Shown here: positions 1-31,120 of the stretch, one piece after another
Layout: the number at the start of each line of letters is the position of its first letter
Position numbering within the stretch: the stretch's first letter is position 1
IMG/VR virus record: IMGVR_UViG_3300031964_000067
Span: 1 to 31,120 of that record
Reading direction: 5' to 3' (one strand)
Origin: a virus
Length of the DNA: 31,120 nt
The notes under the pieces: model-generated
Told to the model about the DNA's origin: nothing
The model's input: the letters and a program-made list of their open reading frames with translations, nothing else
The model's database searches: none
Made by a program: the position numbers and the translations under genes

Positions 1-127
1 CCAACTTCATGTACGCGTCCATCTTATCGAATGCCTCAAGCTGAGACTGATGCTTCTTGCTGAGTTTGTAGGCGCCTAGATCAAGACTCACTATCGGGGA
101 TGCCTTTGGCTTATTGGGGTCTTTCAT
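1..127 (-). CDS. Unknown protein, N-terminal part only (runs off the window)
   Basis: A reading frame starts with ATG at 127 and stays open to base 1, giving 42 residues that begin MKDPNKPKASPIVSLDLGAY and go on into a Lys/Gln-rich segment. The start overlaps the stop of the upstream membrane-protein gene in an ATGA, the coupling used throughout this phage, which is the main reason to call it. I do not recognise the family and the C-terminus lies outside the window. Confidence 0.6.
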   Translation of the reverse strand, partial: MKDPNKPKASPIVSLDLGAYKLSKKHQSQLEAFDKMDAYMKL

Positions 128-327
128 TCCTCATCCTCCATCGCTTCCCTAGCGCACGCGAAGTCGTCCCAGATGAAGCTAAGCAGGATCGCAGCGACGA
201 AGCCAACGACAAGCGCCAAGGTCATCGCCATGACGTGCGGCATGTCTACGTAGATGCATAGAAGGATCAGGATGGCGTAGCCGGCTAGGACTAGGGAAGA
301 TTGCCATAGGGCTCGGAAGATGGTCAT
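124..327 (-). CDS. Small two-span membrane protein
   Basis: The product is 67 aa with two hydrophobic segments, about residues 10-29 and 32-53, separated by a very short loop, and an acidic tail ending EAMEDEE. This predicts a helical hairpin in the inner membrane. It starts in a TAATG overlap with the gene before it and ends in an ATGA overlap with the next, so it belongs to the leftward early operon. No family is recognised. A small early membrane protein could be a host-takeover or superinfection-exclusion protein, but that is only a guess. Confidence 0.65.
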   Translation of the reverse strand: MTIFRALWQSSLVLAGYAILILLCIYVDMPHVMAMTLALVVGFVAAILLSFIWDDFACAREAMEDEE

Positions 328-476
328 TAGGAACGCTCCAGTTTTCGTATTTGAAGCTCAAGATCGCGGATGTACTCTTCGATGGAATACCTGTCTTTAC
401 TGGCTGCTCTATCGCCACCACATTCATACATCTGATTCTCTAGGCGGATAAGGCAGTCCTCAATCTCCCAATTCAT
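327..476 (-). CDS. Small acidic coiled-coil protein
   Basis: The product is 49 aa, beginning MNWEIEDCLIRLENQMYECG, with a heptad-like C-terminus (IEEYIRDLELQIRKLERS) that predicts a short coiled coil. An upstream in-frame start would overlap the preceding gene by about 60 bases. The start at 476 is preferred because it lies one base after that gene's stop and is preceded by GGAG eight bases upstream. Function unknown. Confidence 0.65.
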   Translation of the reverse strand: MNWEIEDCLIRLENQMYECGGDRAASKDRYSIEEYIRDLELQIRKLERS

Positions 477-477
477 G

Positions 478-915
478 TCACTTTCTCCGCCAAAGACGAA
501 CGGGTGCCGTGTGCCGCGATCCATTGATCGAAGGCTCAAGTCCAGCGTAAACGATGCGATCTTCGCGGATGGCGCGGCGCACGATTTGGCCCCAAGCTGA
601 TCCGTTGTAAGGTTCTTTGAGGCCGTGAGCGTAGGCGTGGGCCTTGACTAGCTCCACGGAAAAGCACGAAAAATGTTCAGCCGCGTATGCCAGTAGGTAC
701 TTGTACGCCAGCTCCGACCAAAACGGGTCTATGGCGCGCTGACGTTTTGAGGATCGTTCGATACCCTCCAGAGCTAGCTGCTTTCCTTGGTTAACGTCTC
801 CGGACCGCTGCGTAATGCGGATGGTCGGACCGGTCTTGGTCGCATAGCCAAGCGGAGACCATGCTGATGCACGCGTTACCGAGTCGAACAATCTTTGTTT
901 GATCTCATCTTTCAT
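478..915 (-). CDS. Probable winged-helix DNA-binding protein
   Basis: The product is 145 aa. Residues 1-60 are basic and low in predicted structure. The C-terminal half (about 65-145) contains ELAYKYLLAYAAEH, then FSVELVKAHAYAHGL, AWGQIVRRAIREDRIVYAG and a final VRLWRRK. This pattern (helix, helix, recognition helix with an AWG..RRA core, then a wing) resembles small phage winged-helix proteins that often sit beside replication genes; that comparison is from memory. It is coupled to the HTH gene by an ATGA overlap at 912-915. A role in replication or early regulation is inferred. Confidence 0.6.
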   Translation of the reverse strand: MKDEIKQRLFDSVTRASAWSPLGYATKTGPTIRITQRSGDVNQGKQLALEGIERSSKRQRAIDPFWSELAYKYLLAYAAEHFSCFSVELVKAHAYAHGLKEPYNGSAWGQIVRRAIREDRIVYAGLEPSINGSRHTAPVRLWRRK

Positions 916-1106
916 GGCTTCTTCGCTCCTTTCTTGCCGAATCTGTGGCCCAGCGCCATGATCTTGACGCCAAGGGCGTACTTTGGCTCACTTCCCCTTC
1001 CGATGGCGCTAACGGTTACCTGCGTGCACCCTACCTTGTTAGCTATCGCGTGCTGCGTCCATCCGTTGCTCATCAGTGCGTTAATTGCGTCTTGCGGCGT
1101 GATCAT
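912..1106 (-). CDS. Small helix-turn-helix (Cro/XRE-like) regulator
   Basis: The product is 64 aa and is almost only an HTH domain. Residues 17-38 (TQHAIANKVGCTQVTVSAIG) fit the XRE/Cro helix-turn-helix: a short helix, a GC turn and a recognition helix. The C-terminus is basic (RFGKKGAKKP). The gene is first in the leftward operon and lies beside the divergent control region at 1107-1228, the usual place for a Cro- or repressor-type protein acting on its own and the opposite promoter. Its start has AGGAAG five bases upstream. Whether it acts as Cro or as a repressor cannot be told; no long CI-like protein is visible. Confidence 0.75.
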   Translation of the reverse strand: MITPQDAINALMSNGWTQHAIANKVGCTQVTVSAIGRGSEPKYALGVKIMALGHRFGKKGAKKP

Positions 1107-1133
1107 GGGTTCTTCCTGCTAGAGTTCGAGACC

Positions 1134-1162
1134 ATTTCATCACATCGGACAACATTTAGCAA
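1134..1162 (-). promoter_or_regulatory. Candidate leftward early promoter
   Basis: On the minus strand TTGCTA (plus positions 1157-1162, 4 of 6 matches to the -35 consensus) is followed after 17 bases by TGAAAT (1134-1139, 4 of 6 matches to the -10). It lies 28 bases upstream of the HTH gene start. The match is moderate and is supported mainly by position. Confidence 0.4.
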
Positions 1163-1164
1163 GT

Positions 1165-1179
1165 ACACTATTGACACTA
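1165..1179. promoter_or_regulatory. Tandem ACACTA repeat, candidate operator
   Basis: ACACTA occurs at 1165-1170 and again at 1174-1179, nine bases apart, between the divergent early genes. The second copy overlaps the -35 box of the rightward promoter and the first abuts the -35 of the leftward one. A protein bound here would affect both promoters. The small HTH protein encoded at 912-1106 is the obvious candidate; this is inference. Confidence 0.35.
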
Positions 1180-1199
1180 GAAAAAAGACGTGTTCCAAT
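1171..1199 (+). promoter_or_regulatory. Candidate rightward early promoter
   Basis: A perfect TTGACA (1171-1176) is followed after 17 bases by TCCAAT (1194-1199, 4 of 6 matches to TATAAT). It lies 30 bases upstream of the first rightward gene at 1229. It is the best sigma70-type match I see upstream of the operon and probably drives 1229-7585. Confidence 0.55.
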
Positions 1200-1228
1200 G
1201 TGCCTCAAGACGAACCACGGGGATGACA

Positions 1229-1363
1229 ATGCACGATGACCTTTCGCTAGACGAACTCCAATCCCTGCTTGAGCAGTCCATCGCCAAGCATCACGAGCCA
1301 CGCCAGCGATATGCTGATCGCATGGCAACCAACGATTCAACCAACAAAGAGGAAGACGCATGA
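1229..1363 (+). CDS. Small acidic protein, first gene of the rightward operon
   Basis: The product is 44 aa, beginning MHDDLSLDELQSLLEQSIAK and ending NKEEDA. The N-terminal half predicts an amphipathic helix; the tail is polar. GGGG at 1219-1222 is spaced six bases from ATG 1229, which favours this start over an in-frame ATG at 1223. The stop overlaps the next start in an ATGA (1360-1363). It is the first gene after the predicted promoter. No family is recognised. Confidence 0.6.
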   Translation: MHDDLSLDELQSLLEQSIAKHHEPRQRYADRMATNDSTNKEEDA

Positions 1364-1680
1364 AAATGTTCCGTCAAGGCGACGTTATGATCCGGCAGGT
1401 TGCTGAGCTGCCCAACGGTTCCACTGCCGTCAAAAATGAATTCCGAATCGTCCTAGCTCACGGCGAAGTGACCGGCCACGCCCATGCCGTGCGTGTGGAG
1501 GACGCTGTGGAGTTCACGCGGGCCGATGCGGCGGGTGCTGTTCGCCGCTTCCTGGAAGTTGCCAGCGCTGCGAGCGTAGTGCACGAGGAACACGCAACAA
1601 TCCCTCTTCCCGCTGGTTTCTACGAGATCGTTATCCAAAGAGAATACCACCCCGAATCCATTCGGTCGGTACAGGACTGA
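1360..1680 (+). CDS. His-rich small protein paired with the tetrapeptide-repeat gene
   Basis: The product is 106 aa. Clear motifs are FRQGDVMIRQV near the N-terminus, LAHGEVTGHAHAV (about 32-44), VHEEHATIPLPAGFYEIV (about 74-91) and QREYHPESIR (about 93-101). His 34, 40, 42, 75, 78 and 97 could form a metal or ligand site in a small beta-rich fold; this is inferred. From memory, proteins with this same QGDV...LAHGEVTGHAHA...HEEH...QREY pattern are found in bacteria next to DUF6745 proteins with long xxQL/xxQV repeats, as here. It is coupled upstream by ATGA and ends two bases before the repeat-protein gene. Function unknown. Confidence 0.75.
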   Translation: MKMFRQGDVMIRQVAELPNGSTAVKNEFRIVLAHGEVTGHAHAVRVEDAVEFTRADAAGAVRRFLEVASAASVVHEEHATIPLPAGFYEIVIQREYHPESIRSVQD

Positions 1681-1682
1681 TC

Positions 1683-3113
1683 ATGGCTAAGCGCATCGAA
1701 AAACTCAACAAAGAACAAGTAAGCCGCTTGCCGGAGTTCCGTGATAAGTGGATGGCTCGTGGTCTGGCTACAGGGCCATGTGATCGTGAGGCCATGGAAC
1801 ACGCCGCTGACGAAGCCTATCGCTGCGCCGGTCTTCCCATTCCAAAACTGAAGATTTGGCTTGGTTCTCCCTTTGCCGGAGCTATCGGTGCGCATTTTCT
1901 CGCTCATTCTCCTAATATTTCAGGGGATCAGGTCAGGAATCAGGTCTTGAATCAGGTCGGGGATCAGGTCGGGGATCAGGTCAGGAATCAGGTCAGTTAT
2001 CAGGTCTGGGATCAGGTCTGGGATCAGGTCTGGGTTCAGGTAGGGGCTCAGGTCTGGGCTCAGGTCTGGGCTCAGGTCTTGAATCAGGTCGGGGATCAGG
2101 TCAGGAATCAGGTCGGGGATCAGGTCAGGAATCAGGTCTGGGATCAGGTCAGGAATCAGGTCGGGGCTCAGGTCTGGGCTCAGGTAGGGGCTCAGGTCTG
2201 GGCTCAGGTCTGGGCTCAGGTCTTGAATCAGGTCTGGGCTCAGGTCTTGAATCAGGTCGGGGATCAGGTCAGGAATCAGGTCGGGGATCAGGTCTGGGCT
2301 CAGGTCGGGGATCAGGTCTGGGCTCAGGTCTGGGCTCAGGTCTTGAATCAGGTCGGGGCTCAGGTCGGGGCTCAGGTCGGGGATCAGGTCGGGGCTCAGG
2401 TCGGGGATCAGGTCTGGGAAGCAGGGTATGGTCAACAAGACTCGGCGTGGCTGGCTTTTTACGAATTTTTTGGCCAAGTTTTTGGAATGGAGATTTGCAA
2501 CAAGTTGGCTGGCTTGGATTTACTCTCAGAATGCGGATGGTGGTGGCCTTTTGCTGGCGGGGTGATTCTTACGGAGCGACCTGTCTCCTTGCATCGCGAC
2601 GATCAAGGCCGGCTGCATAACGAAAGCGAAGCAGCCATGAAATATCCAGACGGTTGGAGCATCCATGCGATTCACGGGGTTCGTGTGCCTGCTGACGTTA
2701 TTGAAGATCGATCATCGATCACGGTCACACGGATTGCCAACGAATCGAATGCCGAAATTCGCCGTGTAATGATCGAGCGTTACGGCATGAATCGTTACAT
2801 GCTCGATTCCGGATCGGAGATTATTCATAGGGATGCTACGGGAATTCTGTACCGCAAAGAAGTGCCTAATGACGAACCTATCGTGATGATTCGCGTCCTT
2901 AATTCGACACCGGAGCCTGACGGTGTGATGACGCGTGAGGAGGCAATAGAAGTGTTTGGGGACGCGGCGAAAGCAGCTATGAACTCTCCAAAAGGATCAA
3001 GGTTCAAGGAGTACAGCATTCGCGTAAGTCCTGAACTCACCAAGGCCCATGCAGCGGTAGCCTGGACATTTGGTCTGACCGAAGAGACCTATCATCCGGC
3101 GATTGAGTCATGA
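1683..3113 (+). CDS. DUF6745-like protein with 41 tetrapeptide repeats
   Basis: The product is 476 aa in three parts. Residues 1-80 are a helical head with [20 protein letters not shown]. Residues 81-244 are 41 uninterrupted four-residue units of form xxQV, where the first position is G, W, R, L or S and the second D, A, N, Y or V. Residues 245-476 are a compact domain rich in Trp and Gly ([61 protein letters not shown]) ending [15 protein letters not shown]. From memory the two flanking domains match bacterial DUF6745 proteins, which also carry such repeats; that is recall, not a search. The repeats probably stack as a solenoid or ladder with aligned Gln and Val. It forms a likely functional pair with the gene just upstream and overlaps the next gene by ATGA. 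Biochemical role unknown. Confidence 0.8.
1923..2414 (+). repeat. 12-bp minisatellite, 41 in-frame copies
   Basis: Forty-one tandem 12-base units run without interruption inside the 1683-3113 gene. The typical unit is GGGGATCAGGTC. Bases 7-11 (CAGGT) never change, base 12 is C in all but two units (A in units 10 and 22), and variation is confined mostly to bases 1, 2, 4 and 5. Thirteen units read GATCAG and so contain a GATC site. Longer blocks recur, such as the unit series LN-GD-RN-GD at units 14-17 and 28-31, which suggests growth by slippage or unequal recombination. Copy number is likely to vary between isolates. Confidence 0.95.
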
Positions 3114-3469
3114 ACACTTGGGTAAAACAAATCCCTCACTCTCCATGGCATCGCACGCCGATGGAAGCTATCGCGATGCTGATCGAGGATGAATGTGATC
3201 GTCTCGTAAATGAGGAAACTTACGACGAGAAGGGAATGGACTTGGATGTAATGGATTGCTGCAAGCGACTTTCCGTAACGCACTTGGACCATGCCGACCG
3301 ATGGGATACCGCTCTAGTCGATGCCGTGTACTCGCTGAAGGAGGGAGAGATTGTTGAACTGCTGGCCAATGGCGATGATGCCGAACTTGGCAAGAGGCTG
3401 CGCGAACTGGCTATCAAGAGTTTCGCTAAGGACATTTTCGATGATGCTAAGACGGAATGCCTAACATGA
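3110..3469 (+). CDS. Unknown acidic protein
   Basis: The product is 119 aa and mostly helical, beginning [20 protein letters not shown] and with an acidic middle (IEDECDRLVNEETYDEKGMD). It overlaps the repeat-protein stop in an ATGA and is followed in the same way by the HNH gene. I see no catalytic motif and no recognised family. Its place directly after the repeat protein leaves open that it belongs to the same cassette. Confidence 0.7.
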   Translation: MNTWVKQIPHSPWHRTPMEAIAMLIEDECDRLVNEETYDEKGMDLDVMDCCKRLSVTHLDHADRWDTALVDAVYSLKEGEIVELLANGDDAELGKRLRELAIKSFAKDIFDDAKTECLT

Positions 3470-3951
3470 GTATTGAGGCGGTAGAAATTGATGTGGGATG
3501 GGCTACTAATTTTTTATTGAACAACTACGCAGATGTTACTGAAACAGGTTGTTGGCTTTGGCTTGGAAAATGGGATAGGGCAAAGTATGGAAGAGTATAT
3601 AGAGGGAAGAAATCTGTTTCAGCGCACAGATTTTTCTTCACAATACACAAGGGTAGGATACCTAAAGGAATGTGCGTTTGTCACAGATGCGATACTCCGG
3701 CATGCGTGAACCCCTCACATCTTTTCTTGGGCACTCAAAAGGAAAATGTGATTGATAGATATAAAAAAGGTAGATTCTCTGGTTACACTCATCCACGGGC
3801 AAAATTAACTTTTGACCAAATAAATTTGATACGTTCTTTGAACCTGACAAACGCTAAGATTGCAGAGTTGTATGGAGTTTCTAGAGCTTATGTAAGCAAG
3901 ATAAAATGCTCAAAAACGTGGGAGGATTTGAGATGCGAAAAACATCTTTAA
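3466..3951 (+). CDS. HNH endonuclease with C-terminal helix-turn-helix
   Basis: The product is 161 aa from ATG 3466, which overlaps the upstream stop; an in-frame ATG at 3457 would add three residues. GCWLWLGKWDRAKYGRVYRG (about 28-47) and SAHRFFF (52-58) lead into CVCHRCDTPACVNPSHLFLG (70-89), a typical HNH_3-type motif: His73, Asn82 and His85 are the likely catalytic or metal residues and the four Cys (70, 72, 75, 80) are candidate zinc ligands. A C-terminal segment (about 115-150, LTFDQINLIRSL...AKIAELYGVSRAYVSKIK) is a helix-turn-helix for DNA recognition. The gene is markedly AT-rich compared with its neighbours, as expected of a free-standing homing endonuclease acquired by transfer. 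Confidence 0.9.
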   Translation: MSIEAVEIDVGWATNFLLNNYADVTETGCWLWLGKWDRAKYGRVYRGKKSVSAHRFFFTIHKGRIPKGMCVCHRCDTPACVNPSHLFLGTQKENVIDRYKKGRFSGYTHPRAKLTFDQINLIRSLNLTNAKIAELYGVSRAYVSKIKCSKTWEDLRCEKHL

Positions 3952-4085
3952 TGCCTGATTTACATGAAATGATGGAACTTAGCAGCGAGGAGCGCGAAGA
4001 ACTTTTCGCCCTTTTAAGGCTAGAGAGATTGCTGCTTACTATCGTGGTTAGGCCATTACAGGAGAATCCGCCATGGGCGTATTGA
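3933..4085 (+). CDS. Small unknown protein overlapping the HNH end
   Basis: The product is 50 aa (MRKTSLMPDLHEMMELSSEE at the start, ending NPPWAY). A strong GGAGG lies at 3921-3925, seven bases before ATG 3933, and the frame overlaps the HNH 3' end by 19 bases. The sequence is an acidic helix followed by a Leu-rich helix (LFALLRLERLLLTIVV). The good ribosome site and tight packing with both neighbours support a real gene. Function unknown. Confidence 0.6.
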   Translation: MRKTSLMPDLHEMMELSSEEREELFALLRLERLLLTIVVRPLQENPPWAY

Positions 4086-4237
4086 TGCACGCACAATCGA
4101 TGGAGGAAATACGCCAGCTAAGTAACGCTGAGCGCCGCGCAGAGTGGTCTTACAAGTACATACTTGCGGAGCGGGATGAGTCGCATGTTGTGGATCATGA
4201 TGCGCGAGACGTTGTAACGGATGACGTGAAGGTGTAA
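4073..4237 (+). CDS. Small unknown protein
   Basis: The product is 54 aa, beginning MGVLMHAQSMEEIRQLSNAE and ending DVVTDDVKV. GGAG at 4061-4064 is eight bases from ATG 4073, and the frame overlaps the upstream small gene by 13 bases. It predicts a single helix followed by an acidic tail. Its LSNAERR segment loosely resembles the LSSEERE segment of the gene before it, so the two may be distantly related. Function unknown. Confidence 0.55.
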   Translation: MGVLMHAQSMEEIRQLSNAERRAEWSYKYILAERDESHVVDHDARDVVTDDVKV

Positions 4238-4245
4238 CAAGAACC

Positions 4246-4296
4246 CGCGCCTAGAGCAATGCTCGATAGGCGCGTTAATCGGATGGTGAGACATCC
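4246..4296 (+). promoter_or_regulatory. Two consecutive RNA hairpins in the 4238-4332 gap
   Basis: The first hairpin pairs CGCGCCTA (4246-4253) with TAGGCGCG (4267-4274), and inside it GAGC (4254-4257) with GCTC (4261-4264) around an AAT loop. The second pairs GGATG (4281-4285) with CATCC (4292-4296). There is no T tract after either, so this is not a standard intrinsic terminator. It is the only sizeable gap in the rightward operon and could be an attenuator, an RNA processing site or an mRNA-stabilising element ahead of the recT segment. Confidence 0.5.
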
Positions 4297-4332
4297 AAAC
4301 GGCTCAGGCCGATACTATCAAGGGATTCTAAG

Positions 4333-4785
4333 ATGAGCAACTTAACATCAGTTCCAGCGGATAACTGGAAGCGCAAGGAAGTTTGGAAGCGTGAGGGATC
4401 AAATTTCGCAGTCGAAGTATCGCGCCATGAGTGTCATGTTTTTCATGATGATGGATGCTTCGATAGTGAAGGTCCGCATCGTTGGTGCGTGTATGTGTAC
4501 GTTTACCCCAAGCATCCATCATTTTCAGAGTTCAAGCCAGAAGGTGATTTGTACGATCAGCCGAGCTTTGGGATGCATTGGGGAAATTCATATTTCCGAG
4601 TGTGGCGCAGCGACGAAGGCGAGATCAAGAGCTTTCAGGTAGGAAGCGATTACAACCATTTCGACGACTGGAGATACACACGCATGGCTACGAAGAAAGA
4701 GGCTTACAGCGTATTCGCGGATGCTGGCGAGATTTTCGACATGATGGCTTTGCGTGAGAAATCCGTTGCGGAGAAATCGGCATGA
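4333..4785 (+). CDS. Unknown protein upstream of recT
   Basis: The product is 150 aa and rich in aromatic residues: HRWCVYVYVYPKHPSF (about 49-64), FGMHWGNSYFRVWR (about 78-91) and YNHFDDWRYTR. The middle predicts antiparallel beta strands and the C-terminus is helical (KKEAYSVFADAGEIFDMMAL). It overlaps recT by ATGA at 4782-4785, so the two are translated together and probably act in the same process, such as DNA recombination. I do not recognise the family. Confidence 0.75.
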   Translation: MSNLTSVPADNWKRKEVWKREGSNFAVEVSRHECHVFHDDGCFDSEGPHRWCVYVYVYPKHPSFSEFKPEGDLYDQPSFGMHWGNSYFRVWRSDEGEIKSFQVGSDYNHFDDWRYTRMATKKEAYSVFADAGEIFDMMALREKSVAEKSA

Positions 4786-5774
4786 GCAACGATACGAACT
4801 TGGCGAAGGCTCTTCCGTACCAGGAGGCCATCAAGAATTCGCGGGATCGCTTCCAGAAGGTTGCTGCACAATCGGTGAACTACGACAAGGAATCGATCTT
4901 CGCCATGCAGGCATTGATGAAGAATGACTTCTCGATGCAGACGGCGAACAAGAATCCACAGAGCGTCATCCTTGCGATGATAAACGTAGCCTCTACAGGG
5001 CTCACGCTTAATCCTGCCAATGGATATGCCTACCTTGTGCCACGCGATGGCGCCATTGTGCTGGATATCAGCTACAAGGGCCTGATCAAGATAGCCACGG
5101 ACTCAGGTGCCATACTTTGGTCACGCGCTGAGGTTGTCTATGGTGATGATCAGTTCAGCTACAACGGCCCGGCAGCCATGCCCGAACATCGGGCTGATCC
5201 CTTCAAGAAGGATCGCGGCGAGATTGTAGGCGCGTACTGCATCGCCAAGACCAAAGATGGCGACATACTCACCGAGACGATGCCCATTGCCGAGCTTGAA
5301 AAGATTCGCGGCAAATCGAGCGCATTCGTCAAGGGATCGGCTGGTCGCAAGGGGCCGTGGGAAGAATGGTTTGAGCAGATGAGCAAGAAGGCTGTCATCA
5401 AACGGGCTAGCAAGACGTGGCCGTATACCGATGATCGTCTTGCTCAGGCCATTGAGGTAGCCAACGTATCGGAAGGCGGATACGACTTTGAAGGCCGCCC
5501 ACCGCAGCTTACGCTTGAAGATGGCCGTAAAGAAAAGCACGACGAAGCCGTAGATCAGTATCAGGGTGTCATTGAAGTGATCAAGCGCAATATCGCCTTG
5601 TGGGATGATGACAATGACAATGTAGATGCCCTGTACACCGTGGCCGAAACCTGGAATGAGCTTAAGGCCGGTCCACAATGTGACCTGTGGCTAGCACCCA
5701 GCAAGGGCGGAATTTTCACCACGCACGAACGCGAAGTTATCAAAACACGCTTGCCGAAGGTTGCGACGGAGTGA
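4782..5774 (+). CDS. recT: RecT-family single-strand annealing recombinase
   Basis: The product is 330 aa. Recognisable RecT features are NPQSVILAMINVASTGLTLN (58-77), GYAYLVPRDG (81-90), VLDISYKGLIKIATDSG (93-109) and MSKKAVIKRASKTWP (200-214). RecT proteins bind single-stranded DNA as oligomers and anneal complementary strands in phage recombination. They usually have a partner 5'-3' exonuclease (RecE or YqaJ type). No such exonuclease is encoded next to this gene or elsewhere in the window. The C-terminal 100 residues are less conserved. The start is fixed by the ATGA overlap with the upstream gene. Confidence 0.92.
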   Translation: MSNDTNLAKALPYQEAIKNSRDRFQKVAAQSVNYDKESIFAMQALMKNDFSMQTANKNPQSVILAMINVASTGLTLNPANGYAYLVPRDGAIVLDISYKGLIKIATDSGAILWSRAEVVYGDDQFSYNGPAAMPEHRADPFKKDRGEIVGAYCIAKTKDGDILTETMPIAELEKIRGKSSAFVKGSAGRKGPWEEWFEQMSKKAVIKRASKTWPYTDDRLAQAIEVANVSEGGYDFEGRPPQLTLEDGRKEKHDEAVDQYQGVIEVIKRNIALWDDDNDNVDALYTVAETWNELKAGPQCDLWLAPSKGGIFTTHEREVIKTRLPKVATE

Positions 5775-5959
5775 GCGGTCCCGGAAAGCCGTTCCAGCGC
5801 GGTCACGTCAGCACACACGACCTTAGCGCCGCTGGCCGCAAGGGCCGCAAAGCCTCATCGTGGCAGGTTCGGTTCAACGACAACGCGATCAAGACGATCC
5901 GCGATAAGCGGCTACAGACCATACGGGAAGTGATGGGAGCGCGACATGAAATCCACTGA
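5771..5959 (+). CDS. Small basic protein with GTG start
   Basis: The product is 62 aa and very basic (SAAGRKGRKASSWQVRF, then IKTIRDKRLQTIREVM). The start is chosen as GTG 5771, which overlaps the recT stop in a GTGA; an upstream ATG at 5687 would overlap recT by 88 bases. The charge and its position directly after recT suggest nucleic-acid binding, perhaps an accessory to RecT. No family recognised. Confidence 0.6.
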   Translation: MSGPGKPFQRGHVSTHDLSAAGRKGRKASSWQVRFNDNAIKTIRDKRLQTIREVMGARHEIH

Positions 5960-6239
5960 CGAGAAATTGCGGGAGTTGGTCGCCTCTTGGACTTGGCGCA
6001 GCCGAGTTTTTGAGTCTGACTATGAGCATGAACAAGGTAAGTCAAACGCATACCTTATGTGCGCCGACGAACTCCTATCCATCCTCGACATCCAGTCGGT
6101 ACGCGAAGGGGTGTCGGATGAGATGGTTACTTCTGCATTGAGAGCTGCCTTTGAATCTCAGGGTAGCGCTGTCGTTACGAGCATCGGAAAGATCGCAATG
6201 CGCGCCGCCCTTATAGCCGCCATAGGAGAGAAGCCATGA
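5946..6239 (+). CDS. Unknown small protein
   Basis: The product is 97 aa, mainly helical, beginning MKSTDEKLRELVASWTWRSR. It overlaps the preceding gene by 14 bases and the next by ATGA. A pattern of many short, coupled unknown genes like this is common in the early regions of tailed phages. Function unknown. Confidence 0.7.
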   Translation: MKSTDEKLRELVASWTWRSRVFESDYEHEQGKSNAYLMCADELLSILDIQSVREGVSDEMVTSALRAAFESQGSAVVTSIGKIAMRAALIAAIGEKP

Positions 6240-6748
6240 CCCCGAGTAATCCCATGTCGTTGGAACAGGTGCGCGAATCCATCGCTGCATTAGAGGGCGA
6301 CGACGCCCATAGGAAACTTTGGGTGCGATCCATCGATCTTGAGCTAAAGCGCCGGGAGAGTGAGGCTGTGCCGGTGGCTGACGCATCGGACTATGTGCAT
6401 CCCGTTCCTGACCATTGTGATCGCATCATTTGGCAAGGCAACTACTATCAGCTACCGCCGTATCAGCCGTCGCGTTTGTCGGCACCCTCCCAGCCATCGA
6501 CTGGCGTGCCGGATGGGTGGGCTTGGTATCACGCCGACTTGTCGTGCCTATACACAACGGTGCAGAGCATTCGTAAGCGTGCAATCGTAAGATTTGTACG
6601 CGATGAACCTGGTCAACGCTGGTGGCATTCACTGCCGGAGGAACAGCGCGACGCTGTGGAGTTGTACATAAATGCGGAGGGCGACTCATTTGAGTCAGCT
6701 ATGCGAAACGCATGTGTGCTTGCAGCCGCCGCCCCGAGGTCGCCATGA
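6236..6748 (+). CDS. Unknown early protein
   Basis: The product is 170 aa in three parts: an N-terminal helix (MSLEQVRESIAALEGDDAHR), a Pro/Ser-rich linker (YQPSRLSAPSQPSTGVPDGW, about 77-96) and a C-terminal part that starts with a Trp-rich stretch. It ends in AAAAPRSP. This linker-plus-Ala/Pro-tail architecture is often seen in variable phage accessory proteins. Coupled by ATGA on both sides. Function unknown. Confidence 0.7.
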   Translation: MTPSNPMSLEQVRESIAALEGDDAHRKLWVRSIDLELKRRESEAVPVADASDYVHPVPDHCDRIIWQGNYYQLPPYQPSRLSAPSQPSTGVPDGWAWYHADLSCLYTTVQSIRKRAIVRFVRDEPGQRWWHSLPEEQRDAVELYINAEGDSFESAMRNACVLAAAAPRSP

Positions 6749-6948
6749 ACAAAACCGATAGAGTAATGCCGCTAGTTGGTAAGCTTATCGATCGCGAATT
6801 TGCACGAATCATTCGTCCAATGCTGGTGAAGCGAATCGGTCTTTATCTGCGAGAGATAGAAGAAATTCAGCAAGCATCCCTTAGCCAGCCTACCTATTAC
6901 GTAGGCCACCCTGACGGCACATACTCAATAGCGGACCCACAGCCATGA
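6745..6948 (+). CDS. Unknown small basic protein
   Basis: The product is 67 aa, beginning MNKTDRVMPLVGKLIDREFA and with RPMLVKRIGLYLREIEEIQQ. The start at 6745 overlaps the upstream stop in an ATGA and has GAGG about five bases upstream; a longer frame from 6712 is less likely. The next start overlaps its stop in the same way. Function unknown. Confidence 0.65.
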   Translation: MNKTDRVMPLVGKLIDREFARIIRPMLVKRIGLYLREIEEIQQASLSQPTYYVGHPDGTYSIADPQP

Positions 6949-7016
6949 ACATTAAACCCTATACCTCCGAAGAGTTTGCTTTGACTGCTAGATGTATGCA
7001 CGTTTCTAGTATTTAG
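6945..7016 (+). pseudogene. 23-codon ORF ending in TAG, in frame with the next gene
   Basis: ATG 6945 overlaps the upstream stop in an ATGA, so ribosomes should enter here, but the frame ends after 23 codons at TAG 7014-7016. The codon after it (CGA) and then ATG 7020 continue in the same frame into the 63-aa gene. Joined, the two would give an 88-aa protein reading SSI-stop-RMLTQLAALL. It is either the 5' part of a gene broken by an amber mutation, a readthrough gene, or a short leader peptide. Confidence 0.5.
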
Positions 7017-7019
7017 CGA

Positions 7020-7211
7020 ATGCTCACCCAACTAGCCGCCCTCCTCAATTCCCGCGAGGCGAAAGATGCGGCGATGCGGGAAGTGATATCGAATCTTGGC
7101 GAGCATATGGAAGGCTATTTACATGATCCTGCGCTAGTCGAGTACGTAACGTTGCAGCTGAACCTCCTTGAAGACGCCATGTCCGCCGAGTCACGGGAGA
7201 AAGGACCATGA
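7020..7211 (+). CDS. Small unknown protein, possibly the 3' part of a split gene
   Basis: The product is 63 aa, helical, beginning MLTQLAALLNSREAKDAAMR. No ribosome-binding site is visible before ATG 7020, and it is in frame with the 23-codon ORF just upstream, separated only by TAG and one sense codon. Expression probably depends on reinitiation or readthrough. From memory, RMLxQLAALL-type segments occur inside longer phage proteins, which fits the split-gene view. It ends in an ATGA overlap with the next gene. Confidence 0.55.
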   Translation: MLTQLAALLNSREAKDAAMREVISNLGEHMEGYLHDPALVEYVTLQLNLLEDAMSAESREKGP

Positions 7212-7585
7212 CTGAGAAATTCATAGGCGCTGATCCAGGCATTGAAGTCGGCGGTACGCGGCACCGACGCATGACACCGTTCGAGAATGGGCTATTGCCG
7301 TGCCCGTTTTGCGGAATGATGCCTGAAATCGTTAATCGGAAAGCTAGCTATGGCGAGGATTTCCACTACCTCTACCATCCGGAACATCCAAGCGGTGAAT
7401 GCATTCTTGAGGATAGAAAATTTTCCTCTCTGCGTCGATGGAACACCCGCCACCTCGCCGCAACCAAGGGGAAGACGGTGGATGTGGAGGCAATCGAGCA
7501 AGCCATTAGTTGGATGCGTAGAACGTACCCCGTAGAGATGAAGATTTGGGCCGACAAACTCACTGCGGCGCTGGCGAGGCAGTGA
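7208..7585 (+). CDS. Lar-like zinc-ribbon protein
   Basis: The product is 125 aa. LLPCPFCGMMPEIV (29-42) is the typical opening of Lar-type (restriction alleviation) zinc ribbons, with Cys32 and Cys35. HPEHPSGEC (57-65) offers His and Cys ligands, and RRWNTRH (76-82) matches the W-N-R tail motif of these proteins. The C-terminal 40 residues form a helix (VEAIEQAISWMRRTY). Lar of the Rac prophage modulates host type I restriction, but most phage proteins with this ribbon are untested, so function is not assured. It is the last gene of the rightward operon. Confidence 0.65.
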   Translation: MTEKFIGADPGIEVGGTRHRRMTPFENGLLPCPFCGMMPEIVNRKASYGEDFHYLYHPEHPSGECILEDRKFSSLRRWNTRHLAATKGKTVDVEAIEQAISWMRRTYPVEMKIWADKLTAALARQ

Positions 7586-8089
7586 TTACTGCGAAGCCTC
7601 TATCTGCTTCAGCATTGGTGCTTTTTCTTGCTGATAAGGGGTTAGGTCAAGATCGTCTGGCGCCCAAAGGTTTGCTGGCTTCTTGGAAACTTCGCGGATG
7701 GGGCGCCTAAGCGCATTGCAGTAGTCGGCCCATGAGAAGCCATCCGCTTCGACGGCGGAGCGCTCACAGGCCGTAGCAAAGTCGTGGGCAACGAGATAGC
7801 GCAGGCCGAGTTCGTCCATGAGTGATTTTTCTACACACTCATGGATAAGGATGTAGCGGAAAGGCTGCATAGTCTTTCCGCGAATCTCCAGGGTATCGGG
7901 AAAGCGAGCATCGAAGAATACTTCAGGGTCTTGCTTGAAGTTCTGGTTATATCCTCCAAGGTAGGGTATCCAGTGCTTATGGTCGATGGAAACTTTGGAC
8001 AACAGGGTTTTAATCGCCTCATCGATGTGATCTCTGGATATCGCGTCGTCCGGAACGGACTTGCGTCCCGTGCTCACTTGTGAATCCAT
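7586..8089 (-). CDS. Unknown protein at the end of the late operon
   Basis: The product is 167 aa from ATG 8089; a GTG at 8095 in frame is the alternative. The central part has PRF-like segments VFFDARFPDTLEIRGKTM, then FRYILIHECVEKSLMDELGL and YLVAHDFATACERSAVEADG. The HExxE and AHxxA pattern, with conserved-looking His and Glu on two helices, resembles a metal-site layout in some phage proteins of unknown function (recalled, not searched). It overlaps Rz1 by 16 bases. Its stop abuts the stop of the facing early operon. Confidence 0.7.
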   Translation of the reverse strand: MDSQVSTGRKSVPDDAISRDHIDEAIKTLLSKVSIDHKHWIPYLGGYNQNFKQDPEVFFDARFPDTLEIRGKTMQPFRYILIHECVEKSLMDELGLRYLVAHDFATACERSAVEADGFSWADYCNALRRPIREVSKKPANLWAPDDLDLTPYQQEKAPMLKQIEASQ

Positions 8090-8355
8090 CCGCACTGCTT
8101 GGCGCCGTACTCATCATGCGCCAAGATAGATTTTGCAGTGGCGTCCGTCAGAACATCGCCTGTGTGGACGTAGATGGGCTCCCAGCCAGTACAGGCGTTA
8201 GTCAATACTGGACCACTGGTCGCGCAGGATGCCTGTAGCAGTATGGGGATCAGCAGTAGCGACAGGCTGAGCGTCCGCAGGGCCGAGCGGGTCTTGCTGA
8301 GCCGCCGTAGGAAGCGGGGCTGGCACGGTTGGCTTGGATAGCTTGGAAACGGCAT
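8074..8355 (-). CDS. Rz1-like outer-membrane lipoprotein (o-spanin)
   Basis: The product is 93 aa. AGGAGGT lies just before ATG 8355, which settles the start inside the Rz gene. A basic N-terminus of about 30 residues is followed by a hydrophobic stretch (LSLSLLLIPILLQASC) ending in a plausible though not perfect lipobox with Cys at about residue 44. The mature part continues to GAKQCGWIHK. It starts within the i-spanin gene and runs past its end, the arrangement typical of Rz/Rz1 pairs. With Rz it would bridge the periplasm and fuse the two membranes in the last step of lysis. Confidence 0.75.
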   Translation of the reverse strand: MPFPSYPSQPCQPRFLRRLSKTRSALRTLSLSLLLIPILLQASCATSGPVLTNACTGWEPIYVHTGDVLTDATAKSILAHDEYGAKQCGWIHK

Positions 8356-8545
8356 TGTCCACCTCCTGACGCGTCTGAGACTGCTGCTGATTGGCTTTCG
8401 TGACCGCTTTAGCCTGGGCTTCAACGTCCTTGATTTTGGTCGCCGAGTCTCCTTTGAGTTTACCCCAAAGGAAAGCGCCTCCTATCGCCACGATGACAGC
8501 TAGAAGCACCTCAGCATAGCCTTTGAGCTTCAGGAGGATAGCCAC
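8198..8545 (-). CDS. Rz-like i-spanin
   Basis: The product is 115 aa from GTG 8545, with GGAG six bases upstream. The N-terminal helix (YAEVLLAVIVAIGGAFLWG, about 9-27) is a membrane anchor. It is followed by a charged coiled coil (ATKIKDVEAQAKAVTKANQQ and on to VDNAVSKL) and a Pro/Ala-rich periplasmic tail. That is the usual i-spanin layout, and an Rz1-type lipoprotein gene begins inside it. An ATG far upstream in frame (8704) would only read through the neighbouring 59-aa gene in the wrong frame and is not used. Confidence 0.75.
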   Translation of the reverse strand: MAILLKLKGYAEVLLAVIVAIGGAFLWGKLKGDSATKIKDVEAQAKAVTKANQQQSQTRQEVDNAVSKLSKPTVPAPLPTAAQQDPLGPADAQPVATADPHTATGILRDQWSSID

Positions 8546-8546
8546 G

Positions 8547-8726
8547 TCAATCTCCAGACTTGATGAGCGGGAGCAGCGCATCGGCGTGGGACCGTTTGGC
8601 GAAAATAGCCACCAGCTCATTTCCATCAACGATGGCAAAGGAACCCGGTGCCACGGTATCGTCTTCGACGATACCCACGATACGAGCGTTGGGGCGCGGG
8701 CCACCCCCGATGACGATAACGGACAT
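8547..8726 (-). CDS. Small unknown protein in the lysis cassette
   Basis: The product is 59 aa, beginning MSVIVIGGGPRPNARIVGIV and ending PLIKSGD. The start shares a base with the upstream stop (TAATG), and the stop lies one base before the Rz GTG. The sequence predicts a compact alpha/beta or beta fold without a membrane segment. Every base between its neighbours is used, which supports a real gene. Function unknown. Confidence 0.65.
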   Translation of the reverse strand: MSVIVIGGGPRPNARIVGIVEDDTVAPGSFAIVDGNELVAIFAKRSHADALLPLIKSGD

Positions 8727-9064
8727 TATTTTTTCTCCTTGTCTTTCATTTCGTGGTTGACTTCATCCCTTAGGTTAGGGGCCCACTGGAGGATGATCGA
8801 CAGTTTATCTTGAGCAACCTCCAATTGTCGCGTGGCATCGCTGACATCAGAACGCAGCATGTTAATGGTCTCCCTCTGATCCATGGACATAATGAACATT
8901 ACGATGCAGCATACGGTGGAGATGCAGGCAATGAACCATAGGGCTTTGCCACCAGCGTCCAGGTTCAGTGTCTGGGTGTTGCTGTTTCCTTTCGGCTGGC
9001 TTTCAAGCATGGCGGTCGCCAGCTTCTCCATGCGGTCCAAGAGTTCTTCCGTGACTTCAATCAT
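8726..9064 (-). CDS. Single-span membrane protein with coiled coils
   Basis: The product is 112 aa. A short N-terminal helix (VTEELLDRMEKLATAML) is followed by a polar NTQTLNLDAGG linker, a transmembrane segment (ALWFIACISTVCCIVMFIM, about 41-59) and a coiled coil (TINMLRSDVSDATRQLEVAQ). Together with the neighbouring 88-aa protein it resembles accessory membrane proteins that accompany holins in podophages. A holin-partner or antiholin role is inferred only from place and topology. Coupled by ATGA upstream. Confidence 0.7.
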   Translation of the reverse strand: MIEVTEELLDRMEKLATAMLESQPKGNSNTQTLNLDAGGKALWFIACISTVCCIVMFIMSMDQRETINMLRSDVSDATRQLEVAQDKLSIILQWAPNLRDEVNHEMKDKEKK

Positions 9065-9327
9065 TTCTCGTGCCCTGCTGCCCGGCCTTTCAGCTCGTGA
9101 ACGATGGCAAGAATATCCTTGAGGGTCTTCTGGATGTCGTCGATGGCCCTATCGGTCTTCATGTTCTCCACCTTGTTCACGTAGGTCTCAGACACGTGCA
9201 GCTTGTACTTCATGTGCGCCATCCAGAGAGCGATATGAGAGACGACAAGGCCACCAAGGATGGACTCCGTCACCCATAACAGAAGTGTCGAAGGGAAGTT
9301 ACCCCAATCGGTCTGCATAGGCGTCAT
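9061..9327 (-). CDS. Membrane-anchored coiled-coil protein
   Basis: The product is 88 aa. The N-terminus has a hydrophobic span (LLLWVTESILGGLVVSHIAL, about 16-35) and the rest is a charged helix (NKVENMKTDRAIDDIQKTLK then DILAIVHELKG). The start at 9327 overlaps the holin stop in an ATGA; a longer frame to 9393 is less likely. It lies between the holin and another membrane protein, so a role in timing or assisting lysis is likely but not shown. Confidence 0.65.
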   Translation of the reverse strand: MTPMQTDWGNFPSTLLLWVTESILGGLVVSHIALWMAHMKYKLHVSETYVNKVENMKTDRAIDDIQKTLKDILAIVHELKGRAAGHEK

Positions 9328-9560
9328 TCCGGCTTGCCGAGTGAGTTTTGCTTGATGATTCGAGCCAATACAATGGCCGGGAAAGACGACCAAGCCAAGG
9401 CCTTAATGAGGACGTGGGGGAGATACTGCTTTAGGTCATCAGGGAAGTCAGGCCAATACTGCACAGCCGCCTGAAGCCCTGCCGCGCCCAGAACGGCCCA
9501 TGTGCTTGCCAACTTCATAAACTGCTTCCATTCGGCGATGAGCCATGGTCGCGCGGTCAT
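9324..9560 (-). CDS. Putative holin
   Basis: The product is 78 aa with two hydrophobic segments, about 18-34 (STWAVLGAAGLQAAVQY) and 50-66 (VLIKALAWSSFPAIVLA), joined by a loop with WPDFPDDLKQYLP. The KLASTW...LQAAV.YWPD.P.DLK.YLP pattern resembles a family of small phage holins (DUF7940-like, from memory). It overlaps the lysozyme gene by ATGA, so holin and endolysin are adjacent as usual. It would form the inner-membrane lesion that lets the endolysin out. Confidence 0.75.
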   Translation of the reverse strand: MTARPWLIAEWKQFMKLASTWAVLGAAGLQAAVQYWPDFPDDLKQYLPHVLIKALAWSSFPAIVLARIIKQNSLGKPE

Positions 9561-9961
9561 GGTACGACTCCTGCGAGCGCTAGGCCCGCATCAACAACGG
9601 ACTGTGGGTACGGTTGCTCGCCATTCTCATGGTAGATGATCGCTTTGACAATGGGCATCACGTCGTCATATTCCATCAGGCTAATCGTGATATCGGCCTG
9701 AATGCCAGTTTGCGCCGACACATCAGCGACATACGATCCCGTGTCGTTTTCGGTGGACGGTGCCCAGCGGTTAATGGCTTGCCTGAGCGTCATGACGCCC
9801 TCGTCAGCGTAACTATGCAGGATTTTGGCGATGGCGCGGATGCCCCACGTCGGATCGGTAAACTGACAGAAATCCGGGTCCGTCTGATCGGTCGCCAAGC
9901 CCTGCCACGGCTGACCAATCCGGATATTACCTGGATTATTATTCCGCTCTCCTCGTGTCAT
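9557..9961 (-). CDS. Endolysin / muramidase-like protein
   Basis: The product is 134 aa, beginning MTRGERNNNPGNIRIGQPWQ. The RGERNNNPGNI motif, then FTDPTWGIRAIAKILHSYAD and INRWAPSTENDTGSYVADVS, marks the family of phage muramidase-like proteins often called structural or lysozyme domains; the Glu at residue 5 is the likely acid. GGAG lies about seven bases before ATG 9961, so the start is well supported, and a much longer in-frame extension is rejected. Its place beside the holin favours endolysin over a virion role. Confidence 0.8.
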   Translation of the reverse strand: MTRGERNNNPGNIRIGQPWQGLATDQTDPDFCQFTDPTWGIRAIAKILHSYADEGVMTLRQAINRWAPSTENDTGSYVADVSAQTGIQADITISLMEYDDVMPIVKAIIYHENGEQPYPQSVVDAGLALAGVVP

Positions 9962-9969
9962 GGCAGCTC

Positions 9970-10419
9970 CTACGTAAACGTGAGGGTGATGGCGCAAGCA
10001 TTGGATGTATTGAATACCGCTCCGGTGCCCGTATCGGTTACTTGACAAACAGCTGTTCCAATCGACTGCGGATTGCCGCCGTTGAGCGTGGCTGAAAACT
10101 GTGTGTTCACGGCGGTGGGAAGATTGGCATTGATGGCCGGTCCCGAAGTCGTATTGACGATCCATAGATAGGTGTAGGAGCCGCTTCCTCCTGTCACGGT
10201 GACCGACGTTATGCTGCCCGATGTCGTGATAACTCCAGCCACGGCGGATGACCCCGATAGCGATGTAGGCGCCAAAACAGCGGACGCAAACGCGAAGGTG
10301 ACCCAGCTCGATCCGCTCCACCTCTTGCCGAAGGAAAGCGTCTGCCAAGCAGATCCCGTCCACCGTTTAAAAGTGGTCAATCCGGCCCACGCACTTCCTG
10401 ACCAGCGTGCGTACGTCAT
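9970..10419 (-). CDS. Tail-fibre-associated protein with W-S/T-GSxW repeats
   Basis: The product is 149 aa. The N-terminus carries three short repeats of form RW[ST]GS[AS]W (about residues 5-11, 19-25 and 33-39) separated by about 14 residues. The rest is a Ser/Thr/Gly-rich beta domain with GGSGSYTYLWIV, like an Ig-like or PKD-type fold. It starts in a TGATG overlap with the upstream tail-fibre gene. Such proteins are usually fibre tips or adhesins; the host receptor cannot be inferred. Confidence 0.65.
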   Translation of the reverse strand: MTYARWSGSAWAGLTTFKRWTGSAWQTLSFGKRWSGSSWVTFAFASAVLAPTSLSGSSAVAGVITTSGSITSVTVTGGSGSYTYLWIVNTTSGPAINANLPTAVNTQFSATLNGGNPQSIGTAVCQVTDTGTGAVFNTSNACAITLTFT

Positions 10420-11228
10420 CAGTCAAACCACAGGTCGCCAACCGCTAGCGCAGTTGGGGTGCCTGATTGGACGAAAATGTGCGGTTGCGCCGCGCCACCG
10501 TAGGAAAATGTGCCGTTAATCTGCGCGCTGGCGGTAAACAGCCAGTTGTTCCCCGTGGAGCATTGCAGCGACGACGTTTGATAGCCGAGGCCTAGGGCAT
10601 AGGTAGCGTCGCCGTTACCGTCGCCGAAGCTGATGGTGGCTAAGACGCTGCTATCCACCACGCGAAATAGGCCCCACGCCGCGCTCGTCCATGTCGATCC
10701 GCTATTCACTCGATCGATTTGGAGATACATGTTGTCGGAATTCGCATCCCCAACGACGGCCTGCCACGCCGTTAGAGCGTTTCCCGCCGTTCCGCCGAGC
10801 ACCCCGCGATTGACGGTGAGCTGGCCTGACAGATTCCCGCCAGTGAGAGGTAGATAATTGACCAGGGCGGCAGCCACAAACGCTGTGGTGGCGATTTGCG
10901 TAGTGCTCGTCCCTGGCGCAGCCGTGGGTGCCGCAGGGATCCCAGTGAAGGCTGGGCTGGCCAGGGGTGATAGCACGTTGATCTGCGCCATCGTGGCGTA
11001 ATCGGTAGGATTAACGCCAACAGCGCAGTTAGTATGCTTGAATCCGTTCATCGGAAGGTTCGCCGTCGCCGAACCTTGGCCGTCGCGAGTCAGCGTGTTT
11101 CCAAAACCATTTCCGGTGATGTCGTTAGTGTCCGAATCCACTCGGCTCGCCGTGATGGGGATGTTATTCGCCGCATCGTTGACCCATGAGAAGTTGCGAA
11201 CAAATTGGCCTGAACCGTTCCAGCCCAT
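10419..11228 (-). CDS. Tail fibre protein
   Basis: The product is 269 aa. The N-terminal part is a virion-attachment-like segment (NFSWVNDAANNIPITASRVD). The middle carries repeats seen in many tail fibres: PTDYATMAQI, then ASPAFTGIPAAPTAAPGTST and TTAFVAAALVNYLPLTGGNL. The C-terminal half is beta-rich and ends in a proline-poor tip (TPTALAVGDLWFD). GTAGGAAA lies just upstream of ATG 11228. It is probably a trimeric fibre that contacts the host surface. Confidence 0.8.
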   Translation of the reverse strand: MGWNGSGQFVRNFSWVNDAANNIPITASRVDSDTNDITGNGFGNTLTRDGQGSATANLPMNGFKHTNCAVGVNPTDYATMAQINVLSPLASPAFTGIPAAPTAAPGTSTTQIATTAFVAAALVNYLPLTGGNLSGQLTVNRGVLGGTAGNALTAWQAVVGDANSDNMYLQIDRVNSGSTWTSAAWGLFRVVDSSVLATISFGDGNGDATYALGLGYQTSSLQCSTGNNWLFTASAQINGTFSYGGAAQPHIFVQSGTPTALAVGDLWFD

Positions 11229-11236
11229 AAGATTTC

Positions 11237-14200
11237 CTACTGGCCGTTGGCCTGTTGACTTGCGCCGCCTAAGAGCGCGGGATTCGATCCCAAGCGCTGG
11301 CCGATGAGTTGATTCATTCGGGACTTTTGTGCCGCCGCCTGGGCTGCATTGCTGACGCCTGCAGCGGATTGCAGTGGAGTAGCGGCTGCCGCGCCTTGGG
11401 CGGCCTGCGCCTTGGCCGCAGCACGTTCTGCTGCGGCCTTGAACTGTCCGGAGGCTGCCTTACCTGCGGCGTAGCCTGCGGCGGCACCTTTGGGGCCGCC
11501 CATCATGCCAATGGCCCCGCCAATGCCGCCTAGATTGTCTACGGCCAGCTTACCTGCCTTTCCTGCCAGCGTTGGCTGTTTTGCGCCCGACAACACATCA
11601 AGTCCAAACTGACCTGATGTTCCTGAGGGGTTGTACAGGTTGACCTGCTTTGGAACCGTTGTCAGATCGACAGCGCCGCGTTGCAGCGCGCCTAAGTAGT
11701 TCTGCTGCTCAGGCGTGAAAAGGGTGTCCATGTTGCTGCCAACTTTACCCAATTGCTTGGAGAATCCTAGCCCACTGAATTGACCGATGCCGTTCTCTCC
11801 AGGCGTCGTACCGATAGAGTTATCCACAGCCTGCTGCATCGTGGTGGCGCGAAGCTGACCAAGCAATTTCTGACCTTCAGCGCCACCCTGCTGCAGCTGA
11901 TTGACAACCTGCTTCAGCGCAGCGGGGTTATTGTCGTTCATGACGTACTTGTTGATGAACTGACCTACCGGCATACGCGGGTCGCCACCGGGCTTTGTGG
12001 CGAGGAGGTTCGCAATGCCAGACTGATCTTCAAACGCGGCTGACCGCATCTGGCGAAGATTGCGCGCTTGGGCATAAATCTTCCCAGCCCCGGCCGCGTC
12101 CTGTGCCTGGTCCACGGCATTTTTGATGGGCGTGATAAGGTGTGCGTTATCTGGCGACCACACGTCATTCAGGTATTGCCGGAATCGCTCGCTGTCAGCG
12201 AACGTTGTAGCCGGTGGAACGTCCGCCTGTGCCAGCAGGGTGTCCCCGTTGGCATCGCGAATCAGGGGCGGACTGGCGGCGCTTGGTGGCCCTCCTTGGA
12301 AATCCTGCAACCTGGCCCGAATACCGTTCATCAGGCTTTTACCGTCGCTTGAGGCGAGGAATTGACTACGATTGCCCTGTAAAGCTTGAACCACGGGCGT
12401 CATACCCACTTTCGGGGCATTACCTGCAGCCTCGTCAGCAGCTGTGTATGCCTGCGTAATCTCCTGATTGGCTTGCCCAAGCTGAGCTTTCAGATGGGAC
12501 CGCAGCGCGCTATCCAGAGCATCGGGATTGACCGGAGCAGCGCCCATGACCTGTTGCGGAACACCCCCGGGAACAGAGGGATTGGCAGCCGCCATGAGCT
12601 GATCGTTCTTAGCCTGACTGGCCTGACGAAGCGGCGCCCCAAGCTCCGGATTGACCGTATTCGCGGCCAGCTTCTGCTCTGCCGAGGTATCGCCAAAATT
12701 GCGGGTGACGTCACCCACCGTGTAATTCTTGATACCCAGGGCCTCGTAGTTCAGCACCCTAGCCTGTTGTGCCGGAGTCAAGTTAGCCAACGGCCCGTTC
12801 CCCGTCATCAGGCTCTGCACTTGGGGCGGCAGTGCGCTCTTATCAATCGATACGCCACCTTGTGCATCCTTTGACACCGCATCCATGATGGAGGGTGCGT
12901 TCTGCTGCATTGTCGCGCTGGCTTGCTGTGCGGCCACGTCCGGAGCGACAGCAGCAGCTTCGGGAGCAGCGCCCATAGCCTTTGAAACAAGCCCGCTCAG
13001 AGGCCTAGCCAAGGCGCCAGCAGCCATAGAAACAAATGGCGGAGCAAGTAGCCCAACGCCAGCGCCAATAGCAGCCTGAGTCCCGGTAGGAACGCTAGAC
13101 TGAGAGGAAGCAAGTGCGGCAGCACCCGCTCCCGTAGCTGCGTTCTTAACGCCTGTCGAAGCCATGGAAGCCAATCGCGTAGGAACATTCTGCGAGGCTG
13201 GGAAGCCGAGCTTTTCAAGCCCCTGAAGGCCTGCCTGTCCAATATCCTCCGCTGTTCCACTAAGTCCTCCAGCAGCAGCGACTTGTCCACCCATACGCCC
13301 CCAATCGACGCCAGACGCACCGTTTTGCTGCCGCGCTTGACCATAATTTTGCTGCTCCGCCTGGGAACCGCGCATGAAAGTATCGAGATCGGAATTTGGC
13401 ACAAGGCCGAGCTCATTACCGACCAAGCCGAGCCCCTTAGTTAGTGATTGGGCCGTATCGAAGGCTCCCTGACCGATGCCCGCAGCGGTACGGCCAAGCC
13501 AGCCATGATTCATCAGTGATGACGCATCTGGGGCCTGAACATCCTGCATGAGCTGCTGCGCGCTGGCCCGCTCCTGCGGTGACATCAGACTTTCCGCCAC
13601 CTTTTCGGTATCGGCGGCAGGGGGAATCCATGCGCCGGATGCATTCAGAGAGCCGCCGTACTTGGTAAGCAGATTGTTAGCGGCAGCATTTGTTCCACGT
13701 GGAACACCGGAACCGCCCTGAGCACGGTCGGCCAGCATGGCGTCGAGTGGGTCTGCCGGCGCAGGCGCGGCGCCCTGCTGCGCCTGACCCTTGGAGGCCT
13801 GCGCAGCCAGCATCTGATCCAGCGGATCACTGGAAGCTTGTGTGGGCTGCGGCGAAGCTTGTGCTACAGGCTGTGGCATTCCCTGAAATGTCTGCGAGAC
13901 CTTTTGCACGTAATCCTGGGTTTTCGGCCCCCAATTGCCCGGGTCGGTGCCACCGTGATAGGCCGCAACGGCCTGATCGACGTTACCGTATCGCTTGATG
14001 TTCTGCGCCAGGAGCTGAGCGGCGCCGTTGATCGACTGACTGGGATCAGTCGGATTTACGCCCAAAGCTTTTGCCGTGGCGGGGATCTGCTGGCCCAAGC
14101 CAGCAGCGCCCGTCGATGCATTATAGGCTGATGGATCGCCTGAGCTTTCGGTCTGGATAACCGACGCCAGCAAGCGCGGATCAATACCCGCCTGTTGAGC

Positions 14201-14242
14201 CGCACTAGAGATCTGCCCCGTGTAATCCGACATTGCCATCAT
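11237..14242 (-). CDS. Ejection protein with N-terminal lytic transglycosylase domain
   Basis: The product is 1001 aa. Residues 6-120 are an SLT-type transglycosylase: ASVIQTESSGDPSAYN with catalytic Glu32, GAAGLGQQIPATAKALG (about 45-61) and AVAAYHGG (91-98). The rest is long, Ala/Gln/Gly-rich and mostly helical, with several hydrophobic glycine-rich stretches. This matches internal virion proteins (T7 gp16 or P22 gp16/gp20 type) that are ejected with the DNA and open the peptidoglycan. It is the largest protein here and is coupled by ATGA to the previous ejection-protein gene. Confidence 0.88.
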   Translation of the reverse strand: MMAMSDYTGQISSAAQQAGIDPRLLASVIQTESSGDPSAYNASTGAAGLGQQIPATAKALGVNPTDPSQSINGAAQLLAQNIKRYGNVDQAVAAYHGGTDPGNWGPKTQDYVQKVSQTFQGMPQPVAQASPQPTQASSDPLDQMLAAQASKGQAQQGAAPAPADPLDAMLADRAQGGSGVPRGTNAAANNLLTKYGGSLNASGAWIPPAADTEKVAESLMSPQERASAQQLMQDVQAPDASSLMNHGWLGRTAAGIGQGAFDTAQSLTKGLGLVGNELGLVPNSDLDTFMRGSQAEQQNYGQARQQNGASGVDWGRMGGQVAAAGGLSGTAEDIGQAGLQGLEKLGFPASQNVPTRLASMASTGVKNAATGAGAAALASSQSSVPTGTQAAIGAGVGLLAPPFVSMAAGALARPLSGLVSKAMGAAPEAAAVAPDVAAQQASATMQQNAPSIMDAVSKDAQGGVSIDKSALPPQVQSLMTGNGPLANLTPAQQARVLNYEALGIKNYTVGDVTRNFGDTSAEQKLAANTVNPELGAPLRQASQAKNDQLMAAANPSVPGGVPQQVMGAAPVNPDALDSALRSHLKAQLGQANQEITQAYTAADEAAGNAPKVGMTPVVQALQGNRSQFLASSDGKSLMNGIRARLQDFQGGPPSAASPPLIRDANGDTLLAQADVPPATTFADSERFRQYLNDVWSPDNAHLITPIKNAVDQAQDAAGAGKIYAQARNLRQMRSAAFEDQSGIANLLATKPGGDPRMPVGQFINKYVMNDNNPAALKQVVNQLQQGGAEGQKLLGQLRATTMQQAVDNSIGTTPGENGIGQFSGLGFSKQLGKVGSNMDTLFTPEQQNYLGALQRGAVDLTTVPKQVNLYNPSGTSGQFGLDVLSGAKQPTLAGKAGKLAVDNLGGIGGAIGMMGGPKGAAAGYAAGKAASGQFKAAAERAAAKAQAAQGAAAATPLQSAAGVSNAAQAAAQKSRMNQLIGQRLGSNPALLGGASQQANGQ

Positions 14243-15903
14243 TGCACCTGCGGCAAATCGGGTATGGCCCCCATCTGCTTCAGGGTTTGGCGCGATTGCA
14301 TCAAGGTAGCGGCCCGCTGTGGCGGAAGGCTCTTGATGAATTGCTGCTGCTGATTAGGCTGCATGGCCTGCAAACGGTATACATCGGGATCGTAAGTCTT
14401 ATTCCACTGTTGTTCGTACTGCATCAGCGAGGCGGGAGCGTTTCCGTGGTCCTGCAACCACTGTTGCCGCGCATTGGCATTACCTAGGTCGGCCATGCGG
14501 CCGCCGATAAGGCTGGGTGTCAGCTCATGGATGGCCTCAGGCGACATGCTGCTGTTGGTGATGGAGTGAACGGCAGCGTCGAGCGCAGCGTCTGAACGTC
14601 CGCCATTGCGAGACGCGATCTGCTGACTGTATTTGCCGATAATATCCGCGTTCACTTTATCGGAAGCATTCGGATCGATGCCCGGAATGACAGATGCCAT
14701 GCTCTTCCAGGCCGCGGCCCTGTCAAATCCGACGCCAGTCTTAGCCTGCGCTGCCGCCTGATTGATGGCTTGGAATGCCTGAATATCTTGAGGCGCGTTT
14801 TTAGCCGCATTCGATACTTCGTCGTTGCGATCCACGAAGTCCTTGATCATGCCCTCAGAGCCCGCAGGAAGCCCCGGCGCGAAACCGCCAGCCTGCCCGC
14901 TGGTGGGCTGCGCGCCGAGGCCTGTAACGCCGGGGAAGCCAGTCTGCGAAGCGCCTTGGCCCGGCTGAACGCCGCGCACGACGTTTCCTACCGTATTAAA
15001 TCCGGGCATGCCATTGACTACGCCAGGAATCAGCGTCTGATTGGCTTTACCGGCAGCTTGGGCTTCGGACATTTGCTGCGAAACGCCAGCAGATCCGGGG
15101 AGTTGAGTAACCCCGGTTACATTCCCGCTAGCATCATAAACAGGCATGGCACCGGGAATGACTTGTTGATTGTAATGAGGGGAATAAGTTACTTGACCGT
15201 TAGGACCTGCACTTCCCATCCAGGTAGTGCCGCCACCACGACCCTCCACGGGCGCAATATTGTTCGATTTTGCCAGCGCCGCCGCATTCGCAGACCGTGG
15301 GTCGAGGCCTGCGGCATTAGCCATCAACGTGGCGTCGGTCGGTTTGTAGTACGGAGCAACCATATTCGATAAATAGCTATTGGGATCGCGCATGTACATC
15401 ATCGCCGCAGCGGATCCTGGAATGCCTGCAGGGTTCATCGGTGAGCCTTGATTCGCCAGCGACTGCGGAGGATTAGGCGAAGGCTGCGGTGCCTGCTGGC
15501 CGGGCTGCATCATGCCGTATGGCTGCCCGTTGGCCTGTGCGCCGTTCTGTGACGGCGTGGCTGGCGCCTGCGACGTGTTGCTTCCCTGCTGCAAAGCCGG
15601 TCCCTGCGGAGCGAACATCTGTTGCATGCCCTGCCACTGCTCTTGTCCGACGTTGCGCTGCGCGCTGATCGCATTGCTCATGCCGCTTCGTGCTGCCAGA
15701 GCCTCCCCGAGCTTGGAAAGTCCCGATAGCGCGCTTGCACGCGGGACAACCCGCATCTGATTCCAGCCCGATTGATCCGACGCCATGGGTGAAAGGGCTT
15801 GCTGCTGCAAAGCTTGGGCAAGCGCCATCTGCCGCTGAGCATCGAGGTAATCACCCTGATACTGCGGAAGGACCGGAAATGGGTTGGATGAGGCGTCAGC
15901 CAT
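14239..15903 (-). CDS. Internal virion (ejection) protein
   Basis: The product is 554 aa and rich in Gln, Ala, Pro and Gly, especially in residues 90-160 (NGQPYGMMQPGQQAPQPSPN). The C-terminal third is helical (NDEVSNAAKNAPQDIQAFQA and on to NARQQWLQDH). Low-complexity composition and place directly before the transglycosylase gene fit an internal core protein of a podovirus. No enzyme motif is seen. Confidence 0.7.
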   Translation of the reverse strand: MADASSNPFPVLPQYQGDYLDAQRQMALAQALQQQALSPMASDQSGWNQMRVVPRASALSGLSKLGEALAARSGMSNAISAQRNVGQEQWQGMQQMFAPQGPALQQGSNTSQAPATPSQNGAQANGQPYGMMQPGQQAPQPSPNPPQSLANQGSPMNPAGIPGSAAAMMYMRDPNSYLSNMVAPYYKPTDATLMANAAGLDPRSANAAALAKSNNIAPVEGRGGGTTWMGSAGPNGQVTYSPHYNQQVIPGAMPVYDASGNVTGVTQLPGSAGVSQQMSEAQAAGKANQTLIPGVVNGMPGFNTVGNVVRGVQPGQGASQTGFPGVTGLGAQPTSGQAGGFAPGLPAGSEGMIKDFVDRNDEVSNAAKNAPQDIQAFQAINQAAAQAKTGVGFDRAAAWKSMASVIPGIDPNASDKVNADIIGKYSQQIASRNGGRSDAALDAAVHSITNSSMSPEAIHELTPSLIGGRMADLGNANARQQWLQDHGNAPASLMQYEQQWNKTYDPDVYRLQAMQPNQQQQFIKSLPPQRAATLMQSRQTLKQMGAIPDLPQVQ

Positions 15904-15906
15904 GAG

Positions 15907-16194
15907 TTACATACCCGTGTTATTGCCGTGCATCAACTGCATGGGCTGCGTCTGCGGCGTCTTGCCCATTTGCATCAGGGCCTGAGCCATCATCATCTTC
16001 TGCTGTGGACTCATGCCCCCACCTGGAAGCGCCGAGGTACCGGCCTGCTGTGCCATATTGGGCGTCTGGGTTAGCGGATTGGTCGCGGCCATGGGATACC
16101 CCGATGGCTGGCCCATGCCTGGAGCCTGCGCGCCAGCTTGGCCCTGCGGGCCCATGGCTAGCATATTCTGCATATAATCGGTTGGGACGGACAT
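15907..16194 (-). CDS. Small Met/Gln/Pro-rich virion-region protein
   Basis: The product is 95 aa, beginning MSVPTDYMQNMLAMGPQGQA and ending LMHGNNTGM, with many Met, Gln, Gly and Pro. AGAGGATC lies just upstream of ATG 16194. It is low-complexity and lies in the ejection-protein cluster, so a minor internal virion role is plausible. No family is recognised. Confidence 0.65.
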   Translation of the reverse strand: MSVPTDYMQNMLAMGPQGQAGAQAPGMGQPSGYPMAATNPLTQTPNMAQQAGTSALPGGGMSPQQKMMMAQALMQMGKTPQTQPMQLMHGNNTGM

Positions 16195-16207
16195 GGACAG
16201 ATCCTCT

Positions 16208-17095
16208 CTAGTACATCATTAGGGCCATTGCGCCCGCTTCGACGACATCACTGGTGGTGGCGTTATTGCTAGCGGTCTGCGCATTTGCCTGACTGGTCTG
16301 GCCCGTGTAGGCGTTCCAGATATCACTCGAAATATCGGTAGGCGACGAATTGGCCTGATTCACCGAGCTATTGCCGAAGCTTGGCATCTGAATGCCTTGT
16401 CCGTTCAATGCGCCATAGACCGAGAGCGGCTGATCTTGCAGGGCGATTTGTTGCTGAAGACCTTGCTGGTTGGCCTGATTCTGGAACTGCCCCGCGCTCA
16501 GTGATTGTCCGAATAACTGGTTCTGCATGGCATTGCCCGTCTGCACCGCATTGTTCGCGAGCTGCGTCTGGGTGAAATTGTTCTGCAACGCCTGATTGTT
16601 GATCGCGTTGTTATATGCGGTGGATCCCTGCGGAGCGCCTTCAGCGGCAAGCTGCGACTGTAGAGACTCCTGCTGCTGCGCCATTTGCGGCGCGAGCAAC
16701 GCCTCTTGGGCGTTGTAGGAACTTTGCTGTGCCTGATTGGCGAGCTGGCCGAAATTGGTGTTGACGCTGCCTTGGATGCCGGGAAGCGATGACGTATTGA
16801 TGGGGGATTCAACACCCCCCAAGCTATTGCCTAGCGCATTGTTCGCCGCTGTGGCCGCCATGCCCTGCCCAGCCTGCTGCTGGGTCAGCGTGTTTTCAGC
16901 GGCCGGGTTAATCGTTTGCTGATTGGTCCACTGCCCGTTCCCGTTCTGGGACCAAGTGGAAGATCCCATCGGTGTGTACTGATTGGAATTATTGAGCGTC
17001 GAGTTAAATTGGGCCGTCGCCTCGTTGCTCTGCGTCTGCGCCGCAGCGGTCGTATAAGGATTGGGCGTCTGCGGTTGGCTTGACGATTTACCCAT
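16208..17095 (-). CDS. Gln/Asn-rich internal virion protein
   Basis: The product is 295 aa from ATG 17095, which has GGAGAG about eight bases upstream; a longer frame to 17137 would overlap the acetyltransferase gene much more. It is dominated by Gln, Asn, Ala and Ser (STLNNSNQYTPMGSSTWSQN; AQMAQQQESLQSQLAAEGAP is typical of the middle) and predicts long helices with a disordered N-terminus. It resembles proteins often found before ejection proteins in podophages. It ends with a hydrophobic EAGAMALMMY. Confidence 0.7.
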   Translation of the reverse strand: MGKSSSQPQTPNPYTTAAAQTQSNEATAQFNSTLNNSNQYTPMGSSTWSQNGNGQWTNQQTINPAAENTLTQQQAGQGMAATAANNALGNSLGGVESPINTSSLPGIQGSVNTNFGQLANQAQQSSYNAQEALLAPQMAQQQESLQSQLAAEGAPQGSTAYNNAINNQALQNNFTQTQLANNAVQTGNAMQNQLFGQSLSAGQFQNQANQQGLQQQIALQDQPLSVYGALNGQGIQMPSFGNSSVNQANSSPTDISSDIWNAYTGQTSQANAQTASNNATTSDVVEAGAMALMMY

Positions 17096-17507
17096 TGCTT
17101 CTCTCCAGCCAGCGACATTCACGTCGCAACATGCCAAAAACCATCAGATCATCGTTCGGCATGCCTTCCCGAAGTCTTCCTTCGGGGACAAATCCGAGGC
17201 GATTCACCAATGTCAGGCACTTGGCGTTTTTGAAAGCAACGTAAGCCGTGACTCGTTGGCACTTGAGCTGGTCGAACGGGTAGGAAAAAAAGACCCGGAG
17301 CGCCGCTGGTGTAGCCCAATACCCAGTTCCTGCGACATGCATCGCAATGTCGCTACCACTGAAGTGATTGTATACCACCCCGCATAGTAATTTCCCATCC
17401 CTTTCAAAGCCCATCGCACAGTACTCGACGCCCCACGTCGTCACGTGGGCAATGCGCTCTTTCACCCACTCGCCGACGCGCTCACGATCAACGGTGATGG
17501 TTTTCAA
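17088..17507 (-). CDS. GNAT-family N-acetyltransferase with TTG start
   Basis: The product is about 139 aa. The fold is seen in GVEYCAMGFERDGKLLCGVV (strands 2-3), HVAGTGYWATPAALRVFFSY (acetyl-CoA loop region and helix) and VTAYVAFKNAKCLTLVNRLG followed by FVPEGRLREG, the classic GNAT end. No ATG gives a sensible start; TTG 17507 overlaps the tail-hub stop in a TTGA and yields a complete domain. GNATs in tail or virion clusters of podophages have no known substrate; they could modify a virion protein or a host target. Confidence 0.75.
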   Translation of the reverse strand: MKTITVDRERVGEWVKERIAHVTTWGVEYCAMGFERDGKLLCGVVYNHFSGSDIAMHVAGTGYWATPAALRVFFSYPFDQLKCQRVTAYVAFKNAKCLTLVNRLGFVPEGRLREGMPNDDLMVFGMLRRECRWLERSNG

Positions 17508-19072
17508 AGGATACCGCCCATCTGGTAGGTGTAATCGATGGCAATCAGGGATACGTTGGATATATTGGACAGCGTGCGCATGTTGAGTGAAGCGGCATAC
17601 CCTACGCCAGAGATGGTTTCCCAACCAAGGCGGATCACCGCTGATTGAGCCCAGTACGAAACATTCCATAGCGCGACGTTCCATTGCGCATTGCCGCTAT
17701 TGGCCGGAATGGGAAGCGAAGAATTCGGCGATACCACGCGATAGTCAACGCTGAGCGCGACGGAGATGGAGATATTTCCGCTGGACGAGAACGTGGGCCG
17801 TACCATGGTGAACTGCTTATTCTGGCCAGGCGCACCGAAATAGGAATAGGCCGGGGCTAGGAGCGTCGTGATCGGCGTTCCGTTATCGGTATCCCCCGTA
17901 TCGCACCACACCACCGTGTTTAGTCCACCATAGAACAGCTGGTCGCCCACCAATTCAAAACAGGCGCCGTTCCAGCCGTTGAAGACCGTCCATGATCCCG
18001 TGATCGTGTTCATGACGTATTGATACTGGGTGGTGTCGGTAAGTTGAGGAACGTTGACAATCAGTTTCGACCCGATGGGATGCAGAATGACCTGCCAGCC
18101 GAAATTTTGGTTGTAGCTTTGGAAGTCGCTGAGAATCGCATTGCGTATCTTATCGGTAGTTGCGATGCCTTGCTGCGATCGGTCCGTCAGCAGTTCCTGC
18201 GACAATGGAATAAGGCCGTCAGCGCAGATCACGCTCACGTCCGATCCCACCTTGCAGAAGCATCGACGACCGACAGGTCGGCCAAGACGGAATGTGCCTA
18301 GCTGCGACCAACTGCCCACTTGGGTGGGATCATAGCCCTGGTAGACGATGCATTCCCCCTCGCTGGACAGAAACGCCATGTAGTCCTGCGGTCCGGCCAC
18401 CGTATCGAGCGACCACGGAAAGGCGGCCATGAGGTATCCACCCAGTTTGAACAGACTGGACATGTCAAAAAGCTGGGCCGCGCCGCCCACCCCGTTAACG
18501 GGCAAGTACCATACGTGGAATGTATTCTGAGCGATGAAATACAGCCGTGACTTAAAGCTGGTTACCGTGACAAGGCTGGCCAGCGGGTCAGTGACGCCCG
18601 TAATGCTGATCGGCGAACTCGTGGGCGTCACTGCTTGCCATGTCGTGCCGTTATAGAGCCTGGGCGAGTCTTGCCCATTGACCATATACAGCCATGAACC
18701 CGCAGGATTGCCAAAATTCACGTATTGCCAGCGGTTCGACGTGTTCCCCGTGACTACCGGTGCCCCGATAGCACCGGTTGACGTGGCGTTATAGATATTT
18801 CCACCCGCCGCCGCAAAGAGCTGCCTCGATCCCGAACTCGGCGAAAAACAAGCGAGCGTTTCGACCCACCCGGAAAGTCCCGTCGCCCAATTGCTGGATC
18901 CATTTCGCACGATCAGCGAGGACGTGGAAGGAAACCAGTTGCTGATAGCCACCGCGTCGGTCGGTGGCATCGACGCGATGGAATCGCGGGCGTTCAAGCC
19001 CCCAACAGGGGCCGGTACGGTCGCCGTCTGCGATATCTGCCGCTTGACCGCGACTCGATTAGTCCGTGCCAT
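17504..19072 (-). CDS. Tail hub / nozzle protein (P22 gp10 or T7 gp12-like role)
   Basis: The product is 522 aa from ATG 19072. The N-terminus has VPAPVGGLNARDSIASMPPT and AVAISNWFPSTSSLIVRNGS, then repeated short beta blades (RQLFAAAGGNIYNAT, YVNFGNPAGSWLYMVNGQDS). This opening and the beta-propeller-like body are typical of podovirus tail tubular or nozzle proteins. It ends in a TTGA overlap with the acetyltransferase gene. The precise equivalent in P22 or T7 is inferred. Confidence 0.65.
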   Translation of the reverse strand: MARTNRVAVKRQISQTATVPAPVGGLNARDSIASMPPTDAVAISNWFPSTSSLIVRNGSSNWATGLSGWVETLACFSPSSGSRQLFAAAGGNIYNATSTGAIGAPVVTGNTSNRWQYVNFGNPAGSWLYMVNGQDSPRLYNGTTWQAVTPTSSPISITGVTDPLASLVTVTSFKSRLYFIAQNTFHVWYLPVNGVGGAAQLFDMSSLFKLGGYLMAAFPWSLDTVAGPQDYMAFLSSEGECIVYQGYDPTQVGSWSQLGTFRLGRPVGRRCFCKVGSDVSVICADGLIPLSQELLTDRSQQGIATTDKIRNAILSDFQSYNQNFGWQVILHPIGSKLIVNVPQLTDTTQYQYVMNTITGSWTVFNGWNGACFELVGDQLFYGGLNTVVWCDTGDTDNGTPITTLLAPAYSYFGAPGQNKQFTMVRPTFSSSGNISISVALSVDYRVVSPNSSLPIPANSGNAQWNVALWNVSYWAQSAVIRLGWETISGVGYAASLNMRTLSNISNVSLIAIDYTYQMGGIL

Positions 19073-19469
19073 ACGAGAGCTCTCGCTTCCAGGCGCGTAG
19101 GGCATCTTCGGTACAGGAAGCCTTACCATCACGCACAGCTTTATCGGCAGCGGACCAGTGCGCTGACCACGCGGCCACATCGCGGGCCATATCCAGTTCG
19201 CCCTTGAGCGTCAGCAGGGAGCACATTGCGCCACGAGAGGCTTGCTCGGCCAGCACCCAATCAGTTCTGCTTCTATCGCCAGACCAGTCAGCGGCGATAT
19301 TAGCCGCATCGACGGATAGCTTGATGGCGGCGGCCCGGTCTGTGCCGTCCATAAGGCAGGCACGTGCCATGCGCATGGCCTTCGCAGCCTGCAGAGCTAC
19401 CTCCATCTGCGCTTTGGCCAGAGGCTCCAGTAACCTGTCGATTCGCTCGATGGACTTTGAGGAAGTCAT
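19059..19469 (-). CDS. Helical protein between connector and tail hub
   Basis: The product is 136 aa and almost entirely helical, with LEPLAKAQMEVALQAAKAMR and a later AAWSAHWSAADKAVRDGKAS. The start at 19469 lies five bases after the upstream stop with GGAAG nine bases before it, and an N-terminally longer frame is rejected. It overlaps the tail-hub gene by 14 bases. The position suggests a head-tail joining or tail-assembly accessory protein. Confidence 0.65.
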   Translation of the reverse strand: MTSSKSIERIDRLLEPLAKAQMEVALQAAKAMRMARACLMDGTDRAAAIKLSVDAANIAADWSGDRSRTDWVLAEQASRGAMCSLLTLKGELDMARDVAAWSAHWSAADKAVRDGKASCTEDALRAWKRELSYGTD

Positions 19470-19473
19470 GGAT

Positions 19474-20463
19474 TTAGCTTCCGAAGCCGGTGTCGGGCAC
19501 CTGAGCATTCGAAATTAAACGTACGCCTGTCTGCTGCGCATTGATCGGAAGATTGCGCACGCTCGCCTGACGCCCCTTGAACCGCGCAATGGAGTTATCC
19601 CACATGGTTCGCTCTTCGGAGTAATCCAGACCCTTAGCCATGCGATAGCGCCATATCATGCCCAGGATGAAGGTGTCGTCATCCAAGAGGTACGTATCAG
19701 TGTCCGATGTCCACCGAAACTGAGCGCTATTCGTCTGGCCGTTAAGGCACCAGTTGTACGAGTAATACTCAAACACAAGCTGGTTATTGTCATAAGGAAC
19801 CGGATCGATAAAGAACTGGTTGTCCATGATGCGAAAGCGACGACGTGGCCCGGTGGGGCTGATGCCAGACTTCAGGACTTGCCACTCTTGCGGATTCAGT
19901 GGGCCGAGTAGCTGCCAACGGAAGCCACGATCCCACTGCGTCTGCACGATCATGTGATCGTAATCGGCGGGTAGGGGATAGGCTTCCTGTCCTACCGCCA
20001 TGCTGTTGCTGGTGTTCGTGTTTTCAGCGGTCGTAGAGACGGTGAACTGCGTGCTGCTAAGAACGGCCGTCACATAGGTGGGATAGGTGAAGTCCGTAGC
20101 ATTAGAACCACCGGAGTTGCTGATGACCCAACCCACGGCTGGCTGGATGGCGGGCGTCGTAATCCAGGTAATCAGATTAGATCCCTGCACATAGCTAACG
20201 GTCTGAATGCCCGTGGATTGCACGTTGAACAGGTATTCCGCACGAAGCGTCTGCCAACCGTAATCCTTGGTGGACATCTTGTATGTCTCGTAGCCCTCGC
20301 GCTGCGCCAGCGAAAGAAGCTGGACGATCTGCTGATCGCTGTTGCCAAAGATCGTGGAAGGTTGGATCAAGCCCAACTCCCCACATGCCTGTTGGATCAT
20401 CTGAAGCAGAGTGAGCTTGACGGGATTTGGGGCATTCGGCCCAAGAGTTAGGACAATGGTCAT
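19474..20463 (-). CDS. Head-tail connector / adaptor protein
   Basis: The product is 329 aa. The N-terminus is helical (TLLQMIQQACGELGLIQPST and then QQIVQLLSLAQREGYETYKM), followed by a beta insertion (about 75-145) and a C-terminal region with YPLPADYDHMIVQTQWDRGF, RRRFRIMDNQFFIDPVP and FEYYSYNWC. A helical head plus inserted beta domain is typical of podovirus head-tail adaptors, which bind under the portal. It begins in a TGATG overlap. Confidence 0.65.
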   Translation of the reverse strand: MTIVLTLGPNAPNPVKLTLLQMIQQACGELGLIQPSTIFGNSDQQIVQLLSLAQREGYETYKMSTKDYGWQTLRAEYLFNVQSTGIQTVSYVQGSNLITWITTPAIQPAVGWVISNSGGSNATDFTYPTYVTAVLSSTQFTVSTTAENTNTSNSMAVGQEAYPLPADYDHMIVQTQWDRGFRWQLLGPLNPQEWQVLKSGISPTGPRRRFRIMDNQFFIDPVPYDNNQLVFEYYSYNWCLNGQTNSAQFRWTSDTDTYLLDDDTFILGMIWRYRMAKGLDYSEERTMWDNSIARFKGRQASVRNLPINAQQTGVRLISNAQVPDTGFGS

Positions 20464-22016
20464 CAGTTAGCGCTCGCCTGAATTACAGCGAAATTGATAA
20501 TGATGGCTTCGGAAAGCGAGCCCGCCGTCATGTTGCGTATGCACACGCTGCACACACCGCCCTGCATGTTGTCCACGGAAATGATGTAGGCGCCGGTCGT
20601 CGAGGTACCCGCCGCCACCGAATGAACCATGATGGCTGTCGAGTTGAAGTTTGAGTTGGTAAAGTTGAAACTGACCTCTGCGCCAGCGGCTAGTGCGGCG
20701 TTGTTTGTCGTGATCACTCCGGCCGAAGTGTTCAGTGTGACGCCTGTCGCCTTGCTGGTCAGTTGCGTGACGGCACCGCCCGCACCCGTGCTGTAGCCGT
20801 GCGTTTTTGTTGGGGCGCTGATCTGTACGTTGGCAGCGAGCCGGAATGACCCGCTGTCAAAAAACTGGGCGAGCACACTATCGACGCCGCCGGTTCGTTT
20901 GGAGAAATTCAGCGACCGCCCCGTCCCATCGCCCACATATATCGTACCGTTAACGCCAGATCCGCCGCCTGCGGCCGTAAACGCGTTTTGATTGGTGGCG
21001 GCAGGCAGGGCGCCCTGGCCGGTTACCTGTAGAACGTCGCCGAGATTGTTCAGTCCGTGACCCGTGAATATGGCGTAGTTCGTGGCGCCGACCAGCTGAT
21101 CACCGATGAACAGCCCATAAGCGGTCGTGATAGATCCGCCACCCGTATTGGTCGGGGTGTAGGCGTAAAGCGCCACTGCCGACCCCACGACTCCCGATGA
21201 GAGGTTGATCGCGTGACCGGCCACGCCGCGAAGGTTTAGTGCCGCCCCGTTGTTTGTAGGTGTCTGCTGCGGATTGCCCGCCGCCACACCACCATTGTAG
21301 GCATTGCCAGATACTCCGATAACCTGTGTTGCCGTGCCGGCGCCGTCGTTGAATCCCTCGAACCCTCCGCCAGCAAGGAAAGTCGAGTTACCGCTTCCGA
21401 AGTGGTTGCACGAACCATACACGGATGTCAGCTGTCCGTTCCACGTAGCGTTGTTGGCGGATAGCGTGAACAGCTCCGTCGTCTGGCCGAACTGATAGGC
21501 TGCGATCGTGCCTGACTGATTCAGCGCCTGCTCTATGTCGATGCCTATGAGCTGGCCGTTTCCCGTGCCATTTTGATCTAAAAACTGGTTTATGTAGTTA
21601 CTGGTGCTAGAAGACGGCTTGGCATTTATGGCACGCGCAGAAAGGCTAGTCTGGACGTTTCCGTATCCGTCACTGGTTCCAACTAAAGTAGCACCAGAGG
21701 CCGATGCTAGTGCCGAAGCTGGCACAAATCCGCCAGCGCCAGACGCGAACGGATCGAACTCCAAAGGAAAATCTAGAACCGAGTAAGTGACGGTTCCATA
21801 AGTTACGGTGAGTGAGTAGCGGCCATCGGCAGCGTAGAAGCTGAATCGACCATTGCCATCCGTCGTCAGCGGATTGGCTACTTCCGTGATCCCGTTGTCG
21901 CTATAGATCGTCGCCACCAACCCCGCAGGGCTAGTCAGAACGGTGACAGACGCTCCCGGTTGAGGAAGGAGCGACTGCCCGTTTCTAACTAGAACCAGAT
22001 CCGTGTACTTTTCCAC
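20463..22016 (-). CDS. Tail-fibre or head-fibre protein
   Basis: The product is 517 aa. Residues 1-90 (VLVRNGQSLLPQPGASVTVL, then NPLTTDGNGRFSFYAADGRY) are a virion-attachment domain seen in fibre and spike proteins. The middle is a long Gly/Thr/Asn-rich beta region and the end (about 430-517) is a compact beta domain with SVDNMQGGVCSVCIRN. It lies between the small head proteins and the connector, not with the other fibre genes at 9970-11228, so it may decorate the head or be an additional receptor-binding fibre. Confidence 0.7.
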   Translation of the reverse strand: MEKYTDLVLVRNGQSLLPQPGASVTVLTSPAGLVATIYSDNGITEVANPLTTDGNGRFSFYAADGRYSLTVTYGTVTYSVLDFPLEFDPFASGAGGFVPASALASASGATLVGTSDGYGNVQTSLSARAINAKPSSSTSNYINQFLDQNGTGNGQLIGIDIEQALNQSGTIAAYQFGQTTELFTLSANNATWNGQLTSVYGSCNHFGSGNSTFLAGGGFEGFNDGAGTATQVIGVSGNAYNGGVAAGNPQQTPTNNGAALNLRGVAGHAINLSSGVVGSAVALYAYTPTNTGGGSITTAYGLFIGDQLVGATNYAIFTGHGLNNLGDVLQVTGQGALPAATNQNAFTAAGGGSGVNGTIYVGDGTGRSLNFSKRTGGVDSVLAQFFDSGSFRLAANVQISAPTKTHGYSTGAGGAVTQLTSKATGVTLNTSAGVITTNNAALAAGAEVSFNFTNSNFNSTAIMVHSVAAGTSTTGAYIISVDNMQGGVCSVCIRNMTAGSLSEAIIINFAVIQASAN

Positions 22017-22022
22017 GGCGGA

Positions 22023-22400
22023 TTACTTGCTGAACCAGGTCAGCCCATTGGTCGAAACGCATGTCAGGTAATCCAGCGCACCGACCGCCAAACTCAGGGA
22101 CGCGGCACCGTTGATCGTGCCGCCGGTCGGTGGGTAAATCAGCACAGCATTCGCGCCTGCATTGGCCACGCAGTATTCATCGAAGAGCCCCGTGAAGTTT
22201 GGCGCGCCCGTGGTTCCCGGCGGGAGAATGACGCCCGTACCAGCGGCGGCGGTCGTGACCAGCGTGTTACAGGCGCCGATGGGGTAAGCCGTCGCGGCGG
22301 TCGTGCCCAGAGCGGTCACGGCGGGATCAACGTCGCCGATGATATTGGTCACCTGCAACGGCGCAAAGCCGGAACCGCTGAGTTTCTTCTGAACGCACAT
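22023..22400 (-). CDS. Small beta-rich virion protein
   Basis: The product is 125 aa, rich in Gly, Thr, Ala and Val (GTGVILPPGTTGAPNFTGLF, NAVLIYPPTGGTINGAASLS), ending LTCVSTNGLTWFSK. It predicts a beta sandwich, as in head decoration or fibre-base proteins. It lies six bases before the fibre gene and after the 219-aa head protein. No family is recognised. Confidence 0.65.
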   Translation of the reverse strand: MCVQKKLSGSGFAPLQVTNIIGDVDPAVTALGTTAATAYPIGACNTLVTTAAAGTGVILPPGTTGAPNFTGLFDEYCVANAGANAVLIYPPTGGTINGAASLSLAVGALDYLTCVSTNGLTWFSK

Positions 22401-22403
22401 GGG

Positions 22404-23063
22404 TTAATTCTCCCGTACTTTGGGTGGCCGTCCCATGCGCTTCGCCTGAGCCGGTTCAATGTCCTTGCCTGCCAGCGCCGCTAATTCCTTGACCTGAATG
22501 GTCAGGGCATCGATCTGCGCCAGCATCTGTTCGTTTTCTTTGGCCAATTTGGCCTCGCCCGCGTGATCTTTTGCGCTATTGAGCCATGCGATGGCCTGGT
22601 CGCGCCGATGCCTCCCGCCGAGCCATGTCAGCGAGCTGTCAGGAAGCGCTGCCAGCTGCTCAACCGTGTGGATCTGCATGCTCTTGAACGCATCCGATTC
22701 CGACTTGGTGATAGCTGCCCACTGCTCGATAGCCAGTCCCGTGACTGGAGCCCGAGTGTTCTCCTGGAATGCCTGCCACTGCTGACGGAAACGCACATTG
22801 TCCGGCGGAACCGTGTCAGCATCACCGTCCATAAACAGCTTGGCCGGACGATCCCACTGCTTGGTGCGGTCACCTGGAACCATGATCTTTACCCATGGCA
22901 CATCGGAGTGAATCGGAAACCCAGCTTCTTCTGAAAGGATCGGGTCGGGATATTGACTCGGTGCCAGATAAAATTCGACATATAGGTTCTGATCGCTGCC
23001 AGTGGACGCCATGGCGACAGTAGCGCCTCGTGGCATATCGACTTTGTGCTGGGCGAATTCCAT
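22404..23063 (-). CDS. Head-region protein with helix-hairpin-helix-like segment
   Basis: The product is 219 aa. The N-terminal half contains VEFYLAPSQYPDPILSEEAG and KIMVPGDRTKQWDRPAKLFM. The middle has FKSMQIHTVEQLAALPDSSL, a helix-hairpin-helix-like stretch, and the C-terminus is a coiled coil (KLAKENEQMLAQIDALTIQV) ending in a basic GRPPKVREN. Similar proteins lie after the capsid gene in related phages, as I recall; function unknown. It is the first gene after the terminator at 23081-23104. Confidence 0.65.
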   Translation of the reverse strand: MEFAQHKVDMPRGATVAMASTGSDQNLYVEFYLAPSQYPDPILSEEAGFPIHSDVPWVKIMVPGDRTKQWDRPAKLFMDGDADTVPPDNVRFRQQWQAFQENTRAPVTGLAIEQWAAITKSESDAFKSMQIHTVEQLAALPDSSLTWLGGRHRRDQAIAWLNSAKDHAGEAKLAKENEQMLAQIDALTIQVKELAALAGKDIEPAQAKRMGRPPKVREN

Positions 23064-23080
23064 GGAGTGGCCTCTGAGTG

Positions 23081-23104
23081 AAAATAGGGGCTCCGAAGAG
23101 CCCC
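23081..23104 (-). terminator. Intrinsic terminator with UUCG loop after the capsid genes
   Basis: On the minus strand the RNA reads GGGGCTC-TTCG-GAGCCCC and then TATTTT, a perfect seven-base stem closed by a stable UUCG tetraloop and followed by a T-rich stretch. It lies 17 bases past the stop of the decoration-like gene, in the middle of the late block. It should end or thin out transcripts from the head genes. Confidence 0.85.
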
Positions 23105-23120
23105 GGAAAGTTGACTACGA

Positions 23121-23714
23121 TCAGGTAATCGCGCTCTGCGACGACGGGTACTGAAGGAGCACGACGGCCTGAGTACTGGGCAGCACCTGAGCCGCGTTGC
23201 CGGTACCGAGCGTGATGGCATTTGTCGTGGCAAATTGCGCGCCATCAACCTGTTTTGATGCCACACCCGTACCCGATACAACGCCAGCCGCCTGCCAGTA
23301 CACCGGGGCGTTGGCCGTGGGCGTACCGCTCACGTTAGTGATCGCCGGGCCCGCCACCTGGAACCATCCCCAGTTGCCCGTGCCACCCGTGACGGCCACC
23401 GCGACACCCAGAGGCTGCCCGGCATTGGCGGTTCCCGTCCATGCGATGGCGGTGGTAATCAGCAGCCCAGCTGCCGAAAGCGACTCGACGAACTGGACGA
23501 CCGCGCCGGCCAAAAGCGTAGCGCCGTAAGCAGCATATACGAAAGCACCGCCGCCAAGACGCGTGTCATAGCCCCGAATTTCGCCGAAGTACTGCGAATT
23601 TCGACCGTACGTTGCACCAGACGTGCCCGGAATGGAGAACGGACCGGGGCCGCCATTGTCTACGATACTGAGGTCAACTTCACCCAGAATCGGATCATAA
23701 GCTACAAATGCCAT
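23121..23714 (-). CDS. Probable head decoration protein
   Basis: The product is 197 aa, beginning MAFVAYDPILGEVDLSIVDN and rich in Gly, Ala, Thr and Val in its beta-prone remainder (VAVTGGTGNWGWFQVAGPAI). GGAG is placed well before ATG 23714. A protein of this size and composition immediately after the capsid gene is usually a decoration or minor capsid protein. It is followed by the strong terminator, so capsid and this protein are probably the most abundant products. Confidence 0.7.
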   Translation of the reverse strand: MAFVAYDPILGEVDLSIVDNGGPGPFSIPGTSGATYGRNSQYFGEIRGYDTRLGGGAFVYAAYGATLLAGAVVQFVESLSAAGLLITTAIAWTGTANAGQPLGVAVAVTGGTGNWGWFQVAGPAITNVSGTPTANAPVYWQAAGVVSGTGVASKQVDGAQFATTNAITLGTGNAAQVLPSTQAVVLLQYPSSQSAIT

Positions 23715-23725
23715 GGTTATTCTCC

Positions 23726-24715
23726 TTAGGCCGAGAGGACCGCTTGCAAGCGGCGGTTACTGACGGTCATGTTGCCGGCAAAGCCGATCAGCTTCACCAT
23801 CGCGTCCTGATTCACCGCATAGCGGTCATCGCCCAGCGGGGCAAAGAACCGATCAACATGCGGACGGAAATAGATGTAATCGGTGTTGAGGAAATACATG
23901 GTGTTTACCGGAGCGCCACCGCCGAAGCCGCCATCCAGCACAACGTCGGAGTTCATATACTTCAATACCTGATAGCCGGCATCGGCCATCTTTGCATCAC
24001 CGATGCGCTGAATGCCCTGCAGGGATTCCAGGTATAGGCGGTAGTAGTTGTTATCCGCCACGATCAGATCGGGATGATCGGCGCCGCGTACTTGCTGGAC
24101 CCAGACCTGATTCATGTACGACTGGATATTGGCTGAGGTCGCTGGCGCGCCGCCGTTTGTGGCTGAACTGAACGCCGTGTTGCGCCAGAACGTGCCAATC
24201 GTAGTGGAAGCATCGATGCCACCAACGACGCCCGTCGCCGGGGTCTTGCTAACGAGCAGTGCCAATCCGCCGATCTGGCGACCGCCGTCCGCCGAACCGT
24301 CCGAATAGCAGTCCAAAGCGATGTTGTTGGTGATCGTCTTCTCACCGTTCTTGATGCGCGATTCGAGTAGATCGATGATGGCCTCTTCACCAGCATTCTG
24401 GATCATCTCCAGTCCGCTGATCGAGATAGCGACGGCGGCCTGAGCGTAATTGTACTCAGCACCCGTGAACACATCCGAAGGGCTGATGTTCAGCGCCTCG
24501 TAGCCCGAATAGCGTTTGTACGTACCATTCTCGGCGTATTCTAGCTCTTGGACGATGGTGCGTCCGCCAGAGACAGGCTTGACGTTCTCCTTTTCCTTCA
24601 GACGGAAAAGCAGACCGTTGTTTTTGGTGATGTTATCGGCCAGCTTACCCGTGCGATTGCGCAGGGTCGTGGTCACAATTTCGGTGAGGGTGGTACTCGG
24701 GTTGATGAGTGCCAT
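23726..24715 (-). CDS. Major capsid protein
   Basis: The product is 329 aa. N-terminal helix (IVTTTLRNRTGKLADNITKN), then GGRTIVQELEYAENGTYKRY and RYSGYEALNISPSDVFTGAE, a spine-helix-like region (LLESRIKNGEKTITNNIALD) and a C-terminal YIYFRPHVDRFFAPLGDDRY. The order portal, scaffold, capsid and the size fit an HK97-fold capsid without a fused protease. A good ribosome site (TAGGAG) lies eight bases upstream of ATG 24715. Confidence 0.88.
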   Translation of the reverse strand: MALINPSTTLTEIVTTTLRNRTGKLADNITKNNGLLFRLKEKENVKPVSGGRTIVQELEYAENGTYKRYSGYEALNISPSDVFTGAEYNYAQAAVAISISGLEMIQNAGEEAIIDLLESRIKNGEKTITNNIALDCYSDGSADGGRQIGGLALLVSKTPATGVVGGIDASTTIGTFWRNTAFSSATNGGAPATSANIQSYMNQVWVQQVRGADHPDLIVADNNYYRLYLESLQGIQRIGDAKMADAGYQVLKYMNSDVVLDGGFGGGAPVNTMYFLNTDYIYFRPHVDRFFAPLGDDRYAVNQDAMVKLIGFAGNMTVSNRRLQAVLSA

Positions 24716-24733
24716 GGTGGGCTCCTAACGGGG

Positions 24734-25765
24734 TTAGCGATCCTTCGAGGCAGCGAATGCCGCCTGAAGTTCCTCGCGCAATGAACCCTTGGGAGCGACG
24801 GCCTGTGATCCTGATAAACCGGACGACGAACCGCGCACACTTACGGAAGCATTACGCGCTGCTGTGGCCTTGGCTCTCGCCTCTGCCGCCCGTTTCGCTT
24901 GATCTGCCGATTGCTGGCTGTTGATCAGCGTCGAACGTAGCTCAGGAATGGCCCAGATTGACTGCTCGTAAGCGTCTTCCATCGACTGAGCTTGTCCGTT
25001 CATCAGAAGGGCACCCATCATGGATTGCACCTTGGAATTCTGGAAATGCTCGTGCTTTGGATCAGACCCAAACTGCTGAATCTGGCCATTGATACTGGCC
25101 GTCTCTTGATACTGAGCCTGCTGAGTCTGCTGCTGTTTCCATCCTTCCAGTTCTGCGAGTTTCTGTTGAAGCGCAGATACTTGAGGATCGACCCAGCCTT
25201 GCTGTGTACTCGCCGGTTCACTTACGTCGATACCATACGTCTTAATCGCTCCCATGACAAGAGCGCGCTTCTGCTCAGGCGTTCCACGGCGCAAGATATA
25301 CGCTTGATTGAGCAGATTCTGCATCGCCGTCTGGATCGTTCCGCCTTCGGCCTGGATCATGGCCATATAAGGCGTGACGACCTCGCGCACGGATTTACCC
25401 GTCAGGCGGTCCTCGTCCTGCTTGGTCATCGCAATGCGGGTCTGTTCCTCGTGCTGCCGAATATATTGGCGCACTTCCTTGGGGACTTTCTCCCAGTGCT
25501 TGGCCACATCCTTTTTCCACGATGCCGGGAAAGCGTCTTCATCGGGCTTGGTAGCGGTCGCCTCTTTCCCGGTCTTCACGCGCTCCGGCTTGACGACCTC
25601 ATCAGCAGGTGGATCCGCGTCAACCAGCACGTCTTCCGCGACGGGATCAATGGGAGCCTCATCAGGCTTGGCGAAGCGCCCTACCTCATCGCGCATGCGC
25701 TCCTGCGACTCCTGTAGGTTTTCGGTCAGCTCATCACGCAGTGAACGCTCGTTCTCGCTGCTCAT
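24734..25765 (-). CDS. Scaffolding protein
   Basis: The product is 343 aa, highly charged and helical. An acidic Pro/Glu/Asp-rich N-terminus (EAPIDPVAEDVLVDADPPAD) is followed by EDAFPASWKKDVAKHWEKVP, a coiled-coil middle (LAELEGWKQQQTQQAQYQET) and a basic C-terminus (KGSLREELQAAFAASKDR) that probably contacts the capsid protein. It lies directly before the capsid gene, as scaffolds usually do, and overlaps the zinc-ribbon gene by ATGA. Confidence 0.8.
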   Translation of the reverse strand: MSSENERSLRDELTENLQESQERMRDEVGRFAKPDEAPIDPVAEDVLVDADPPADEVVKPERVKTGKEATATKPDEDAFPASWKKDVAKHWEKVPKEVRQYIRQHEEQTRIAMTKQDEDRLTGKSVREVVTPYMAMIQAEGGTIQTAMQNLLNQAYILRRGTPEQKRALVMGAIKTYGIDVSEPASTQQGWVDPQVSALQQKLAELEGWKQQQTQQAQYQETASINGQIQQFGSDPKHEHFQNSKVQSMMGALLMNGQAQSMEDAYEQSIWAIPELRSTLINSQQSADQAKRAAEARAKATAARNASVSVRGSSSGLSGSQAVAPKGSLREELQAAFAASKDR

Positions 25766-26112
25766 TTCAGTTTCCCCAATACCTGTTTGGTGGCGTCTAT
25801 CAATTCTTTCTTAACGTCGAAATCTCCCCGTACCTCGCGCTTCCTGGGAAGATCGGGCATTTCCACGTAATCGTTTCGTTTCAGAAATTCTCGGTGCTGG
25901 TGCCTGGACGTGATGAGCGGGCGTTCCCCGGTTTTCTTGTCAACAGCGACAGGACGATAGGGCGTGATGTCCACGTTAATCCGCGTCGCAGAGATGATGT
26001 TATGCATCTTCCTTCCGCAGCATTCCGGCAAGTGGCTTTCTCGTTCGGCGACTTTTCGCACGATATCCTGAATATCGCCGCAGATTCCGCATTTTACTTC
26101 ATAGATCGGCAT
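25762..26112 (-). CDS. FmdB-type zinc-ribbon protein
   Basis: The product is 116 aa. MPIYEVKCGICGDIQDIVRK opens like FmdB-type zinc ribbons (MPxYxxxCxxCG), with Cys8, Cys11, Cys31 and Cys32 as ligands. The rest is basic and ends KQVLGKLK. It is placed between portal and scaffold, overlaps the portal gene by 14 bases and the scaffold gene by ATGA. It could aid head assembly or regulate late expression; no experimental role is known to me. Confidence 0.75.
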   Translation of the reverse strand: MPIYEVKCGICGDIQDIVRKVAERESHLPECCGRKMHNIISATRINVDITPYRPVAVDKKTGERPLITSRHQHREFLKRNDYVEMPDLPRKREVRGDFDVKKELIDATKQVLGKLK

Positions 26113-28594
26113 GGTTAGATTCCTGCGGCTGTGGTGGCGGCTCACCCGGCCCACTGACCATCGCCTTCCCATTGCCGGCCTCTGTCTCATGCAGTTCCTG
26201 GTAGGCCAGATCCGCCGTGCCATCGCTCGGGGATGTCTTGGAGTTGATTCGCGCCGCTGCAATGGTAGCTTCTGCGTGAATGCGCGCCACGGCCACCGCA
26301 ATGCGGAAGTCCACATCACCTTTGACCTGCGCGATCTGGACTTCCGTCTGGGCCTTGAGCAAGTCGCGCTTGGCCTCCAGCTCGTTCTCCTGCTGCGCCT
26401 GCGCCGCCTGCGCCTGCTGTTGCGCTTGGCCAATCTGAATCTGCGCCTGAGCTTTGACGTTCTCGACCTGAATCTGACCCTGCACCTTTCCGGCCTCAAT
26501 CTGCTGATCCGTCTGGGCGCGCATCTGCTGTATCTGCTGCTCGCCCTGCATTTTGGCCTGCTGCGCCTGTTGTTGCGCCTGCGCTTTGATGGCCTCGGGG
26601 TTCGGTTTTGGCGGTGGCGGCTGCTTGGCCAGCAAGTCCAAGGTCTGATCGATGATGCCTTCCAGCGACCGCGCCTGTGGAAACGCCCGTACCGCCCATT
26701 TGATCGACTCGATCATCATCGGGACCATCGTCGGGTTGGTTTCGCCAGCCTGAACGGCTTGCGCAATCAACGGTCCCAGCACTTTTAGGAACTCAAGGCG
26801 CTGCTGCTTGGTCGTCTCGTCATCGTCGCCGATGGTGGAGTCAGTTTCGATATCCAGTCGGAAGGTGCGCATCGCATTGCTGCGTAGCATATCCTCCACA
26901 TCTTCCCAGGACGGCTCCGACAGCTGCTCCTGCACAGCAGCGGGAAGCGGCGGTGGTGGCTGCGGGGGCGGTGGCGGCTGGAATCCCGGCGGCATCGGCT
27001 GGCCAGAGACTTGCATTTGCTTCACGTGCTGGCCAGCTGCCTGATATTGCTGCATTGCCTGCTGGTATTGCTGCTGCGGCATCTGGGCCTGCATCTTCTC
27101 CATGCGCGTCATCAATTTCACGCCAGAGACTTGCGCCAGTGTCTGATAGCTGATGTGGTTAGCGATGACCTCACCCATCAGGCGAATCATATCGCGCATG
27201 AATCGCTGCACTTCGTCCTGAACTGATCGCAAGCGGATCGAGGCATATTGCCCCTTGATGCTTTCGGCAGTGGCGGTAGAACGCGGATCGTTGGCGCCCC
27301 GGATGATATCTGGCATGCCAGACACTTCGTAAAGGTCCGCCTTGATCTTGTCCCTAGCCTGATACATGGCCAGAAGCGTCTGGGCGATATCCTGAATGGG
27401 GAATAGCTCAAAGACGCCCTTAAGGCCACCCTTCTCCGCGAACATCGCCCATTGCTCGATGGGGATCAGTTGATTTTCGGTTCCCTCCGACAGAAGCCGG
27501 TCGATGCCCGTAGCGTCTGCGGCGTACACGCCGGCCACCTTCAGCGCACGTGTGACCGCCGCGATACGCGCCGTGAGAGCGTCTAGCTCCCGTGCCTGAT
27601 CTTGGTATTCGCTGTAATCCGCTGTGGGCAGGATCGAATCGTTAGCTACCGTGGCCAGCAGAGGTTTCGGGCATGGGAAGAACTTCTCCAGTTTCAGCGG
27701 ATCATCTCGCTCATCCAGGAATTCCGGAACTTTCTTGCTCACCCAAAAGGCTTTCTTGCAACGCTTGTCCCACATTTCGTAGACAGTCGCCTTTTTCATT
27801 TCCTGCGTGATCTTCTCTTCCGCGAGATTCTTCGGCGAGTAGTCCAGTGGGATGCGCTTGCCCAAGTCGGCGCCAAATCGCTCGATGAGCTCATCACGGT
27901 CAAGGAACACCATGCGCCAGACGAGGTAAACCTCGTCCCACGTCCTCGCCACATTGTGCCCGAAGTTCTCCCAGTGCACGTAATCGCAGCACACTTCCTC
28001 ATATTCGACTTCCTGCCCATCCTCTACATCGGAGGGGTCCGAACCGATCATGGAAGCATCGCGCTCCACCATCTCGTCAGAGCTATCGGTGACTTCAGGG
28101 CCTTCCTGCTTTACTTCTGGCGTTCCTGCGTCGTCCGAATCGTTGTCGACATCACGGAAATGAGGCACGTAGCGCACCCACATTTGACCGCGACCTGGGA
28201 GGAGACGATCCAGCGTCGCCGACCGGGCGGAGTCGAAGAAGTCTCCACAATCCATGTAATAAGTGATCGACCGCTCCAAAATCTCCGAGCCCACGCGCCC
28301 GACCGGATCGTCGTCCTTAAAACGCCGCTCGCACTCGGGTTTGGGATTCTTCGCGTAGCAGGCCGGGAGCAACGTCTGAATGTTGCTCCATAGGATGTTG
28401 TACTTGATCTGATCTTCGTCGGCCTGCCGGCGCTCGTCACGGTAGCGACGAAGTATCTTGTTGCCTCGCGTGCGGAATTTCTGCGATGTGCGGTCGTAAA
28501 CCTCAATTTCCACAACGTACTTGCGCACATCATCGTTTGAGGTGACAGGTTCTCCCTCAATCACTTCCGGTGCGCTGCCAGACCACTCAGCCAT
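26099..28594 (-). CDS. Portal protein (P22-type, with long C-terminal barrel)
   Basis: The product is 831 aa. The N-terminal part has VYDRTSQKFRTRGNKILRRY and NIQTLLPACYAKNPKPECER, followed by a wing region with acidic inserts and a stem with GMPDIIRGANDPRSTATAES. The C-terminal third is Gln/Ala-rich: a Pro/Gln stretch and then a long helix (EGQ-like heptads, about 690-800) that would form the barrel seen in P22 portal. Twelve copies would form the DNA entry channel and bind the terminase. It overlaps the 44-aa gene by 8 bases. Confidence 0.9.
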   Translation of the reverse strand: MAEWSGSAPEVIEGEPVTSNDDVRKYVVEIEVYDRTSQKFRTRGNKILRRYRDERRQADEDQIKYNILWSNIQTLLPACYAKNPKPECERRFKDDDPVGRVGSEILERSITYYMDCGDFFDSARSATLDRLLPGRGQMWVRYVPHFRDVDNDSDDAGTPEVKQEGPEVTDSSDEMVERDASMIGSDPSDVEDGQEVEYEEVCCDYVHWENFGHNVARTWDEVYLVWRMVFLDRDELIERFGADLGKRIPLDYSPKNLAEEKITQEMKKATVYEMWDKRCKKAFWVSKKVPEFLDERDDPLKLEKFFPCPKPLLATVANDSILPTADYSEYQDQARELDALTARIAAVTRALKVAGVYAADATGIDRLLSEGTENQLIPIEQWAMFAEKGGLKGVFELFPIQDIAQTLLAMYQARDKIKADLYEVSGMPDIIRGANDPRSTATAESIKGQYASIRLRSVQDEVQRFMRDMIRLMGEVIANHISYQTLAQVSGVKLMTRMEKMQAQMPQQQYQQAMQQYQAAGQHVKQMQVSGQPMPPGFQPPPPPQPPPPLPAAVQEQLSEPSWEDVEDMLRSNAMRTFRLDIETDSTIGDDDETTKQQRLEFLKVLGPLIAQAVQAGETNPTMVPMMIESIKWAVRAFPQARSLEGIIDQTLDLLAKQPPPPKPNPEAIKAQAQQQAQQAKMQGEQQIQQMRAQTDQQIEAGKVQGQIQVENVKAQAQIQIGQAQQQAQAAQAQQENELEAKRDLLKAQTEVQIAQVKGDVDFRIAVAVARIHAEATIAAARINSKTSPSDGTADLAYQELHETEAGNGKAMVSGPGEPPPQPQESNHADL

Positions 28595-28721
28595 GGTGGA
28601 TCAGTGTAATGACCCAGAACAGCAGGCCCAGCGCGATCAGGTTGATGCGTGAAGGGAACCCGCAAGCAGCTACACCAAAGCAGACAGCGGCTAGGATCAG
28701 CAGAATGGTATCGATGCTCAT
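28587..28721 (-). CDS. Small two-span membrane protein
   Basis: The product is 44 aa, beginning MSIDTILLILAAVCFGVAAC and continuing with a second hydrophobic stretch (LIALGLLFWVITLI). It starts in an ATGA overlap with the gene before it and overlaps the portal start by 8 bases. From memory, similar short hydrophobic proteins occur between terminase and portal in related podophages. Function unknown. Confidence 0.65.
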   Translation of the reverse strand: MSIDTILLILAAVCFGVAACGFPSRINLIALGLLFWVITLIHHG

Positions 28722-29053
28722 TGGCCTTCTCCTGGCGTGATATAGACATCGCCAGTTCCGGCGGTAATAGCGGTAACCACAGCAACTGTATCGTTATATC
28801 CCTTGCTGATCACTTTATAGGCGCCAGGCGCGATAACCATATCCCCGGGCGTTCCAACGACTGGAGCCACGGCCACCACTGCGCCGGCAATTGCTAAACC
28901 AGTGCGTACAGCAATTGGCGTCGTCGTGCCATTGAACACAAGGATGCAGTTGACCGCCGCGCCGCCAGCGGTAAGCATGATGAACTGGGAAGTCGCTGTC
29001 GCAAGGATTGCCTGCGTCTGGCCGACCAAGGGGGTGAACGGCTGAACATTCAT
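28718..29053 (-). CDS. Small beta-rich protein between terminase and portal
   Basis: The product is 111 aa, rich in Val, Ala, Thr and Gly (MNVQPFTPLVGQTQAILATA, then NCILVFNGTTTPIAVRTGLA), ending GDVYITPGEGQ. It predicts a beta sandwich, like head-decoration proteins and like the protein at 22023-22400, though no clear relationship can be shown by eye. It starts three bases after terL and overlaps the 44-aa gene by ATGA. Confidence 0.65.
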   Translation of the reverse strand: MNVQPFTPLVGQTQAILATATSQFIMLTAGGAAVNCILVFNGTTTPIAVRTGLAIAGAVVAVAPVVGTPGDMVIAPGAYKVISKGYNDTVAVVTAITAGTGDVYITPGEGQ

Positions 29054-29056
29054 CGG

Positions 29057-30529
29057 TCAAATCCTGTCGTTTTGAAGCTTGTTGGACTGTTTCTTCGGCC
29101 AAAATACGTCATTTGCAGTCATTTCATGCAGAAAACGTGGCTTTGACTCTTCGGCAGACTTTCTCACATAGGGTCGGGACATGCAAGCGTAGCGCCATTC
29201 GTCAGCGGCGTGATCTTCCATCTCCGTATCGATGTCCTCAAGCTTCAGCTTGTCGTGCTGAAGCAAGGGGATCGTGCGTATGGAATCCGTGCACGTATCA
29301 AAGCAGTAGATCGCAGGCCCATCGCTGTCGCCCAGCATTCTTGCTCGCACCTGGTCCCAGCCACCCATAGCGCCAGCCTTGGCAACGCGTTTGTTATCGG
29401 CGCGCCTAAACCATATCTGGCTCCGCGCACCCTTCACAATGCGTTCCACAATGCTGGGCCCCCCGTCTTGAGTGAAGGCGGCAGGATCGAGTACCGCATC
29501 GTTGATCTTAGGATCATTCTTTTCAAGCTCTAGGATATAGGCACCAACATCCTCGGCCGTGAGCTTCAGGCCCACGTTGGGCTCGTTGATAGGGTCTTTG
29601 CAGCCGTACCACTCACGGTAACGAACCATCGCGCCACGAGGAATGACCAAACCAGATTCCAGCGTGTAGGGGTCAGTAGCAACTGCCCACCATCCAAAGC
29701 TGAATGGTCTAGCGCTACCCCAGTCCCCTGAGCGTATGCGCCCCCATTCATCAGGAATACTAAACGGCTTTACCACATGCAGTTTACTATTCCAGCAATC
29801 GAAGAACGCGCCGGCAACTATGTTCCAATCCCCCTCTAGCCATGCCTTGCGCAAGGCTTCATTGCCATTGGTCGCCGCGATGATACGGCTTCTGTACTTA
29901 GGATCCTGCTTGACCAGGATCACGTTATCGGCCAGCGCGCTAGGCACAAACATCCGCGTCATGCCGTCATCGACATCAAGGTAAGGTGTCATGGGTGGCG
30001 CACGGTCGATGTAGCGACTCTTGACCCAGATATGACCGGCACCGCCTGGGTTTCCTGTGGATCGAACGCTGCAAGGCACGCCGAAAGGGCTGCGCAGCGT
30101 GGAGTACATCTTGATCAGCGGCGCTTGTGTGGCGTATTCCGTGACCTCGTCGAACCCAATGCGGGTATACGAGTGTCCGTGATATCGCCCGTAATCCTTC
30201 TCAGCCTCGATGAAGCGCATCTTGGTACTCGCGCCGTTGGGCCAGTACCAGCTGTTGGAGAACGGATAGTCGGCGCTAGGCTGCGTCTTGTAGATCGCGC
30301 CCTCGCCCGGAAATATCTCCATGGCGCGGGATTGAAGCTCCTCCAGCTCAGCATAGGTCTTGCGGAATAGGATGCCGCGATGGGCCTGACCGTAGCGCAG
30401 GGCGCCATCCTCTTGCCAACCCAACTGGAAGTCCGACTTACCGCCCCCGCGCTCACCGCCGTAGAAGAGATCTTCGCACCAGTCGGCCTCAAAGGCGGCG
30501 AGCTGATGACCCGGCTGCGGATACCACAT
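29057..30529 (-). CDS. terL: Terminase large subunit
   Basis: The product is 490 aa from ATG 30529, five bases inside the gap after terS; a GTG-led frame to 30559 is rejected. Walker A is GERGGGKS (25-32), Walker B is IGFDE (124-128) and the coupling motif is STGNPGG (157-163). The nuclease domain shows SGDWGS with Asp269, VLDPAAF with Asp348 and DHAADEWRY near the end. It packages DNA into the procapsid by ATP hydrolysis and cuts the concatemer. It is coupled to terS and is the second gene of the late block. Confidence 0.93.
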   Translation of the reverse strand: MWYPQPGHQLAAFEADWCEDLFYGGERGGGKSDFQLGWQEDGALRYGQAHRGILFRKTYAELEELQSRAMEIFPGEGAIYKTQPSADYPFSNSWYWPNGASTKMRFIEAEKDYGRYHGHSYTRIGFDEVTEYATQAPLIKMYSTLRSPFGVPCSVRSTGNPGGAGHIWVKSRYIDRAPPMTPYLDVDDGMTRMFVPSALADNVILVKQDPKYRSRIIAATNGNEALRKAWLEGDWNIVAGAFFDCWNSKLHVVKPFSIPDEWGRIRSGDWGSARPFSFGWWAVATDPYTLESGLVIPRGAMVRYREWYGCKDPINEPNVGLKLTAEDVGAYILELEKNDPKINDAVLDPAAFTQDGGPSIVERIVKGARSQIWFRRADNKRVAKAGAMGGWDQVRARMLGDSDGPAIYCFDTCTDSIRTIPLLQHDKLKLEDIDTEMEDHAADEWRYACMSRPYVRKSAEESKPRFLHEMTANDVFWPKKQSNKLQNDRI

Positions 30530-30531
30530 GC

Positions 30532-30801
30532 TTACTTCGCCTTGTGCAGCTTGAGCCACTCTTCGCGAGTGAGCACCGGCCTAATTGCAACCTCACCCTT
30601 CAAGTTAACGTCAGAAGTCATCTCAACAGCGCTCAAGTCCGGTACTGATTTCCTTAACAAAATTTCAGCAGACTTAAGTTGGGTGGCTGATAGCTCTCGC
30701 TTACCCTCGAAATGGTCATGCAGGCCCTTGATGAGCATACCTGCCTGAATCTTCTCGCGTATCTTTTCGTTCTGGGTAATACGCCTTGTGCGTGCTGCCA
30801 T
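30532..30801 (-). CDS. terS: Terminase small subunit
   Basis: The product is 89 aa, basic at the N-terminus (MAARTRRITQNEKIREKIQA) and helical, followed by SATQLKSAEILLRKSVPDLS, an HTH-free helical hairpin of the kind seen in short TerS proteins, and an extended C-terminus. The place directly before terL and the size make the call. It would recognise the packaging start site. The start at 30801 has no good ribosome site; a small hairpin lies just upstream. Confidence 0.75.
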   Translation of the reverse strand: MAARTRRITQNEKIREKIQAGMLIKGLHDHFEGKRELSATQLKSAEILLRKSVPDLSAVEMTSDVNLKGEVAIRPVLTREEWLKLHKAK

Positions 30802-30805
30802 GGTC

Positions 30806-30831
30806 GTTCACTTTTGTGAGTTCATGTGAAC
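30806..30831. promoter_or_regulatory. Inverted repeat directly upstream of terS
   Basis: GTTCAC (30806-30811) is inverted to GTGAAC (30826-30831), and within it TCAC-TTTT-GTGA (30808-30819) and GTTCA-TG-TGAAC (30820-30831) are also inverted. The element ends four bases before the terS ATG and overlaps where a ribosome site should be. It may be an operator or a translational control hairpin. Confidence 0.4.
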
Positions 30832-30834
30832 TAG

Positions 30835-30862
30835 ATAGTACATCAAACGATTACCAAGTCAC
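30835..30862 (-). promoter_or_regulatory. Candidate late promoter upstream of terS
   Basis: On the minus strand GTGACT (plus positions 30857-30862, 4 of 6 matches to -35) is followed after 16 bases by TACTAT (30835-30840, 4 of 6 matches to -10), 33 bases upstream of terS. Late phage promoters often need an activator, so a weak match is expected. Supported by position more than by score. Confidence 0.35.
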
Positions 30863-30887
30863 CCGAGCGAGATCGGTAGGAAGTACC

Positions 30888-30927
30888 GCCGTAACACGGC
30901 TAACTAAGGCCTTGGCTGCCGGTGTTA
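30888..30927. other. Nested hairpins in the terS leader
   Basis: GCCGT-AAC-ACGGC (30888-30900) is a tight hairpin, and TAACACGGC (30892-30900) can instead pair with GCCGGTGTTA (30918-30927) in a longer stem with one bulge. The two structures exclude one another. There is no clear T tract in the leftward direction; on the plus strand TTT follows. It could be a weak terminator for the gene at 30968 or a packaging-related element. Confidence 0.35.
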
Positions 30928-30967
30928 TTTCGCTGAGGCGCGGACACTCCCGGCTAGTCCTGGTTGT

Positions 30968-31120
30968 TCAGGAAGCGGCTGGAGCGCTACTCGGGACGGC
31001 TGCCAGCGCGCTGGTCAGTGCGGTCGTAGCTGTCACCAGCGCCGCGTTGGCAGCCACGACGGCCGGATCGTTACCTGTCGAAGCTTGGATCACCACGATA
31101 GCCGAGTTGATAGCTGTAAC
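30968..31120 (-). CDS. Ala/Thr/Val-rich protein, C-terminal 50 residues only
   Basis: The frame is open from the right edge to TGA at 30968-30970. The visible part (VTAINSAIVVIQASTGNDPA, then LVTATTALTSALAAV and SSAPAAS) is Ala/Thr-rich and predicts a helical hairpin. It is transcribed leftward toward terS, with 166 bases between. The start lies outside the window and the family is not recognised. Confidence 0.6.
   Translation of the reverse strand, partial: VTAINSAIVVIQASTGNDPAVVAANAALVTATTALTSALAAVPSSAPAAS

Follow-up and report, generated by a model that had tools for sequence, protein, structure and literature searches.

The window, that is, the whole 31,120-nt stretch of viral DNA analysed here, contains a plus-strand open reading frame (1683..3113) for a 476-aa protein that begins 2 bp past the stop codon of a small upstream gene (see the table). 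An HNH endonuclease gene and a gene for a RecT annealing protein follow downstream, which bears out the placement of this gene among the early genes by the sequence-only reading in the sense of an early/recombination region; the remainder of the window consists of phage late genes (terminase, large portal, lysis and internal-virion-like proteins). A 185-aa antisense open reading frame (1920-2477, minus strand) with DLSPDLIP repeats is a by-product of the 12-bp array described below and is unlikely to be a gene.

Features of the window and of the two further flank families. L numbers denote the compared loci.
Feature	Position	Strand	Remarks
Small partner protein	1360..1680	+	106 aa; motif HGEVTGHAH...QREYxPxxIRxVxD; phrog_27831, E=1.4e-17
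N-terminal helical domain of the DUF6745 protein (residues 1-80)	1683..1922	+	aligns in phage relatives; AF2 pLDDT about 80-97
41-unit xxQV tetrapeptide array, a 12-bp coding minisatellite (residues 81-244)	1923..2414	+	TRF; AF2 low-confidence long helix
C-terminal DUF6745 domain (residues 245-476) and stop codon	2415..3113	+	PF20530; AF2 pLDDT mostly 83-98
HNH endonuclease	3457-3951		downstream of DUF6745 gene
RecT annealing protein	4782-5774		downstream of DUF6745 gene
Second flank family	L345:815-1633, L389:6171-7154, L396:68-1045, L366:138-962		minus-strand loci numbered from the reverse complement
Third flank type	L285:3203-4012, L287:5335-6141, L256, L292		

Residues 245-416 of the 476-aa protein match the Pfam family PF20530 (DUF6745) with E=3.9e-63 and 212.9 bits against a curated cut-off of 27, and the assignment to DUF6745 made in the sequence-only reading is right. 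The N-terminal signature AxxAYRxAGLxxPxxxxWxxSPxxG is common to this protein and to the phage and bacterial members of the family. A literature search on DUF6745 and on the repeat peptides found no paper and no experiment on any DUF6745 protein. The linker slot between the two domains is filled by an unbroken series of 41 xxQV units, for which the sequence-only reading had given both the count and the coordinates correctly. TRF reported this array at 1924-2419 (period 12, 41.3 copies, 84% matches, 0% indels, score 586), far above chance and as the sole tandem array in the window. The repeats had been called perfect, which holds for Q (CAG in 41/41 units) and V (GTC in 39, GTA in 2) and fails for the first two positions, x1 (G16, W13, R6, L5, S1) and x2 (A15, D13, N11, Y1, V1). 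In DNA terms this is a minisatellite within coding sequence, built of 12-bp repeats.

In the AlphaFold model of the whole protein, built with 52 aligned relatives (pTM 0.62), the two ends have pLDDT values mostly above 80 (80-98) and residues 82-245 form a single long helix of low confidence (pLDDT about 45-65). Comparison of this model and that of the small protein with the PDB by Foldseek and VIA gave no match at E<=0.001, the top VIA Z scores being 3.1 and 3.0. A PDB sequence search with the DUF6745 protein returned no true relative, only repeat-driven matches such as Plasmodium P230, and a BFVD structure search with the DUF6745 model found nothing except other DUF6745 proteins.

The small upstream gene encodes a protein that matched no Pfam family and is predicted with confidence to be all-beta (pLDDT 93.4); its model had no convincing fold match in the PDB (Foldseek, VIA). 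This gene is a near-constant neighbour of DUF6745, being adjacent to it in 35 of the 37 viral loci of the domain-selected set that have sufficient flank (directly upstream in 25, directly downstream in 10) and lying directly upstream in all 80 of the 80 bacterial loci; in the remaining two viral loci (L061 and L115) it is 3.5-5.5 kb away. The association with the 1360-1680 gene, for which a check of co-occurrence had been suggested, is thus well founded, and the pair looks obligate. In L038 the small protein is divergent and longer, and in L043 (5770-6855) a single frame joins the beginning of the small protein to DUF6745, apparently via a deletion relative to L044.

Scans with the whole 476-aa protein and then with the DUF6745 domain alone yielded together about 120 viral loci, the domain-only set having been selected without reference to repeats. 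In this latter set, the linker slot is occupied by xxQV, xxQL, xxSV, xxNL, xxAV or xxAT arrays or by sequence without repeats. Array-bearing and array-less relatives have both domains in common; the type and length of the array vary widely among phages while the domains persist. Annotated phage neighbours of DUF6745 include RecE, recombination exonucleases, Erf-like annealing proteins, methyltransferases, HNH endonucleases and repressors.

Bacterial members of the family resemble the phage ones in both terminal domains and in having the small gene upstream, but those on actinobacterial chromosomes are without the tetrapeptide array and often lie beside a radical-SAM STM4011-4015 cluster. The 21 sampled bacterial neighbourhoods together contained 10 genes for radical-SAM proteins of the STM4011 family, 7 for STM4012, 3 for STM4013 and 3 for STM4014. 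The pair occurs beside this uncharacterised cluster in L206, L207 and the bacterial loci L128-L199, from Streptomyces, Streptosporangiales relatives and Deinococcus. DUF6745 and its partner form an ordinary chromosomal pair in Actinobacteria and, therefore, the pair as such is not a phage counter-defence; the array-less actinobacterial pairs beside that cluster show that counter-defence as such is not its core function.

The same kind of array was found in more than 100 phage proteins, both related and unrelated. DNA-pattern scans, which demanded W/R/G- and D/A-type codons, revealed the same arrays in at least two further unannotated protein families; given these fixed codons, the scans establish that such architectures exist and do not give their frequency. 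Members of the second family have the ends KYEYNPLT...HPF and LVPSFDGKxWRLHGG, often an MCK start, and [WRG][DA]SV arrays in between, whereas the third flank type has QV arrays between the ends QATKxP...KDxKK and LGVMVVFxxGKxKVFGKKGKFLGEYDE. Neither matched any Pfam family convincingly, and PHROGs gave only weak repeat-driven matches. Some phages carry tandem mini-ORFs of QV tetrapeptides (55-100 aa) with conserved ends and overlapping start and stop codons (L042:5941-9720, L039:7127-8046, L043:6916-8141). Up to 16 of them stand in series in L042, with no DUF6745 within the 14 kb covered. In the mini-ORF phages L032, L036, L038, L039 and L043 the DUF6745 gene, where present, is without an array.

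Changes within the arrays are almost wholly confined to amino-acid-changing sites. Between-unit differences in 105 arrays gave a median pN of 0.143 vs a pS of 0.003, with pN exceeding pS in 100 of the 105 and pS exactly zero in 48. In most arrays variation falls on base 1 of NGG codons, giving W, R or G, and on base 2 of GNY codons, giving D, A or sometimes G. Core codons do not change inside one array but differ between arrays, and synonymous cores (CAGGTC, CAAGTC, CAGGTT, AGCGTC, TCCGTG, AACCTC) bear the same x1/x2 alphabet; the amino-acid choice therefore recurs on different synonymous backgrounds. A universal DNA motif, suggested by the presence of CAGGTC in phages of 32-70% GC, was dropped, as xxSV, xxQL, xxNL and xxAV arrays have other invariant bases. 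Since NGG and GNC are compatible with A-to-N changes, adenine mutagenesis of the DGR type was also weighed, and it was rejected: the adenines of CAG, AGC and AAC never vary (rare codon changes aside) and x1 mostly takes three, not four, bases per array.

Units are gained and lost in frame by 12-bp slippage. Loci L005 and L006 are identical across 13.2 kb save for one 12-bp insertion in the array, CTCAGGTCAGGG, the ends of which fall inside a unit and yield a new RA unit out of GA and RD. Other close pairs point to fast turnover. Among arrays that come mostly from metagenome assemblies, several of those compared being cut by contig ends, four pairs of loci have arrays no closer to each other than to shuffled ones (z -0.2 to 0.6) between flanks that are 99.3% identical over 5.0 kb (L329/L345), 96.7% (L052/L054), 95.8% (L269/L283) and 100% over 637 bp (L335/L396). 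The order of units in 56 arrays was near random with no clear lag correlation, whereas simulated repeated duplication of small units gives one; assembly from short reads is biased towards arrays that lack long internal repeats and can blend strains. Arrays from isolates and phage genomes are likewise mostly near random, with the exception of L210, in which GD and WA alternate. Composition stays roughly the same from array to array (W 29%, R 31%, G 36%), but W:R:G ratios differ between arrays beyond multinomial sampling variation (p=0.0018). Cultured phages, namely Tweety (49 units) and its relatives DeadP (39), Taj (31) and KristaRAM (17), differ in array length between identical ends and support array turnover independently of metagenome assembly.

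The closest known counterpart is gp54 (phrog_3416) of mycobacteriophage Tweety, encoded in the early region, whose two unique ends enclose an array of 48 tetrapeptides (12-bp units) with variation at first/second positions and invariant third positions (PMC2884959); its repeat number shifts between identical flanks. Mutants of gp54 that escape defence differ in repeat number and overcome the Phrann gp29/gp30 defence (PMC9262239). The DUF6745 phage proteins have the same architecture of conserved ends, a variable-number tetrapeptide array and variation at amino-acid-changing sites only, but the core of the gp54 units is AA plus [GWQ][SY] and not QV or SV. No small HGEVTGHAH partner was seen in the annotated gp54 neighbourhood that was examined, phrog_3416 was absent from the PHROGs matches of the 476-aa protein, and homology between the flanks was rejected (hhalign probability 0.1%, E 0.74). 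The flanks being unrelated, this is a likeness of architecture and not membership of one family. In Bordetella phage BMP-1 the non-essential gene bbp36 also contains, in VR2, a coding tandem repeat whose copy number varies, with a 24-bp element instead of the 12-bp one found here; it is set beside our arrays by its description in PMC2884959. In PADLOC-DB, the window gave a weak, repeat-driven match in the repeat region (P0001/PDC-S29, E=0.0013), with no stretch passing alone, and only one other match, the homing endonuclease at 3457-3951; none of its defence or anti-defence models gave a confident match that would account for the DUF6745 protein and its partner. The feature is real and unusual: phage elements of this kind are known, though little studied, and the present family variant of them had not been described. 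The sequence-only reading had seen in it an undescribed system with a possible role in counter-defence. The former is true of DUF6745 and the small partner, but hypervariable tetrapeptide arrays of phages have a precedent in gp54 (PMC2884959); the latter has the architectural precedent of gp54 in its favour (PMC9262239), but the pair itself is chromosomal in Actinobacteria.

We tentatively favour, as a possibility ahead of the others, a two-gene phage early host-interaction module in which the array is an adaptor tunable in length and sequence. The core job would be done by DUF6745 and the small beta-rich protein, and the array would join the N- and C-terminal DUF6745 domains as that adaptor. 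Its length and its pattern of W/R/G and D/A may set the spacing or affinity of both ends toward a partner, possibly a fast-evolving host or prophage factor as proposed for Tweety gp54, while rapid turnover would supply variants inside the phage population. Tweety gp54 offers the strongest support for this adaptor; the shared linker slot, the near-constant pairing, the slippage, turnover and diversifying pattern of the arrays, and the neighbouring early genes of DNA metabolism in phages also speak for it. Against it stand the limitation of the gp54 likeness to architecture, the array-less actinobacterial pairs, the PADLOC-DB outcome and the metagenomic origin of most arrays. Its main rival, which we consider rather unlikely, is a disordered or loosely helical multivalent scaffold driven by composition, gathering DUF6745 and the small protein with clients; W, R and G with D/A/Q would be stickers and spacers, and the order of units would be immaterial. 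Such a scaffold is consistent with the near-random order at every lag, the roughly constant composition, the low pLDDT of the array and the stand-alone mini-ORFs, which contain little besides repeats. It does not predict W:R:G ratios that vary beyond sampling or arrays of the AV and AT types that are without W, and residues 3 and 4 are kept within an array more strictly than composition needs. It is unlikely that we are dealing mostly with neutral slippage of a dispensable linker, the apparent reshuffling being inflated by short-read metagenome assembly. Many contigs do end within arrays, array-less relatives are known and L210 is a plain alternation, but neutral slippage predicts neither the excess of pN over pS nor one alphabet on different codon cores, and isolate phages also change their arrays between identical flanks. 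No likelier, in our opinion, is that a diversification process, either dedicated or under strong selection, rewrites the arrays in place of ordinary slippage, the string serving as a recognition or identity code taken up by several unrelated families and by the mini-ORFs. Each phage lineage would then have a near-random succession of some six kinds of unit (W/R/G by D/A or D/G), the synonymous sites being frozen and the order scrambled anew between flanks that remain 96-100% identical.

The rigid rod or stacked solenoid that had been proposed from the sequence, with Q and V in alignment and the variable positions forming a binding face, is now less likely and appears improbable. The strict four-residue period across 164 residues would suit it, and arrays of the xxNL type, for example RANLRDNLGANL, look superficially like pentapeptide repeats minus one residue. 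Pentapeptide-repeat proteins (Qnr/MfpA type) share with our arrays short-period coding repeats in which small polar residues precede aliphatic ones, as in the ANL of xxNL arrays, but they have the period-five pattern A(D/N)LXX (Rfr) and a known quadrilateral beta-helix, whereas every unit here has four residues and AlphaFold predicts no beta-solenoid, just the low-confidence helix. A solenoid period or coil register was sought in the unit counts (mod 2, 3 and 4) and by lag autocorrelation and was not found: the counts have no mod 2 or 3 preference and at most a mild mod 4 skew, and the variable residues W/R/G and D/A show no periodicity. Small Ala (AAxx in Tweety), AT and AV cores occupy such slots too. 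Least probable of all is that the repeat works as nucleic acid, i.e. as a recombination hotspot, a G-rich structure or a protein-binding array with the peptide as a by-product. The near invariance of synonymous sites within arrays and the GGG every 12 nt in most array types would fit, but which bases are invariant changes from phage to phage (CAG/CAA, GTC/GTT/GTG/GTA, AGC/TCN, AAC), and this makes a DNA-level role unlikely; xxQV or xxSV and the choice of W/R/G and D/A persist despite these differences, and AT and AV arrays are without the GGG period.

If confirmed, tetrapeptide coding minisatellites would be a widespread, fast-evolving device of phage early genes beyond the mycobacteriophages, with several flank families following one codon rule, and the idea derived from Tweety, that repeat number is a tuning knob against host or prophage defences, would become testable in many hosts. 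The combination of fixed synonymous sites, saturated amino-acid variation and scrambled order poses a puzzle for models of tandem-repeat evolution. For the uncharacterised Pfam family DUF6745 there would also be a constant partner, the small gene, and a connection with the unexplained radical-SAM cluster of bacteria. The module is also present in the M. abscessus prophage prophiGD102-1 (gp37/gp38). In Microcystis phage LMM01, an array-less DUF6745 protein (gp174) and the small partner (gp175) are encoded at L220:3528-5059 (minus strand), next to genes for DNA polymerase, clamp loader, uracil-DNA glycosylase and dUTPase.
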